Assembly: GCA_002011815.1 (NCBI GenBank)
Contig: MTOV01000015.1
Span: 197,785 to 261,784, forward strand
Direction: 5' to 3'
Length of the DNA stretch: 64,000 nt
From: Nitrospirae bacterium JdFR-86
GTDB taxonomy: Bacteria > Nitrospirota > Thermodesulfovibrionia > Thermodesulfovibrionales > JdFR-86
Below the pieces are notes generated by a model. That model did no database searches. It was not told where the DNA came from and saw nothing but the letters and a program-made list of their open reading frames with translations. Below, in pieces: positions 1-64,000 of this stretch (position 1 is its first letter; the number at the start of each line of letters is the position of its first letter). Made by a program: the position numbers and the translations under genes.

Positions 1-459
1 GCTGAGATTACGCATGCTCCGCCGGCTTTGATAAAAGAGCTTGTAAAAGAGGCGAGAAGCCTTGGTGCAGCGATTGTTGTTGTCCACGGCGAGACTATTG
101 TAGAGCCTGTGGAAACAGGCACAAACAGGGCAGCTATAGAGGCAGGCGCTGATATAATTGCTCATCCCGGACTCATTGAGACCGAGGATATACTTTTTGC
201 AAAAGAAAAAGGTATCGCCCTTGAGATTACATCCAGAAAAGGTCATTCGCTTTCAAACGGATATGTTGCAAAAGAGGCTGTGAAGTTCGGTGTCCCCCTT
301 ACGATAAACACTGATACGCATTCACCTTCTGACCTTATTACAAAGGAGACAGCAAGGAAGATACTGCTTTCAGCAGGCATAGAGGAAAACCGTATAGAGT
401 CTGTTTTTGAAACATCGGTATCAATTCTTGAAAAAGCATTGAGCAGAAGCAATGCCTAA
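1..459 (+). CDS. PHP-domain phosphoesterase (histidinol-phosphatase-like), 5' truncated by window edge
   Basis: Frame is open from base 1 (AEITHAPPALIKELVKEARSLG...); motifs VVHGE, DIIAHPGLI and TINTDTHSPSDL typical of PHP domains. Confidence 0.75.
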   Translation, partial: AEITHAPPALIKELVKEARSLGAAIVVVHGETIVEPVETGTNRAAIEAGADIIAHPGLIETEDILFAKEKGIALEITSRKGHSLSNGYVAKEAVKFGVPLTINTDTHSPSDLITKETARKILLSAGIEENRIESVFETSVSILEKALSRSNA

Positions 460-1144
460 GCCTATTAAGAAAAGAATAAAAAAGCCAGCAGCCCCTGAAG
501 AAGAGGTAAAGACTCTGGTATCAAAGGCGCGGGAGCGCATCGCCAGAAATCAGAGGCGCATCCTCGTAGCCGTTCTGGTCTTTGCTGTAGTGGTTGTGTC
601 TGTTCTGGGAATTTATTTTTATAGGGGCAGTGTTCAGAGCCGTGCAGAGAGGCTGGAGTACGAGGGCTACAAACTCTACTTCGGACTTTACGAAAGCCAG
701 CCAATGATAGAGGTAGAAAGGCTCACAAAGGCGCTTGAAAGCTTTGAAAAAGCTAACAAGCTCAGAGAGTCTCCGTTTGCACTTTTCTACATTGCAAGTT
801 GTTATTATGAACTCGGCAAATACAAAGAGGCTGTTTCAGCGCTTGAGGAGTTAATACGGAAATTCCCAAGAGACAAGATGTTCATACCGCTTGCATATTA
901 TAAGATGGCAATGGCAGAGGTAAAGGCTGGGGATTCTGCAAAGGCGCTGGAGGTTCTTAATTCGCTTTATACTTACAAGACAGATACATATAAAGACTTT
1001 GCCCTGATAGAGGCGGCAAGACTGCTTGAAAGCATGGGAAGAACAGAAGAGGCAAAGGTGAAATACAAGACCATCGTAGAGCGTTTTCCTCAGTCACCTT
1101 TCTTTGAAGAAGCCAAGTTTAGACTGGAAAAAGAAGAAAGCTAA
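452..1144 (+). CDS. Membrane-anchored tetratricopeptide repeat protein
   Basis: One N-terminal TM segment (ILVAVLVFAVVVVSVLGIYFY) followed by TPR-like repeats. Confidence 0.7.
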   Translation: MPKPIKKRIKKPAAPEEEVKTLVSKARERIARNQRRILVAVLVFAVVVVSVLGIYFYRGSVQSRAERLEYEGYKLYFGLYESQPMIEVERLTKALESFEKANKLRESPFALFYIASCYYELGKYKEAVSALEELIRKFPRDKMFIPLAYYKMAMAEVKAGDSAKALEVLNSLYTYKTDTYKDFALIEAARLLESMGRTEEAKVKYKTIVERFPQSPFFEEAKFRLEKEES

Positions 1145-2463
1145 TTTCTTCTCAGACTTTTTACCGTTGGCAGGTAAAGTTTCTGTCCGATTCTTATAAG
1201 AGCCTTCTTGTTAATCTTATTAAGACTCATGATTACGCTTGCAGGCACGCCTGTCCGCATGGATATTTTTCCGACTGTGTCCCCTTTCTTGACAGTGTAT
1301 ACCCTGAGTCCAAAGCGTTTTTCAGGCGGAATCTTCGAGAGGTTTTCAAAAAAGATTTCTTTTTTGCCTTTGGGTATCCGGATTGTGTATTTTGGGACAT
1401 TCGGCGGTGTGCTCCATCTTCTCAGTTCAGGGTTCAGGTCTTTTATCCGCTCTGTGGTTGTTTCTGCGCACTTGGCGATTATGTCAAGGGTAAGGGGGCT
1501 GTCGAGCGTAACCTCGTCGTAGACGAAATCCTGCTGGTATTTTAAGCCGTAAAAGCCGTATTTTTCAGGGTTTGCAGCGATAAGCCTTGCGGCTATGAAT
1601 TTCGGAACGTAATTTTTCGTTTCTCTTCTGATATATCTTGTTCTGAGCAGACTCCAGTAATCATTGCTTCTTGTTCTTCTGAGTGCTTTTTTTATTCTTG
1701 CCTCACCGGCGTTGTATGCAGCCATTGCAAGGCTCCATGAGCCGAACATCTCATAAAGCCGCTTGAGATAACTTGCAGCGGCTCTTGTGGATTTCACAGG
1801 GTCTCGTCTTTCGTCCACCCACCAGTCTATTTTCAGTCCGTAGCGTCTTGCAGTAGCCGGGATAAACTGCCACGGACCAGCAGCCTTGCGCCGGGAGTAT
1901 GCACGGGGATTAAAACCGCTTTCTACAAGAGGCAGGTATGCAAGGTCTTCAGGAAGTCCTTCCTCCCTTAGTATGTCTTTCATCATCGGTATGTATCTGC
2001 GGGAACGGCTGAGCCAGTTCGCAAAGCTCTCTTTCATGTTCTTCGTGAATATGGTTATGTAGCGCTTTACAGCCCTGTTTGCTCTGGGTTTTACACTGTA
2101 GGATGCCAGATCAAGTCCTGCCATTATGGGCTTTGCAGGACCAAAAACAGGTTCTTCGGACAGCAATATCTGCGGTTCGTTAAGTCTGCACATTTCGACG
2201 TCTTTGGGACTGAATACCCCTAACGGTCTGAAAGTGCATATCTCATTAAGTTCAAGGTTGAACATTTCTACGTACTTAAAGTCAGGGGGGTTCTGTTCTG
2301 TGCCAGTGCATATCTCCGGAGATTCAGGTATGAGCATTTCTGCCGGCTCAACAGGTATTAGCGTATGCTGAAAAGTTGAGGAATCTGTCAGTATGGAGGC
2401 AAAAACAGGTGTGGTGTATGTCAGAAGTAGTGCTAAAAGCAATAAAAATAATTGTTTTTTCAT
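1141..2463 (-). CDS. Membrane-bound lytic murein transglycosylase (MltD-like: SLT domain plus LysM)
   Basis: ORF 1141..2784; more likely start at 2463 (MKKQLFLLLLALLLTYTTPVFA signal peptide). LVESGFNPRAYSRRKAAGPWQFIPATARRYGL is SLT-like; C-terminal YTVKKGDTVGKISMRTGV is LysM. Confidence 0.85.
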   Translation of the reverse strand: MKKQLFLLLLALLLTYTTPVFASILTDSSTFQHTLIPVEPAEMLIPESPEICTGTEQNPPDFKYVEMFNLELNEICTFRPLGVFSPKDVEMCRLNEPQILLSEEPVFGPAKPIMAGLDLASYSVKPRANRAVKRYITIFTKNMKESFANWLSRSRRYIPMMKDILREEGLPEDLAYLPLVESGFNPRAYSRRKAAGPWQFIPATARRYGLKIDWWVDERRDPVKSTRAAASYLKRLYEMFGSWSLAMAAYNAGEARIKKALRRTRSNDYWSLLRTRYIRRETKNYVPKFIAARLIAANPEKYGFYGLKYQQDFVYDEVTLDSPLTLDIIAKCAETTTERIKDLNPELRRWSTPPNVPKYTIRIPKGKKEIFFENLSKIPPEKRFGLRVYTVKKGDTVGKISMRTGVPASVIMSLNKINKKALIRIGQKLYLPTVKSLRRN

Positions 2464-2563
2464 GCCATTATTTTCACCAAGGCTTAAAAGATTGTCAAGT
2501 TTGGCGCTGGATGATTCTTTGACAGAACAGAGTTCAGAAAGATATACTACAAGCCGACGTAAG

Positions 2564-4813
2564 ATGCAAAACTCCACGTCAGTAAGAACCCTTATTGCTG
2601 TTATTACCATCCTGTTAGCCTTGATGTTTTCGGAAGCTGCCGGGGCCCAGGATATGCCCTTGGTGAATGCGATAGAGGTCAAGGGGCTAAAAAGGATAGG
2701 AGAGGGAGTAGTCCGTGGAAAGATAACGCAGCAAGCCGGTGAACTACTCTCGGATGAAAAAGTCTCTGATGACATAAAAGCCATCTATAAGCTTGGTTAT
2801 TTCGAAGATGTGAGAGCCGAAGTAGAGCCTTTTGAAGGCGGGGTTAAACTCATTTATGTCGTCAGGGAAAAACCTGCCATCGTGTCGGTGGACTTTCAGG
2901 GCAATGACAAGATTGAAGACTCCAAGCTAAGAGAGGCAGTGACAATAACCCCCGGCTCTATATCCGACACTGTGCTTATACAGCGCAACGCGGATAAACT
3001 GCGTGCCCTTTACGAAGAAAAAGGATATGCACTTGCACTGGTTGTGCCTGTGTTAAGGCGGGTGGGTGAAGACCGCCTCTCCCTGACCTATCAGATACAG
3101 GAAGGCCCAAGAGTCAAGATAAAGAGCATAAAGATACTGGGAAACAAGGCAATATCCGCACGCAAGATAAAAAAGGTCATGAAGACCTCCAGAAGATGGT
3201 TTCTGTCCTTTCTGACAGGAAGCGGCTATTATGAAAAAACCAAATTATCTGCTGACATCGAAAAAATAAGAGACCTTTATTATGACAAGGGATTTGTAAA
3301 GGTAGTGGTCTCTGAGCCGACTATTGAACTCACAGAGGACAGAAAATGGATGACAATAACTATCCAGATTTCTGAAGGTGAGCAATTCAGGATATCTGCG
3401 ATAGAGTTCTCAGGCAATACGGTGTTTACTGATGAGCAGTTAAGGGAAAAGATAGAGTCTGCCGAAGGTAATTTTCTCAGCAGAAGGCTTTTAGGGGCTG
3501 ACGTGGCTTCATTGACTGAGATGTATTCTGACAAAGGGTATGCAATGGTTAGCATTTATCCTGATATAATGCTTGATGAGGGCAGGAATCAGGCTAAGGT
3601 GATTTTTAGAATTTCAGAAGGTGACATTTACCGGGTCGGAAGGATAGAGATTTTCGGCAACCAGAGGACAAGAGACAAGGTCATAAGAAGGGAAATGAAG
3701 CTTAACGAAGGGGATGTCTTCAGCGGTAGTCTTCTCAGAAAGAGCTATCGAAGGATTAACAACCTGAACTTTTTTGAAGAAGTGGTTCTTGAACCCAAAC
3801 CCGATCCTGAGAGAAAGACCCTCGACATAGACATAAAGGTCAAGGAGAGGCAAACCGGCTTTTTAAGCGTAGGCGGTGGATACAGTTCTGTTGACAGGTT
3901 TATAGGTATGATTGATTTAACACAGGGGAATCTCGGTGGAAGAGGACAATACATAAAACTCAAATCAGAGTTTGGCAGCAGGTCTTCTTTTTATGAGTTT
4001 TCCTTTACTGACCCCTGGTTTCTGGACAAGCCCGTGTCGTTCACTACAAGTATTTTCAACACAAGAAGGGAATACACCAATTACAACAAGCGAGCCAGCG
4101 GCTTTATGTTCGGATTCGGCAAGGAGTTTCGTGAATACTGGAAGGCTAATATCTCGTATAGTTTTGAAAAGGCTACCATATTCGATGTAGAAGAGACAGC
4201 ATCTGATATCATAAAAGAACAGGAGGGTTCAAGAACGACAAGCAGTGTGTCGGCATCTCTTGCAAGGGACTCAAGGGATAACTTTCTTGACCCGCACACA
4301 GGTTCAAGAAATGTCCTGTCTGTAAAGTATGCAGGTATAGGCGGGGATAATAAGTTTTTCAGGGGGGGAGTGGATTCTACATGGTTTGTGCCGATTGGCA
4401 CTACAACACTTGCATTCAGAGGTCGTTATGGTTATGCCACCGGACTTTTCGGCGAAAAACTCCCTCTTTATGAACGTTTCTATGTCGGAGGCATATACAC
4501 TGTAAGAGGACTTGGTTTTGGACAAGCCGGTCCAAAGGCTGAGGACGGCGCTCCCATAGGCGGCACCAAAAGGATTATATTCAACGTGGACTATACTTTC
4601 CCGCTGATATCCGCAGTCAGGCTTAAAGGAGTTGTCTTCTTCGATGCAGGAACTGCATATGACGACCATGTAAAACTGAGGTATACCACAGGTTTCGGCG
4701 TAAGATGGATATCCCCGATAGGACCCTTAAGGCTGGAATGGGGTAAGAATCTTGAACCTCAACCAGGAGAAGCGGACAGCAGATGGGAGTTTGCCATCGG
4801 AACGTTCTTCTGA
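2564..4813 (+). CDS. bamA: Outer membrane protein assembly factor BamA (POTRA repeats plus beta-barrel)
   Basis: ORF 2393..4813; likely start 2564 (MQNSTSVRTLIAVITILLALMFSEAAGAQ). Several POTRA-like repeats; barrel motif YVGGIYTVRGLGFGQAGP; followed by ompH/skp and lpxD. Confidence 0.9.
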   Translation: MQNSTSVRTLIAVITILLALMFSEAAGAQDMPLVNAIEVKGLKRIGEGVVRGKITQQAGELLSDEKVSDDIKAIYKLGYFEDVRAEVEPFEGGVKLIYVVREKPAIVSVDFQGNDKIEDSKLREAVTITPGSISDTVLIQRNADKLRALYEEKGYALALVVPVLRRVGEDRLSLTYQIQEGPRVKIKSIKILGNKAISARKIKKVMKTSRRWFLSFLTGSGYYEKTKLSADIEKIRDLYYDKGFVKVVVSEPTIELTEDRKWMTITIQISEGEQFRISAIEFSGNTVFTDEQLREKIESAEGNFLSRRLLGADVASLTEMYSDKGYAMVSIYPDIMLDEGRNQAKVIFRISEGDIYRVGRIEIFGNQRTRDKVIRREMKLNEGDVFSGSLLRKSYRRINNLNFFEEVVLEPKPDPERKTLDIDIKVKERQTGFLSVGGGYSSVDRFIGMIDLTQGNLGGRGQYIKLKSEFGSRSSFYEFSFTDPWFLDKPVSFTTSIFNTRREYTNYNKRASGFMFGFGKEFREYWKANISYSFEKATIFDVEETASDIIKEQEGSRTTSSVSASLARDSRDNFLDPHTGSRNVLSVKYAGIGGDNKFFRGGVDSTWFVPIGTTTLAFRGRYGYATGLFGEKLPLYERFYVGGIYTVRGLGFGQAGPKAEDGAPIGGTKRIIFNVDYTFPLISAVRLKGVVFFDAGTAYDDHVKLRYTTGFGVRWISPIGPLRLEWGKNLEPQPGEADSRWEFAIGTFF

Positions 4814-4836
4814 TTTGAAATTTAAAAGGAGGGGAA

Positions 4837-5418
4837 ATGAAAAAGCTGCTGGTCTTATTTTTTGTGCTCTTTGTTATTCCCTCTTATGCGGTCTCAGCAC
4901 AAGAGGTGAAGATTGGGTTTGTTGATCTGCAACGTGCCCTTAATGAGTCGGAAGCTGGAAAGAAGGCAAAAGCTGAACTTGAAACGATTATAAAAGAGAA
5001 ACAGTCCCAGATAGATGAAAAAATAATGCGTAAGGAGAAAATCAGGAAAGAGCTGGAAATGCAGGCAACCGTGCTTTCTGAAAATGCTATAAGACAGAGA
5101 CAGGATGAACTGGATAGAATGGAACGCGATATTCAAAGGCTCATAGACGACTCCAATGCAGAAATCCAGAGACGGCAGAGACAGATGGAGCTGTCTATAC
5201 TTAAGGAATTGGATGCTATAATAACCGAACTTGGAAAGGAAGAAGGATATACCATCATTCTGCCGGCAGAGGTGATATTGTATTCCGGGGAAGGGACAGA
5301 TATTACAGACCGTGTGATTGAAAAATACGACAAGTCAAAAAGCAGTTCGCACAAACAGAATACGACTTCAGAGGAATCAAATAATCCAGCCGGCAAGCCT
5401 GAAGAGACAGGGAAATGA
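4837..5418 (+). CDS. OmpH/Skp family periplasmic chaperone
   Basis: Signal peptide plus KIGFVDLQRALNESEAGKKAKAELE and a coiled-coil; between bamA and lpxD. Confidence 0.88.
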   Translation: MKKLLVLFFVLFVIPSYAVSAQEVKIGFVDLQRALNESEAGKKAKAELETIIKEKQSQIDEKIMRKEKIRKELEMQATVLSENAIRQRQDELDRMERDIQRLIDDSNAEIQRRQRQMELSILKELDAIITELGKEEGYTIILPAEVILYSGEGTDITDRVIEKYDKSKSSSHKQNTTSEESNNPAGKPEETGK

Positions 5419-6440
5419 AGCTAAAGGACATAGCTGCATTGCTTGAAGGCGAAATAATCGGCACTTCTGATGTGGACATAAAAGGTGTTGCAGGGCTTGA
5501 AGACGCCGAAGAAGGCGATATAACTTTTATTGCTGACAAAAAACACATAGCCCAGGCATTAAAGACCAAAGCGTCCTGCATAATGGTTAAGGATGTGATA
5601 CCCGATACCGACAAGGTGCAGCTTAAGGTCTCAGACCCTTATTTTGCGTTTGTAAGACTGCTCGAGCACTTCTATGTTAAGCCTCAGGAGCCAGCAGGTA
5701 TAAGCAAGCTTGCGTTTGTAGGGGAAGATGTGTCATTCGGAGACAATGTCTCTGTGTATGCATTTGCTTATATCTCGGACGGTGTTTCAGTCGGCAGGAA
5801 TACTGTAGTCTCTCCAGGTGTGTTTTTGGGCAGGGGTGTAAAGGTTGGCGAAGACTGTTTAATCTATCCGAATGTTGTTATAAGAGAGGGAGTAACGATT
5901 GGAAACCGGGTTATAATTCATGCGGGTGCGGTTGTCGGCTCTGATGGTTTCGGTTATGTCCAGCGTGAGGGCAGGCATCATAAGATACCTCAGGTTGGAG
6001 GCGTTGTGATAGGGGATGACGTGGAGATAGGAGCCAATGTTACGATTGACCGTGCGACAACCGGCACTACTGAGATAGGCAAAGGCACCAAGATAGACAA
6101 TCTTGTGCAGGTTGCACACAACGTAAAAATAGGTGATAACTCGGTTATTGTTGCACAGGTAGGCATTGGCGGAAGCACGCGCATAGGAGGCTCGGTAATG
6201 GTGGGTGGTCAGGTGGGTATTGCCGACCACGTGAACATAGAGAGCGGTTCAATGATAGGGGCACAGTCAGGTGTGATGAGCAACCTCCCCAGAGGAGTTT
6301 ATTCAGGCACACCTGTAATTCCCCACAGGGATTGGCTTAAATCTGTAAGTCTGTTTGCAAGGCTTCCTGAACTCAACAGGAGGATAAAAGCACTCGAGGA
6401 AAAGCTTGAGGAATTTGAAAGGAGGCAGGGCAATGATTGA
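5415..6440 (+). CDS. lpxD: UDP-3-O-(3-hydroxyacyl)glucosamine N-acyltransferase
   Basis: Left-handed beta-helix hexapeptide repeats, [39 protein letters not shown]. Confidence 0.93.
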
Positions 6441-6867
6441 TATTAAGCAGATAATGGACATTCTGCCGCACAGATACCCTTTCTTGCTTGTAGACAGAGT
6501 GATATCAGTGGAAAAAGGCGTAAAGATAGTCGGCATAAAAAACGTAACTTTTAATGAGCCTTTTTTCCAGGGGCACTTTCCGGGAAACCCGATTATGCCC
6601 GGTGTCCTGATAGTCGAGGCTATGGCGCAAGCAGCAGGCATCCTTGCCTTTCGCTCTTCAGAGACGGAATCCAAAGGGGTTTATTTTATGAGCATCGAGA
6701 AGGCAAAATTCAGAAAGCCTGTCGTGCCCGGAGACCAGATGATTCTTGAGGTATCTCTGCTTCAGCGCCGGAGCAACGTCTGGAGGTTTTCAGGCATCGC
6801 TAAAGTTGACGACAAGGTCGTCTCTGAAGCCGAATTTACAGCAATGACAACAGACAAGGAGATATAA
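6433..6867 (+). CDS. fabZ: 3-hydroxyacyl-ACP dehydratase FabZ
   Basis: [14 protein letters not shown] and [26 protein letters not shown] motifs; likely start at 6433. Confidence 0.93.
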
Positions 6868-7649
6868 TGGCAACAGAGATACATCCGACTGCAATTGTAC
6901 ACGAAGGCGCTTCCCTGGACGAAGATGTGACCATAGGCCCTTACTGTATTGTCGGCAAAGGCGTTAAAATCGGCAAATCAAGCAGGCTTATATCGAACGT
7001 CGTTATAGAGGGCAATACAGAGGTAGGGGAGAACTGCAGTATATATCCGTTTGCAACGATAGGTCTGCCTCCTCAGGACTTGAAATACAAGGGTGAGGAT
7101 ACGGCTGTCAGAATCGGCAACAACAACATAATAAGGGAGTATGTCTCGATACACAGGGCATCTGTGAGCGGCGACGGTTCAACAGCCATAGGGGATGACA
7201 ATTTCATCATGGCATATGTCCACATTGCCCATGACTGCAAGATAGGAAGCCATGTCATCATGGCAAACAGTGTGGGGCTTTCAGGACATACAACTGTTGA
7301 AGACTATGTAGTTATAGGCGGAATGGTTGGAGTGCACCAGCACACAAGAATCGGAGCATATGCAATGGTAGGCGGTTTCAGCCGTATAGTGCAGGACATC
7401 CCGCCATACATGATTGCCGCAGGAACTGAAAAGGCAAAGCTCTACGGACTGAATACCATAGGGCTCAAGAGAAACGGCTTCTCTGATGAGACAATAAACG
7501 AGCTTAAGAAGGCGTATAAGATACTCTTCAGGGAAAAACTCTCTCTTAAAGACGCAATCAAGAAGGTTCAGGAAGAACTCCCCTACACGGACGAGATAAA
7601 GCGGCTTATCGAATTCATCCTGAAGAACAAACGCGGTATATGCAGATAA
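6867..7649 (+). CDS. lpxA: UDP-N-acetylglucosamine O-acyltransferase
   Basis: Hexapeptide repeats; IHPTAIV and HIAHDCKIGSHVIMANSVGLSGHTTVEDYVVIGG. Confidence 0.92.
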   Translation: MATEIHPTAIVHEGASLDEDVTIGPYCIVGKGVKIGKSSRLISNVVIEGNTEVGENCSIYPFATIGLPPQDLKYKGEDTAVRIGNNNIIREYVSIHRASVSGDGSTAIGDDNFIMAYVHIAHDCKIGSHVIMANSVGLSGHTTVEDYVVIGGMVGVHQHTRIGAYAMVGGFSRIVQDIPPYMIAAGTEKAKLYGLNTIGLKRNGFSDETINELKKAYKILFREKLSLKDAIKKVQEELPYTDEIKRLIEFILKNKRGICR

Positions 7650-7691
7650 CTGAAAGGTTGCCTTCCGCCTGCCGCCGGTGTTTATGATGCA

Positions 7692-8501
7692 ATGAAGGTG
7701 CTAGGACTTATCGCAGGACAGGGCGAACTGCCAAGGGCTGTTGCAATGGATGCAAGGGCAAAGGGCTACAAGGTGGTGGCTGTGGCTCTGGATTCTCTTG
7801 CAGATGACTCCCTTGAGTCCTGCGTGGATGTAATGGGCAGGTTTAACGTCGGCAAGGTCGGCAAGATAATCGAATTTCTCAAGAAGAACAACGTCAAAGA
7901 AACAGTAATGGCAGGCAAGGTTCCAAAAAGCCTGCTTTATAAAGGGGATATTAAACTTGACCTTAAGGCGATAAAGCTTCTTTTTTCTCTTAAAGACAGA
8001 AGAGACGACTCAATACTGCTTGCCGCATCAAAAGAGCTTGAAAAGCACGGCATAAGGCTTCTTGACATGACGGATTTTTGCTCCGGGCTTCTCACACCAG
8101 AAGGTGTCCTTACTTCTACCAAACCGAGCAGAAGCGAGTGGAAGGACATAAAGTTCGGCTTCAAGATGGCAAAAGAAATCGGAAGGCTTGACATCGGACA
8201 GACAGTGGTCGTAAAAGAGCAGGCTGTAATGGCTGTCGAAGCCATAGAGGGCACGGACGAGGCTATAAGGAGGGGAGGCAGGCTTGCAAACGGAGGAGCG
8301 ACTGTGGTGAAAGTCAGTAAGCCAGAGCAGGATATGAGGTTCGATGTGCCTGTCGTAGGTATGAAAACGCTTCAGACGATGATAGAGGCGAAAATCAGAG
8401 TATTGGCAGTGGAGGCAGGCAAAAGCATATTCCTTCAGAGGGATGAGTTCATAAAAGAGGCTGAAGAGGCAGGTATAACAGTCGTCGGCTACAGGGGTTA
8501 A
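7692..8501 (+). CDS. lpxI: LpxI-type UDP-2,3-diacylglucosamine diphosphatase (DUF1009)
   Basis: GLIAGQGELPRAVAMDARAKGYKVVAVAL and DVPVVGMKTLQTMIEAKIRVLAVEAGKS; directly after lpxA. Confidence 0.87.
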   Translation: MKVLGLIAGQGELPRAVAMDARAKGYKVVAVALDSLADDSLESCVDVMGRFNVGKVGKIIEFLKKNNVKETVMAGKVPKSLLYKGDIKLDLKAIKLLFSLKDRRDDSILLAASKELEKHGIRLLDMTDFCSGLLTPEGVLTSTKPSRSEWKDIKFGFKMAKEIGRLDIGQTVVVKEQAVMAVEAIEGTDEAIRRGGRLANGGATVVKVSKPEQDMRFDVPVVGMKTLQTMIEAKIRVLAVEAGKSIFLQRDEFIKEAEEAGITVVGYRG

Positions 8502-8947
8502 TGGCCCTTAAAAGAATCTATACACTTGGCACTAACAGACGCACTGAAGAGGACTTCATCGAGATACTCCTTTCTTACGGCATCGAATGCCTCATTGATG
8601 TAAGAAGCTTTCCAAAAAGCAAGATTGAGACGTTCTCAAAAGAAAACCTTGCCCCTTTGCTTGAGGTAAACGGTATTGAATACGTATGGCTCGGCAGGGA
8701 ACTCGGCGGCTTCAGAAAAGGCGGATATCTTGCTTATACAGAAACAGAGGAATTTAAGAGCGGCATTAGTAAGGTGGAGTCCATTGCCGGGAAGAAAGTT
8801 TCTGTATTGGTGTGTGCTGAGCGGTTTCCGTGGAAGTGCCACAGAAGGTGGATAGCAAGAGAACTTCAGTCAAGAGACTGGCTTGTGGAGCACATCATTG
8901 ACAAGGGAAAGGTATGGATTCCCAGGGAGGCACAGCCCCTTTTTTAA
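8501..8947 (+). CDS. DUF488 family protein
   Basis: IYTLGTNRRTEEDFIEILLSYGIECLIDVRSFPKSK... LVCAERFPWKCHRRWIARELQ. Confidence 0.8.
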   Translation: MALKRIYTLGTNRRTEEDFIEILLSYGIECLIDVRSFPKSKIETFSKENLAPLLEVNGIEYVWLGRELGGFRKGGYLAYTETEEFKSGISKVESIAGKKVSVLVCAERFPWKCHRRWIARELQSRDWLVEHIIDKGKVWIPREAQPLF

Positions 8948-8962
8948 ATGCCGGCGGTTTTC

Positions 8963-10303
8963 TTAAGACATGATTACTTCGTGTATGAGTTTTCTTTTTG
9001 CGATTTCCCTGTCGCCTATCTCAAGACCTGAGCGGAATACTTCCTCTGCGTCTTTAAACAGGTTTTCGTCGTTGTAGTAGAACATGGCGATAGGCTCTCC
9101 TGCCTTTACGTATTCGCCTACTTTTTTATGCAGGATGATACCGGCGCTGTAGTCTATGCTGTCCTCGGCTTTTTTCCTGCCTGCACCCAGGAGCATGGCT
9201 GCAGTGCCTACGGCTTCGGCATCGAGCCTGCGGATATAGCCCTCCCTGTCTGCGGTTATTTGTTTTGTAGCCGATGCCGAGGGAAGCAGGTTTGGTTTGA
9301 ATGCGACTTCAGCATCTCCGTATTGGGCATCAATGAACTCTACAAATTTTTTGAATGCATCGCCTTTTTCAAGGAAGTCCATTGCCTCGTCCTTGTATTT
9401 TTTGAGTGTGAATTCTTTCAGGGGTTTGAGTTCTGTTTCCTCGCTTATTGAGTCTGCCATATTGAGCATCCATGCAGTAAGTGTGAGGGTGACCTCCATG
9501 AGGTCTTCTGCGCCCCTGCCCCTTAGTGCAGAGATGCATTCTTTTATCTCAAGGCTGTTTCCTACGGTCTTTCCAAGCGGCTGGTCCATGTCTGTTATGA
9601 GTGCGACTGTTCTTACGCCCATGGAGTTGCCTATCTTTACCATTGTCTTTGCAAGTCTTCTGGCGTCCTCAAGGGTTTTCATGAATGCTCCTGAACCGGT
9701 TTTTACGTCAAGGACAAGACCGTTTATACCCTCGGCAAGTTTTTTTGACATAATGCTCGATGCAATAAGGGGTATGGAGTCCACAGTAGCGGTGACGTCT
9801 CTTAGGGCATAGAGCTTTCTGTCAGCAGGGACAAAATCCTGTGATTGACCTATTATGGAAAGTCCAAAGTTTTTTATATTGTCTTTAAACTCCTCGACCG
9901 GTATGTCGGTTTTAAATCCCGGTATGGATTGGAGCTTGTCCAGAGTGCCGCCTGTGTGCCCAAGCCCCCTGCCTGATATCATCGGCACTTTGACTCCCAT
10001 TGCTGCCACAAGCGGGGCAAGTATCAGGCTTACCTTGTCGCCTACACCACCGGTTGAGTGCTTGTCCACTTTCGGCCCGGTTATGTCGCTGAGGTCAATG
10101 GTCTTGCCTGAATGCATCATAACCTCGGTGAGTGCGATGGTCTCCTCGTCAGTCATGCCGTTTAAAAACACTGCCATGAGCAGTGCAGAAACCTGATAGT
10201 CAGGAACATCGCCCTTTAGCGAGCCGTTTATAAGAAAAGAGATTTCTTCTTTTGTCAGGGAACCGCCGTCCCGCTTTTTCTTTATGATGTCATATGCACG
10301 CAT
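8963..10303 (-). CDS. Pyrimidine-nucleoside/thymidine phosphorylase
   Basis: MRAYDIIKKKRDGGSLTKEEISFLI, KHSTGGVGDKVSLILAPLVAA, ISGRGLGHTGGTLDKLQSIPGF. Confidence 0.92.
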   Translation of the reverse strand: MRAYDIIKKKRDGGSLTKEEISFLINGSLKGDVPDYQVSALLMAVFLNGMTDEETIALTEVMMHSGKTIDLSDITGPKVDKHSTGGVGDKVSLILAPLVAAMGVKVPMISGRGLGHTGGTLDKLQSIPGFKTDIPVEEFKDNIKNFGLSIIGQSQDFVPADRKLYALRDVTATVDSIPLIASSIMSKKLAEGINGLVLDVKTGSGAFMKTLEDARRLAKTMVKIGNSMGVRTVALITDMDQPLGKTVGNSLEIKECISALRGRGAEDLMEVTLTLTAWMLNMADSISEETELKPLKEFTLKKYKDEAMDFLEKGDAFKKFVEFIDAQYGDAEVAFKPNLLPSASATKQITADREGYIRRLDAEAVGTAAMLLGAGRKKAEDSIDYSAGIILHKKVGEYVKAGEPIAMFYYNDENLFKDAEEVFRSGLEIGDREIAKRKLIHEVIMS

Positions 10304-10614
10304 AGGGCAATCTCCGCAATCTCAGTTTGTTCAGCAAAAAAATAGTATACATTCAGGTAATATCCTTTTCAAGAAGATAGACATTTAATTTTTGCTGAAG
10401 GTGGGATTCAAGGGTTTGCGTGTCTTGTCGATAAGTCCTTTCTTGGGGCAGGTATTGCCGGGTAAGATGTATGCTCCTTCAGGAGCAGGGTGCAGTGCTG
10501 AATATTGAGGTGTCCGGCATTCTTGCTTTTTCCTGCATATGCTATTTGTTATAATGGTGGGAAATACGATATATTCCGGCTTTGATGACCCACGGGTTTT
10601 GCCGGGAAAGAATT

Positions 10615-12525
10615 ATGAAAAGATTTAAAAGCCTTCTGGTTGTTCTCCCGCTGTTTGTGTTTTTCCTCGGACTTGTGTTCCGGATTCCTTCGAGGGTGCC
10701 TGTCTTGTGGTTTTCCTTGCTGGTGGCAGCCATCTTGTTCTACGCCATTGCCTCTAGAGTAAAGAAAAGGAAGTTTTTTACAATATTGACGCTTCTCTCA
10801 ACAGGGCTGTTTATAGCCGGATTTATAGAGTTCTCAGGCCTGACATGGCTGCATATGGCATACATCCCGTATGTACTTTTAGTTGCAGTGTTTTTCCCTC
10901 CTTTGACATTACTCATAGTATCGCTTTCGATACCTTTTCTTGAGGTGAGACATCTTTTTTATGAGGGAAGATTGCATGAGGAACTTTCGCTGCTCGGATT
11001 TGTTGCAATCACTTCGGCAGTGGCGTTTCTCTGGCGGCAAAAAAGCAGTATACAAATGACACGTGCAAAGACCGCAGACAGTGTCAGCGACCTAAAAGGC
11101 AAGGGACTGGATAAAGAACCTGACGACGAGATAAAGGATATTCTCAAGACAGTGATGTTCACTGTAATGCCTGATGCAGTAAGCCTTTTTCTCTTCTCCG
11201 GTGGTGAGCTTTCTGTCCGGTGCTCTACGGATGACAGTGTGGAGCTTCTTGCAGACGGTATTCCGCAGGAGGCAATTGCCAGAAGACAGACCGTCGTTTT
11301 AAACAGCGTGAGAAAGAGGAATTCTCCTCTGGGTTATATAAGGCGGGGGAGGGTGTCTTCAGTAGTGGCATCCCCTGTGATGGATGGAAGGTTTGTCCTC
11401 GGTGTCCTTGTTGCAGACAGCAGAAGAACAGGTGCTTTCACCGGTGCGGATGTCAAGGCAGTTGAGTTGTTTTCGAATCAGATAGCAAGGGTGCTCCAGA
11501 GACAGAGAATACACGCAGAGATAGAAAGGTCCCATACCGGACTCAAGGTGCTCCATGATGAAAGCTCAAGACTGATTACATCACTTGACCTCGACTCTGT
11601 CGTGCAGAACACCATAGAGGGCGTGCGAAGAATAGCACCACTGAGCATTGCATTTTTTTTGAAATCAGATAGGTCTTATGAGCTAATGGGCACGCACGGG
11701 TTCGACCCGCCTGATAAGAGAAAATTCAGCCTTAGGAACACTGTGGCAGAGGTGGCTTTGAAGAACAGGCAGCAGATGTATGTCTCCAACACGAGAGGGT
11801 ATAAACTGCCGATACTGCCTTTCGATGCCGGCAGTGTAGCCTCGACCCTTATACTCCCTCTGTTTTATGAGGAGGAGATACTCGGAGTTGTGGTCCTGTT
11901 GTCCGGGGAGATAAACCCTCTTAGCTCTTACCAGATAGAGCTTCTGGAGGTCTTGTGCAATCAGGCAACGATATCACTTAAAAACGCAATGCTGCATGCT
12001 GAGATAAAGAGAAAGGCTATTACCGACGGACTTACAGGGCTTTTCAATCACAGGCACTTTCAGGAGAAATTCAACAAGGAACTGAACAGGTTCAAAAGGT
12101 TTCCCAGACCCTTCAGCCTGCTTCTCATAGACATTGACTATTTTAAGAAGATAAACGACACTTACGGTCATCCAGCAGGCGACGCTGTTCTTAAGGGTGT
12201 GGCTCGTATAATCAAAAAGACCTTAAGGGACATAGATGTGCCTGCAAGATACGGTGGAGAAGAGTTTGCGACTATTCTGGTCGGTGCGGATAAACAAGAG
12301 GCAGTCCGGACGGCAGAAAGACTGAGAACAAATATCATGACAGCAGAGTTTGACGCAGAGGGCAATAAAATCAGCGTCACCGTAAGCGTAGGTATAGCCA
12401 CCTGCCCTGAGGATGCAAAAGTGAAAGAAGACATTATAGACAGGGCAGATAAAGCACTCTATCACGCTAAGGAAACAGGAAGAAACAAGGTCGTGGCATG
12501 GACAGAGACATTGGGAAAGGCTTAG
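10615..12525 (+). CDS. Membrane GAF-domain diguanylate cyclase (GGDEF)
   Basis: N-terminal TM segments, GAF-like regions, and RDIDVPARYGGEEF: intact GGEEF active site with RxxD five residues upstream (I-site). Likely start 10615. Confidence 0.88.
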   Translation: MKRFKSLLVVLPLFVFFLGLVFRIPSRVPVLWFSLLVAAILFYAIASRVKKRKFFTILTLLSTGLFIAGFIEFSGLTWLHMAYIPYVLLVAVFFPPLTLLIVSLSIPFLEVRHLFYEGRLHEELSLLGFVAITSAVAFLWRQKSSIQMTRAKTADSVSDLKGKGLDKEPDDEIKDILKTVMFTVMPDAVSLFLFSGGELSVRCSTDDSVELLADGIPQEAIARRQTVVLNSVRKRNSPLGYIRRGRVSSVVASPVMDGRFVLGVLVADSRRTGAFTGADVKAVELFSNQIARVLQRQRIHAEIERSHTGLKVLHDESSRLITSLDLDSVVQNTIEGVRRIAPLSIAFFLKSDRSYELMGTHGFDPPDKRKFSLRNTVAEVALKNRQQMYVSNTRGYKLPILPFDAGSVASTLILPLFYEEEILGVVVLLSGEINPLSSYQIELLEVLCNQATISLKNAMLHAEIKRKAITDGLTGLFNHRHFQEKFNKELNRFKRFPRPFSLLLIDIDYFKKINDTYGHPAGDAVLKGVARIIKKTLRDIDVPARYGGEEFATILVGADKQEAVRTAERLRTNIMTAEFDAEGNKISVTVSVGIATCPEDAKVKEDIIDRADKALYHAKETGRNKVVAWTETLGKA

Positions 12526-12702
12526 ATTTAGTAAAGAAATAGGGTAATAAAATTTTTTTATTTGACCATAGGTGTAGCAGTATATTACCTTCTATTGCTG
12601 ATTCGATTTCTCAGGGGCGCATGAAAGACAATTCAGCATGCAGATATTTTACAGGTGGAGACTTTCCATCCGTAAAAAATAAAGACAAGGAGGAGGAATA
12701 AA

Positions 12703-13038
12703 ATGCCACATATTGAATTTCAGGGAAAACAAATCGAGGTTGACGATGATGGTTACATCGTAAACCTTGACGACTGGAGTCCCGAACTCGCAGAGCATCT
12801 TGCATCTCAGGACGGTATAACCTTGACCGATGCTCACTGGGAAGTGATTAACTTTTTGAGGGACTACTATCAGAAGTATCAGATAGCTCCGATGATCAAG
12901 ATTCTGGTCAAGGAAATCGGCAAGGCAATGGGTCCTGAGAAGGGCAACACGAAGTATCTCTATGAGCTTTATCCGGCTGGTCCTGCAAAGCAGGCATGTC
13001 GCTATGCAGGTCTGCCAAAGCCGACCGGCTGCGTATAA
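12703..13038 (+). CDS. dsrC: Sulfur carrier protein DsrC (TusE/DsrC/DsvC family)
   Basis: C-terminal arm with both conserved cysteines (ACRYAGLPKPTGCV); upstream of dsrMKJOP. Confidence 0.93.
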   Translation: MPHIEFQGKQIEVDDDGYIVNLDDWSPELAEHLASQDGITLTDAHWEVINFLRDYYQKYQIAPMIKILVKEIGKAMGPEKGNTKYLYELYPAGPAKQACRYAGLPKPTGCV

Positions 13039-13050
13039 GACGTTTTGAAA

Positions 13051-13098
13051 GAACGAGTGCGAGTAACGAGTGTTTTGCTCGTTACTCGTAAAACGTTC
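13051..13098 (+). terminator. Strong hairpin downstream of dsrC (attenuator/processing stem or terminator)
   Basis: Perfect 11-nt arms CGAGTAACGAG (13060-13070) and CTCGTTACTCG (13078-13088), plus outer GAACG/CGTTC; no strong T-tract immediately after. Confidence 0.55.
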
Positions 13099-13167
13099 AG
13101 ACAAGTTTTTTGATAACAAAAATAAAATTTCTTTTATAAATAAAGCCTTAAAGGAATAGTTTAAAAT

Positions 13168-13707
13168 TTGAAAATGGAGCTGAAGAATATCCTGTCAGCA
13201 AAAAGAACCGCAGTACTGAAAAAGTGGTTCGATGTGATACTGGAGAGTTATCCTCCGAACACTGCAGAGTTTTTAAGAACACAAAAAGACCCGTTTGCCA
13301 ATCCAGTGGGACACACGATATTTGAAGGCATGGAGGGAATTTTTGACGAGCTTCTTGAGGGTGTTGACTCGCACAAGGCTTCCGTATTCCTTGATAACAT
13401 TATCAGGGTCAGAGCGATTCAGGATTTTACTCCTTCACAGGCTGTGCTTTTTGTTTTCCTGCTGAAGAAGGTTATTGAGGAAGAAGTGGGAGAGGAGCTT
13501 CGTAAGGAAGGGCTTTCTGAGGAACTGACGTTGCTTAACTCACGGATAGACAAGCTGGCTCTTCTGGCTTTTGACATATATATGAAGTGCAGAGAGAAGC
13601 TTTACGAACTCAGGGCAAAGGAATTAGAAAACAGGACTTTCAGACTGCTGAAAAAAGCAAATTTAGTATATGAGATTCAGGAACAAGAAGCTGAATCTCG
13701 AAATTAA
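13168..13707 (+). CDS. RsbRD N-terminal-like helical protein upstream of dsrM
   Basis: KNILSAKRTAVLKKWFDVILESYPPNTAEFLRTQKDPFANPVGHTIFEGMEGIFDELLEG resembles RsbRD_N-type domains. Confidence 0.6.
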   Translation: MKMELKNILSAKRTAVLKKWFDVILESYPPNTAEFLRTQKDPFANPVGHTIFEGMEGIFDELLEGVDSHKASVFLDNIIRVRAIQDFTPSQAVLFVFLLKKVIEEEVGEELRKEGLSEELTLLNSRIDKLALLAFDIYMKCREKLYELRAKELENRTFRLLKKANLVYEIQEQEAESRN

Positions 13708-13731
13708 CATAAAAAGAAAAGAGGTAACCAA

Positions 13732-14724
13732 ATGAGAGCCTTATTTTCGTTTATTGTTGTTATAGCACTTGTTGCAATTGTCTTTGTTGGGGTAAAAGGG
13801 GCAAACTTAGAGTTCCTTTTCGGAGTGATTATTCCATATGCGGCTCTTGCGACGTTTATCATTGGGTTCATTTACCGGGTTGTGAAGTGGGGTCGCTCAC
13901 CTGTTCCGTTCCATATTCCTACGACGTGCGGACAGCAGAAGACACTGCCGTGGATTAAGGACAGTAAGATTGAAAACCCTTCTACTACAGCCGGTGTCAT
14001 AGCACGTATGGCGCTTGAAGTGCTTGTTTTCCGCTCCCTGTTCAGGAATCTGAAGACTGACCTGAGGGAAGGACCGCGGCTTGCTTACGGTTCGGACAAA
14101 TGGCTGTGGCTGGCAGGACTGGCTTTTCATTGGTCATTCCTTATTATTGCATTCAGGCATCTGAGGTTCTTTATGCAGGATGTGCCTGTTGTGGTGCAGT
14201 GGGTTGAGGGGCTGGACAGCTTCCTCCAGATAGGCGCACCGTTGCTCTATATTACAGATGTGATTATTATCACGGCTGTAACCTATCTGTTCCTGAGAAG
14301 GGTGTATATCCCGCAGGTGCGTTACATATCACTTGCTGCTGATTATTTCCCTCTCTTTCTGATACTGGGTATCGCTATTTCAGGTGTTCTGATGAGGTAT
14401 TTCATCAAGGTGCATGTTGTAGGGGTCAAGGAGCTGGCTATGGGACTGGTCAGTTTTAACCCGACGATTCCGGAAGGCATCGGGGTTATCTTTTATATTC
14501 ATCTGTTCCTTATCTGTGTTTTGTTTGCGTACTTCCCGTTCAGCAAGCTGATGCACATGGGCGGAGTGTTTTTGAGTCCGACGAGGAATCTTGCAAACAA
14601 CAGCCGTATGGTCAGGCATGTGAATCCGTGGAATTATCCAGTTAAGGTTCATACATATGAAGAATATGAAGAAGAATTCAGGGAAAAAATGAAAATGGCT
14701 GGATTACCAGTCGAGAAGGAGTAG
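13732..14724 (+). CDS. dsrM: Sulfite reduction-associated complex DsrMKJOP, cytochrome b subunit DsrM
   Basis: NarI-like multi-TM protein; C-terminal PTRNLANNSRMVRHVNPWNYPVKVHTYEEYEEEFREKMK; followed by dsrK. Confidence 0.92.
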   Translation: MRALFSFIVVIALVAIVFVGVKGANLEFLFGVIIPYAALATFIIGFIYRVVKWGRSPVPFHIPTTCGQQKTLPWIKDSKIENPSTTAGVIARMALEVLVFRSLFRNLKTDLREGPRLAYGSDKWLWLAGLAFHWSFLIIAFRHLRFFMQDVPVVVQWVEGLDSFLQIGAPLLYITDVIIITAVTYLFLRRVYIPQVRYISLAADYFPLFLILGIAISGVLMRYFIKVHVVGVKELAMGLVSFNPTIPEGIGVIFYIHLFLICVLFAYFPFSKLMHMGGVFLSPTRNLANNSRMVRHVNPWNYPVKVHTYEEYEEEFREKMKMAGLPVEKE

Positions 14725-14730
14725 TGAAGT

Positions 14731-16380
14731 ATGGCAAAAGGTACGCCAAAACCTGATGAACTGTCGAGGATAGACTACACACCACCTCAGAAGGAGTGGA
14801 TGGACACTCCTGTAAAGCTTAAGCCAGGCATGTATTGTTGGGGTGCCAAGGCTAAGAATCTGCAAGCAGTCGGCTTCCCTAATGCACGGGACTGGACGCC
14901 GGCTGACGAGGACTGGAAACTGCCGGAAAACTGGGAGTGGACAGTCCTTGAGGGAATTTATGACAGGCTTAAGAAATACCGTTCTTTCCAGCTCTTTCTT
15001 GACATATGTGTAAGGTGCGGAGCCTGTGCTGACAAGTGCCACTTCTATATCGGCTCTGGCGACCCAAAGAATATGCCTGTCTTAAGGGCAGAGCTCTTAA
15101 GGTCTGTATACAGGAGGCATTTCACCTTTGGTGGAAAGCTTCTCGGCAGGATCGCCGGAGCAAGAAAGCTCACTCTCGATGTGCTTAAGGAGTGGTGGTA
15201 CTATTTCTTCCAGTGCACGGAATGCCGTCGTTGTTCAGTCTTCTGCCCGTACGGCATAGACCAGGCAGAGATTACGATGATGGGCAGGGAGCTTTTGAAT
15301 CTGCTCGGACTGAACATTGACTGGATTCAGGGCCCGGTAGCGAACTGCTATAAGAAAGGCAACCATCTCGGTCTTGAGCCTCATACGATAATGAGCAACA
15401 TCGAGTTCATGCTCGATGACATAGAGAGCATAACAGGCATCAGGATTGAGCCTTCTTTCAACAGAAAGGGTGCTGAGATACTCTTTGTCACGCCGTCAGG
15501 AGACCTTTTTGCCGACCCTGGCACTTACACCTGTATGGGCTATCTGATGCTTTTCCACGAACTTGGGCTTGACTACACATGGAGCACTTATGCTTCCGAG
15601 GGCGGAAACTTCGGTTTCTTTACCACCAACGAGATGGCAAAGCGTCTTAACGCAAAGATATATGCTGAGGCAAAAAGGTTGGGTGTGAAGTGGATACTCG
15701 GAGGAGAATGCGGTCACATGTGGAGGGTAGTCCACCAGTATATGGACACGTGGAACGGACCTGCTGATTTCCTTGAAGAGCCTGTTTCTCCGATAACCGG
15801 CACGAAATTCGAGAATGCAAAGACCACAAAGATGGTGCATATTGCAGAGTTTACTGCTGACCTTATCAGGCACGGCAAGCTGAATCTCGACCCGAGCAGA
15901 AACGACCATCTGAAGGTCACCTTCCATGACTCATGTAACACCTCAAGGGGTATGGGTATCTTTGAGGAGCCGCGCTATATCATCAAGAATGTGTGTAACA
16001 ATTTCTACGAGATGCCTGAAAACACAATCAGGGAGAAGACTTTCTGCTGTGGAAGCGGCTCTGGTCTGAATGCAGGCGAGAATATGGAGTTGAGGATGAG
16101 GGGCGGCTTGCCAAGGGCAAATGCAGTGAAATACGTGCATGAAAAGTACGGAGTGAATATGCTTGCCAATATCTGTGCGATTGACAGGGCTGCCCTTTCA
16201 ACGTTGATGGATTATTGGGTTCCGGGGGTGGGAGTAACCGGCGTTCACGAACTCGTGGCTAATGCCTTGGTTATGAAAGGTGAAAAGAAGAGGACAACCA
16301 ACCTGCGTGGTGAACCCCTTCCGGGAGTAGAAGAAGAGGAAGAAGAAGGTAAAGAGGAAAAGGAAGAACAAGGAGGATAA
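14731..16380 (+). CDS. dsrK: DsrMKJOP iron-sulfur subunit DsrK (HdrD-like)
   Basis: Two 4Fe-4S motifs (CVRCGACADKCH, CTECRRCSVFCPYG), HDSCNTSRG and FCCGSGSG CCG-type motifs. Confidence 0.93.
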   Translation: MAKGTPKPDELSRIDYTPPQKEWMDTPVKLKPGMYCWGAKAKNLQAVGFPNARDWTPADEDWKLPENWEWTVLEGIYDRLKKYRSFQLFLDICVRCGACADKCHFYIGSGDPKNMPVLRAELLRSVYRRHFTFGGKLLGRIAGARKLTLDVLKEWWYYFFQCTECRRCSVFCPYGIDQAEITMMGRELLNLLGLNIDWIQGPVANCYKKGNHLGLEPHTIMSNIEFMLDDIESITGIRIEPSFNRKGAEILFVTPSGDLFADPGTYTCMGYLMLFHELGLDYTWSTYASEGGNFGFFTTNEMAKRLNAKIYAEAKRLGVKWILGGECGHMWRVVHQYMDTWNGPADFLEEPVSPITGTKFENAKTTKMVHIAEFTADLIRHGKLNLDPSRNDHLKVTFHDSCNTSRGMGIFEEPRYIIKNVCNNFYEMPENTIREKTFCCGSGSGLNAGENMELRMRGGLPRANAVKYVHEKYGVNMLANICAIDRAALSTLMDYWVPGVGVTGVHELVANALVMKGEKKRTTNLRGEPLPGVEEEEEEGKEEKEEQGG

Positions 16381-16386
16381 ACAAGG

Positions 16387-16785
16387 ATGTATGACGGAAG
16401 CAAAATAATTGCTGGACTTATTGTCTTTGTCGGTTTGTTCACATTTCCTTTCCTCTATAATATGGGGAAAGCCAGCGCTAAGCCTGAACCGAAGATTGAT
16501 ACGCCGGTTATCCAGCAATTGGCGGAAAAGAAATGTGTAGAGCCCAAGTCCTTTATGAGAGCCGAACACATGAAGCTCCTGAATGAGTGGAGGGATTCGG
16601 CTATCCGCAAGGCTAAAAGAGTTTATGTGGGTGCAGAAGGGAAAGAATATACTATCAGTCTCCAGAATACTTGTATGAAGTGTCATTCCAATAAGAAAAA
16701 GTTTTGCGATGAATGCCATAATTACATGGCAGTAAAACCCTATTGCTGGGATTGTCATCTTGAGCCGAAGGAGAAAAAACTATGA
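16387..16785 (+). CDS. dsrJ: DsrMKJOP triheme cytochrome c subunit DsrJ
   Basis: Three CXXCH motifs (CMKCH, CDECH, CWDCH) and N-terminal membrane anchor; position between dsrK and dsrO. Confidence 0.92.
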   Translation: MYDGSKIIAGLIVFVGLFTFPFLYNMGKASAKPEPKIDTPVIQQLAEKKCVEPKSFMRAEHMKLLNEWRDSAIRKAKRVYVGAEGKEYTISLQNTCMKCHSNKKKFCDECHNYMAVKPYCWDCHLEPKEKKL

Positions 16786-17570
16786 GTATAAACAGGAGAG
16801 AATTCTTAAAGATAGCAGGTATTTCCCTACTCGGGTTTGGAGGAGCCTCTGCTGTTAAGAAACATCTCATGGGGGACAACTGGGTTGAGGCGTCAGAGGT
16901 CTTGCGCAGTCCAGATGCCTTGACTGCACAGCAATGGGCGATGGTCGTTGATGTCAGAAAAATCACAACAATGAACGACTATAAAAAGATTGTGGAGGCG
17001 TGCCACAGCATTCATAATGTTCCTGATTTTCGCAATCCAAAGGATGAGATTAAATGGATATGGAAAGATACCTTTGAGCACACCTTCCCGACATCAGGAC
17101 ACCCATATATGGAAGAAGGCATCGAAGAGAAGCCGTTCCTCCTGCTGTGCAATCACTGTGAAAATCCTCCATGCGTGAGAGTCTGCCCCACAAAGGCTAC
17201 GTTTAAGAGCAAAGACGGGATAACTATGGTGGACTTTCATCGCTGTATCGGATGCAGGTTCTGCATGGCTGCTTGTCCTTATGGTGCGAGAAGCTTTAAC
17301 TGGAGAGACCCTCGTCCGTTTATCAAAAAGACGAATCCAGAGTTTCCAACGAGGACAAAGGGTGTTGTGGAGAAATGCAATTTCTGCGCTGAAAGGCTTG
17401 CCAAAGGACTTGAGCCTGCCTGTGTAGAGGCATCCAATGGTGCAATGGTCTTTGGCGATCTGAAAGACCCTGATTCAGAGGTCAGAAGGATTCTCAGGAC
17501 ACATTATACGATTGTCCGCAAACCAGAACTTGGAACACGTCCCAGTGTTTACTATGTGATAGGAGGTTAA
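16782..17570 (+). CDS. dsrO: DsrMKJOP periplasmic ferredoxin subunit DsrO
   Basis: Tat-like start MSINRREFLKIAGISLLG; CNHCENPPCVRVCPTKAT and CIGCRFCMAACPYGARSF motifs. Confidence 0.92.
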   Translation: MSINRREFLKIAGISLLGFGGASAVKKHLMGDNWVEASEVLRSPDALTAQQWAMVVDVRKITTMNDYKKIVEACHSIHNVPDFRNPKDEIKWIWKDTFEHTFPTSGHPYMEEGIEEKPFLLLCNHCENPPCVRVCPTKATFKSKDGITMVDFHRCIGCRFCMAACPYGARSFNWRDPRPFIKKTNPEFPTRTKGVVEKCNFCAERLAKGLEPACVEASNGAMVFGDLKDPDSEVRRILRTHYTIVRKPELGTRPSVYYVIGG

Positions 17571-17574
17571 GACA

Positions 17575-18729
17575 ATGCTTGAAAAGGCACTAACCGGCAG
17601 TCGAAGATACTGGTTATGGATATGCGTGCTACTTGCCCTTAGCGGGATTGGTTTTATAGCCTACCTCCGGCAGTTTACTTACGGGTTAGGAATAACCGGC
17701 ATGAGCAGAGACGTTACATGGGGACTTTATATAGGTCAGTTTACCTTTTTGGTTGGTGTTGCTGCCTCTGGCGTCATGCTTGTGCTTCCTTATTATCTGC
17801 ATAATTACAAGAAGTTCGGCAAGATTACGATTCTTGGTGAGTTCATGGCGGTTGCTGCAGTTACGATGTGCGTGCTGTTCATCTTCGTGGACATGGGACA
17901 GCCTATGAGGATTATGAATGTGATGCTTCATCCTACACCGAACTCGATTATGTTTTGGGACAGCGTTGTGTTGTTGGGCTATCTAATGCTTAACATAATA
18001 ATCGGCTGGACTGTTCTTGGTGCAGAGCGTAAAGAGGTGCCGCCGCCTTCATGGGTGAAGCCTCTTATATATCTTTCAATTGCATGGGCACCCAGCATTC
18101 ATACAGTTACGGCGTTTCTTTACGCTGGTCTTCCGGGAAGGCATTTCTGGCTGACTGCTATTATGGCTGCCCGATTCTTGGCTTCGGCGTTTGCCTCAGG
18201 TCCGGCGCTTCTTATCCTCCTGTGCTTTATTATAAGAAGGACGACCAGATTCGACCCGGGAAAGGAAGCCATACAGACTCTCGGAAAGATAGTAACTTAC
18301 TTTATGATTACAAATGTATTCTTCTTCGGCCTTGAAGTCTTTACCGCCTTCTATAGCCAGATACCCGGACATATGCACAGCTTCGAGTATCTGTATGCAG
18401 GCCTGGAAGAGCACAGGGTGCTTGTCCCTCTGATGTGGACTTCAGCAGTTCTTGCGATAGTGGCTGTTATTCTTCTGATAAACCCTGCTACACGCAAGAA
18501 CGAGATAACACTTGGACTTGCCTCTGTGGCAGTGTTTCTCTCCCTGTGGATAGACAAAGGGTTTGGTCTGGTTATAGGCGGTTTTGTGCCCAACCCGTTT
18601 GAGACAGTAACCGAATATTGGCCTACATTGCCCGAGACTCTGATTACAATCGGAGTATGGGCGGCTGGGTTCCTGATACTTACCGTCCTTTACAAAGTGG
18701 CAATCTCGGTCAAAGAAGAGCTGGCGTAA
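17575..18729 (+). CDS. dsrP: DsrMKJOP membrane subunit DsrP (NrfD/PsrC family)
   Basis: Multi-TM NrfD-like protein at the end of the dsrMKJOP array. Confidence 0.92.
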   Translation: MLEKALTGSRRYWLWICVLLALSGIGFIAYLRQFTYGLGITGMSRDVTWGLYIGQFTFLVGVAASGVMLVLPYYLHNYKKFGKITILGEFMAVAAVTMCVLFIFVDMGQPMRIMNVMLHPTPNSIMFWDSVVLLGYLMLNIIIGWTVLGAERKEVPPPSWVKPLIYLSIAWAPSIHTVTAFLYAGLPGRHFWLTAIMAARFLASAFASGPALLILLCFIIRRTTRFDPGKEAIQTLGKIVTYFMITNVFFFGLEVFTAFYSQIPGHMHSFEYLYAGLEEHRVLVPLMWTSAVLAIVAVILLINPATRKNEITLGLASVAVFLSLWIDKGFGLVIGGFVPNPFETVTEYWPTLPETLITIGVWAAGFLILTVLYKVAISVKEELA

Positions 18730-18805
18730 GGCTTTAGCAACAACATTTAAAGCACCGCCAAAAGAGTTAGCTTTATATAAAGTTTTAAGGAGGTGAGAAC
18801 GTAGA

Positions 18806-18991
18806 ATGTTTCAGGTAACGGTTGACAAGGATAAGTGTGAAGGCTGCGAGGAGTGCGTCAACGTCTGTCCCAATGAGGTGTTGGCAATGGTTGATGGAAA
18901 AGCCGACCCGTCAGGCGGGGGAGAATGTGAAAACTGCGAGAGCTGCGTGGGTGTCTGCCCAAGCGGCGCTATAACAATAACTGAGATGTAG
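18806..18991 (+). CDS. Small 2x[4Fe-4S] ferredoxin
   Basis: CEGCEECVNVCP and CENCESCVGVCP motifs; RBS AAGGAGGTG upstream. Confidence 0.9.
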   Translation: MFQVTVDKDKCEGCEECVNVCPNEVLAMVDGKADPSGGGECENCESCVGVCPSGAITITEM

Positions 18992-19017
18992 TATCGCAGA
19001 GCAAAATACAATATTCG

Positions 19018-19054
19018 CAATAAAAAAGGGGGATTTATTCCCCCTTTTTTATTG
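19018..19054 (+). terminator. Rho-independent terminator after first ferredoxin
   Basis: CAATAAAAAAGGGGG-ATTTATT-CCCCCTTTTTTATTG, 15-nt perfect arms. Confidence 0.88.
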
Positions 19055-19164
19055 CATAGAAACGGATGCCTGCCTTGTTATAAACTTCAGGGAATTTGAG
19101 CCAGTTGGATTTTTTAAAGTTTTTATTATAAAATTAATAAAAAAGATATTTAGGAGGTGGACTC

Positions 19165-19350
19165 GTGTATATAGTCAATGTGGATGCAGAAAAGTGTGAG
19201 GGCTGTGAGGAGTGTGTGAATGTCTGTCCTAATAGTGTGTTTCAGATGGCTGATGGAAAGTCTGATCCATATCAGTCCTCGGAGTGTGTTTTCTGCGAAA
19301 GCTGTTTAGGAGTATGTCCTACAACGGCAATAACGATAAACGAGATGTAA
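19165..19350 (+). CDS. Small 2x[4Fe-4S] ferredoxin, paralog of 18806..18991
   Basis: CEGCEECVNVCPNSV and CVFCESCLGVCP; near-identical layout to the preceding ferredoxin. Confidence 0.9.
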   Translation: MYIVNVDAEKCEGCEECVNVCPNSVFQMADGKSDPYQSSECVFCESCLGVCPTTAITINEM

Positions 19351-19358
19351 ATTCCGGA

Positions 19359-19402
19359 CATTAAAAAAAGGGTATGCCTTCTGGCATACCCTTTTTTTAA
19401 TG
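19359..19402. terminator. Bidirectional terminator between ferredoxin (+) and tusA-like (-) genes
   Basis: CATTAAAAAAAGGGTATGCC-TTCT-GGCATACCCTTTTTTTAATG, 20-nt perfect arms, convergent genes. Confidence 0.92.
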
Positions 19403-19410
19403 CGTGCTGG

Positions 19411-19662
19411 CTAAGCTTTCTGGATGTAGAGTTCCCAGTAGCCTTTGTCTTCCAGTTTTACTGCTTCGAATTTGTGACCCTGTTTTTCAGCCCATTTTGG
19501 AATTGAGTCTTCTGCTGAGGCAGGTGCATCGCAGAGGACTTTTAATATTTGGCCACTGGACATCTTTTCAATTGTCTTTTTAGACAACACGAGCGGGTAA
19601 GGACATACCCTGCCTAAAACATCCAGAGTCTGGTCAGGTGTCTTACTGCTGAGTTCACCCAT
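19411..19662 (-). CDS. TusA/SirA-like sulfurtransferase
   Basis: LDVLGRVCPYPLVLSKKTIEKMSSGQILKVLCDAPASAEDSIPKWAEKQGH; CPxP motif. Confidence 0.9.
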   Translation of the reverse strand: MGELSSKTPDQTLDVLGRVCPYPLVLSKKTIEKMSSGQILKVLCDAPASAEDSIPKWAEKQGHKFEAVKLEDKGYWELYIQKA

Positions 19663-19690
19663 ATCTATAAACCTCCTTCAAATTGTATTC

Positions 19691-20110
19691 TTAGAAAAAG
19701 AGCACATGTTTTGCGTCTTCAATAGCTTTCTGGATTTCTGAGAACGGGACAACCCTTATGGTTTTGTCTGCGCCCATTTCCTCTGCATCCGGTATGCTGT
19801 CTTCTGGTATTCCGTATTTTTCGAGGTCTTCCTTGCATACGAGCACGTCGAGGTCAACGAGGAGTGCGTTTTTCAGGTGGGTTTCCGTGCTTGTTATACC
19901 GTATGTATCCATGGCTTTCTGTCCTTTTTGAAGACCCAGCACTCCTTCGCCTATAAAGCATAATGTTGGAGTTACTGTATCGCCGTCCTCAAGCAGTATC
20001 TCAACGGTCTGATAGGCTATTGCGTGGGTTATTGCCAGTCTTGAGGTTTCCCCTTTATATTGAGGTCTTTGGACTACGAAGGCAAGTTTTACGTCACCCA
20101 TATTATTCAC
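19691..20110 (-). CDS. DsrE/DsrF-like family protein
   Basis: DsrE/F-like fold signature; overlaps the upstream DsrE-like gene by a few bases. Confidence 0.75.
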   Translation of the reverse strand: MNNMGDVKLAFVVQRPQYKGETSRLAITHAIAYQTVEILLEDGDTVTPTLCFIGEGVLGLQKGQKAMDTYGITSTETHLKNALLVDLDVLVCKEDLEKYGIPEDSIPDAEEMGADKTIRVVPFSEIQKAIEDAKHVLFF

Positions 20111-20468
20111 CTCCTATATGAAGTACCCTGTCTGCGCCGTGTATCTTTGCGAGATACCAGTGCATTGCGTTCCACTGAATACCCTCGATCCCTTCTGGTT
20201 TCTGGATGCCTCTTGCCACTGTGCATGCCTCGCATGTACACATCTCCACGCCTTTTTCAAGAAGTGCCTTCAGGTGTTTTTCTCCGGTAGAGTAGTCTTT
20301 CAGGTGTTTCTGGTTGGCTTTGACAGAGCCGGTAGCATTTCCTGAGAACCAGATGCTTACCTTATGACCTTTATCTACAGCAGCAGCTGCAAGTTTTAAG
20401 GCGAAGTCGTAAGCCATATTGCCTACAAGGCCAGGAAAAACGCCTATAGTTAGAGTCGCCATATTCAA
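20103..20468 (-). CDS. DsrE-like protein with candidate active-site cysteines
   Basis: LLEKGVEMCTCEACTVARGIQ; clustered with DsrF-, DsrH- and TusA-like genes. Confidence 0.78.
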   Translation of the reverse strand: MNMATLTIGVFPGLVGNMAYDFALKLAAAAVDKGHKVSIWFSGNATGSVKANQKHLKDYSTGEKHLKALLEKGVEMCTCEACTVARGIQKPEGIEGIQWNAMHWYLAKIHGADRVLHIGGE

Positions 20469-20474
20469 TACCTC

Positions 20475-20771
20475 CTAAAGCCAAGCTGTTTTTTCATATT
20501 CATTAAATATGAGATCTACCACATCACCGTAATTTACGACCTTCACCCGTTTGTCCACGTCAGACTCTGCAATGCCTCTTGTCTGTAAATCCTCGGATAA
20601 GACATAGAGATTTGGTGTTTTATCCAGAAGAGGCGAGGTCTTGCCGTTTTCTTTAATCGTTGCGTGATAAACACCGTTTGCTACAAGGATAATGCCTAAT
20701 TTTTCGGCTTTGAGTCTGTCCAGCGTGTCAACGGTGATCGTGTAGTCGCTGACGAAAACGCCTAATTTCAT
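20475..20771 (-). CDS. DsrH/TusB-like protein
   Basis: ILVANGVYHA...LYVLSEDLQTRGI...VVDLIFNEYEKTAWL, matching TusB/DsrH layout. Confidence 0.75.
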   Translation of the reverse strand: MKLGVFVSDYTITVDTLDRLKAEKLGIILVANGVYHATIKENGKTSPLLDKTPNLYVLSEDLQTRGIAESDVDKRVKVVNYGDVVDLIFNEYEKTAWL

Positions 20772-20942
20772 ATTACCACCCCCTTAATTGGATTAAATTA
20801 TGAAGTGCATTTTTATACCAGTTAGCAAGCTGATTTGTCAACAGAAAAATCTTTTTCAGAGATGCTGAAGACTCTAGTAAGTCAATAGAGATTTATGTGC
20901 CTGGACTACACATACCATGAGAAATATTTGTATAATACCTAA

Positions 20943-21956
20943 GTGCGAAGTTTGTTGAATATCATTAAGGTTGTTTTACTGACTGTATTTGTATTTTTCA
21001 CAGCCTGCGCCCAGATACCTGAGGAGAAACCGCCTGAACTTTACTGGCCTCTTCCGCCTGAACGACCCAGAATTAAATTCGTAGACCTTGTGCTCGGAAG
21101 TATTGATGTTACTGGTGTAAAATCCGGTAAGTTCAAACAACTGCTGTTTGGTGAAGAAGGGGAAGTAAGGTTTGTAAAACCCCTGTTTGTTGCCGTTAAA
21201 AACAATGTCATGTATGTCACAGATGTTATCGGTATTCATGTGTATGATTACAACAAAAAGGAGTTTATGATTTTAGGCAGCGGGCTTTTGAGAAATCCGA
21301 CTGGTATTGATGTGGCTTCTGACGGAAGGATATTTGTTGGGGATTCTGCAATAAGGCAGGTGTTTATCTTTAATCCGAGCCCCAGACGTGTAACGATGGT
21401 TGCAAAGCCCGGAACATTTGGTTCTCTTGGCGGAATTGCAGTGGATGAACCCCGCGGAAGATTTATAGTCGTCGATGCCAAAAAGCACAGGGTAAGTGTT
21501 TACAGTCTCGATGGAAAGTTCTTATTCTCTTTTGGTAAAAGAGGGATTAACCCGGGCGAATTTAATTTCCCTTATGATGTTGCAGTTGATGCTGAGGGAA
21601 GAATGTATGTTGTGGACTCTGGAAATTTCAGGGTTCAGATATTTGACAAAGAGGGGAAGTTTTTGAGGGCATTTGGTAAGGTTGGAACCTTCCCTGGCTT
21701 TTTTGCAAGGCCAAAGGGTATTGCCCTTGACTCAGAGGGACATATATATGTAGTTGATGCTGCTTTCGGAAACTTCCAGATATTTGATTCAAAAGGCGTT
21801 GTCTTGCTCTCCGTGGGTGCGAACGGCTCTGAACCAGGTAAGTTCTCTCTCCCTGTAGGTATAGATATAGACGAAAACGACAGGATCTATGTGGTTGACC
21901 AGATGAACCAGCGAGTTCAGATACTACAGTATTTAAAGTACCCTGATGAGAAATAA
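20943..21956 (+). CDS. NHL-repeat (six-bladed beta-propeller) lipoprotein
   Basis: Lipobox-like FFTAC at the N-terminus; repeated GIAVDEPRGRFIVVDAKKHRVSVYS / FPYDVAVDAEGRMYVVDSGNFRVQIF units. Confidence 0.85.
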   Translation: MRSLLNIIKVVLLTVFVFFTACAQIPEEKPPELYWPLPPERPRIKFVDLVLGSIDVTGVKSGKFKQLLFGEEGEVRFVKPLFVAVKNNVMYVTDVIGIHVYDYNKKEFMILGSGLLRNPTGIDVASDGRIFVGDSAIRQVFIFNPSPRRVTMVAKPGTFGSLGGIAVDEPRGRFIVVDAKKHRVSVYSLDGKFLFSFGKRGINPGEFNFPYDVAVDAEGRMYVVDSGNFRVQIFDKEGKFLRAFGKVGTFPGFFARPKGIALDSEGHIYVVDAAFGNFQIFDSKGVVLLSVGANGSEPGKFSLPVGIDIDENDRIYVVDQMNQRVQILQYLKYPDEK

Positions 21957-22067
21957 ATCATGCCTTTGTATCTCTCTGACAATGAGAGGTATCAAGTTTT
22001 GACTTGAGTTATTGTTATATATTTATGTATTATAGTCCTCAAAAAAACTTTTTATAAGGAGGCTTTT

Positions 22068-22583
22068 ATGCGGTTAGTATGTTTGTTAGTGGCTATTCTT
22101 ATTGTTATACCTGCTGTGAGTTTTGCAGCAGGTGCGCATGAGTCTCTTAATTGCACAGGGTGCCATGGCATCCATACGGCAAAAGGGGATTTGATATTTG
22201 CGATTGCACCCAACCAGAAGAGTCTTAACCCGAGGACAAAGAAGCCTTATACCGGTGTAACTGCGCTTTGCCTGGGCTGTCATGAGAGTGCAGAAAAGGG
22301 CGGAATGGGGATTATGCCTATTTCTGCAGCAATGAGTCACCCTTACGGTATTGCTCCTAATCCAAAGGTAGCTTCTGTGCCGGCAGTAGCCCTGAGAGAT
22401 GGAAAGCTTGGGTGTGTAGGCTGTCATGACCCCCATCCATCCAACCCGAATTACAAGTATCTTAGGGTTGATACAAAAGGTGGTGTGCAGATGCAGAAGT
22501 TCTGCAGTATGTGTCATCCGTCCAAGTCAGGAAAGAAAATATTGCGTAAAGAGATATTTAACAGCATGGACGAGCGTAAATAA
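22068..22583 (+). CDS. Tetraheme c-type cytochrome, secreted
   Basis: Signal peptide; four CXXCH motifs (CTGCH, CLGCH, CVGCH, CSMCH). Confidence 0.9.
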   Translation: MRLVCLLVAILIVIPAVSFAAGAHESLNCTGCHGIHTAKGDLIFAIAPNQKSLNPRTKKPYTGVTALCLGCHESAEKGGMGIMPISAAMSHPYGIAPNPKVASVPAVALRDGKLGCVGCHDPHPSNPNYKYLRVDTKGGVQMQKFCSMCHPSKSGKKILRKEIFNSMDERK

Positions 22584-22659
22584 AGGCTGAACGAAGATTA
22601 GGCAGGAAGACAACAAAGGATTGTTTTTCATTTAAACGTAGGAAATAGGAAAGGCTAGG

Positions 22660-25600
22660 GTGAAGAAGGCTTTTTGTATCTTCATAGCCGTTGCGTGTTT
22701 TGTTATAACCTTCACTGTTGCTGTTAAAGATACTTTTTCCCTGCAAGTTGAGGGTTGTGTCACCTGTCACGGAGACAAGGACAAGGGAAAGATTCTTCAC
22801 CCGGCTTTAAACATGGGTTGTGAGTCCTGCCATACCGAGGCACACCAGAGAGAGAGAAGATTCCCTAAAGGTCTGGCAGCAGAAGGCAGCCAGTTATGCT
22901 GGATGTGCCATGACAGTTCAAAGTTTTCAAAGAAGGCTACACATCCGCCTGTTGAGGCAGGCATGTGCACAAGCTGTCATGACCCGCATGTCTCTGAAAA
23001 CCCGAAACTTCTTATCTCAGAGTCTCCGACGATATGCTATAACTGCCATGACAGCGCTGAATTTAGCAAAAAGACGACTCATATGCCTGTGGCAGGCGGG
23101 ATGTGCACAGGCTGTCATGACCCGCATGCAAGTGACTCTGACAGGTTACTCCTTTCTGATGATATCTGCTATAACTGCCATGACAAGACTAAATTTGAGA
23201 ATAAGACAGTGCACATGCCTGTGGCAGGCGGGATGTGCACAAGCTGTCACAATCCACATGCAAGCGACTCTAGCAAGTTACTTGTTTCTGATGATGTCTG
23301 CTATAACTGCCATGACAAGGCAGGTTTTGAGGGCAGGACAGTGCATATGCCTGTGGCAGGCGGGATGTGCACAGGCTGTCATGACCCGCATGCAAGTGAC
23401 TCTGACAAGTTACTTGTTTCTGCTGATATCTGCTATAACTGTCATGACAAGACTGCATTTGAGAATAAAACAGTGCATATGCCTGTAGCAGGCGGGATGT
23501 GCACAAGCTGCCACAATCCACATGCAACCGAGGCTGATAAGTTACTTGTTTCGGCTGATATCTGCTATAGCTGTCATGACAAGACTAAATTTGAGAATAA
23601 GACAGTGCATATGCCTGTGGCAGGCGGGATGTGCACAAGCTGCCACAATCCACATGCAACCGAGGCTGATAAGTTACTCCTTTCAGACAATATATGCTAT
23701 AACTGCCATGACAAGACTGCATTTGAGAATAAGACAGTGCATATGCCTGTAGCAGGTGGGATGTGCACAAGCTGTCACAATCCACATGCAAGTGAGGCTG
23801 CCAAACTGCTTGTTTCAGACGGGATATGTTTTAACTGCCATGACAGCACTGCGTTTGAGGATAAGACGGTGCACATGCCTGTGGCAGGTGGGATGTGCAC
23901 GAGCTGTCATACTCCACATGCAAGCGATTCTGCCAAGTTACTCCTTTCTGATGATGTCTGCTATAACTGTCATGACAAGGCGGCATTTGAAAAGCAGACA
24001 GTGCATATGCCTGTAGCAGGCGGGATGTGTACAAGCTGCCACAATCCGCATGCAAGCGGGACTGAGAAATTACTCCTTTCGGATAATGTATGTTTTAACT
24101 GCCATGACAGCACTGTGTTTGAAAAGAAAATAACGCATGCTCCGGTGCTGGCAGGGATGTGCACAGGGTGTCACAGTCCGCATGCAAGTGATTCTGCCAG
24201 CTTGCTCCTTTCGGATAATGTATGTTTTAACTGTCATGACAGCACTGTGTTTGAAAAGAAGACAGTGCATGTACCTGTGGCAGCAGGGATGTGCACCGGA
24301 TGTCATACTCCACATGCAAGCGAGACCGAGAAATTACTCCTTTCGCCTGAAGTGTGTTTTAATTGTCATGACAAGGGATCGTTTTCAGGCAAAAAGCTGA
24401 TACATGCGCCTGTGGCAGCAGGGATGTGCACGAGCTGCCACAATCCACATGCAACCGAAGCCGACAAGTTACTCCTTTCAGACAACATCTGCTATAACTG
24501 CCATGACAAGGCAGGTTTTGAGGGCAGGACAGTGCATATGCCTGTGGCAGGTGGGATGTGCACAAGCTGCCATACCCCGCATGTAAGTGACGCTAACAAG
24601 TTACTCCTTTCGGATGATGTCTGCTATAACTGTCATGACAAGTCAGCGTTCGAGAAAAAGACGGTGCACATGCCTGTAGCAGCAGGGATGTGTACTGGAT
24701 GTCACAGCCCGCATGCGGCCGAGGCTGACAAGTTACTCCTTTCAGACAACATCTGCTATAACTGCCATGACAAGACTGCATTTGAGAATAAGACAGTGCA
24801 TATGCCTGTAGCAGGTGGGATGTGCACGAGCTGTCACACCCCGCATGCAAGTGACGCTAACAAATTACTCCTTTCGGATGATGTCTGCTATAACTGTCAT
24901 GACAAGTCAGCGTTCGAGAAAAAGACGGTGCACATGCCTGTGGCAGCAGGAATGTGTACGAGCTGTCATCTGCCGCATGCAAGCAAAATGGAGAAGTTAC
25001 TCCTTACAGCTGATATCTGCTATAACTGCCATGAAAAGGCAGGTTTTGAGGGCAAGACAGTGCACATGCCTGTGACAGCAGGGATGTGCCTGGGGTGTCA
25101 TCTGCCGCATGCAAGTGACTCTAACAAGTTACTCCTTTCTGATGATGTGTGCTATAACTGTCATGACAAAGGAATGTTTTCAGGTAAAGAGCAGGTTCAT
25201 GCACCTGTGGCAGCAGGAATGTGTACAAGCTGTCATCGTCCTCATAAATCCAGCGTTAAGAAACTGCTGCGTCGGGATATGCCTTTCCTGTGTGTGACGT
25301 GTCATGAAAAAGAAGAGTTTACAAAGAGGGACAAACACGGTCCTGTTTATATAGGCATGTGTATGGGTTGCCATGAACCGCATCAGGCTTCAGAGGAGAA
25401 ACTCCTTGTGAATTCTCTGCCTGACCTTTGTTTCGAGTGCCATAGAGAGTCACCGTTTACAAGGGACAATATTCATCCTCCTGTGGAGGCGGGTCTGTGC
25501 ATGGACTGTCATCTTCCTCATTCATCCAGATACAGAAATCTGCTTAAAGCGAGAGATAATTCTGTTTGTAGGGAGTGTCACTCCAACGTATTTGCAGAGC

Positions 25601-25788
25601 CTCATGCTGTCCAGGGATTAAAAAACAAAGGACATGTCTTAAGGGCAAGGAGAGACCCAAAAAGAAGAGGCAGACCTTTTACATGTACGAGCTGTCATAA
25701 CCCGCATAGTTCGGAATGGATAAGACTTTTTAGATATAAAGCAAATAGTCCTTTTGAGCTTTGCGGGCACTGTCATCCAAAGAAATAA
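22660..25788 (+). CDS. Giant multiheme c-type cytochrome (45 CXXCH motifs; paired-CXXCH repeats)
   Basis: Manual count of 45 CXXCH in 1042 aa; repeating unit CYNCHDKxxFENKTVHMPVAGGMCTSCHNPHASxxxKLLLSDxI; N-terminal signal sequence. Confidence 0.95.
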   Translation: MKKAFCIFIAVACFVITFTVAVKDTFSLQVEGCVTCHGDKDKGKILHPALNMGCESCHTEAHQRERRFPKGLAAEGSQLCWMCHDSSKFSKKATHPPVEAGMCTSCHDPHVSENPKLLISESPTICYNCHDSAEFSKKTTHMPVAGGMCTGCHDPHASDSDRLLLSDDICYNCHDKTKFENKTVHMPVAGGMCTSCHNPHASDSSKLLVSDDVCYNCHDKAGFEGRTVHMPVAGGMCTGCHDPHASDSDKLLVSADICYNCHDKTAFENKTVHMPVAGGMCTSCHNPHATEADKLLVSADICYSCHDKTKFENKTVHMPVAGGMCTSCHNPHATEADKLLLSDNICYNCHDKTAFENKTVHMPVAGGMCTSCHNPHASEAAKLLVSDGICFNCHDSTAFEDKTVHMPVAGGMCTSCHTPHASDSAKLLLSDDVCYNCHDKAAFEKQTVHMPVAGGMCTSCHNPHASGTEKLLLSDNVCFNCHDSTVFEKKITHAPVLAGMCTGCHSPHASDSASLLLSDNVCFNCHDSTVFEKKTVHVPVAAGMCTGCHTPHASETEKLLLSPEVCFNCHDKGSFSGKKLIHAPVAAGMCTSCHNPHATEADKLLLSDNICYNCHDKAGFEGRTVHMPVAGGMCTSCHTPHVSDANKLLLSDDVCYNCHDKSAFEKKTVHMPVAAGMCTGCHSPHAAEADKLLLSDNICYNCHDKTAFENKTVHMPVAGGMCTSCHTPHASDANKLLLSDDVCYNCHDKSAFEKKTVHMPVAAGMCTSCHLPHASKMEKLLLTADICYNCHEKAGFEGKTVHMPVTAGMCLGCHLPHASDSNKLLLSDDVCYNCHDKGMFSGKEQVHAPVAAGMCTSCHRPHKSSVKKLLRRDMPFLCVTCHEKEEFTKRDKHGPVYIGMCMGCHEPHQASEEKLLVNSLPDLCFECHRESPFTRDNIHPPVEAGLCMDCHLPHSSRYRNLLKARDNSVCRECHSNVFAEPHAVQGLKNKGHVLRARRDPKRRGRPFTCTSCHNPHSSEWIRLFRYKANSPFELCGHCHPKK
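23035..25260 (+). repeat. 132-bp tandem repeats (44-aa diheme units), roughly 17 copies
   Basis: Near-identical nucleotide blocks recur, e.g. gtgcatatgcctgtggcaggcgggatgtgcacaagctg and ctataactgccatgacaag, spaced about 132 bp. Confidence 0.9.
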
Positions 25789-25865
25789 ACAATTGATTGA
25801 GAGTTCCGTTTTTGATATAGTTGCCTTTGAACAGGAAGATTGTCTCTGATGCAGGGAGGTATTGG

Positions 25866-27152
25866 ATGAAGATACAGGGCTTTGTTATTACACTGCTGTT
25901 GATTGTTTTCTGTTGTGCTGTAACAAATGCATTAGCGGCAGATGTTGATTGTCTTATGTGCCATCCAGACCTTTCCGAAGGCAAATCAGTGCATCCTGCC
26001 GTGAGTATGGGATGTCTCTCCTGCCATACAGGGGTTGATGCAACAGACATTCCTCACAAGATGACCAGCGGGATAAATAAAGGACTTTCTGCTGAGCCGC
26101 CTGAGCTTTGCTTTGGATGTCATGACAAAGGAATGTTCTCAGGTAAAAAGACGGTTCATATGCCTGTGGCAGGTGGAATGTGCACAGGATGTCACAGCCC
26201 CCACGCAAGCAGTTCGGATAAACTGCTTCTTTCAGATGAAATATGCTTTAATTGTCACGATAGATCATTGGTTGAGAAGAAGAACGTTCATCCTCCAGTA
26301 GCCGGCGGTATGTGTGTCATGTGTCACAGTCCTCACCAGTCGGATAATGAAAAGCTTCTTGTTGCAACCTCATCTGATTTGTGTTTTAGATGCCACGATA
26401 AGACGAAGTTTGAAGGGAAAACAGTGCATATGCCTGTAGGAATGGGCATGTGCACCAGTTGTCATTATCCGCATGGTTCTGATAATGAAAAACTGTTGAT
26501 TACGGACAAAGCAGAGCTGTGCTTTAATTGTCACGACAGGTCACTGGTTGAGAAAAAGAATGTTCATCCACCTGTAGTCGGTGGCATGTGTGTCTTATGT
26601 CATAGTCCTCACCAGTCGGACAATGAGAAGCTTCTTGTTGCTGCTTCTTCTGAGTTGTGCTTCAACTGCCACGACAAGACAAGGTTTTACGGACCAACGA
26701 TACATGCACCTGTAGGAATAGGCATGTGCACGTCCTGCCATGATCCGCATGGAGCAGAGAATAAAAGATTATTGATTACGGGCGAATCAGAGCTGTGTTT
26801 TAATTGTCATGATAAATCTGAGTTTTTCAAGAAGTCTGTACATAAACCTGTGGAAAGCGGCGAATGTCTTAAATGTCATGTGCCACATGCAAGCCAGAAC
26901 GAGACATTGCTTGTCAGAAAGGGCAGTGTGCTGTGCAGAAAGTGTCATCCGCAGGTAGGTAGACGGCCTCATGCAATAGCAGGGTTTGACAGACCAGGAC
27001 ACCCTATAAGGGGAAGAAAAGACCCGAACAGGCCGGGTAAAACCTTTGGCTGCTTAAGTTGTCATCTGCCGCATACATCCGAGTGGCCTACACTTTTCAG
27101 ATACAAGGCAAATAATGTATTCGACTTGTGTATATACTGTCATGAGATGTAG
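25866..27152 (+). CDS. Multiheme c-type cytochrome (17 CXXCH), paralog of the preceding gene
   Basis: Manual count of 17 CXXCH; N- and C-terminal parts resemble the 1042-aa protein (C-terminal SSEWIRLFRYKANSPFELCGHCH vs TSEWPTLFRYKANNVFDLCIYCH). Likely start 25866 with GGGAGG RBS. Confidence 0.93.
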   Translation: MKIQGFVITLLLIVFCCAVTNALAADVDCLMCHPDLSEGKSVHPAVSMGCLSCHTGVDATDIPHKMTSGINKGLSAEPPELCFGCHDKGMFSGKKTVHMPVAGGMCTGCHSPHASSSDKLLLSDEICFNCHDRSLVEKKNVHPPVAGGMCVMCHSPHQSDNEKLLVATSSDLCFRCHDKTKFEGKTVHMPVGMGMCTSCHYPHGSDNEKLLITDKAELCFNCHDRSLVEKKNVHPPVVGGMCVLCHSPHQSDNEKLLVAASSELCFNCHDKTRFYGPTIHAPVGIGMCTSCHDPHGAENKRLLITGESELCFNCHDKSEFFKKSVHKPVESGECLKCHVPHASQNETLLVRKGSVLCRKCHPQVGRRPHAIAGFDRPGHPIRGRKDPNRPGKTFGCLSCHLPHTSEWPTLFRYKANNVFDLCIYCHEM

Positions 27153-27175
27153 CAGGAATTGAATGGTAGTGGGCC

Positions 27176-28048
27176 TTATTTCTCAGACTTGACCTTTTTA
27201 ATAGTGTCCTGCACTCTTGAGTGGTAGAAGTCTTGCAGACTGTCGAGAATCTGTGGATTCTTTTCTATTGCTTCCTGAAGGGTAATTCTGTTTATTTCAA
27301 ACACCTCAAGCTCGCCTTCTGCAATAACTGATGCAGTTCTGGGTCTTCCGGTAAGGAAGGCTACCTCACCAAACACGTCGTTTTCCGAGAGCATGGCAAG
27401 CTCGATAACCTTTCCTAATAAATGTGCTATAACCCGTGCCTTGCCCCTCCTTATAATAAACATGGAGTCTCCGGCATCTCCCTCTTCGATTATAGTCTCA
27501 CCGTGTTTGAACGACTTGACTTCAGCCGTTCTGAGCAGTTCTCCGTATTCTTCGTTGGTAAGAGAGGAGAATATAGAGGGCACTGGTTTGGTCTCTTCTG
27601 TATAAGGTGGCTCGGAGAGCCCGGTGGATTCTTCAGAGAGAGGCTCTTCGGATGCAGGTATCTCTTCAACGCCAGATACTATGGCAGGAGAAAGCAGCAG
27701 TGATGTTTTGGATGTCTCCATCTCTTTGAAGATAGCTTCTGATTTGTTTATTGCCTCTTCATTGTTTGGTTCAAGCCTGAGGATTATTTTGTAGATTGCA
27801 AGTGCTTTTTGTCCGAATCCTGCATTGACAAGACAAGACGCAGACTGATGATAAGCTGCAACAGCCCCTTGAATGTCTCCGATTCTCTGGAGCGTGTCGC
27901 CTATCTTCAGGTACACTTGGGAATTTTCAGGTTCTAATTCTTTCAGCGAGTTTAACGAGCTTAATGCTTTCTGCCAGTCCTGTTTCGTTAATGCCTTGAA
28001 ATATTTTTCCCAGAGTTTTTTGGGCTTCATAGCGGGAGTCTCCGGCAC
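27176..28048 (-). CDS. TPR plus cyclic nucleotide-binding (cNMP) domain protein
   Basis: TPR-like N-terminus; GETIIEEGDAGDSMFIIRRGKARVIAHLLGKVIELAMLSENDVFGEVAFLTGRPRTASV is a cNMP-binding fold. Confidence 0.85.
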   Translation of the reverse strand: MPETPAMKPKKLWEKYFKALTKQDWQKALSSLNSLKELEPENSQVYLKIGDTLQRIGDIQGAVAAYHQSASCLVNAGFGQKALAIYKIILRLEPNNEEAINKSEAIFKEMETSKTSLLLSPAIVSGVEEIPASEEPLSEESTGLSEPPYTEETKPVPSIFSSLTNEEYGELLRTAEVKSFKHGETIIEEGDAGDSMFIIRRGKARVIAHLLGKVIELAMLSENDVFGEVAFLTGRPRTASVIAEGELEVFEINRITLQEAIEKNPQILDSLQDFYHSRVQDTIKKVKSEK

Positions 28049-28178
28049 AAAGTATATAGTATCGTAAAATTAGATGTCAAACATTCTGAAGTCTTCAAAA
28101 TTACCGGTGAAAAAAGCCAATTTTTGGCTGTAAAAGCTTTATTAAGTTATAATAGCTAGAAAAACCCAAGGAGGAGAC

Positions 28179-29336
28179 ATGGAGCTTGCTGAGCGTGTAA
28201 AGAACCTGCCACCTTATTTATTTGCCCGGATAGATGCAATGAAAGAAGAAGCCCTTAAGAAAGGGGTTGACCTTATAGACCTGAGCATTGGCGACCCTGA
28301 TATCCCAACGCCAGAACACATAGTGGAGGCGATGAAAAAGGCTGTGGAAAACCCTGCGCATCACCGCTATCCGTCTTATAAAGGTATGCTCAGCTACAGG
28401 GAGGCTGTCTCAAGATGGTATAAAAAAAGGTTCGATGTTACGCTTGACCCAAACACAGAAGTTATTTCTCTTATAGGCTCCAAGGAAGGCATCGGACATA
28501 TCCCGCTTGCATTTGTAAATCCCGGAGATATCGTTTTAGTTCCCACTCCGGGTTATCCTGTTTACTCTATTGGAACGCTCTTTGCCGGCGGTGAAAATTA
28601 TTTCATGCCGCTTAAAGAAGAAAACAATTATCTGCCTGACCTTAAATCAATAAGCGAAAATGTGCTTAAAAAAGCCAAGCTTATGTTCATAAATTATCCG
28701 AACAATCCTACGTCTGCGGTTGCAAGCAGGCAGTTTTTTGAAGAGGTCATAAACATTGCAAGCAAGTATGACATAATCGTGTGCCATGATGCAGCATACT
28801 CGGAGATATATTACGATGACGAAAAGCCTTTGAGCTTTCTTGAGATCGAAGGCGCAAAAGAAGTAGGCATTGAGATGCATTCCCTTTCAAAGACGTATAA
28901 CATGACCGGCTGGAGAATAGGCTATGCCGTCGGCAACAAGGACGTGATAGCAGGACTTGGAAAGATAAAGACTAATCTTGATTCAGGCGTGTTTCAGGCA
29001 ATACAGGAAGCCTCTATTGCTGCACTTGAGACCGATGAAAACGTGCTTTCAGCCTTAAGAAAGACCTATCAGGAAAGAAGGGATACACTCTATGAAGGGC
29101 TGAAAGAAGCAGGTATAAGCGCAGAAAAGCCGAAAGCGACTTTTTATCTCTGGGTAAAGACACCGGAAGGGTTCGACTCCACAAGCTTTACTGCACACCT
29201 TCTTGAAAAGGCAGGCGTGCTTACAACTCCAGGAAATGGCTTTGGTGACCCTGGTGAAGGATATGTGAGATTTGCCCTCACTGTCCCCGTCGAGAGAATA
29301 AAAGAGGCAGTGGAAAGAATTAAAAAATCATTGTGA
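28179..29336 (+). CDS. dapL: LL-diaminopimelate aminotransferase (class I/II aminotransferase)
   Basis: [55 protein letters not shown]. Confidence 0.82.
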
Positions 29337-29357
29337 GGGCATGCCTGCTGTAATTAA

Positions 29358-29819
29358 ATGCCTGTTGTTTATATAGGTATCGGCTCAAACCTTGGAGACA
29401 GGAAACATAACTGTCTGAAGGCAATAGAGCTTCTTGGCGAAAACGGCATCGTTGTCAAAAAACGTTCATCCATGTATGAGACAAAGCCATGGGGTATTGA
29501 GGATCAACCTCGCTTCATAAACATGGCTGTAGAGACTGAAACAGACATAGAACCGCAAAGACTTCTAAGAATCCTTAAAGACATAGAAAAACAACTCGGA
29601 AGAACCGAAACCCAAAGATGGGGACCCCGTATAATTGACCTTGACATCCTGCTTTACGGCTCTCTTGTCCTTAAAGAGAATGGACTTGAAATACCACATC
29701 CCCTGATGCACGAAAGGGACTTTGTGCTGAAGCCGCTTTCAGAGATAGCACCAGAGGTAAGGCATCCTGTAATAGGGAAGACAGTTAAAGAGCTAATGGA
29801 GAGCCTGCTTCGTAAGTAG
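29358..29819 (+). CDS. folK: 2-amino-4-hydroxy-6-hydroxymethyldihydropteridine pyrophosphokinase
   Basis: YIGIGSNLGDRKHNCLKAIELL, RWGPRIIDLDILLYG, IPHPLMHERDFVLKPLSEIAP. Confidence 0.93.
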   Translation: MPVVYIGIGSNLGDRKHNCLKAIELLGENGIVVKKRSSMYETKPWGIEDQPRFINMAVETETDIEPQRLLRILKDIEKQLGRTETQRWGPRIIDLDILLYGSLVLKENGLEIPHPLMHERDFVLKPLSEIAPEVRHPVIGKTVKELMESLLRK

Positions 29820-29837
29820 TGGCGAAGCGTAAGGGAG

Positions 29838-30452
29838 CTATGCCTTCTTTACGAATTCCCCGAAGGCTTTGAGTATTCTGAGCCCGAGTGTTTGGCTTTT
29901 TTCAGGGTGAAACTGTGTGGCAAAGACATTGTCTTTCCATATCATCGAGGTGAACTCAACCCCATAGTCTGTTACTGTTGCGTTTATGTCCTTGTCCTCA
30001 GGAGCAACATAGAAGGAGTGTACGAAATAGAAATATCCGCCATCGGGTATGTCATCGAGTATTGGAGGACGTCTTAATATTTTTAAGCTGTTCCAGCCCA
30101 TGTGCGGTACTTTAAGGTCGCTTTCTGGAAACCGCAAGACTTTCCCTTTGAAGATATCGAGTCCTTTGCATCTTCCGAATTCCTCTGATTCGCTGAAAAG
30201 CACCTGAAGACCGAGACATATGCCGAGATAGGGTTTGCCTTTTTCTATGGCTCTTATTATGGATTCTGTGAGATTCAGGTCTTTAAGGTTTCTTATGCAG
30301 TCTCTGAATGCACCTACACCGGGAAGCACTACGCCTTTTGCGTTATCAACTGCCTTAGGGTCTGAGACGATTTTCGCCTCGACTCCTACCTTGAGGAAGC
30401 CTTTCTCAACGCTTCTCAGATTCCCCATCCCATAATCTACGATGGCTATCAT
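29838..30452 (-). CDS. hisH: Imidazole glycerol phosphate synthase, glutamine amidotransferase subunit
   Basis: MIAIVDYGMGNLRSVEKGF, VLPGVGAF, YLGICLGLQVLF, ATQFHPEKSQTLG. Confidence 0.94.
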   Translation of the reverse strand: MIAIVDYGMGNLRSVEKGFLKVGVEAKIVSDPKAVDNAKGVVLPGVGAFRDCIRNLKDLNLTESIIRAIEKGKPYLGICLGLQVLFSESEEFGRCKGLDIFKGKVLRFPESDLKVPHMGWNSLKILRRPPILDDIPDGGYFYFVHSFYVAPEDKDINATVTDYGVEFTSMIWKDNVFATQFHPEKSQTLGLRILKAFGEFVKKA

Positions 30453-30517
30453 AGCCTTCTATTATAACTTATCGAGGCTCATACTGGCTGAATTATCGAA
30501 GAGCAAAAGACATTGTG

Positions 30518-31456
30518 TTATTTTTTCGATATGTGAATCCATGCAAGCCAGAAGGCACCAATTAGGATTACAAAGCCTCCAGTGAGTTCTCTCTCCGAAG
30601 GGAGTTCACCAAGTGCCAGATATGCCATAGGAAGGACGAATAAAGGCTGTGCGGTCAGAACAAGGGTGGAACGCGACAAATCCCAATAGCGGTATGCCCG
30701 AAAGGTCATAAGGAAACTCGCGCACGGACCTAAAAACGCCCCTAAAAAAGTAACAAGCCAGTAGGATGTTTCGACATTGAAATCGGCTTTGCCTGTAATA
30801 AACACCCAGAGTGCAATAACCAACGTGGCTATTCCAACCCTGTAAAAGACAAGGATGTTTGGATGTATCTCGGTTACCTTCATTTTCGCTATCAACATCT
30901 GCACAGATGCAGCAAGGCATGCAAGGAGTGTCAGGACAGTGCCGGTGCCTACGATGTGCCATTCCCCGATGACGCTTATAAGACCGCCTAAAAGCATGAC
31001 CGAAGCAGATGCAAGCTCTTTGACCGTCAGTCTTTCACCTAAAACGATAGCACTTAGGATGATAGTTATTACCGGATAAAACCTCCAGAGGAATGATGAG
31101 AATGTCGGGTCGAGCAGGGCAAGCCCTGACCACGAAAGTATCATACCTGCGCCTGTGGCAATCCCCATTAAGATTATCCTGTTTATTGTATGCGGAGGTA
31201 GAGTTAGTTGTCTTCTGTGTCCTGTGGCGAGCACTATGACAAAAGAATAAACAGCCGCGGCTGACGTCCAGACCAGACTGAACGTCTCAGGGTTAAAACC
31301 CTTAAGCCCGTATTTTGCCGTGATGTAGTTCGTGGACAGTAAAACCGCACCTGCAAGCGCGTAGAAAAAACCCTTAAGAGGGTTTCTATGAATGTGGATG
31401 TCTGATTTCATTTGTTTAGAAATCTGATTGTATAGGGTTTCAGTATTAAATGACAA
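30518..31456 (-). CDS. EamA/DMT family transporter
   Basis: About ten hydrophobic segments in two EamA-like halves; start may be at 31411. Confidence 0.8.
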   Translation of the reverse strand: MSFNTETLYNQISKQMKSDIHIHRNPLKGFFYALAGAVLLSTNYITAKYGLKGFNPETFSLVWTSAAAVYSFVIVLATGHRRQLTLPPHTINRIILMGIATGAGMILSWSGLALLDPTFSSFLWRFYPVITIILSAIVLGERLTVKELASASVMLLGGLISVIGEWHIVGTGTVLTLLACLAASVQMLIAKMKVTEIHPNILVFYRVGIATLVIALWVFITGKADFNVETSYWLVTFLGAFLGPCASFLMTFRAYRYWDLSRSTLVLTAQPLFVLPMAYLALGELPSERELTGGFVILIGAFWLAWIHISKK

Positions 31457-31496
31457 GAGCTGTAAGCCTTAAGTCTCTTGAGAAATAAGGCTTTTT

Positions 31497-32774
31497 TTGA
31501 CCCCCCTAATTCCACTATGGTATTATTTTTTAGTGCTTTTAAGTCTTCTTAAACAGTCGTTTTCCAACCAGAAGAAGGCAATGGTTTTGATGGTAGTGTC
31601 TGTTGCAATGGGAACAGCCATTGCAACCTCGCTTATAACCCTCTCGCTTGATATCAAAGGCAAGGTCTCAAGAGAATTAAGGGCATTCGGAGCGAATATA
31701 ACTATTGAGCCTAAGGTCGAAGGGTTTGCTGATATCGCCGGACAGAAGCGGTATCTCAGAGAAAAGGACATCATTAAGGCAAAGACCATATTCTGGAGAC
31801 ATAATATTTTAGGCATTGCACCGTTTCTGGAGGAAAAAGCAAAGATAAGCTTTCAGGACAGGAAAAAGGATGTGACAATTGTAGGCACATGGTTTGAGAA
31901 GGAGCTTCCTCTTCCAGGTGAGAAAACTACATTCAGAGCAGGTGTAAGCACTGTCTCGCCATGGTGGGATATTAAAGGCAGAACACCTGATAAGTCTTCA
32001 GTGGTTCTTGGTGTGTCTTTGGCAGAGGAGCTTGGAATAAAGCAGGGTGAAGAGGTCTTGCTGGACGGGAAACCTTATGTCGTATCCGGTATACTCTCTA
32101 CTGGAGGAAAAGAAGACGAGCAGGTCTTTCTTGATCTTGATGTTGCACAGGAATTAAAAGGGCTTGAAGGAGCGGTCTCAAGGGTTCTGGTCTCTGCCCT
32201 TACGACCCCGATGGATGACTTCGCCTATAAAGACCCTGCAACAATGAGCAGAAAGGAATACGAAAAATGGTATTGCACAGGCTATGTCACATCCATTGCA
32301 AAACAACTCGAAGAGGTGTTTAAAGGCTCAAGGGCAAAGCCGATATGGCACGTGGCTGAAACAGAAGGCAATGTGCTCGAAAGACTGAGCATTCTTGTGT
32401 ATCTTCTTACTGCAGCTTCACTGCTTGCAGCGGCGCTAAGCATGTCAACCACAATGGCGGCAAGCCTTCTGAGAAGGCTTGATGAAATAGGACTTATGAA
32501 ATCCATAGGGGCTGACAGTTTTAAGATAAGCATTATATTTCTGTCAGAGGCGTTTATCATAGGCTGTGTGGGCGGTCTTGTCGGTTATGCCATATCAGTA
32601 GGAGTGGTTAAGTTTATAGGGCTTAAGGTCTTTGGTGCGGTGCTTGAAGAGAGGGTTCTGCTTTTGCCTGTTGCGCTTGTAAGCGCTCTTTTGATAGCCG
32701 CTTTGGGAAGCCTGCTTCCGATAAGAAGGGCTTTGAGGGTAAAACCTGCGGTCGTGCTTAAGGAGGCGCGGTGA
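31497..32774 (+). CDS. ABC transporter permease (FtsX/MacB-like)
   Basis: N-terminal TM, periplasmic domain, C-terminal three-TM FtsX-like core (LDEIGLMKSIGADSFKISIIFLSEAFIIGCVGGLVGY). Confidence 0.83.
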   Translation: MTPLIPLWYYFLVLLSLLKQSFSNQKKAMVLMVVSVAMGTAIATSLITLSLDIKGKVSRELRAFGANITIEPKVEGFADIAGQKRYLREKDIIKAKTIFWRHNILGIAPFLEEKAKISFQDRKKDVTIVGTWFEKELPLPGEKTTFRAGVSTVSPWWDIKGRTPDKSSVVLGVSLAEELGIKQGEEVLLDGKPYVVSGILSTGGKEDEQVFLDLDVAQELKGLEGAVSRVLVSALTTPMDDFAYKDPATMSRKEYEKWYCTGYVTSIAKQLEEVFKGSRAKPIWHVAETEGNVLERLSILVYLLTAASLLAAALSMSTTMAASLLRRLDEIGLMKSIGADSFKISIIFLSEAFIIGCVGGLVGYAISVGVVKFIGLKVFGAVLEERVLLLPVALVSALLIAALGSLLPIRRALRVKPAVVLKEAR

Positions 32775-33859
32775 ACAAAAGGAAATGGTTTTTGCATTTC
32801 CTCTGGAGGTCTCTCAGCCAGCGCAAGGGCAGGGTGGCTGTGGCTTCAGCTTCAGTTATGATAGCAGCAGCCATTGTGGTCAGTGCGCTGGGTATTTCCC
32901 TTGGAATAAGACAAAAACTCGGCGGAGAACTCAGGTCATACGGAGCAAATGTAATTATCACTCCGAAGGAAGAAAAATATCTCAGCGATGAGGTCTTTAG
33001 TTTTTTGTCCTCTGACGTCGAGGTCGAGGATTTTTCAGGACAGCTCTATGCAAGGGTGTCTGTAAACGGTGCTGATGTAGAGATGATAGGACTTGATTTT
33101 AAGAAACTTCAAGGCTGGAGGATTGAAGGCAGAACCCCTGCGGAAGGAGAAATTCTCATCGGCACAAATATAAGAGACGCCCTCGGCTTAAAACTGAATG
33201 ACGCTGTTAAAGTAACCGTTGGTGACAGGGACATCCTGATGAAAGTTTCGGGTTTTGTTGAAAGAGGAGGTCCTGAAGACAATGCCGTTATGCTTGACCT
33301 TGCACAAAGCCAGAGGCTTACAGGTCTTGTTGGAAAACTCAGCGCAGTGTTTGTGAGAGTAAAAAGCAGAAACATCGGTGAGACTGTAAAGGCACTCAGA
33401 GACCACATGCCCTATGTGAATGTAAAGACACTTCGACAGGTTGCCTTTGCCGAAGAGTCTTTTCTTAAAAAGATAGAGCTTCTTATGGCGCTTGTAACAC
33501 TGGTTGTGCTTGTTGCCTCAGGCATAAGCGTTTCAAGCACGATGAGCGCTACTGTGCTTGAAAGGCTGAAAGAAATAGGTCTTATGAAAGCCATCGGAGG
33601 AACGAAAAACAGTATAAGACGGTTTTACCTTGCAGAGGGATGCATAATCGGAATCATCGGCGGGCTTTCAGGCTATGTGCTTGGGTTTTTGTCTGCACAG
33701 GCTGTGTCAAAGGGTGCTTTCGGGTCTTTTATAAGCATTCCGTTTTATGTCTTTTTCATATCCCTCGGTATGGGAGTTTTAATAGCAGTATCCTCAAGCA
33801 TACTGCCTGTAACTGATGCATTAAGATATAAGCCTTCCTCTATACTAAGAGGTGAATGA
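32771..33859 (+). CDS. ABC transporter permease (FtsX/MacB-like), paralog of previous
   Basis: ATVLERLKEIGLMKAIGGTKNSIRRFYLAEGCIIGIIGGLSGYVLGF. Confidence 0.85.
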   Translation: MNKRKWFLHFLWRSLSQRKGRVAVASASVMIAAAIVVSALGISLGIRQKLGGELRSYGANVIITPKEEKYLSDEVFSFLSSDVEVEDFSGQLYARVSVNGADVEMIGLDFKKLQGWRIEGRTPAEGEILIGTNIRDALGLKLNDAVKVTVGDRDILMKVSGFVERGGPEDNAVMLDLAQSQRLTGLVGKLSAVFVRVKSRNIGETVKALRDHMPYVNVKTLRQVAFAEESFLKKIELLMALVTLVVLVASGISVSSTMSATVLERLKEIGLMKAIGGTKNSIRRFYLAEGCIIGIIGGLSGYVLGFLSAQAVSKGAFGSFISIPFYVFFISLGMGVLIAVSSSILPVTDALRYKPSSILRGE

Positions 33860-34527
33860 TGGAATTTATCAGTGTTAAAGATGTGGTCAAGGAGTATGAG
33901 ACAGCAGTTGCTCTTAGAGGAGTGGACATGGATGTGGAAAAGGGCAGGTGGGTTTCGATAGTCGGTCCTTCAGGCTCTGGGAAGAGCACCCTTCTTAATA
34001 TAATCGGAGGGCTTGACAGCCCGACAAAAGGCAGTGTTTTTATAGACGGCGTGGACCTTGGCTCTCTTAGTGAAGACGCCATGGCTCGCTTCAGGCGTGA
34101 AAACATAGGGTTTGTTTTTCAGCAGTCGCATCTTGTGCCCTATCTTACAAGCGTTGAGAACGTCATGCTGGCGCAGTATTTTCACAGTATAACAGATGAG
34201 GCAGAGGCTGTGGAGGCACTGAACAGAGTCGGACTTGGACACAGACTTCATCACCGACCCTCTCAGCTTAGCGGAGGCGAGCAGCAACGAGTCTGTATAG
34301 CAAGGGCACTGATAAACAGCCCAAAGATACTCCTTGCTGATGAGCCTACAGGCAACCTCGACAGAGAAAACACAAGGCTTATTCTTGAACTCCTGAAAAA
34401 ACTGCACTCGGAAGAGCACTTCACTATAATCCTCGTGACCCATGACCCCTTCGTCTCAAAATGGGCAGAACGCCTGCTGACCATGGAGGACGGAAGGATT
34501 ATAAAAGATGAGCCTCTTTATTGTTGA
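33856..34527 (+). CDS. ABC transporter ATP-binding protein (LolD/MacB type)
   Basis: Walker A GPSGSGKST, signature LSGGEQQRVCIARAL, Walker B ILLADEPTGNLD. Confidence 0.92.
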   Translation: MMEFISVKDVVKEYETAVALRGVDMDVEKGRWVSIVGPSGSGKSTLLNIIGGLDSPTKGSVFIDGVDLGSLSEDAMARFRRENIGFVFQQSHLVPYLTSVENVMLAQYFHSITDEAEAVEALNRVGLGHRLHHRPSQLSGGEQQRVCIARALINSPKILLADEPTGNLDRENTRLILELLKKLHSEEHFTIILVTHDPFVSKWAERLLTMEDGRIIKDEPLYC

Positions 34528-35884
34528 AGCAGTTGTCATCGGCTTCAAAGAGGCTTTGAAGCTCGCTCTGGTGTGGCTTGTCTTTTCAGCCTTCCTCCTG
34601 GAGCAAAACAGACAAAAACTCATAATCCCGTTTTACTGGGGCGTTTTCCTGACATTTCTTCTTTCGCTGGTTTCGTTTTTTATACATCCTGACCTTTTTG
34701 TCAAGGATGTGTTTGCAAGGCTTATAGGCTATACATTTTTCGTATTCTTCATAGGAAGTGTTGCTGCTCTTTATCAGTCCTCAGGTGTAAGGCTCTTCAG
34801 GTTCAGGCTTAATGATACGATTTTGCGCCCTGTGGTCCTGTTGCTTACGGTCTTTTATTTTCTGCCTGATATTGTCGGGTCATCCCTCTTTATAAGAGAG
34901 CTTTCGCTTATGAAAGAAAGCTACGCACCTGTTTATGTATCGGCATTGACCGGGTTTGTGGTTACTCTTGCGGCTGTGGTAGCTGTAGCCGGAAGATTCA
35001 GGAGGACGTTGGGCAAGTTTTTCGGTATTGCCCAGTTTTTGCTTTTTCTTTCAGTGGTGAAGCTTCTGGGTGGAGGTATTAAAGGGTTTGCAGAGCTGTC
35101 GTTGATTCCGTCTGTAGAACGCGGGGTGATAAAATTCGTCCATGATGTAGTGCACCAGACATTTGTCTTTTTGATGGTGCCTGACCATCCGCTCTTAAGA
35201 GTGACTGTCTGGAATTTTATAGGCATATTATTCAGCTCAAGCTTTGCCTTATGGATTGTGCTGCTTGTCGTTCTTACCCCGCCGGTTATGTTCCTCTACC
35301 GCAGTTTCACTGCACGGATTCCAGAGCCTGAAGGAGTGCTGACAGGAGCAGAAAAAAGAAAAATCAAGGCATCGATAAAAAGGGACAGGCTGAGAAAGGC
35401 GGTGCCTGTAGCCTTCTTTGTCTGCATTATACTTGTCTCATGGTTTTCAGGGAGAGGAGAGCAGGTCTCAAGGTTTTATAACCCGAAACCAAAGCCCGTA
35501 GTCGAAGACAAAGGTGTAGTCATAATCCCTCTTACAGACCCTGCAATGGATCTCATGGATGGAAAACTTCATAAGTTCTCGCTCCTGCGGGGCGAGGACA
35601 CTGTGGTAATTATCGTGATTAAAAAACCGGACGGCAAACTTGCCGTCTGCCTTGATGCCTGCGAGATATGCCCGCCTGAAGGATATGGGCAGATAGAAGA
35701 CAACGTCGTCTGTATTTATTGCAGGACTCCTATACCTATAGAAACCCTTGGACAGAAAGGCGGTTGCAATCCCATACCACTTAAGGCAACGATGACCGAC
35801 AGGGATATAAGAATAGATGTCAGCGAAATAGACAGGTTGTGGCAGGACGTCAGAGCCGGAAAGACAAAAGAAATAGTCAAATGA
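34508..35884 (+). CDS. Membrane protein with FTR1-like N-terminus and C-terminal DUF2318 Cys-rich domain
   Basis: EAVVIGFKEALKLALVW; C-terminal VCLDACEICPPEGYGQIEDNVVCIYCRTPIPIETLGQKGGCNPIPL. Confidence 0.72.
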   Translation: MSLFIVEAVVIGFKEALKLALVWLVFSAFLLEQNRQKLIIPFYWGVFLTFLLSLVSFFIHPDLFVKDVFARLIGYTFFVFFIGSVAALYQSSGVRLFRFRLNDTILRPVVLLLTVFYFLPDIVGSSLFIRELSLMKESYAPVYVSALTGFVVTLAAVVAVAGRFRRTLGKFFGIAQFLLFLSVVKLLGGGIKGFAELSLIPSVERGVIKFVHDVVHQTFVFLMVPDHPLLRVTVWNFIGILFSSSFALWIVLLVVLTPPVMFLYRSFTARIPEPEGVLTGAEKRKIKASIKRDRLRKAVPVAFFVCIILVSWFSGRGEQVSRFYNPKPKPVVEDKGVVIIPLTDPAMDLMDGKLHKFSLLRGEDTVVIIVIKKPDGKLAVCLDACEICPPEGYGQIEDNVVCIYCRTPIPIETLGQKGGCNPIPLKATMTDRDIRIDVSEIDRLWQDVRAGKTKEIVK

Positions 35885-36876
35885 ACAGGATTAGAGCTTT
35901 TATAAGGATTGTCTCGTCAAAGGAGTTTCTCCTCTGGCTCATAGGCGGCTGGATTGTTTATTATGTCACTCTGGCTGTCTGGTCCAAAGAGGCGTTCGCT
36001 ACGTTTGTTGTAAGTTTAGATAACAACCTGCTGGTACAGGTTCTTTTCATAGTCTTCCTGTTAAGTGCGGTTTTAAATCTTATCAGGGCTGGGGTTTCCA
36101 GGTATAAAAGAGGGCGGTGGGCTGTTGCGTTCTGGGTGCTTCTGCCTCTTGGAGTTTTCGTTTTTATGCTCGGTTTTTTCATAAGTGTGAACTTCAGACA
36201 GATGGAACAGTCACTTGTAGGCGAAGGAGATATCGTAAAAACACGCTGGCAGGAAAAGGTTTACACAGTTAGACAGATAGAGTCTGCGCTGAAAGAAGAG
36301 TTGTTTTATATTGACTCTGATACAGGGATATTTCAGTATGAGCCAAGGATTGTGCTTGACGATGGTAAAGAAAGATTTGAAGTTGGGGTTTTCCCACCGA
36401 AGAAGATACATGGGACGTATTATCATATCCTGAATTTTGGTCTGGCACCCGGTGTAAGGCTCTCACAGGGCGAAAAGGTGCTCAGCGAAGGATATATGGC
36501 TCTGAGAATACTTCCGCCTGGTGCTGAGGACAGTTTCGAGATTCCTTTTTACCCATACAGGTTTTCAGTAAGAATCGTCCCTGAAAAGACTGTTGAAAAG
36601 GGGACAGTAAAGGCAAAAACCTATAATCTCAAGTCTCCCCTCTATGAGGTGACTGTCCGCAAGGGCGAAGACATCCTGTTTGCGGGCGTCTCTACCGACG
36701 GCGTGGAGTTTGACGGCTTTACCCTTTCATTCTTTGAGCCTACATACTGGGTGCTCCTTGAGACTGCAAAGAACCCAGGACTTGCCGTAATGGTTTCAGG
36801 CATCTTCCTTATCGCTGCAGGAGTGCCATTGAGAATGCTCCTGATAATCTATAAGATTATTAAAAGGCAGCGGTAG
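35881..36876 (+). CDS. ResB-like membrane protein (cytochrome c biogenesis-like)
   Basis: Four TM segments around a periplasmic domain; YEVTVRKGEDILFAG...GLAVMVSGIFLIAAGVPLRMLL. Likely start 35881. Confidence 0.5.
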   Translation: MNRIRAFIRIVSSKEFLLWLIGGWIVYYVTLAVWSKEAFATFVVSLDNNLLVQVLFIVFLLSAVLNLIRAGVSRYKRGRWAVAFWVLLPLGVFVFMLGFFISVNFRQMEQSLVGEGDIVKTRWQEKVYTVRQIESALKEELFYIDSDTGIFQYEPRIVLDDGKERFEVGVFPPKKIHGTYYHILNFGLAPGVRLSQGEKVLSEGYMALRILPPGAEDSFEIPFYPYRFSVRIVPEKTVEKGTVKAKTYNLKSPLYEVTVRKGEDILFAGVSTDGVEFDGFTLSFFEPTYWVLLETAKNPGLAVMVSGIFLIAAGVPLRMLLIIYKIIKRQR

Positions 36877-36941
36877 AGCAGGTGTCAAAAATCCGAAATA
36901 TGTTTTATAATTTCAGCCTGGATTTAAAGAGGCAGGAATAA

Positions 36942-38108
36942 ATGAAACCACGTATCTTTAAAGTAGAGAAGTTTCATGCTGAGATAGTCTCAAAGGCAAC
37001 GATGCTGAAGGTCTTGAAATACCTTGACAGGCAGAAGGTCGAGACCCCGGTGCTGCTTCTTGACGGAGACAAGATAAAAGAGAAGGCATCCCTGATAGGC
37101 TCTAATATCAGAAATTCAAAGGTTTTCTATGCTGTCAAGGCGAACCCTGATATCGAGACCCTGAAGCTTATCGACAGCCTGAACCTTGGCTTTGAGATAG
37201 CGTCCGAAGGAGAGCTGAAAATGCTGTCTCTTATCGGGGTTAAGCCTGAAAGGATTATATCCAGCAATCCTGTGAAATCAGAGAAGTTTCTCAGAATGGC
37301 TGCGTCATACGGTGTAAAATACTTTGCATATGATTCAAAAGAAGAGGTGGATAAGCTTGCTCAAATAGTTCCGGATGCAAATGTGTATATAAGGCTTTCT
37401 GTCCCGAACGAGGGAAGCGAGTGGCCTCTTAGCAGAAAATTCGGTGTTGAACCGGATTACGCCATGACGCTCCTTGCCTATGCCCAGAGCAAGGGGCTTA
37501 ACCCCGTGGGCATCACTTTCCATGTGGGTTCACAATGTGTAAATATATATAACTGGAACACCGCGCTTTATAAAGTAAAGGCACTCTGGGATACGGCAGA
37601 AAAAAACGGTATAAAGATGAATATGCTGAACATCGGCGGAGGTTACCCGATTAAATATACAAAGAACGTAGTCAGCATTGAAGCCATAGAGAAAAACGTG
37701 GATCGTCTTATCCATGAGAACTTTCCTGAGTCTGTGGAGATATTTATTGAACCCGGAAGGGCAATAGTCGGCGATGCCGGAGTGTTCGTCACCTCTGTTA
37801 TAGGCAAGGCGAAGAGGGCTGATGAAAACTGGATTTACATTGATGTAGGTGTCTTCAACGGGCTGATGGAGAGCCTTGGAGGCATAAAATACAGTTATGT
37901 TGTTGAGAGCACAGGGGAGAGAATGCGCAACAAGAAATACACGATTGCAGGACCGAGCTGTGATAGTTTTGATGTCATAGCCAAGGAGGTATCGCTTCCT
38001 GAGCCTCAGGTCGGCAGTCTGATGCTGATACTGTCAAGCGGTGCATATACAATATCTTATGCATCGGAGTTTAACGGCTTCTCAATTCCGAAAACAATCT
38101 TAATATAG
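36942..38108 (+). CDS. Type III PLP-dependent decarboxylase (ornithine/lysine decarboxylase-like)
   Basis: VFYAVKANPDIETLKLID, GITFHVGSQC, LNIGGGYPIKY, FIEPGRAIVGDAG; adjacent to speE. Confidence 0.85.
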   Translation: MKPRIFKVEKFHAEIVSKATMLKVLKYLDRQKVETPVLLLDGDKIKEKASLIGSNIRNSKVFYAVKANPDIETLKLIDSLNLGFEIASEGELKMLSLIGVKPERIISSNPVKSEKFLRMAASYGVKYFAYDSKEEVDKLAQIVPDANVYIRLSVPNEGSEWPLSRKFGVEPDYAMTLLAYAQSKGLNPVGITFHVGSQCVNIYNWNTALYKVKALWDTAEKNGIKMNMLNIGGGYPIKYTKNVVSIEAIEKNVDRLIHENFPESVEIFIEPGRAIVGDAGVFVTSVIGKAKRADENWIYIDVGVFNGLMESLGGIKYSYVVESTGERMRNKKYTIAGPSCDSFDVIAKEVSLPEPQVGSLMLILSSGAYTISYASEFNGFSIPKTILI

Positions 38109-38129
38109 GTGGAGGAGAAAATGATCAAG

Positions 38130-38954
38130 TTTTTTGAAAATGCTCCGTTTGTAGCAGTGGAGTACGGCTACGAAGTGGAAAAAATTCTCTACAAGGGGAA
38201 GAGCAAGTTTCAGGAAATCATGGTTTTTGAAAACCCTTATTTTGGCAGGATGCTTATACTTGACGGAGTCGTCCAGTTGACAGAGAGGGATGAGTTTTTC
38301 TATCACGAGATGCTTACCCATGTGCCGATGCATGCCCATCCTGAGCCCAAAAAGGTCGTGGTCGTGGGCGGAGGCGACGGCGGAACAGTCAGAGAAGTAC
38401 TGAAACACAAGTCCGTTGAGAAAGTGTATTTTATAGAAATCGACGAAGAGGTAATTAATATATCAAAACAGTTTTTCCCTACACTGTCCTGTTCTATAGA
38501 CGACCCGCGTGTAGAGATTAAAAACATGGACGGAGCAGAGTTTATCAAAAAGGCTTCGGGAATAGACATCGTTATTGTGGATTCGACAGACCCAATAGGG
38601 TTTGCAAGAAGCCTTTATTCAGAGGAATTTTTTAAATCCGTAAGCAATGCCCTTACAGATGAAGGCATGTGCGTTATACAGTCGGAATCCCTCCTTCTTC
38701 ACCCTGATGTGGTAGGTGAAGTCCAGCATACTATTAAAAGTGCTTTTCCTGTAGTGGATGTTTATACTGCCCCGATTGCCACATACCCGGGCAACTGGTG
38801 GACATTCTCAATAGGTTCAAAGAAACTGGACCCGCGGCAGATGCGGCGCAAGTGCGAACTCGATACCAAATACTACAGTGATGAGATTCATCAGTATGCA
38901 TTTGTGCCAAAAGGCTTGTATGAGAAACTCATGCAGGGAAAGCTCAAATGGTAA
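38130..38954 (+). CDS. speE: Spermidine synthase
   Basis: YGYEVEKILYKGKSKFQEIMVFENPYFGRMLILDGVVQLTERDEFFYHEMLTHVP; VVGGGDGGTVREVLKH. Confidence 0.93.
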   Translation, partial: FFENAPFVAVEYGYEVEKILYKGKSKFQEIMVFENPYFGRMLILDGVVQLTERDEFFYHEMLTHVPMHAHPEPKKVVVVGGGDGGTVREVLKHKSVEKVYFIEIDEEVINISKQFFPTLSCSIDDPRVEIKNMDGAEFIKKASGIDIVIVDSTDPIGFARSLYSEEFFKSVSNALTDEGMCVIQSESLLLHPDVVGEVQHTIKSAFPVVDVYTAPIATYPGNWWTFSIGSKKLDPRQMRRKCELDTKYYSDEIHQYAFVPKGLYEKLMQGKLKW

Positions 38955-39024
38955 GGGTTTGATAGTCTGTTTTTGCCTGCCGAGGCGGTTTTTCCTGTTG
39001 CCGCCAGAGGGTGATTATGTCCCC

Positions 39025-39084
39025 TTGACACAAGTGTAAAGCAAGTGCTAAATTATTTTAGCACTCTAACCGTTAGAGTGCTAA
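39025..39084 (+). promoter_or_regulatory. CIRCE element (HrcA operator) with upstream TTGACA -35-like box
   Basis: TTAGCACTC-TAACCGTTA-GAGTGCTAA at 39058-39084 (canonical 9-9-9 structure); TTGACA at 39025-39030; ten bases before hrcA. Confidence 0.96.
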
Positions 39085-39093
39085 AAGAGGAGT

Positions 39094-40113
39094 ATGCTTA
39101 GCGAACGAAACAGGAAAGTCCTGTGTGCAGTTGTCCAGAGCTATATTAACAAACCTGACCCTGTGGGCTCAAGGTTTGTTACCAAGAAGTATGCGTTTAA
39201 TCTTTCTCCTGCGACCATAAGGAACATAATGGCTGACCTTGAGGAAATGGGTTTCCTGAGTCAGCCACATACTTCTGCAGGAAGGATTCCTACGGACAAA
39301 GGATACAGGTTCTATGTGGATTCCCTGTGCAGGGAAAAGCCTACCGTGGATGCTAAATTCAGCAATATTCTCAAAAGCAAGTTGGAGTCGATTAAAAGTG
39401 ATATATACACTCTGCTTAAAGAGGCAACAGAGACCCTTGCTGCAATGTCTCATTATCTCGTGTTTGCTGTTCCTCTTAAGACCGACAGTACGACTCTTAA
39501 CAGGATTCAGCTGTTCCGCTACAGGAACAAGCAGACGGTGGCAGTGCTTCTTACCAATGAAGGGCTGGTAAGAAGCAAGATGCTTGACACGAACTTCGGG
39601 CTTTCGCAGAAAGACCTTAACAGAATTTCCGATTACCTGAACTCTGAATTCTCCGGCTGCACGATAGATGAGATTCGCTCTGCACTGATAAAACAAATGT
39701 CGAAAGAAAAGGCTTTATGTGATATCCTTATATCTAAGGCTATAGCTATATGCAAGGAAGCGTTGTTCTTCCCGAGCACGGATTTGATTGTATCCGGATT
39801 CTCGGAGCTCATTGGACTGCCTGATTTTTCAGGCAGGATAAAGGAGATTGCCAAGGCTATAGAAGACAAACATACGATTCTGAAGCTTCTTGACAGGCTG
39901 TCAGCCAGTACTGACGGAGTGAAGGTTGTGATAGGTTCTGAAAATCCAATGGAAGAGTTGAAAAAGCTGAGCATAGTAATGGCTACGTATAAGCAGGGAG
40001 ACAGGTCTTTGGGCAGCGTAGGCGTTATCGGACCTACGAGAATGGATTACTCAAAGACTATACCTATGGTCGAGCTGACGGCCAAGTCCATAAGTGCGGT
40101 AATCTCAAGATAA
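39094..40113 (+). CDS. hrcA: Heat-inducible transcription repressor HrcA
   Basis: VDPVGSRFV-like PDPVGSRFVTKKYAFNLSPATIRNIMADLEEMGFLSQPHTSAGRIPTDKGYRFYVD; downstream of CIRCE. Confidence 0.96.
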   Translation: MLSERNRKVLCAVVQSYINKPDPVGSRFVTKKYAFNLSPATIRNIMADLEEMGFLSQPHTSAGRIPTDKGYRFYVDSLCREKPTVDAKFSNILKSKLESIKSDIYTLLKEATETLAAMSHYLVFAVPLKTDSTTLNRIQLFRYRNKQTVAVLLTNEGLVRSKMLDTNFGLSQKDLNRISDYLNSEFSGCTIDEIRSALIKQMSKEKALCDILISKAIAICKEALFFPSTDLIVSGFSELIGLPDFSGRIKEIAKAIEDKHTILKLLDRLSASTDGVKVVIGSENPMEELKKLSIVMATYKQGDRSLGSVGVIGPTRMDYSKTIPMVELTAKSISAVISR

Positions 40114-40130
40114 GTTTAAGGAGAAGAACC

Positions 40131-40802
40131 TTGGAAGACAACAGAGAAGAGGTTTTTGAAATAGAGGAACAAGAGGCTGAAGAGGCAAGTAAAAACCTTG
40201 AGGAGCTGGTTGCAGGGGTAGGGAAGTCTGCCGAGGAAGGAGAACAACCGGCTCCAGAAGAGAAAAAAGAAGAGAAAGAGGAGGGAAAGCCTCCAGAGCA
40301 GGAGATTGCTGAGCTTAATGAGAAGTATCTCAGACTTTATGCTGACTTTGAAAACTACCGGAAGAGGGTAGCAAAAGACAAGGAGGAACTCGTAAAGTAT
40401 GCAAACGAGTCACTCCTTTATGAGCTGCTGCCTTCTCTGGATAACCTTGAAATAGCCTTAAAGCATGCAGACAAGGAAACATCCAAGGGTCTTATAGAAG
40501 GCGTTGAGATTACCTTAAGGGAACTTTACAGAACGCTTGAGAAATTCGGACTTAAGCCTATAGAAGCACTTGGCAAACCTTTTGACCCTGAATTCCACCA
40601 TGCAATGTCGCAGGTTGAAAGGGACGATGTCGAGGAAAAGACAGTTGTAGAGGAGTTCAGGAAAGGGTATATGTATAGGGATAAGGTTCTCAGAGCGTCG
40701 CTTGTAGCTGTCTCGCAGAAGCCGCAGGAGAAGAAAGAAGAGACTGAAGCGCAGGAGACAGAGGAAATAGAAATAAATAACAGTAATGCAAAGGAGGAGT
40801 GA
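40131..40802 (+). CDS. grpE: Nucleotide exchange factor GrpE
   Basis: RLYADFENYRKRVAKDKEEL, HHAMSQVERDD, between hrcA and dnaK. Confidence 0.94.
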   Translation: MEDNREEVFEIEEQEAEEASKNLEELVAGVGKSAEEGEQPAPEEKKEEKEEGKPPEQEIAELNEKYLRLYADFENYRKRVAKDKEELVKYANESLLYELLPSLDNLEIALKHADKETSKGLIEGVEITLRELYRTLEKFGLKPIEALGKPFDPEFHHAMSQVERDDVEEKTVVEEFRKGYMYRDKVLRASLVAVSQKPQEKKEETEAQETEEIEINNSNAKEE

Positions 40803-40805
40803 TAG

Positions 40806-42722
40806 ATGGGCAAAGCTATTGGAATAGACCTTGGTACTACGAACTCGGTTGTAGCTGTTGTGCAGGGAGGAGAACCTGTTGTCATTCCGAATCAGGAGGG
40901 CAGCAGAACTACTCCATCAGTGGTGGCTTTTACTGAAAAAGGTGAAAGACTCGTTGGACAGATTGCAAAAAGGCAGGCGATAACCAATCCGGAAAATACG
41001 GTGTTTTCGATAAAAAGGCTTATGGGCAGGAAGTATAACTCTCCGGAGGTGGAGCATGCAAAAAAGCGTCTGCCTTATAAGATAGTTGAAGCTCCTAATG
41101 GCGATGCGCACGTGGAGATAAGAGGAAAAAGGTATTCTCCACCTGAAATATCAGCAATGATACTGCAGAAGCTCAAGCAGGCGGCTGAGGACTATCTCGG
41201 TGAGTCGGTTACAGACGCTGTTATTACAGTGCCCGCTTATTTCGATGACAGCCAGAGACAGGCTACAAAGGACGCAGGAAGAATTGCAGGTCTTAATGTC
41301 CTGAGGATAATAAACGAGCCTACGGCTGCCTCTCTGGCCTATGGAATGGACAAGAAAAAAGAAGAGAAAATCGCTGTTTATGACCTTGGAGGCGGAACAT
41401 TCGATATCTCCATACTGGAGATAGGAGAAGGAGTTATAGAAGTAAAGGCAACTAACGGTGATACTTATCTCGGCGGTGACGATTTCGACCTCAGGATAAT
41501 TGACTGGATGGTCGAGGAGTTTAAACAGGAGCAGGGTATAGACCTTAAGCAGGACAAGATGGCGCTTCAGAGGCTTAAGGAGGCTGCCGAGAGGGCAAAA
41601 GTAGAGCTTTCAACAGCGATGGAGACAGAGATAAATCTTCCGTTCATAACTGCGGATGCTACAGGTCCAAAGCATCTGCTTATGAAGCTTACAAGGGCGA
41701 AGTTCGAGCAGCTTGTCTCTGACCTTGTGGAACGCTCCATCGGACCGTGCAAGGATGCCCTTCGTGACGCTTCGCTTTCTACCAGTGACGTGGATGAGGT
41801 CTTGCTTGTCGGCGGACAGACAAGAACCCCTAAGGTTGTGCAGACAGTGCAGAATTTCTTTGGCAAGGAGCCTAATAAGTCAGTGAACCCTGATGAGGTT
41901 GTTGCCGTAGGTGCTGCAATACAGGCAGCGGTTCTTAAGGGTGAAGTCAAGGAAGTGCTCCTGCTTGATGTTACACCGCTTTCCCTCGGTATAGAGACTC
42001 TTGGCGGTATATTTACAAAGATAATCGAGAGAAATACGACTATACCGACAAGGAAAAGCCAGATATTCTCTACTGCTACTGACAATCAGCCTGCGGTTAC
42101 CATTAAAGTGTATCAGGGCGAAAGAGAAATGGCGGCTGACAACAAGCTTCTGGGCATATTTGAGCTTGTCGGCATACCTCCGGCTCCAAGAGGTGTTCCG
42201 CAGATAGAGGTCTCTTTTGACATAGATGCAAACGGCATTCTGCATGTGTCTGCTAAAGACCTCGGAACCGGCAAAGAACAGTCCATAAAGATAACTGCTT
42301 CAAGCGGTCTGTCCGAGGAAGAAGTCCAGAGAATGATGAGGGATGCAGAAGCACATGCAGAAGAGGACAGGAGAAAGAAACAGCTTGCAGAAGCCAGAAA
42401 CGAGGCGGATACCCTTGTTTATACGGTTGAAAAATCCCTTACGGATTATGGTGACAAACTCACAGAGGCTGAAAAGAAAGAGATACAGGATGCCCTTGAG
42501 GAGTGCAAGAGACTGAAAGATACAACCTCTGATGCCTCTGAACTGAAGGCTGCTATAGAAAGGCTTGCAAAGGCATCCCACAAGATGGCAGAGCATATAT
42601 ACAAAGAGGCGGCAGCAGCACAGCAGCAGCAAGCCGCAGCACAGGGCGAAGAAAAACCCGGCGCTGAAGAGGAAAAGGTCGTTGAAGCAGAATTTGAAGA
42701 GGTGGACAAAAAAGACAACTAA
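40806..42722 (+). CDS. dnaK: Chaperone DnaK (Hsp70)
   Basis: [42 protein letters not shown]. Confidence 0.98.
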
Positions 42723-42743
42723 ACAATACAATAACAGGAGGCA

Positions 42744-43838
42744 ATGAAGGATTATTATCAGATACTTGGCGTAGATAGAAATGCCACAGAGGCAGAGATA
42801 AAAAAGGCATTCAGAAAACTTGCCCTCGAGTGTCATCCTGACCGGAATCCAAGCAAAGAGGCTGAAGAGAGATTCAAGGAGATAAACGAAGCGTATTCCT
42901 GTCTTATAGACCCTGAAAAAAGGGCACAGTATGACCGGTATGGTACGGCTGAAGGCGTGGGCGTAGGTGCCGGCTTCAGCCAGTTTACAGGCGGCTTCAG
43001 TGATATATTCGAGGATATATTCGGAGACTTCTTCAGTGCGTTTACAGGGCGAAGGGCTACACGGCCTGTAAAGGGCAGTGACCTGAGATATGACCTTGAG
43101 ATAACGCTTGAAGAGTCTGCCTTTGGTACGGAAAAGACAATCGAAATACTGAGGTGGGAGGATTGCACTGCATGTGGTGGGACAGGCTCAAGGTCAAAGA
43201 TGCCCAGCATGTGCCCTGATTGCAGGGGCTCAGGACAGATAAGGTTTCAGCAAGGGTTCTTCAGTGTATCCAAAACCTGTTCACGTTGCAAGGGCTACGG
43301 TAAGGTCATTTTAGACCCCTGCTCGGTATGTAAAGGTGAGGGGAAAACAAAGATACCGAGAAAAATACACGTTAAGGTTCCACCAGGTGTTGATGTGGGT
43401 TCAAGACTGAAAATGTCACGTGAGGGTGAGCCAGGACTATATGGTGGTCCACCAGGCGACCTTTATATAGTAATAAATATTAAACCGCATGAGTTCTTCA
43501 GAAGAGAAGGCACTGATATCTACTGCGATATAAACGTGACATTTCCTCAGGCAGTTCTTGGTGCAGAAGTAGAGGTGCCTACTCTTAACGGAGTGCGTAA
43601 ACTGAAGATACCGCCTGGAACTCAGCCTGGCACAACCTTTCGCCTGAAGAACGAGGGAATCCCCAGACTCGGAAGCCGCATGAAAGGCGACCAGATAGTA
43701 ACCGTTAATGTGGTCATCCCCAAGCACGTAAACCAGAGACAGAGGGAATTAATCGAGGAGCTCGCAAGAATAAGCGGGGATGAAAACCATATGAGCCTGA
43801 AAGACAGGCTTAAAAACATCTTTGCAGGGACAGCATGA
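42744..43838 (+). CDS. dnaJ: Chaperone DnaJ
   Basis: J-domain (HPD in CHPDRNPS), four CxxCxGxG-type zinc motifs. Confidence 0.96.
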
Positions 43839-44341
43839 AAGGCATAAAAGGTCAGCTTAGTTCCCTCCCGTTGACCGACCTGATGCAATGGATAGAAATG
43901 AATAAAAAAACAGGTGTCCTGTTTGTCTCAAAGGACGATTCAAGTAAGTGCTTTTGCTTTGAGGATGGAAGACTCCTTCTGGCTGCTTCAAAAAGCGAAG
44001 GCAAAAGGTTCGGAGATTTGTTGACAAAAGAAGGGTATATAAGCTACGACGAGCTTGAAAAAGCCATTTCTGAAAGCAGGAAAGAGAAGACCTCGTTCAT
44101 AGGCTATCTGACTGAGAATAAGATAGTTCCCAAAGAGTTTGTAACTGCAGCCTTACAGCAACTTGCAGAGGAAAATATTACTGAGATTCTTGGGTGGCAG
44201 GACGGCTATTTCGAGTTTGTGGAGGAGCTTCCGAAAGTTATTGCCGAAAGTCCGGTACAGCTCAGTGCAAGCTTCCTCGTCTTTGAGTCCGTAAGAAAAC
44301 ACGATGAACTCTTAAGACAGAGGAGCCAGTCAGAGGCTTGA
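43835..44341 (+). CDS. DUF4388/PATAN-domain protein
   Basis: [52 protein letters not shown] is PATAN/DUF4388-like. Confidence 0.75.
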
Positions 44342-45057
44342 TGCCTCGGATATACCTTCCATCAATACTCGCCGGAAAGCCCGATGTAAAGATAACAGGG
44401 GAAAATGCGCGGTATCTTCTGTCAGTCCTCAGATGCAGGGTGGGCGATAAGCTTATTGTGTTTGACTCAGAAGGCTGTCACTACAAAGCTGAGATAATAA
44501 AGACAGGCAAGAATAATCTTTATATAGAGTTAAAAGAGACCCTGCCGCCTGTGCCTGAGCCTAAAACAGGCATTATCCTTCTTCAGGGGATACTGAAAGG
44601 GCAGAAGATGGATATGGTCATCCAGAAGGCTACAGAGCTCGGCGTAAAAGAGATAGTTCCCCTTATTACGGAGAGAACCCAGATAAAAGAAACAAGGAAG
44701 CTTCAGAGATGGCAAAAAATAGCAGTTGAGGCGGCAAGACAGTCAGGAAGAGGCATGGTGCCTGAGGTGCAAAAGCCGGTTGAAGTTCAAAAATTCTTTG
44801 ACTCTGAAAATGCATTTACCGGCTTTATATTCTGGGAAGAAGGCGGTGTAAGTCTGAGAGACAGAACAATTTCCTGTTCAGACAAACCGATTGTTGTTGC
44901 TGTGGGTCCTGAAGGTGGTTTTACAGAGGAGGAAGTTCGTCTGGCAGAAAAAAAAGGACTCATAGTGGCTACGCTCGGAAACCGCATACTCCGTGCTGAG
45001 ACAGCCGCTATATCTGCAATTACACTCATACAGTTTTTGCTTGGAGAAATGGGATAG
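44338..45057 (+). CDS. rsmE: 16S rRNA (uracil1498-N3)-methyltransferase
   Basis: LLQGILKGQKMDMVIQKATELGVKEIVPLITERTQIK; VAVGPEGGFTEEEV; ILRAETAAISAI. Confidence 0.93.
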   Translation: MMPRIYLPSILAGKPDVKITGENARYLLSVLRCRVGDKLIVFDSEGCHYKAEIIKTGKNNLYIELKETLPPVPEPKTGIILLQGILKGQKMDMVIQKATELGVKEIVPLITERTQIKETRKLQRWQKIAVEAARQSGRGMVPEVQKPVEVQKFFDSENAFTGFIFWEEGGVSLRDRTISCSDKPIVVAVGPEGGFTEEEVRLAEKKGLIVATLGNRILRAETAAISAITLIQFLLGEMG

Positions 45058-45061
45058 AGAC

Positions 45062-45883
45062 CTAAAAATACCTTCGCGACTTTTCCCCCAGATTGTGCAC
45101 AATCTCACCACCTATCAGAAATATAATTGAGGAGTAATACACCCACAGCAGAAATAATACGAATGCTGTCAGCGATCCATAGATAGTACCCAGTTTTGTT
45201 ACAGAGCCTACATACCACGTAAACAGGTGTTTGGCTATCTCAAGCATTACTGCCGTGAAAAGCCCTCCCCAGAAGGCATGGAAAAACTTTACCTTCTTCT
45301 TGGGAAGAATTATATACACTGACACCGCTATAAACTGCACAAGCAGCAAAGGCACAATGAACTTTATGAAGACGGCTGTTATCGTGCCTATTTTTAACCA
45401 TGGGAAATGCACTTGGAGTGGTTTTATAAGAAGCATTGCAGAGCTCAGGAGAAACGAAATAAAAAGGAATAACACTATCAGTGTTACAACAATAAATGAA
45501 AGTAGCACAGAGCCTAAAAATGTACGTTTCTGGTCGACCTTAAATACAGTATTCATTGCTGACTGCATGGTTGAAAAAAACTCAAAAGACAGAAACCCAT
45601 AAAGTATAAGGCTCAGCTTTCCGATACCCTTGAACGTTATTATCTTTCTGAGTTCCTCTGTTATGTCTTTTGTGATTTCAGGGAAGAAGCCGGTGAGTTT
45701 TTCAAGGAAGAAATTAAAAAACGCCTGATGTTCTCCGAGGATATATCCGAGGATTGTTATGATGATTAGACAGAAAGGCACAATAGCCAGCATTGAAAAA
45801 TACGAAAGCGATGCAGCAAGCATTACACCGCCGTCTTTGAAAAAGTCATAAATGCTGTTAAATAAAACGCGCAGCAGACGCAT
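45062..45883 (-). CDS. YihY/virulence factor BrkB family membrane protein
   Basis: Multi-TM; DGGVMLAASLSYFSMLAIVPF; GTIYGSLTAFVLFLLWVYYSSIIFLIGGEI. Confidence 0.88.
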   Translation of the reverse strand: MRLLRVLFNSIYDFFKDGGVMLAASLSYFSMLAIVPFCLIIITILGYILGEHQAFFNFFLEKLTGFFPEITKDITEELRKIITFKGIGKLSLILYGFLSFEFFSTMQSAMNTVFKVDQKRTFLGSVLLSFIVVTLIVLFLFISFLLSSAMLLIKPLQVHFPWLKIGTITAVFIKFIVPLLLVQFIAVSVYIILPKKKVKFFHAFWGGLFTAVMLEIAKHLFTWYVGSVTKLGTIYGSLTAFVLFLLWVYYSSIIFLIGGEIVHNLGEKSRRYF

Positions 45884-45908
45884 ATGAATTCACGTTGTAT
45901 TTTGCAAT

Positions 45909-47204
45909 TTATTTTTTCTGCCTGATGTAAATCTTTATGGGTGTCCCTTTGAAGGAATATTTTTCCCTGAGCCGGGTCTCTATATACCTTATGTGAGCGT
46001 CTTTGATGCCTTCCGGAAGGTTTGTAAATATAGAGAATGCTGGTGGTTCTGTGCCGACTTGTGTCATGTAGTAGAGTTTTACAGTTTTACCTTTGTAAGT
46101 AGGCAGGGTAATGTCTTTCAGGAATCTATTGAGCTCTGCCGTGCTGATTCTTTTCCGTCTCTCTTTTATTACCTCGTCAATAAGAGGAAAGAGTTTTGTT
46201 ATTCTTTTTTTCTTAAGTCCTGATGTTGTAAGCACAGGTGCATGGTCAAGGAACCAGAGCTTTCTTTTTATATCCGCAAGTAGCTGTTTGTAGGCTTTAT
46301 CCGGCTCCTGAACGAGGTCCCATTTATTTATAAGGAATATAATTCCTTTTTCATATCTGTGAGCCATGCCTGCAATTTTCTGGTCTTCAGCCACTACACC
46401 TTCGGAGGCGTCAATCAGAAGAAGTGAGACGTCACATCTTTCGATGCTTCTCATCGCCCTGAGCATTGCGAACCTTTCCAAAGAGTATCCTGCTTTTGCC
46501 TTCCTGCGTATGCCTGCTGTATCAATGAGAAGGTATTTTTTTCCGTAGTAGGTACAGATTGAATCTATGGAGTCTCTTGTAGTGCCGGGTATGGGGCTTA
46601 CGAGGAGCCTTTTTTTCCCGATAAGGGCGTTTATCAGTGTGGATTTCCCCACGTTTGGTCTACCGATGACTGCGATCTTCGGATAGTCCGTTGTTTCCTT
46701 TGGGGCTGGCGGCAGTAGGGAGATGACTTTATGCATCAGTTCATCGAAGTTATAGCCTGTGGTGGCGGATACAGGTATGAGTTCATCCACTCCAAGGTCG
46801 TAGAACTCATAAAGCCTTGTTTCCTTTGTCGGGGCATCTATCTTATTAACAGCCCAGAGCACTTTTTTCCCTGACGCCCTTAGTAGTGCTGAAAGTTCTT
46901 TATCGTACGGGTTCATGCCTTCTTTTCCGTCGAGAAGATGTATTATCAGGTCAGCCTCATCAACCGCAAAAAGCGCCTGCTCTTTTATCTGTCCGAATAT
47001 GTCGTCCTCAGGCTGGGGATAGAAGCCGCCGGTGTCCACAACGACAAAAGTGTTGCCTTCCCATTCGGCGTCCATGTAGTTTCTGTCTCTTGTTACTCCT
47101 GGGATGTCCTCTACTATGGCGGCTCTGGAGCCTACAATACGGTTGAAGAGCGTAGATTTTCCAACATTCGGTCTGCCGATTATAACCACTACTGGTTTTG
47201 CCAT
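45909..47204 (-). CDS. der: Ribosome biogenesis GTPase Der (EngA)
   Basis: Two GTPase domains (GRPNVGKSTLFNRIVG and GRPNVGKSTLINALIG) plus C-terminal KH-like domain. Confidence 0.96.
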   Translation of the reverse strand: MAKPVVVIIGRPNVGKSTLFNRIVGSRAAIVEDIPGVTRDRNYMDAEWEGNTFVVVDTGGFYPQPEDDIFGQIKEQALFAVDEADLIIHLLDGKEGMNPYDKELSALLRASGKKVLWAVNKIDAPTKETRLYEFYDLGVDELIPVSATTGYNFDELMHKVISLLPPAPKETTDYPKIAVIGRPNVGKSTLINALIGKKRLLVSPIPGTTRDSIDSICTYYGKKYLLIDTAGIRRKAKAGYSLERFAMLRAMRSIERCDVSLLLIDASEGVVAEDQKIAGMAHRYEKGIIFLINKWDLVQEPDKAYKQLLADIKRKLWFLDHAPVLTTSGLKKKRITKLFPLIDEVIKERRKRISTAELNRFLKDITLPTYKGKTVKLYYMTQVGTEPPAFSIFTNLPEGIKDAHIRYIETRLREKYSFKGTPIKIYIRQKK

Positions 47205-47356
47205 GCTATGAGTTTATCAGATTTGTGTGTTTTCAAGCAAAATGAGTGAAAACACCAAGTCTAAAATTATAGGATTGGAAAAAGCACGAAAAACCAAAGG
47301 GTTTTGCCTGAATTTTGGGCATAGAAATTGCTTTTGTTAAAGCAGGTTATAGTGCT

Positions 47357-49342
47357 ATGGTTCTTAAAACAAGGATTATCAGTGTAATAGTAGTAGTCCT
47401 GATCATTTCGGTTGGGATATCCACCGTCATAACGCTCAATGTGCAGAGCAAGAGGGTGATATCCGAAAAGCTCTCAAACATAGAGGTTCTGAGCAACATC
47501 ATCCTCAGAAGCATTGAGAATGCGATGTCAAAGGGCAAGACCGAAGATGTCCAGAAGACCCTCGAGAACATAGGCAAGAACAGTGAAATAATAAACCTCA
47601 GAATAATCTCAAGTGAAGGCTACATATTGAAGTCGAAGAACCCCGAGGAAATAGGGCTTAAGTCAAAGGAATATTCCCTGTTTAATTTCAAGGAAGACAG
47701 ATACAAGCCAATTATACAGGAGAACACGATAAGCCATCTGACTCCGGTTTTTAACAAGGAGCAATGTTATGGCTGTCACAGCAGGAATATAAAAGTAAAC
47801 GGGCTGATAGAGATAAAGTATGACATCTCACGCTACAAGGCCAACCTGATGGCTATGAAGAGGTTTCTGATAATGTCCAATGTTCTTACGGTTCTGGCTG
47901 TAGCCATCATTTTAGGCATCATGTTTACAAGGCTGATAACGAATCCGCTGAAGGGGTTCCTGAAGACTATAAAGGCGGTTGAAAACGGGGACTGGAATGC
48001 AAGGGTCAATATAAACAGCAATGATGAACTGGGTGCTATAGGTGCAGCTTTCAATAAGATGCTTCATGAGATAAGGGTTCTTTATGACAAAAACATTAAG
48101 AAAGAAAAAGAGATATCGAGGGTAAAGGTTGAGCTTGACCACAAGAGGATTCTCGAGGAGTTGAACGCCCAGTTGCAGTATAAGGTGAAAGAAGTTGAGA
48201 CTGCAAATAAAGCGGTGTTGAGTCTTTCCAAGGAAGTAAAGGCAAAGAACATAGAGCTGGAAAAGATGGTTGAAAGGCTCAAGCGTATAAACGAAGTAGG
48301 CAGGATGCTGACATCCATAATAGAGACTGACGAGCTTATGAAGCTGATTATAAAGACTACTGCTGAGCTTCTTCGCGCAGAGAAGGGTACTATTTATCTG
48401 GCGAAGGATGAGCGGAGCAAGCTGATGTTGCAATACCAGCGTGGCATGGGTGTAGAAAGTGCAACAGGCATATCTATGGAATTTCATCCTCTTTATAAAG
48501 ACATTCTCAAGGAAGGCAAGCCTGTTTTTATAAGCGGGGACAATCCTATGTCGAATGCTAGGACGGATTCTGTTGTGCCTACCATTGGAGTGCCTTTGAA
48601 GATGAAAGGGCAGATAATAGGAGGCATGCTTCTTGAGGAAAAGGTAGATGGCACGCAGTTTACGTCTGATGAGCTGGAGCTGCTTGGAACGCTGGCAAAT
48701 CAGGCAATGGTTGCCATCGAGAACGCATGGCTTTATGAGACCGTCAAGAGCAATTATTTCGGCACGATTCAATCGCTGGTGAATGCCCTTGAAGCCAGCG
48801 ACAGATATACAAAGGGTCATTCCGAGCGGGTTAAATTCCTGTCTCTTGAGCTTGCAAAGTATCTTGGTCTTGACTACAGGGAGCTGGAGTTGCTTGAGCA
48901 TGCGGCTATTCTGCATGACATCGGCAAGATAGGAATAGATTCCGTTGTGCTCAACAAGGCTGGTAAACTCACGAACACGGAGTTCAGTCTTATAAGGGCG
49001 CATCCTATCATCGGCGATGAGATACTTGGACCCATAGGCACACTCGAGGGCATAAGAACGACGATACTTCAACACCATGAGAGATACGATGGTCTAGGCT
49101 ATCCTTACGGCATCGCAGGGGATGAGATTGCACTCAAGGCGCGAATACTGGCTGTGGTTGACACATTCGATGCAATGCTTACAGACAGACCTTACAGAAA
49201 GGCACTGCCTCTTGAAAAAGCGATAGAGGAGCTCAAAGAGGGAGCTGGCACACAATTCGACCCTGTTATAGTAAATGCATTTATTGAGTTGATTGAAAAG
49301 AACGAAGACCTTCTCAAGGCTGCAGGCTACAATATTAACTAA
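47357..49342 (+). CDS. HAMP/GAF/HD-GYP signalling protein with heme c-type CXXCH in its extracytoplasmic sensor
   Basis: TM, periplasmic region with EQCYGCHSRN, second TM, HAMP, coiled-coil, GAF, HD-GYP (HAAILHDIGKIGI, HHERYDGLGYPYGI). Confidence 0.9.
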   Translation: MVLKTRIISVIVVVLIISVGISTVITLNVQSKRVISEKLSNIEVLSNIILRSIENAMSKGKTEDVQKTLENIGKNSEIINLRIISSEGYILKSKNPEEIGLKSKEYSLFNFKEDRYKPIIQENTISHLTPVFNKEQCYGCHSRNIKVNGLIEIKYDISRYKANLMAMKRFLIMSNVLTVLAVAIILGIMFTRLITNPLKGFLKTIKAVENGDWNARVNINSNDELGAIGAAFNKMLHEIRVLYDKNIKKEKEISRVKVELDHKRILEELNAQLQYKVKEVETANKAVLSLSKEVKAKNIELEKMVERLKRINEVGRMLTSIIETDELMKLIIKTTAELLRAEKGTIYLAKDERSKLMLQYQRGMGVESATGISMEFHPLYKDILKEGKPVFISGDNPMSNARTDSVVPTIGVPLKMKGQIIGGMLLEEKVDGTQFTSDELELLGTLANQAMVAIENAWLYETVKSNYFGTIQSLVNALEASDRYTKGHSERVKFLSLELAKYLGLDYRELELLEHAAILHDIGKIGIDSVVLNKAGKLTNTEFSLIRAHPIIGDEILGPIGTLEGIRTTILQHHERYDGLGYPYGIAGDEIALKARILAVVDTFDAMLTDRPYRKALPLEKAIEELKEGAGTQFDPVIVNAFIELIEKNEDLLKAAGYNIN

Positions 49343-49821
49343 TCTCTGACCTCGAAAATAAACTCTATTTCAACCGGTGAATTAAGCGGAAGCACAGGCA
49401 CGCCAAGTGCTGCCCTTGCGTGTCTGCCTGTCTCTCCGAAGACCTCGGTCATAAAGTCTGACGCTCCGTTTAGAACCTTCGGCTGTTCTGTAAAGTCAGG
49501 GGCGGATGCGATATAACCTGTAATCTTTACACATCTTGTTATTCTGTCGAGGCTTCCAAGATAAGACTTCAGGATTGCCAGGGCATTCACAGCAGCTACA
49601 GTTGCTTCTTCTTTAGCTTCCTCGACGCTTAAGTCTTTTCCCACGATGCCCTGCCTTGTGAGTTTTCCGTTTCTAAGGGGTAGTATTCCGCTGAGGAACA
49701 GGAGGTTTCCTGTTCTTACTGCCGGCACATAGCTGCCAAGCGGTTCTGGTGCTGGTGGAAGCTCTATACCGAGTGCTTTTAGTCTTTCTTCAGGAGACAT
49801 CCTTTTATAATCCGAGTTCAT
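49339..49821 (-). CDS. RidA/YjgF family protein
   Basis: [17 protein letters not shown]... [22 protein letters not shown]. Confidence 0.9.
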
Positions 49822-51064
49822 CCGGCACGGCGATTCTTCCCATCACTGCCGAAGCTGCGGCCACAGCCGGGTTGCTGAGGTATACCTCGCTTTCAGGGTG
49901 TCCCATTCTTCCCACGAAGTTTCTGTTTGTAGTCGCCAGTGCTCTTTCACCTTTTGCAAGGATTCCCATGTGTCCTCCAAGGCAGGGACCACAGGTAGGT
50001 GTTGACACAACCGCACCAGCGTCTATGAATATCTCGACAAGCCCTTCTTTAACAGCCCCCAGATAGATTCTCTGTGTTGCAGGGATTACTATCATTCTCA
50101 CGTCAGGGTGGACTTTCCTGCCCTTTATCACTGCTGCTGCTTCCCTCAGGTCTTCGAGTCTTCCGTTTGTGCATGAGCCTATGACCACCTGGTCAATTCT
50201 TACATCCTGAAGCTCTGCTGCTGGCTTTGTATTCGACGGCAGATGAGGGCATGAGACCGTAGGCGGAATCTTTGAGCAGTCGTATTCTTTTATCTCGACA
50301 TAGGTTGCGTCTTTGTCAGATGTATAAAACTTATACGGTCTTTTTGCCCTTTCTTTTACATATGCTTCTGTGATTTCGTCAGGCACGATGATGCCGCTTT
50401 TTCCGCCTGCCTCTATTGCCATATTGCACATTGTCAGGCGGGCGTGCATTGGAAGGGCTCTGATGGTCTCTCCCTCGAATTCCATTGCCCTGTAGAGTGC
50501 GCCGTCCACTCCGATGTCTCCGATTGTATAGAGTATGAGGTCTTTGCCTGTCACCCATTTATTGAGTTTTCCGAAGTATATGAACTTCATGGACTCAGGC
50601 ACTTTAAACCAGCACTCTCCAGTTGCCATTGCAGCTGCTACGTCGGTTGAGCCAACGCCTGTTGAGAATGCGCCGAGCGCACCGTATGTGCATGTGTGGC
50701 TGTCTGCCCCTATGATAAGGTCTCCCGGAAGGACAAGCCCTTGCTCAGGCAGAAGGGCGTGTTCTATGCCCATCCTTCCAATCTCGAAGTAATGGCTAAG
50801 CTGGTATTCCTTTGAGAAGTCTTTAAGCAGCTTACACTGCTCTGCTGCCTTTATGTCCTTCTGTGGTGCGAAGTGGTCAGGGATGAGTGCGATTCTTTCT
50901 CTGTCGAACACGTCTTTTGCACCGATTTTTTTGAACTCTGAAATAGCTATCGGTGCAGTGATGTCATTTGCCAGCAGGAAGTCGACTTTTGCATTGATGA
51001 GTTCTCCGGGTGCGACCTCTTTCTTGCCGGCATGCGCTGCAAGTATTTTTTCGGTAATAGTCAT
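49805..51064 (-). CDS. leuC: 3-isopropylmalate/homoaconitate dehydratase large subunit (LeuC-type)
   Basis: ORF to 51079; [69 protein letters not shown]; Cys ligands [14 protein letters not shown] upstream supports a start at 51064. Confidence 0.9.
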
Positions 51065-51522
51065 ATTCGTCATCTCCATTATAGAGTTATGATTGTGGGC
51101 TCTGCGTCCCTTTGCTCAAGCAGAGTATATTTTACCAGAAACGGCAAGGGCAGGCAGGACGCGAACAACGCGAACAGGGTCAACCGACCCTAACTATTTG
51201 AAATCAAAAGCAAAAACCGTGGTTGGCATTTCAGGACGCGAACATAAAAAACAGGCTCCGTCTTCTAAGCCATTTATCCTATGACCGTCTTTTGTAGTAA
51301 GGCACCACCCCGCCGGACAAGTCCAAAATCCCCATAGACAATCACAACTCAGAATTTAGTCAAAACTCACAATTCGAGAAAGTATATAGCTACTGCTTTA
51401 CAATCTCGTCAAGAAGCAAACTCACAACGCATAGTACCCTTAAGGTAAAAATAGGGCTTATACTAGTTGCATTTTCCACGTGAAGCTATTAATATTTTCT
51501 AGAAAATTAGGAGGTTGAGAAC

Positions 51523-52293
51523 TTGGGTCATATTAGATTAGGACGATTGCCTAAACGAAAGAACTGGATACAGGTCTGCGAACTCTTATCTTCAGAATCT
51601 ATAAATTCACAAGCTTTAGCTGTTTCTATATCCAAAGCGGCTCAGAATAGTCTTTTACGGGATGAAAATCAGAGAGGTCTCTTTCAGACTGTTAGATATC
51701 TTATTAGACTTGTACAAGCATCTCGAACTGAAGACTTTAGCGGGGCTCTTAAAGATATAGGTATAGTTTTTGACCAGGAAGAATCGGGAATGGTTCTGCT
51801 CGGTCACATTTTAGAAAAAATAAAAGATGATATCCACCAAAATAAAGGGAACTCCCATCTTGATAGTATTGCATCTACAGCATTTCAAGAGACTCTTACA
51901 AAAACTATCCACCAATACGCTCAAACGCTTTTCGGCTGTTCAATTGAAGATGTAAGAAGTGCTTTTAAACGTTATTCTTCCAAAAATAAATTTGGAGAGA
52001 TAGCTCGTTTGCTTTTCAGTACTTACCTCACAAGAATATTCCAATATACAATTGACCGAGCAATTTCTGAGAATGTTGGAGTAGGTAAGAAATTTAATGA
52101 TGTTAACAGTGTTTTAGAGTTTCAAAAAGCTATCAAAACTTATTGTTGGGATATAAGCAAAATAGTCGAAGAATACTCAGGAGGGTGGTATTCAAAACAT
52201 GAATGGGAGGGAACCCTTTCGGATGCTGAAATAAAACGGTTCACCAGTTACGCCTTAAAAAAGCTATTAAGTGAAATCAACGAAGATAGATGA
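51523..52293 (+). CDS. Uncharacterised protein, first gene of two-gene cassette
   Basis: 256-aa ORF with AGGAGG RBS before a TTG start; start overlaps none, end overlaps the next gene by 4 bp (translational coupling); no recognised domain. Confidence 0.8.
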   Translation: MGHIRLGRLPKRKNWIQVCELLSSESINSQALAVSISKAAQNSLLRDENQRGLFQTVRYLIRLVQASRTEDFSGALKDIGIVFDQEESGMVLLGHILEKIKDDIHQNKGNSHLDSIASTAFQETLTKTIHQYAQTLFGCSIEDVRSAFKRYSSKNKFGEIARLLFSTYLTRIFQYTIDRAISENVGVGKKFNDVNSVLEFQKAIKTYCWDISKIVEEYSGGWYSKHEWEGTLSDAEIKRFTSYALKKLLSEINEDR

Positions 52294-54140
52294 GTAATAC
52301 ATTGCTATGCATATGTGAAGGCGCTCCACAGCCTAACATTGTATTCGATAAAACTATTCATTTATCTCATCTTGGTACTAATGCGAATATTCGGCTTGGA
52401 ATAGAAGACTATTACAATAATCTTGCAGGTAAACTTGATGATATATCTAAAGACCTTTTGAGAATTGCAGCATATATTTATGTAGCAGATACATCAGTGA
52501 GCAGGGGGGGTGATGCAGATATTTGGGGGAAAAATTGGCGGAGACAATTTCACTTAGCTATTCCTGTGTTGCTACCAGATATTTGGAACGATTCGACAGT
52601 TAAAGACCTATTGAAAAGTGTAGTTGATTTTTTAACTGAAGACTCTTTTGAATTCACTTTTACACAATGGCAGGATCCAATACGACAAACATTTCTAAAT
52701 TTATTTAAAACACCTAATGAAGGAATTGGAGCTGATTCAGTTGTTTTATTTTCTGGAGGATTAGATTCATTATATGCTGTTGGTAAGCTTACCGTTACTG
52801 AAAAAAGAAGGCCTCTCCTAATAAGTCATCTAAGTACCAATAAAGTAGTATCTCGACAGCGTTCTATTATTCAGGCAATCAAGAACCATCATAAGTCTAG
52901 TACTGACTGGTCTTTTCCTCATTGGGCAGTACGTATTAGTCGTATGAGAAGTGAGGGGAAAGAAAGAACTCAAAGAAGTCGCTCATTCCTTTATGCAACA
53001 CTTGGGGTTACAGCGGCTCATGCTTTAAATGTTTCCGATGTATTTCTTAGTGATAATGGTATTGTAAGTATTAATCTTCCGCCTTCTTCTCAAACTGTTG
53101 GGGCTATGGCTTCGAGAACTACCCACCCAAAATTTATATCAAATTTTAACACTCTAATGGAAAAAATAGGCTTACCAAAGGTGAAGAATAGCCTATTGCA
53201 TTTAACAAAGGCTGAGGTTGTAAGCGGCTTACGTAACATTGGGTTTGATAATCTTATTCCATTAACTGTATCCTGTGCACGAATACATGGTATGTCGAAA
53301 TTCCAACCGCATTGTGGTACTTGTACACAATGTCTTGATAGACGATTTGCCACTATTTATGCAAATTTAGAAGCTCAAGACCCTCCGGAACAATATGTAA
53401 AGGATATTTTCAAAGATTCTATAGATACTCTATATGACAGAATGCATGCTGAAAATTTAATCCGTCATTGCATCAATTTGCGAACCTTGTCTATTGAATC
53501 TTTTCTTGAGATATTTCCAATGGTGTGGGATTGTGTGGATTTATTTGATAATCCAGAAGAAAAAATTCAAGAGCTTTATGATCTTCATCAACGTTATTCA
53601 GAACAGGTCTTACAGGCAATTAAAATAAAGCAAGGTGAGCTTTTTAATGATTTTGTGAGTGGGATAATATCAAGGGAGAGCATATTAGGTCTTATTGGGA
53701 GCGGTGACCACCTGAAAACATCTATTGATAGAATCGCTACAGAGCTGGGTGATTTGTTTGCAAGAAGACTCCCGATTGTCTTCCAGACAAAGAAACCAGC
53801 AAGAGAAAGAGATGTTCAAGATGCAGCACAGGCACTTTTATCTGAGTTTAGCGAAAATATTCAACGTGAAGCTCCACAAGTCAGCTATAGTGTTGTAAAC
53901 AGACGACCTGACTTTTCAAAAGATAGATCTCAACTATTTATCGAAATGAAGTTAGTTAAAGCTAAAAAAGATGTTAGCAAAGTGATAGATGAAATATCTG
54001 CTGATATAAGACCATACTTAGATCATAGTAGAGGTATTCTTTTTTGTATCTACGATACTGACCGCAATATTGTTGATGATGATAAGTTTAAAGAACCATT
54101 TAAGAATGACACGAATGTGTTTATAAAAATAATAAGATGA
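52290..54140 (+). CDS. QueC-like PP-loop protein with C-terminal PD-(D/E)XK nuclease-like motif
   Basis: PP-loop VVLFSGGLDSLYAVGKL; QueC-like zinc motif SCARIHGMSKFQPHCGTCTQCLDRR; C-terminal RRPDFSKDRSQLFIEMK (D-x10-E-x-K). Confidence 0.8.
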   Translation: MSNTLLCICEGAPQPNIVFDKTIHLSHLGTNANIRLGIEDYYNNLAGKLDDISKDLLRIAAYIYVADTSVSRGGDADIWGKNWRRQFHLAIPVLLPDIWNDSTVKDLLKSVVDFLTEDSFEFTFTQWQDPIRQTFLNLFKTPNEGIGADSVVLFSGGLDSLYAVGKLTVTEKRRPLLISHLSTNKVVSRQRSIIQAIKNHHKSSTDWSFPHWAVRISRMRSEGKERTQRSRSFLYATLGVTAAHALNVSDVFLSDNGIVSINLPPSSQTVGAMASRTTHPKFISNFNTLMEKIGLPKVKNSLLHLTKAEVVSGLRNIGFDNLIPLTVSCARIHGMSKFQPHCGTCTQCLDRRFATIYANLEAQDPPEQYVKDIFKDSIDTLYDRMHAENLIRHCINLRTLSIESFLEIFPMVWDCVDLFDNPEEKIQELYDLHQRYSEQVLQAIKIKQGELFNDFVSGIISRESILGLIGSGDHLKTSIDRIATELGDLFARRLPIVFQTKKPARERDVQDAAQALLSEFSENIQREAPQVSYSVVNRRPDFSKDRSQLFIEMKLVKAKKDVSKVIDEISADIRPYLDHSRGILFCIYDTDRNIVDDDKFKEPFKNDTNVFIKIIR

Positions 54141-54327
54141 ATTTCTAACATATAATTTGATTAGGCTTCGGTGAAGACTTCCCATGCAAAAATTTAAAGC
54201 CTCTATTATCCGTACATTAAGCCTCTTAGAAGATGGATACTTTGAAAGGCAAAAAACACTCTTCTCCTATCCCCCAATAAAATCCTAAACAAATCCAAAT
54301 ACTCAAAATCCTGTAACCCCTCATCGA

Positions 54328-54597
54328 CTATGGATACCGTCTGTAAGCTTCTTTGCGATGTCGTATGTGATAGACCGTTACCGTTTTATTTTGCACATCA
54401 ACCTGATAAATTACCCGGTATTCCCCAATGCGAATACGGTAGCTCAGTTCAGAGCCTTGAAGTTTTCTGCATTGAGCAGGAAAGGGGTTTTCTGAAAGGG
54501 CTTCTATCGCAGTCAGGATTTGCGGTATATGTTGACGGTCAAGTTTTTTGAGGTCGCGTTCAGCCGATGTTTTCCAGAGAAGATTAAATGATACCAT
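54328..54597 (-). CDS. RelE/ParE-family toxin
   Basis: NLLWKTSAERDLKKLDRQHIPQILTAIEALSENPFPAQCRKLQGSELSYRIRIGEYRVIYQVD...YHIRHRKEAYRR. Confidence 0.92.
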   Translation of the reverse strand: MVSFNLLWKTSAERDLKKLDRQHIPQILTAIEALSENPFPAQCRKLQGSELSYRIRIGEYRVIYQVDVQNKTVTVYHIRHRKEAYRRYP

Positions 54598-54775
54598 CTG
54601 CCTGGAGTTTCTTTTTTAACTCGTCAAGGCTGATGGTTGGCTCGTCTTTACGTTCAGCTATAACGGCGAGGTCGTGTAGGTCTTCGAGAAGTTCTTCATA
54701 TTCGTCAAGTGGCAGGACTACGGCAATTTTTTTGCCAGAATCATCTATCATATATCTTTCATGTAATTTCTCCAT
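54584..54775 (-). CDS. Phd/YefM-like antitoxin
   Basis: Small acidic protein, KIAVVLPLDEYEELLEDLHDLAVIAERKDEPTISLDELKKKL; overlaps toxin start by 14 bp. Confidence 0.85.
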   Translation of the reverse strand: MEKLHERYMIDDSGKKIAVVLPLDEYEELLEDLHDLAVIAERKDEPTISLDELKKKLQADGII

Positions 54776-54851
54776 TGCATTCCTCCTGATTTCTGTAGCT
54801 TATTTTATCACATATAGTAATTCACGGAAAAGAAATGTACTAGGCAGCCCC

Positions 54852-56375
54852 TTATCTTCCCGCAAGTTTATTAAGTGCGTTTATATACGCCTTTGCTGCT
54901 GCTACTATTATGTCTGTGTCGGCTCCGTGTCCCCTGACGGTTCTCCCGCCTTCTTCAAGCGCAACTGTCACTTCTCCGAGTGCATCAGTGCCGCCTGTGA
55001 TGCTTTTTACGTCGAATTTCAAAAGACTGCTCTTTGTGCCTGTAAGTGCTGAAATCGCCTTGTATGTTGCATCCACAGGACCGTCACCGTGCTCTGTCAT
55101 CTCGACTTCTTTCCCCTCGATTTTCAGTTTCACAGATGCAGTGGGTTTCTGATTCAGACCGCTTGTTATGCTGAGGCCAACAAGGCTATAGACTTCAGGA
55201 GTCTTCTCTATCTCTTCAGAGATAAGAGCCTCGATGTCCTCGTCAAAGATGTCCTTTTTCTGGTCTGCAAGGTGCTTGAATTTCTGGAATGCGCTTTCTA
55301 TTTCCTCCGGGGTCAGTTCATATCCCAGTTCTTTAAGCCTTGTCTTAAACGCATGTCTTCCTGAGTGTTTTCCAAGCACAAGTCTGGTGCTGCTTAATCC
55401 GATGCTTTCAGGGCGGATTATCTCGTAAGTGGTTTTTTCTTTCAGAAGTCCGTCCTGATGGATTCCTGCCTCATGGGCAAAGGCATTTGCCCCGACTATG
55501 GCTTTGTTAGGCTGCACAGGAATGCCTGTTATCTTTGTGACGAGCCTGCTTGAACGGATAATCTCTTCTGTGTTTATCGTGGTGTCAGCGCGGAAGAAGT
55601 CCCTGCGGGTTCTTAATGCCATTACGACTTCTTCAAGCGAGCAGTTGCCTGCGCGCTCGCCTATGCCGTTGATGGTGCATTCCACCTGTCCGGCACCGTT
55701 AAAGACTGCTGAGAGGGAGTTTGCAACAGCCAGTCCAAGGTCGTTATGGCAATGGACTGAAATCACCGCCTTGTCGATGTTTTTAACTTTTTCTTTTATT
55801 GTTTTTATCAGTTTTCCGAACTCTTCAGGAGTGGTATAGCCCACAGTGTCAGGTATATTCACCGTGGATGCGCCTGCCTCGATGACAGCCTCGATGACCT
55901 CTGTAAGGTATACCGGGTCTGTTCTGGTGGCATCCATTGGAGAAAATTCCACGTCATCCACAAAGCTCTTTGCAAGCTTTACCATCTCGACGGATCTTTT
56001 AAGCGCTTCTTCTCTGCTTACCCTGAACTGGTATTTTAGGTGTATATCGGATGTGGAATGGAATGTATGTATCCGTTTTTTAGGGACGTCTTTTAATGCC
56101 TCCCATGCCTTTTTGATGTCTTCTTCTTTGGCTCTTGCGAGGCTGCATATAACAGGTCCTTCGACTTCAGCGCCGATTCTTCTGATTGCCTCAAAATCTC
56201 CGGGTGAGCTTATGGCAAAGCCTGCCTCTATTATGTCAACGCCCAGGCGGGCGAGTTGTTTTGCAACCTGAAGCTTTTCATCCACAGTCATAGACGCACC
56301 CGGGGATTGCTCACCGTCCCTCAGGGTGGTATCGAATATCCTTATTGTCCTGACTTCTGCCTCAGATGCCGACAT
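54852..56375 (-). CDS. leuA: 2-isopropylmalate synthase
   Basis: [68 protein letters not shown]-terminal regulatory domain. AAGGAGGG RBS supports start at 56375. Confidence 0.93.
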
Positions 56376-56413
56376 AATACCCTCCTTTTTATACCACAAT
56401 TTCCACGCCAAAA

Positions 56414-56442
56414 AAAAGCCACGGGGTTTTTCCGTGGCTTTT
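56414..56442 (-). terminator. Intrinsic terminator hairpin in leuA leader
   Basis: Minus strand AAAAAGCCACGG-AAAAACC-CCGTGGCTTTTTTTT, located between the structured leader and leuA start. Confidence 0.8.
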
Positions 56443-56460
56443 TCTGTGCTTTTTTGTTTG

Positions 56461-56549
56461 TGTCCGACTAACGGTTAGTGCGCAGACTCCACAGCCACGG
56501 CCCCCAGGTGCCCGGCTGTCCTGCTAAGTCGCTCTGCCGTTGTCGGATA
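56461..56549 (-). ncRNA. Candidate structured 5' leader RNA of leuA (attenuator/riboswitch-like)
   Basis: 11-bp long-range stem (56463-56474 with 56537-56547, one bulge), inner stem ACAGCC/GGCTGT (56491-56496 with 56514-56519). Confidence 0.6.
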
Positions 56550-56560
56550 AAACATAGTCT

Positions 56561-56591
56561 ATTATATACATTGATTTGCTTTTTGTGTCAA
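56561..56591 (-). promoter_or_regulatory. Sigma70-like promoter for leuA leader
   Basis: Minus strand TTGACA (56591-56586) and TATATAAT (-10 region, 56568-56561) with 17-19 bp spacing. Confidence 0.65.
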
Positions 56592-57313
56592 GAGACGTTC
56601 CGGGGGCGAATTTCCTTTGCCCGCTTGAAATATATATATGCGTTTTCTGCTATCCCGCCTATGAGGTAGAGCATTGCAAACGTGAACAATGCAGTCTCAG
56701 GATGCATTATCACAAAAACGAATATTATGACGAGTGCAACGAGAATCCAGAATGGTTTTCTCCTGCTGAGGTCAAGCTCTTTTGCACTGTGAAACCTGAG
56801 TGTGCTGACCATGAGAATAGAAATCAAAAACGTTGTAAATAGGATAAGCAGGCTTTTTTGGGGATTCCATCCGACTTCAGTGTAGAAGAGCACCATGGTT
56901 GCCGCCACGAATGCCGCACCTGGTATCGGCATGCCTGTAAAGGATTTTTTCTCGGTAGAGCCCATCTGTATGTTGTACCTTGCAAGTCTTAATGCCCCGC
57001 ATGCAACGAACAGGAATACTGCTGCCCATCCGACCCTTCCGAAGGGCATTAAAGACCACTTAAAGAGCAGTGCCGCAGGGGCAACGCCGAAGGCGATTAC
57101 GTCAGACAGGGAATCAAGCTCTATGCCGAACCTTGTTGTGCTGTGTGTAAGGCGTGCCACCCAGCCGTCAAGACCGTCAAAGACCGCTGCTATAAGTATT
57201 GCCCATGCAGAATGCACATAGTTGCCTTCTAGAACTGCGATTATTGCATAAAAACCGGCGAACATTCCGCAGAGTGTAAGACTGTTCGGAAGTATGTATA
57301 TACCTTTTCTCAT
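56588..57313 (-). CDS. pssA: CDP-diacylglycerol-serine O-phosphatidyltransferase
   Basis: LPNSLTLCGMFAGFYAI; AAVFDGLDGWVARLTHSTTRFGIELDSLSDVIAFGVAPA (CDP-alcohol phosphotransferase motif). Confidence 0.93.
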   Translation of the reverse strand: MRKGIYILPNSLTLCGMFAGFYAIIAVLEGNYVHSAWAILIAAVFDGLDGWVARLTHSTTRFGIELDSLSDVIAFGVAPAALLFKWSLMPFGRVGWAAVFLFVACGALRLARYNIQMGSTEKKSFTGMPIPGAAFVAATMVLFYTEVGWNPQKSLLILFTTFLISILMVSTLRFHSAKELDLSRRKPFWILVALVIIFVFVIMHPETALFTFAMLYLIGGIAENAYIYFKRAKEIRPRNVS

Positions 57314-57322
57314 AAACTAAAA

Positions 57323-57946
57323 TTACAGGCTTGCAAGGACTGTCTCCCCTGCCCTTACTTTTTCATTCAATTTCACCTTGACCTGAACGTTTTCAGGCAG
57401 GTACACATCGAGTCTTGAACTGAATTTAATCATACCGAATCTATCTCCGCGTTTCAGGCGACTGCCCGGCTCTACCTTACATACTACTCTTCTTGCCAGA
57501 AACCCTGCAACCTGTCTTACGAGCACCGAGACTTCTCCGCATCTGATTAGCATGGCTGTGTTTTCGTTCTTAAGGGATGCATCGTCCTGATATGCGGCTT
57601 TAAAACTACCAGGGGTGTGTTTTACCTCCACTACCTCGCCGTTACATGGCGAGCGGTTTACGTGAACGTCAAAAGGCGACATGAATATGCTTATCATCAG
57701 GGCGTTGGATTTCAGGTATTCGCCTTCATAAATAGGCTTGATTGCAATCACCCTTCCGTCTGCAGGGCAGAGGAAGCCCTCGGTCTCAGGCGGTTGTCTT
57801 TCCGGGTCTCTGAAAAAATAGACCATGAACAGAGTGCCGCATAACGGCAGTAGTGCTATCCAGAGTCCGAATATAAAATATGCAAGCACTGTCAGAGCAG
57901 AAAATGTCCCTATAAAGGGGTAGCCTTCAGAGGCGATTTTAATCAT
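57323..57946 (-). CDS. psd: Phosphatidylserine decarboxylase
   Basis: YFFRDPERQPPETEGFLCPADGRV; short form with RFGMIKFSSRLDVYLP. Confidence 0.93.
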   Translation of the reverse strand: MIKIASEGYPFIGTFSALTVLAYFIFGLWIALLPLCGTLFMVYFFRDPERQPPETEGFLCPADGRVIAIKPIYEGEYLKSNALMISIFMSPFDVHVNRSPCNGEVVEVKHTPGSFKAAYQDDASLKNENTAMLIRCGEVSVLVRQVAGFLARRVVCKVEPGSRLKRGDRFGMIKFSSRLDVYLPENVQVKVKLNEKVRAGETVLASL

Positions 57947-57952
57947 AAAAGC

Positions 57953-58981
<1,029 letters not shown>

Positions 58982-59086
58982 CTAATAATTAAGGATAGAG
59001 CTATTATATTATAAAAAACGTGATTTTTCACTAAATGCTTCTTTTTATTATCAAACCGGCAAAGTTGTGTTAAAATCATAGGCACT

Positions 59087-60052
59087 ATGAAGAAATACAG
59101 ACCGTTGTCTCTTACGAGGATAAAGACCTATCCGCTTTCCAACAGAAAGAGCAAAGTAAAAAAAGACTCTCTGGCGGCGATTTATAAGAAAGGAGATTCT
59201 CTTAAGAATTTTGTAAAGGGTTTGCCTGATATACTGGCTGCCAGGGACTTTAAGGCTATTGTCAAGGCGGTAGCTACGGCGAGGGCGAACAAAAGACCTG
59301 TTGTGCTTGGTATGGGTGCTCATCCGATAAAAGTAGGGCTTTCCCCTGTCATCATAGACCTTATGGAAAAAGGGATTATAACTGCAGTGGCTACAAACGG
59401 TGCTTCCATCATACATGACTTTGAGCTTTCTTTTGTAGGCAGGACGTCTGAAGACGTTGCAGAGCAGCTCTGCAGCGGCAAGTTCGGCATGGCAAAAGAG
59501 ACAGGAAACTATCTTAATGCTGCAATAAAAAAAGGCGTAAGAAAGGGGCTTGGCATCGGGCAGAGCATTGGTGAGTTCATACACAACAGCAATTTCAAAT
59601 ACAAGGATTTAAGCATTTTTGCAGCAGGCTACAGGCTTGGTCTTCCCATGAGCGTGCATATCGCCCTTGGTGCGGATATAATACACATGCATCCTCAGGC
59701 AGACGGCTCGGCTATAGGCGAAGGCAGTATAAGAGACTTCAGGCTTTTTGCCTCAGTGGTCTCTGACCTTGAAGGCGGGGTGTATATCAATCTGGGGTCT
59801 GCTGTCATAATGCCTGAGGTGTTTTTAAAGGCACTTACAGTTGCACGAAACCTTGGAAACAAGGTCGAGGACATCACCACTGTAAACATGGACTTTATAC
59901 AGCATTACAGGGCTAAAGAGAATGTTCTCAGGAGACCGACGTTGATGAAGGGCGCTTCATATGCAATCACAGGGCATCATGAAATAATGTTTCCGCTTCT
60001 GGCAGCAACTGTAATAGAGGAGATGGAGACCGATGGACGTCATAATAGATGA
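59087..60052 (+). CDS. Conserved hypothetical protein, deoxyhypusine synthase-like
   Basis: PVVLGMGAHPIKVGLSPVIIDLMEKGIITAVATNGASIIHDFE resembles the DHS-like fold family. Confidence 0.5.
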   Translation: MKKYRPLSLTRIKTYPLSNRKSKVKKDSLAAIYKKGDSLKNFVKGLPDILAARDFKAIVKAVATARANKRPVVLGMGAHPIKVGLSPVIIDLMEKGIITAVATNGASIIHDFELSFVGRTSEDVAEQLCSGKFGMAKETGNYLNAAIKKGVRKGLGIGQSIGEFIHNSNFKYKDLSIFAAGYRLGLPMSVHIALGADIIHMHPQADGSAIGEGSIRDFRLFASVVSDLEGGVYINLGSAVIMPEVFLKALTVARNLGNKVEDITTVNMDFIQHYRAKENVLRRPTLMKGASYAITGHHEIMFPLLAATVIEEMETDGRHNR

Positions 60053-60224
60053 GGAACTCTGCATCGGCTGCGGGACATGCGAGGAGATATGTCCTGCAGT
60101 GTTTCATCTGAATGAAGACGAGGGGAAAGCAGAGGTAATAGACCCTGAAGCCTGCGAGTTCGTAGGTTGCTGTGAGGCTGCAGAGGAAAACTGTCCTGTC
60201 GAGGCGATATCGCTTAAAGAATGA
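60033..60224 (+). CDS. Ferredoxin (4Fe-4S)
   Basis: MDVIIDEELCIGCGTCEEICPAVFHL... CEFVGCCEAAEENCPVEAI. Confidence 0.9.
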   Translation: MDVIIDEELCIGCGTCEEICPAVFHLNEDEGKAEVIDPEACEFVGCCEAAEENCPVEAISLKE

Positions 60225-60241
60225 AAAAAAGGGGAGGGAAG

Positions 60242-60904
60242 ATGGACATAGGGGAGATTCTCACTGAAGGCGGCAGTGTCTTGAGAAAAAACCAGATTCT
60301 AATGCTGCCTACAATAATTTCAATATTTGTTGCCTTTTCTCTTTTTCTTTTGGTTATACAGACGGCTGGCATGGAGGCAGGAGCTGGTTTTATGAAGGCT
60401 GCAGGTATTGTAATCAATCTTTTTGCTCACGGTGTGACTCTGGCGATGGCTAAAGAGGCACTACAGACAGGCACTACCTCATTAGGCACAGGAGTGCATA
60501 CTGCAGTCAGGTATTTCGCGTCCTTTCTGATAGCCTCCATTATCATGGGGATTATTATAAGCATAGGCACGATGCTTTTTGTTATTCCCGGATTCATAGC
60601 GGCTTTCTTTTTGCTGTTCACCTTTTCTTCGATTGTGGTTGACGATATAGGTCCTGTAAAGGCTATAGCAAGGAGCTTCAGTGTCGTTAGGTTGAACCTG
60701 AAGAGTTCCCTGTTGTTATTCGTCATTGTAGTGGCAACAGGTTTTCTGTTCTGGGTAGTAAATATGTTTGTTAGTATTATTCCTGTGCTCGGGCAGCTTA
60801 TTGGGATTGTCCTTGCTGGAGTATTCGGCGCATATATTTCCCTAGTGATTGTAAGGGCATACATGACCCTTACTGAAAAACAAGCCCGAACTCTGAGAAT
60901 ATAA
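60242..60904 (+). CDS. Multi-TM membrane protein (DUF975-like/YciC-like)
   Basis: Six hydrophobic segments; VDDIGPVKAIARSFSVVRLNLKSSLLLF. Family guess only. Confidence 0.55.
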   Translation: MDIGEILTEGGSVLRKNQILMLPTIISIFVAFSLFLLVIQTAGMEAGAGFMKAAGIVINLFAHGVTLAMAKEALQTGTTSLGTGVHTAVRYFASFLIASIIMGIIISIGTMLFVIPGFIAAFFLLFTFSSIVVDDIGPVKAIARSFSVVRLNLKSSLLLFVIVVATGFLFWVVNMFVSIIPVLGQLIGIVLAGVFGAYISLVIVRAYMTLTEKQARTLRI

Positions 60905-60910
60905 AAAGTC

Positions 60911-61786
60911 TTATATCAATTTGTGGTCTTTTAGTATCTTTTTCAGTTTCTTTCTGTTTGCATCGGACATTTCACAGAGTGGCAGTCGGAATTCTTCTCT
61001 AATTTTTCCCATGAGTGCGAGTGCTGTTTTTACGGGTATCGGGTTGGTCTCGATGAACATGGCGTAATTCAAGGGCTCGAGTTTGTAATGAATCTCTCTT
61101 GCTTTTTGTATATCGCCTGCCTTCCATGCTTCCCACATGGCGGCTGACTCCCGCGGAGCTATGTTTGCAGTGACTGATATTGTTCCTCTGCCTCCAAGGG
61201 CATACATCGGGAATGTAGTGAAGTCGTCTCCTGAAAGCACTGTAATTCTGTCACCGCAAAGCCGTATAAGTTCACTTGTCTGTTTCATATCGCCTGTGGC
61301 TTCTTTTATGCCTACGATGTTTTTAATCTCTGCAAGTCTTGCCACTGTAGACGGCAGGATGTTTACGCCTGTTCTGCCCGGAACGTTATAGAGTATAAGA
61401 GGCATGTCTTTTACGGCTTCTGCGATTTTTTTATAGTGCTGATACAGTCCTTCCTGTGTGGGTTTGTTGTAGTAGGGTGCCACAAGCAGTGCGGCGTCCG
61501 CACCGAGCTGTTTTGCCTTCTTTGTAATCATTATGGCTTCGTCTGTGGAGTTTGCGCCTGTGCCTGCAATGACCGGAATACGCCCGTTCACCACATCGAC
61601 GGTTATCTCAATAACCCTGTAGTGTTCTTCGTAATCCAGTGTTGCGGACTCACCAGTAGTGCCGCAGGGGACAATTGCGTGCGTGCCTTCTTTTATATGC
61701 CATTCTATGAGTTTTGAGAGCGCTTTTTCATCCACTTTGCCTTTCTTAAATGGTGTGACTATCGGAACCATCGAACCCTCAAACAT
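60911..61786 (-). CDS. dapA: 4-hydroxy-tetrahydrodipicolinate synthase
   Basis: GSMVPIVTPFKKGKVDEKAL; VPCGTTGESATL; YNVPGRTGVNI; GIKEATGDM. Confidence 0.96.
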   Translation of the reverse strand: MFEGSMVPIVTPFKKGKVDEKALSKLIEWHIKEGTHAIVPCGTTGESATLDYEEHYRVIEITVDVVNGRIPVIAGTGANSTDEAIMITKKAKQLGADAALLVAPYYNKPTQEGLYQHYKKIAEAVKDMPLILYNVPGRTGVNILPSTVARLAEIKNIVGIKEATGDMKQTSELIRLCGDRITVLSGDDFTTFPMYALGGRGTISVTANIAPRESAAMWEAWKAGDIQKAREIHYKLEPLNYAMFIETNPIPVKTALALMGKIREEFRLPLCEMSDANRKKLKKILKDHKLI

Positions 61787-61800
61787 ACCGTCCTCCTGAA

Positions 61801-62613
61801 TTAAATTTTTATTTCTCCCTCAAAGACCTCTTCTGCAGGTCCTGTCATATATACATGATTATCGTTTGCCCATTCAATATAAAGGTCTCCGCCTTCAAGA
61901 TGCACTGTGATTTTTCTGTTTGTAAGATTCTTTATCATACAGGCTACTGCTGAGGCAGAGGCTCCTGTGCCGCATGCCAGTGTTTCTCCAGAGCCTCTTT
62001 CCCATACCCGCATCCTTATCTCCTGAGGGTTTATAACCTCTATAAATTCCACGTTTGTTCTTCTTGGAAACATCGAATGGGTTTCAATCTTTGCCCCGTA
62101 GTAACTTACAGGGAAGTCCCTGACATTGTCAACAAAAATCACTGCATGAGGATTGCCCATCGAGACACATGTTATGTGGAATGTTCTGTCTTCTATTTCA
62201 AGCGGATAATCAGTGACTGTTCCGTCCAGATTTACCGGAATCTTTCTGCCTTCAAGCACAGGCTCCCCCATGTCCACTTTAACCATATCACCTGCTCTTT
62301 CGGGTTTTATTATACCTGCAAGGGTTTCTATATTGAGAATATTTTTTGTTGAGAGCCCCCTGTCCCATATATACTTTGCCAGGCATCTTATACCGTTTCC
62401 GCACATCTCGACTTCAGAGCCGTCTGCATTGAATATCTGCATCCTGAAGTCAGCGGTGGTGGATTCAGAAAGCAGGAGCATCTGGTCTGCTCCGACTCCG
62501 AAGCGTCTTCTGCAAAGCCTTCTTGAGAGTTCTTCAGGGTTGTCAACAGTTGAATTCCTTGTGTCTATCAGGATGAAGTCGTTTCCGAGTGCATGCATTT
62601 TTGTAAACCGCAT
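61801..62613 (-). CDS. dapF: Diaminopimelate epimerase
   Basis: FTKMHALGNDFILID; FNADGSEVEMCGNGIRCLAKY; ERGSGETLACGTGASA. Confidence 0.96.
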   Translation of the reverse strand: MRFTKMHALGNDFILIDTRNSTVDNPEELSRRLCRRRFGVGADQMLLLSESTTADFRMQIFNADGSEVEMCGNGIRCLAKYIWDRGLSTKNILNIETLAGIIKPERAGDMVKVDMGEPVLEGRKIPVNLDGTVTDYPLEIEDRTFHITCVSMGNPHAVIFVDNVRDFPVSYYGAKIETHSMFPRRTNVEFIEVINPQEIRMRVWERGSGETLACGTGASASAVACMIKNLTNRKITVHLEGGDLYIEWANDNHVYMTGPAEEVFEGEIKI

Positions 62614-62615
62614 AA

Positions 62616-63866
62616 TCATTTTGAGGGGATGGTTTCTCCTCTGATGAGGTCTTCGTAGGTTTCTCGCTTGCGGATGAGAAAGTGTCTCTTACCTTTAACC
62701 ATTACCTCTGCGGCTTTGGGTCTGCTGTTGTAATTGGAGCTCATGGAAAACCCGTAGGCTCCTGCACTCATCACGGCAAGGTAGTCGCCAGGGGAGACCT
62801 GCTGAAGCAGTCTATCCTTTGCAAGGAAGTCTCCGGACTCGCATATAGGACCCACAACATCCGAGACGACTTTTTTCTTTCTTCTTTTCACTACAGGAAG
62901 TATTTCATGGTATGCATTATAAAGGGACGGTCTCATAAGGTCGTTCATACCCGCATCCACTATCACGAACTCTTTTTCAGGACCTTTTTTCAGATAGAGT
63001 GTTTTGGTCAGGAGTATGCCTGCATTTCCTGCAATGGAGCGACCCGGCTCAAGTATAAGGGTTAATTCTCTGCCTTTGACAAGAGGGATGAGGTTTTTAG
63101 CCAGCTCTTTCGGGTAGGGAGTGGCTTCATCCCTGTATGGAATTCCAAGTCCTCCTCCTATGTCGAGGTATCTGATGTCCACACCCTGTTTATTCACCTC
63201 ATCCACGAGCATGAGGATTCTTTTTAATGCGTCCACAAAAGGTGCGACCTTTGTAATCTGCGAGCCGATGTGTTTGTGAATTCCGATTACCTTTATGTTT
63301 TTCAGGCTGTTTGCAAGTTTGTAGAATTCAAGGGCGTTTTCTATGGGTATACCGAATTTGTGTTTTTTAAGTCCTGTGGCTATGTAGGAGTGGGTCTGAG
63401 GGTCTATATCCGGATTGACCCTGAGTGCGATAGGAGCTTTTGTTTTCATTTTCCCTGCGACCCTGTTTATTTCCATGAGTTCGTTTTCGGATTCGACATT
63501 GAACATGAGTATTTTTGATTTAAGCGCGTATCTGATTTCGTTTTCTGTTTTTCCGACTCCGGCATAGACTATTTTTGATGGGGGGATGCCTGCGGTCAGT
63601 GCTCTGTAGAGTTCGCCTCCTGAGACGATGTCTGCACCTGCGCCGTGTTCAGCGAGAACCCTGAGTATTGCCAGATTGGAGTTCGCCTTAAGGGCAAAAC
63701 ATATGATATGGGGAAATGTTCTGAATGCTTTTTTATAAGCCTCGATGTGTCTTACGAGTGTGTTGTAACTGTAAACATAAAGGGGCGTGCCGTATTTTTC
63801 GGCAAGGAGTTTTAAGGGGACATCCTCAGCATACAGTTCATTTTTTCTGTATTTAAACAGATGCAT
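62616..63866 (-). CDS. lysA: Diaminopimelate decarboxylase
   Basis: YGTPLYVYSYNTLVRHIEAYKKAF; IGIHKHIGSQI; LDIGGGLGIPY; LEPGRSIAGNAG. Likely start 63866 (MHLFKYRKNELYAEDVPLKLLAEKYG). Confidence 0.95.
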   Translation of the reverse strand: MHLFKYRKNELYAEDVPLKLLAEKYGTPLYVYSYNTLVRHIEAYKKAFRTFPHIICFALKANSNLAILRVLAEHGAGADIVSGGELYRALTAGIPPSKIVYAGVGKTENEIRYALKSKILMFNVESENELMEINRVAGKMKTKAPIALRVNPDIDPQTHSYIATGLKKHKFGIPIENALEFYKLANSLKNIKVIGIHKHIGSQITKVAPFVDALKRILMLVDEVNKQGVDIRYLDIGGGLGIPYRDEATPYPKELAKNLIPLVKGRELTLILEPGRSIAGNAGILLTKTLYLKKGPEKEFVIVDAGMNDLMRPSLYNAYHEILPVVKRRKKKVVSDVVGPICESGDFLAKDRLLQQVSPGDYLAVMSAGAYGFSMSSNYNSRPKAAEVMVKGKRHFLIRKRETYEDLIRGETIPSK

Positions 63867-63906
63867 AAGAGATTTAATTTTACATTGTGGGAAATACAAA
63901 GTCAAA

Positions 63907-64000
63907 AACCCCTGTTACTTTTTTTGCTTGCCTAAGAACCAAAGGAAGAGGTGTCCCAAAATCCCCTGTTACTTTTTTGCTTGCCCAAAAAAGTAACCAA
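63907..64000. repeat. Two copies of a CCCCTGTTACTTTTTT(T)GCTTGCC element, second forming an inverted repeat
   Basis: cccctgttactttttttgcttgcc (about 63909-63932) and cccctgttacttttttgcttgcccaaaaaagtaac (63963-63997); the second has GTTACTTTTTTG...CAAAAAAGTAAC arms. Confidence 0.75.

Follow-up and report, generated by a model that had tools for sequence, protein, structure and literature searches.

What is a cytochrome with 45 predicted c-type hemes on a single chain, how did it become so long, and what might it do in the cell envelope? These questions are raised by one gene in the 64,000-nucleotide stretch of Nitrospirae bacterium JdFR-86 DNA that was analyzed here as a whole (the window). 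The host is of a sulfate-reducing type, from a Thermodesulfovibrionales-type order, and its genome carries dsrA besides the dsrMKJOP operon of the window. The features discussed below are the following.

13732..18729, plus strand: dsrMKJOP operon, neighbor of the cytochrome cluster (triheme DsrJ at 16387-16785; NF038038, 193 bits)
20943..21956, plus strand: NHL six-bladed beta-propeller lipoprotein, opening the apparent operon (PF01436, E 2.7e-32; lipobox-like ...FFTAC)
22068..22583, plus strand: tetraheme cytochrome, 4 CXXCH (a close homolog in 50/177 genomes of the order)
22660..25788, plus strand: 45-heme cytochrome, 1042 aa (GTG start; Sec signal peptide; lipobox not clear)
22756..22896, plus strand: N-terminal cap, hemes 1-2, residues 33-79 (spacing 21 then 25-33, common to 60 homologs)
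22897..25566, plus strand: twenty two-heme units, hemes 3-42, residues 80-969 (units 2-17, a lineage-specific expansion)
25567..25785, plus strand: C-terminal cap, hemes 43-45, residues 970-1042 (spacing 39 then 26, family-conserved)
25866..27152, plus strand: 17-heme paralog, 428 aa from its ATG ("short" orthologous group in the tree)

Motifs, ligands, and integrity of the array

The product of the open reading frame at 22660-25788 contains 45 CXXCH motifs in 1042 residues, as the first-pass annotation had counted, against a mean of 0.72 and a maximum of 4 in 2000 shuffles of the same protein. Neither CX3CH nor CX4CH motifs were found in it, and its only two cysteines outside the motifs (residues 6 and 13) both lie in the signal peptide. 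The motifs are spaced by 21 and 23 residues alternately, a pattern that bears out the earlier description of paired-CXXCH modules strung in a chain, and 20 two-heme units stand between 2 hemes at the N terminus and 3 at the C terminus. The unit length of 44 residues proposed at first holds for 15 units, while the others measure 45 to 47. An overlapping 222-residue plus-strand frame at 22820 was set aside as a shadow of the repeat.

Histidines outside the motifs also number exactly 45, located about 15 residues after odd motifs and 7 residues after even ones. Since there is one non-motif histidine per motif (45/45), bis-His ligation of every heme is possible by count, and the initial claim that the conserved histidines would suffice for it is upheld. 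Heme 43 has two such histidines and heme 45 has none, which suits the C-terminal cap, where H982 and H992 are invariant. The same supply was observed in the relatives, with at least one non-motif histidine per heme in 62/62 family members, 9 invariant ones for 9 hemes in the last-nine-heme region (57 sequences), and 17 for the 17 hemes of the paralog.

An assembly error had been named at the outset as a result that could undo this picture, and a repeat number inflated in this way might be suspected in a tandem array known from a single genome in 25 contigs. The array itself speaks against it. Tandem Repeats Finder (TRF) reports a 132-bp repeat in 16.2 copies with 79% matches, but the 132-bp units differ in DNA (mean identity, 78%), and exact internal repeats extend to 77 bp at most. 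Third codon positions are 2.5 times as diverse as positions 1 and 2. An array of such divergent units could be resolved by short reads; moreover, the gene is well away from the ends of its 262-kb contig, and independent long relatives with 33 and 35 hemes exist. Between units, dN is 0.17 and dS 0.89 (mean dN/dS, ~0.19), and we read the sequence as an old coding array under purifying selection. Given this ratio and the short exact repeats, a collapse or expansion artifact appears unlikely, and an inflated repeat number is scarcely credible.

Fold and family assignment

The doubled-CXXCH domain was recognized far above its thresholds (PF09699, 793 bits versus a cutoff of 20.6; TIGR01905, 801 bits versus 25.2), in 22 stretches. 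The DmsE/MtrA model TIGR03508 gave 8 matches (409 bits summed over repeats), while the decaheme model NF041028, which passed its cutoff only by summing repeats, was left out of the membership. By sequence, profile (E 7.6e-26), and fold, MtrA from the Mtr complex of Shewanella ranks first among relatives of solved structure.

Structure prediction, which had been proposed as a check, succeeded in part. The full-length AlphaFold model, built with 24 relatives, reached a pLDDT of only 38, whereas an AlphaFold (AF2) model of the last nine hemes, built with 57 relatives, reached a pLDDT of 91.3 and a pTM of 0.83, with a repeating secondary-structure pattern. The only PDB fold match of the nine-heme model was 6r2q_A, MtrA (E 2.9e-6; TM 0.63; RMSD 5.4 Å; probability 1.00); this entry is labeled cystathionine beta-synthase in the sequence file, and the fold library names it as the Mtr complex. 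Considering this RMSD, the curvature of the rod may differ from that of MtrA. The modules had been likened to cytochrome c3/c7, and the corresponding Pfam models do match the repeats (PF14537, 150 bits, and PF14522, 122 bits, both summed over repeats). However, no c3/c7 structure was among the PDB fold matches of the nine-heme model and, as the one match is MtrA, the fold modeled for the last nine hemes looks closer to that of MtrA than to c3/c7.

A family of capped rods and the origin of length

Scanning the C-terminal part of the 45-heme protein against genome contigs returned at least 80 loci, nearly all from Nitrospirota, and the family is present in 104 of 177 genomes of the order. Among the matches listed, 60 proteins have a two-heme N cap and a three-heme C cap like those of the 45-heme protein. 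Heme counts across the capped homologs vary widely, always by even steps: they are odd in 60/60 canonically capped homologs from named genomes (7 to 23 hemes, with long outliers of 33 and 35) and in 32/32 of a second set that partly overlaps the first, although the species are related and these sets are not independent trials. The rods thus lengthen by heme pairs between fixed caps and hold 5+2n hemes each, with n=20 in the 45-heme protein. The latter is the longest frame of the family among those listed, followed by proteins with 35 (L068) and 33 (L087) hemes; plasmid records yielded only weak partial matches to it. Related 8-heme proteins (L148-L158), encoded after a 13-heme cytochrome in Geobacter, Acidobacteria, Zixibacteria, and Nitrospirota, have the same C cap and a different N end, a long heme-free N-terminal domain.

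In a tree of the C caps, "long" and "short" orthologous groups are distinguished, whose genes stand side by side in the same gene cluster. The 45-heme protein and a 23-heme protein form a sister pair (support, 99/89); the 17-heme paralog groups with 9-13-heme proteins. Across orthologs of the 45-heme protein, heme number ranges from 19 to 45. Units 2-17 have their nearest counterparts among themselves (0.75-0.91, versus 0.59-0.73 outside), whereas units 1 and 18-20 find theirs in other genera, mostly in units at corresponding positions toward the ends. These affinities indicate that it was the middle that grew in this lineage, flanked by conserved ends and probably by duplication of pair units. 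The 35-heme protein of genome G002 was considered as an ortholog and rejected; its host belongs to another genus of the same family, and the C-cap tree places the protein in a different part. Lengthening thus occurred more than once, with the 35-heme protein as an independent case.

Gene neighborhood

The NHL lipoprotein, tetraheme, 45-heme, and 17-heme genes form an apparent operon; for the last of these, the listed TTG start at 25821 probably lies upstream of the true one. This gene order (NHL, 4-heme, long, short) recurs in L087, L114, L116, L084, L083, and L085, and an aminotransferase gene and folK follow the cluster in the first four of these loci and not in L083 and L085. The NHL gene adjoins the long cytochrome in L069/L084, L070/L116, L071/L085, L087, and L114. 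The tetraheme cytochrome is strongly conserved (54-72% in most of its matches), sometimes on contigs other than that of the long rod; its profile matches OmcS (6ef8) at E 7.2e-6 over hemes 1-2 only, in the N-terminal part of OmcS, and it is a possible filament subunit.

DsrO/DsrP adjoin the cytochrome cluster in the window and in the sister genome with the 23-heme gene (L084/L069) only. The interval between the cytochrome cluster and dsrMKJOP holds two minus-strand genes of the DsrE family (19691-20468), which L084 has as well. No inner-membrane quinol dehydrogenase or other defined partner adjoins the 45-heme gene, and no porin was found next to it in the window or in the long-rod cluster of related loci.

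Elsewhere in the genome, an MtrB_PioB barrel (C2:123418-125382) lies ~97 kb from the rod cluster, directly after a 9-heme MtrA homolog, and this pair (L061:7415-10383) is a separate outer-membrane conduit. A giant multiheme cluster of the same genome (L063:13629-19000 and L064:1-6266) encodes proteins of 1211 and 1168 residues with 11 and 18 hemes and MtrC/MtrF-like domains, together with a 921-residue FG-GAP/NHL/BACON protein. Two genes at 51523-54140 of the window look like an unusual Qat-type defense variant, as judged from domain matches: a 256-residue protein with no family match precedes a 616-residue fusion of a QatC-like (QueC-like) part (E 4.4e-62) with a C-terminal DpnII/MboI-like nuclease (PF18742, E 5.4e-15).

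Proposed function and alternative readings

We consider it probable that the 45-heme protein is a periplasmic, single-chain, all bis-His, MtrA-like rod with fixed caps that carries or buffers electrons. The chain, with its two-heme N cap, 20 MtrA-like pair units, and three-heme C cap, would be exported and its hemes attached and packed as in MtrA, so that electrons could hop along it. SPOR domains, which bind peptidoglycan in known proteins, are fused N-terminally to the 21-heme and the 9-heme rod alike in Nitrospirae bacterium JdFR-88 (L071:7289-10148; L071 and L085 are the same genome, the only one with SPOR on rods), and their presence on these orthologs favors a periplasmic place. There, presumably with the 17-heme and tetraheme proteins, the rod would carry or buffer electrons on their way between the outer membrane and partners in the inner membrane or the periplasm. 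Extrapolating from the 80 Å that ten hemes occupy in MtrA, a rod equally straight would be ~39 nm long. Conduction across the periplasm may be envisaged on this scale, and a coupling of the rod to DsrMKJOP is a guess based on the gene neighborhood. The most ambitious version, in which a length-tunable wire of ~39 nm bridges the periplasm, couples the outer membrane to inner-membrane DsrMKJOP, and has its reach adjusted by heme pairs, is improbable.

The main rival to a conducting rod is an electron-storage capacitor, whose hemes would buffer respiratory electrons in the periplasm and whose chain length would set capacity, not reach. Ortholog length varies freely over the range given above, with no obvious constraint; the near-uniform units suggest similar heme potentials; and GSU1996, with 12 hemes, has been discussed as a capacitor (PMC10138318). 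Nevertheless, fixed caps at the ends of every member suggest defined sites of electron entry and exit, which a pure store would not need, and we regard storage as unlikely, though worth serious attention.

It is quite improbable that the 45-heme protein or the tetraheme is exported to the outside and polymerizes as OmcS and OmcE do, an idea to which the weak but significant match of the tetraheme to part of OmcS lends something, as do the beta-propeller genes that also flank the Oet conduit of ANME-partner sulfate-reducing bacteria (SRB) (PMC12246660). Polymerization had been raised in the first-pass annotation, with a comparison to the OmcS, OmcE, and OmcZ filaments as a check, and that comparison lends it no support: no subunit of these filaments was a fold match in the PDB search of the nine-heme model, no filament match of the 45-heme protein beats MtrA (OmcE, 7tfs, E 1.6e-6), and no hallmark of the OmcS/E/Z type was seen in a family that behaves as monomeric rods with fixed caps. 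No outer-membrane secretion gene is adjacent, and the SPOR-bearing orthologs point to peptidoglycan. Very improbable, too, is a rod whose end sits in an MtrB-type barrel, that is, a very long MtrA. The MtrA-like fold and the MtrB/PioB barrel elsewhere in the genome would agree with it, but that distant barrel adjoins its own 9-heme MtrA homolog, and the long-rod cluster has no conserved barrel. An Oet-type conduit was rejected, as the 26-heme protein is absent from this genome at E 1e-60 and the cluster is without PPIase and porin.

A carrying or buffering periplasmic rod is therefore the reading that we retain, and the cell envelope may possess, in the 45-heme protein, a long electrical wire that is built in. 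Long heme chains known so far are mostly either polymers of small cytochromes or short, fixed rods. The present family looks like a natural series of rods, each a single chain, in which the ends stay the same and the heme number runs from 7 to 45. With such a series, one could test directly, by inserting or removing pair units, how wire length affects electron transfer. The rod is also a candidate periplasmic electron path beside DsrMKJOP; to our knowledge, the periplasmic partner of DsrJ is not settled.

Comparison with known systems

In the open-access papers searched, we found no description of capped rods growing by heme pairs or of the 45-heme member. Tandem heme wires, in contrast, are already known (GSU1996), and a record in heme number was ruled out, as ANME proteins reach 86 hemes and clusters exceed 100; 45 hemes is, by motif count, the longest found here in this rod family. 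In MtrA, the decaheme of Shewanella MtrCAB, ten bis-His hemes extend over 80 Å with edges 3.9-6.5 Å apart (PMC7198977), and both proteins would be linear chains of exclusively bis-His c-type hemes. The rod shares the fold and sequence features of the MtrA/DmsE family but departs from its about ten hemes and adjacent MtrB-type barrel: it has 45 hemes instead of 10, fixed 2+3 heme caps, and no adjoining barrel, and its gene adjoins those of an NHL lipoprotein and a tetraheme.

OetA and OetB of ANME-partner SRB have 26 and 16 hemes and are encoded with PPIase and beta-propeller genes (PMC10553843, PMC12246660). The locus described here likewise has a pair of large paired-CXXCH cytochromes and a beta-propeller gene, but the sequences are different, the Oet counts are even, and neither a PPIase nor an OetI-type porin is present. 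Separate from the rod cluster, Nitrospirota also hold clusters of 26-heme and 15/16-heme proteins with PPIC rotamase and NHL genes (L072, L075, L079, L160, and L162), which resemble the Oet-type DIET cassette of ANME-partner SRB.

GSU1996 of Geobacter is a dodecaheme protein, an extended monomeric heme wire of 12 nm (PMC10138318), and shares with the rod the tandem arrangement of heme modules on one polypeptide in a linear array. Unlike its triheme c7 domains, each with one His-Met heme, the rod has two-heme units, predicted to be all His-His, and 45 hemes. Finally, the giant multiheme cytochromes of ANME archaea, with 20 to 86 hemes (PMC9012536), are comparable in heme number and reach larger ones; they carry S-layer or other large non-heme domains, whereas the rod of JdFR-86 is made of uniform pair repeats.

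Follow-up and report, generated by a model that had tools for sequence, protein, structure and literature searches.

Qat and type IV CBASS are the closest described systems to the locus analyzed here. QatB and QatC alone can defend against some phages; the active site of QatC is essential (the SSAA mutant abolishes Qat defense), as is the N-terminal glycine of its partner, which is the proposed modification site and whose G2D substitution also abolishes defense (PMC13279940). In type IV CBASS, 7-deazaguanine is attached to a glycine exposed by removal of the initial methionine (PMC13279940). Roles have been shown or proposed for the QatC residues discussed below, as they have for the Tyr/Asp residues that read the nucleobase in type IV CBASS (PMC13279940). 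The QatC modification reaction has not been reconstituted, even with P. aeruginosa QatC, and the paper names both this reaction and its route to restriction as open questions (PMC13279940).

The locus lies within a 64,000-nt stretch of DNA (the window; all coordinates are window positions). It consists of ORFs of 256 and 616 amino acids that overlap by 4 bp (ATGA), located where the first-pass annotation had placed them. Its homologies, pairing, Met-Gly start, intact active-site residues, domain swaps and insertion were computed here.

51509–51514, plus strand: Shine-Dalgarno sequence AGGAGG, 8 nt ahead of the TTG codon at which the QatB-like gene starts (sequence).
51523–52293, plus strand: QatB-like gene, 256 aa, TTG start, all-alpha, probable substrate/sensor subunit (ORF, AlphaFold, Foldseek, hhalign).
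51523–51567, plus strand: N-terminal tail MGHIRLGRLPKRKNW of the QatB-like protein, with Gly2 as putative modification site (alignment).
52290–54140, plus strand: QatC-like gene with fused nuclease, 616 aa (ORF, PADLOC, NCBIfam).
52416–53432, plus strand: QatC core domain, aa 43–381 (PADLOC, NCBIfam, alignment to 9zee_B, Foldseek to 9y01_B).
52752–52769, plus strand: PP-loop SGGLDS, aa 155–160 (S, G, G, D and S invariant in 49 members).
53112–53129, plus strand: SRTTHP motif, aa 275–280, counterpart of the loop with T278/T280 in P. aeruginosa QatC (alignment to 9zee_B).
53274–53333, plus strand: Cys4 zinc motif C329-x12-C342-x2-C345-x2-C348 (invariant, 49/49 members).
53805–54116, plus strand: DpnII/MboI-type PD-(D/E)XK nuclease domain, aa 506–609, predicted effector (PF18742, 5.4e-15).
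51080–54851, no strand: insert of low GC content that separates leuC from leuA and carries the pair and a ParE-type toxin-antitoxin (GC, spacing of leuA and leuC in relatives).

The 616-amino acid protein is a QatC homolog with a C-terminal nuclease, as three methods agree. It matched the QatC models of PADLOC (4.4e-62) and NCBIfam (7.5e-64; 216 bits, not reaching the equivalog cut-off of 280 bits), and its sequence matches in the PDB included the QatC chains 9vlk and 9zee (~1e-35). The best Foldseek match of its AlphaFold model (pLDDT 88.8) was QatC from the QatB-QatC complex (9y01_B; E 8.8e-22, TMt 0.77), and next in the ranking came Cap9 bound to CdnD with nucleobase modification (9nto_B). 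The Qat structures used for comparison were PDB 9y01, 9y02, 9zee and 9vlk. The PP-loop and QueC-type Cys4 motif that had been read from the DNA proved sound: the residues of S-G-G-x-D-S and all four zinc cysteines are invariant across an alignment of 49 family members, in which the ATP-contact residues are also fully conserved and R229 and R231 are kept. The hydroxyl pair S275/T277 is the counterpart of T278/T280 in P. aeruginosa QatC; position 275 is S or T, and position 277 T or S, in 49/49 QatC-like members. The protein shares the PP-loop and the Cys4 zinc fold with canonical QueC but falls far under the QueC equivalog cut-off (TIGR00364, 16.8 bits versus 150.3). A solitary queuosine gene was considered and rejected, as the host genome has its own separate canonical QueC elsewhere (C18:10010–10654).

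The sequence of the 256-amino acid partner had no significant match in Pfam, PADLOC, NCBIfam, PHROGs or PDB sequences. The QatB models of PADLOC and NCBIfam were among those without a match; as controls, the classical QatB of Calothrix scored 2e-95, and a divergent classical QatB (L025) likewise gave no score. A phage tail tape-measure identity was rejected, its score being under the cut-off. The QatB signal came solely from fold and profile-profile comparison. AlphaFold, given 64 homologs as input, produced an all-helical model (pLDDT 90.7) with a 14-residue tail of lower confidence. QatB (9y01_A) was its top Foldseek match out of 350,542 PDB chains, with a probability of 1.00 against ≤0.25 for the runner-up among the 50 matches listed; we weigh this match by rank and probability because its E value was only 0.078. 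Alignment of the QatB-like profile with 15 classical QatB proteins by hhalign gave 90% over 126 columns. Model and profiles together suggest that the 256-amino acid protein is most likely a very distant QatB. Structure prediction and profile comparison, the checks proposed at first pass, thus returned a QatC fold for the larger protein and a QatB fold for the smaller. As a system, the pair escapes PADLOC and NCBIfam: no model matches its QatB-like protein, and its QatC-like protein is under the NCBIfam cut-off.

The pair resembles Qat in having a QatC-like domain with an N-terminal extension, PP-loop, S/T pair and zinc site, and in having just upstream an all-alpha QatB-like partner with a Met-Gly start and a tail carrying a conserved Pro and Trp. 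It differs in the absence of the QatA ATPase and the TatD protein QatD, in an extra C-terminal domain (nuclease, TIR, protease or winged-helix), in a QatB-like protein that escapes QatB models, and in its tail, which is ~14 amino acids (MGHxRLGxLPxxxxW) rather than the 30–90 amino acids of the MGTS tail of Qat (consensus MGTSxSYGGP..LVPPW in classical QatB). The first-pass annotation had taken the pair to be unlike any named system, a view that mapping onto one would undercut. This view stands as regards the missing QatA and QatD but not the core, which is QatB-QatC: the pair is homologous to the QatBC core and is, by definition, not Qat. By analogy, it probably works like that core.

Where methionine is followed by glycine, the methionine is removed and Gly2 exposed. 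Every complete start in the QatB-like family (102/102) is Met-Gly, as 100 MGH, one MGN and one MGT. In 64 alignment rows, which were picked for a GH start, M1, G2 and H3 are invariant, followed by R5, G7, L9, P10 and W15; given that choice of rows, the 102/102 count is the unbiased statement. In those rows, conservation over a 10-residue segment of the protein peaks at the first 10 residues (1 of 247). Selection for Met-Gly did not enter the GTDB genome scan or the second viral scan, since their queries were, respectively, a C-terminal pattern only and QatC; the N-terminus was part of the query in the first viral QatB scans.

Type IV CBASS likewise combines a QueC-fold enzyme (Cap9) with a partner that starts Met-Gly (CdnD). 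N-terminal deazaguanine conjugation is shown there. The new family differs in lacking a CD-NTase or Cap10 (PADLOC found no CD-NTase with Cap9/Cap10 in the window), in the unrelated fold of the partner, and in having S or T at both positions of the Tyr/Asp nucleobase reader (49/49 members). Analogy with these two systems suggests that the modification target is likely the N-terminus of the partner protein and not nucleic acid. The earlier proposal that the PP-loop enzyme modifies nucleic acid or protein would accordingly be kept as to modification and dropped as to nucleic acid.

The same residues can be read without covalent modification. The QatC-like domain would then be an ATP-driven scaffold whose pocket holds the QatB-like tail, and the nuclease would be turned on when nucleotide is bound or lost upon infection. 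Such a scaffold is consistent with the fact that QatC catalysis has never been reconstituted and with substrate-reading residues that differ in QatC from those of Cap9 and QueC (PMC13279940), the S/T pair being kept in the new family. We consider it unlikely, as full conservation of the PP-loop, zinc site, ATP-contact residues and Gly2 exceeds the needs of a scaffold, and the published SSAA and G2D mutants lose Qat defense.

The C-terminus of the 616-amino acid protein, described at first pass as nuclease-like from an EMK motif, belongs to the DpnII-MboI family (PF18742, aa 506–609, 55.7 bits versus a cut-off of 27). It has the nuclease fold and the E..PD..ExK residues of that family. Apart from one truncated copy, the 22 REase-type members all retain E506, D541, E552 and K554. 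The DpnII-MboI REase domain occurs also with pPIWI_RE and Argonaute systems; in the new family, it differs in being fused to a QatC-like enzyme.

Among the 96 members long enough for a census of C-terminal domains, 22 carry the nuclease (the window pair, the Leptospira copy and those of 20 bacterial genomes), two a TIR domain, two a trypsin-like protease, three another domain, and nine no assignment. The remaining 58, mainly from viral contigs, are winged-helix, a label based on a PF00486 match in seven members and otherwise on clustering, with the second largest cluster (25 members) labeled by the look of the sequence only. The QatB-like proteins and QatC cores of a TIR-bearing and a nuclease-bearing member (L134 and L155) are 56% and 59% identical, and those of a protease-bearing and a nuclease-bearing member (L146 and L136) 50% and 57% identical; the C-terminal parts have no meaningful similarity in either comparison. 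Some relatives with 50–60% identical cores therefore differ, as judged from sequence, in the C-terminal domain only, making this domain modular. By eye, the His, Asp and Ser of the protease and the Glu of the TIR domain are apparently intact. As the same core bears a TIR or trypsin-like domain in relatives, it looks like a switch able to drive different outputs. The most likely effector is the nuclease domain, which is fused onto the C-terminus of the QatC-like protein, and the 256-amino acid partner is most likely a substrate or sensor, not an effector. This departs from the first-pass proposal of an effector or adaptor role for the partner, which appears instead as a distant QatB with an invariant Met-Gly.

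Membership of the nuclease in the DpnII/MboI family also invites a restriction-modification-like reading, in which self DNA would carry a modified base supplied by the PP-loop enzyme and the nuclease would cut DNA that lacks it, much as dpd DNA modification is fed by QueC-family enzymes. We find this very improbable. PADLOC detected neither a TGT-like DpdA nor Dpd restriction genes among the 53 window genes, and a DNA-modification system was rejected for the absence of DpdA; the QueC score given above is far too low; and close relatives swap the effector for a TIR or protease domain, for which a DNA base mark would be useless.

Scans of viral contigs and GTDB species genomes yielded 109 distinct QatB-like members or loci from many bacterial phyla and from phages. 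A first genome scan with the single 616-amino acid sequence as query had returned nothing, and no relative was found in INPHARED phage records. A QatC-like gene lies immediately downstream of the QatB-like gene in 109/109 loci (108 by script; L066 exceeded the distance limit). Recurrence as a unit in 109 distinct loci argues that the pair is not due to chance, in keeping with the compact two-component unit proposed earlier. A Leptospira plasmid bears counterparts of both window genes, with identical domain content. Genes for QatA, a TatD-like QatD, a cyclase or queD/E/F were not observed next to the window pair, again as first reported, and QatA and QatD were found near the pair in 0/109 loci by model scan (median flanks ~5 kb). 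The control for QatD was positive in 14/18 classical loci and that for QatA in 6/18, many classical loci being too short (4 kb) to contain QatA. KAP proteins of the host genome lie on other contigs only. In the tree, the family stands apart from classical QatC (SH-aLRT 99, the only support measure, with four outgroup rows and long branches). We found no paper on the two-gene form in the openly accessible literature, most subscription journals being outside this coverage.

Two further plasmid loci were observed. A haloarchaeal QatC-like protein of 479 amino acids on a Natrinema plasmid (L028:4354–6215) is preceded by a 141-amino acid gene; with neither QatA nor QatD annotated there, it is possibly another reduced Qat form. 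A truncated QatC-like member on a Rhodobacteraceae plasmid (L032:5806–7266) lies beside IS3 transposases and is probably a broken copy.

The window pair occupies an insert between leuC and leuA (named by sequence). GC across the pair is 0.35–0.37 compared to ~0.48 outside; leuA and leuC are 16–103 bp apart in five relatives and 3.8 kb apart in the window; and the QatB-like gene has one other carrier in 399 sampled genomes of the phylum. Because of the low GC, the adjacency of leuA and leuC in relatives and this rarity, the pair was most likely acquired horizontally. Nothing convincing was found in the way of target-site repeats at the insert borders. The insert also carries a ParE-type toxin (54328–54775, minus strand; PF05016, 6e-14) and a small antitoxin-like ORF. 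At the same junction, relatives G105 and G004 (L162, L163) have other single genes, for a radical-SAM-like and a chemoreceptor-like protein, which marks the junction as a variable site.

A neighborhood survey, another of the checks proposed at first pass, revealed that besides the constant co-occurrence of the two genes, chromosomal copies adjoin DISARM, BREX, AbiE, restriction-modification and SIR2 genes. The 109 neighbor genes of chromosomal copies matched 378 PADLOC models (including DrmD, BrxH, AbiEii and restriction enzymes) compared to 8 for the 53 background genes of the window, a contrast to be read as a direction and not a rate because the models are redundant. The SIR2 and PglZ neighbors were confirmed by Pfam.

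Winged-helix pairs in viral contigs (L033, L040, L046, L067, L080, L092 and others) lie amid DNA-metabolism genes. Nearby are a Sak4-like AAA_24 ATPase (16 loci), DUF669 (9) and a small terminase (8), and a D5-type primase gene is found downstream, from ~300 bp, in 17 loci. An N6/N4 DNA methylase with a fused ParB-like N-terminus is encoded near the pair in L093 (1151–2440) and 15 more phage-contig loci. In another phage contig (L030:4931–7656), three genes are directly upstream of the pair, one for a C5 cytosine methylase and another of Vsr type. As most viral members carry the winged-helix domain in place of an effector and lie amid phage DNA-metabolism genes, function may differ between clades.

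The viral abundance of winged-helix forms (58/96), near primase, Sak4-like ATPase, DUF669 or terminase genes, raises the prospect of a mobile-element module for competition or gene regulation. Winged-helix forms would be phage regulators or agents of superinfection exclusion, and nuclease forms a side branch acting between elements. This strikes us as doubtful for the family as a whole, since nuclease, TIR and protease forms are in bacterial genome contigs of many phyla (the Leptospira plasmid copy excepted) and often adjoin defense genes; superinfection exclusion would, besides, itself be defense.

The best reading is that the pair belongs to an undescribed QatBC-type defense family with a fused effector. 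For the window pair itself, we favor with moderate confidence a two-gene anti-phage system, composed of a QatB-QatC core with its effector fused in cis. We infer its modification, cue, activation and defense by analogy with Qat and type IV CBASS. The QatB-like protein would be translated and its methionine removed, exposing Gly2. The QatC-like domain would bind its partner and use ATP at the SGGxDS loop to couple a small molecule, in activated form, to the amine of Gly2; in type IV CBASS, Cap9 does this with 7-carboxy-7-deazaguanine, and the same is proposed for QatC. The modified complex would be a sensor or switch whose C-terminal domain is released or clustered by a cue from infection, and the DpnII/MboI-type domain would then cut DNA, so that phage replication stops or the cell dies. 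Deazaguanine may not be the small molecule, since hydroxyl residues take the place of the Tyr/Asp pair that reads it. Consistent with this changed pocket, a clear QueE-like protein was found in only ~20/34 host genomes (which may be incomplete), so that the tie to host QueE is not tight and a 7-deazaguanine precursor not guaranteed.

The QatBC core exists alone, across many phyla and in phages. An evenly balanced prospect is that QatBC is a general immune switch beyond qatABCD, in which an N-terminally modified sensor and its modifying enzyme have nuclease, TIR or protease outputs plugged in, and which phages have co-opted with a DNA-binding domain. If so, the fused forms would give QatBC-type systems their first identified effector. 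In these forms, how N-terminal modification leads to the effector is directly testable, because the output domain is attached to QatC and one mutation can disable it. The pair may thereby show how Qat-type immunity connects to a killing effector.
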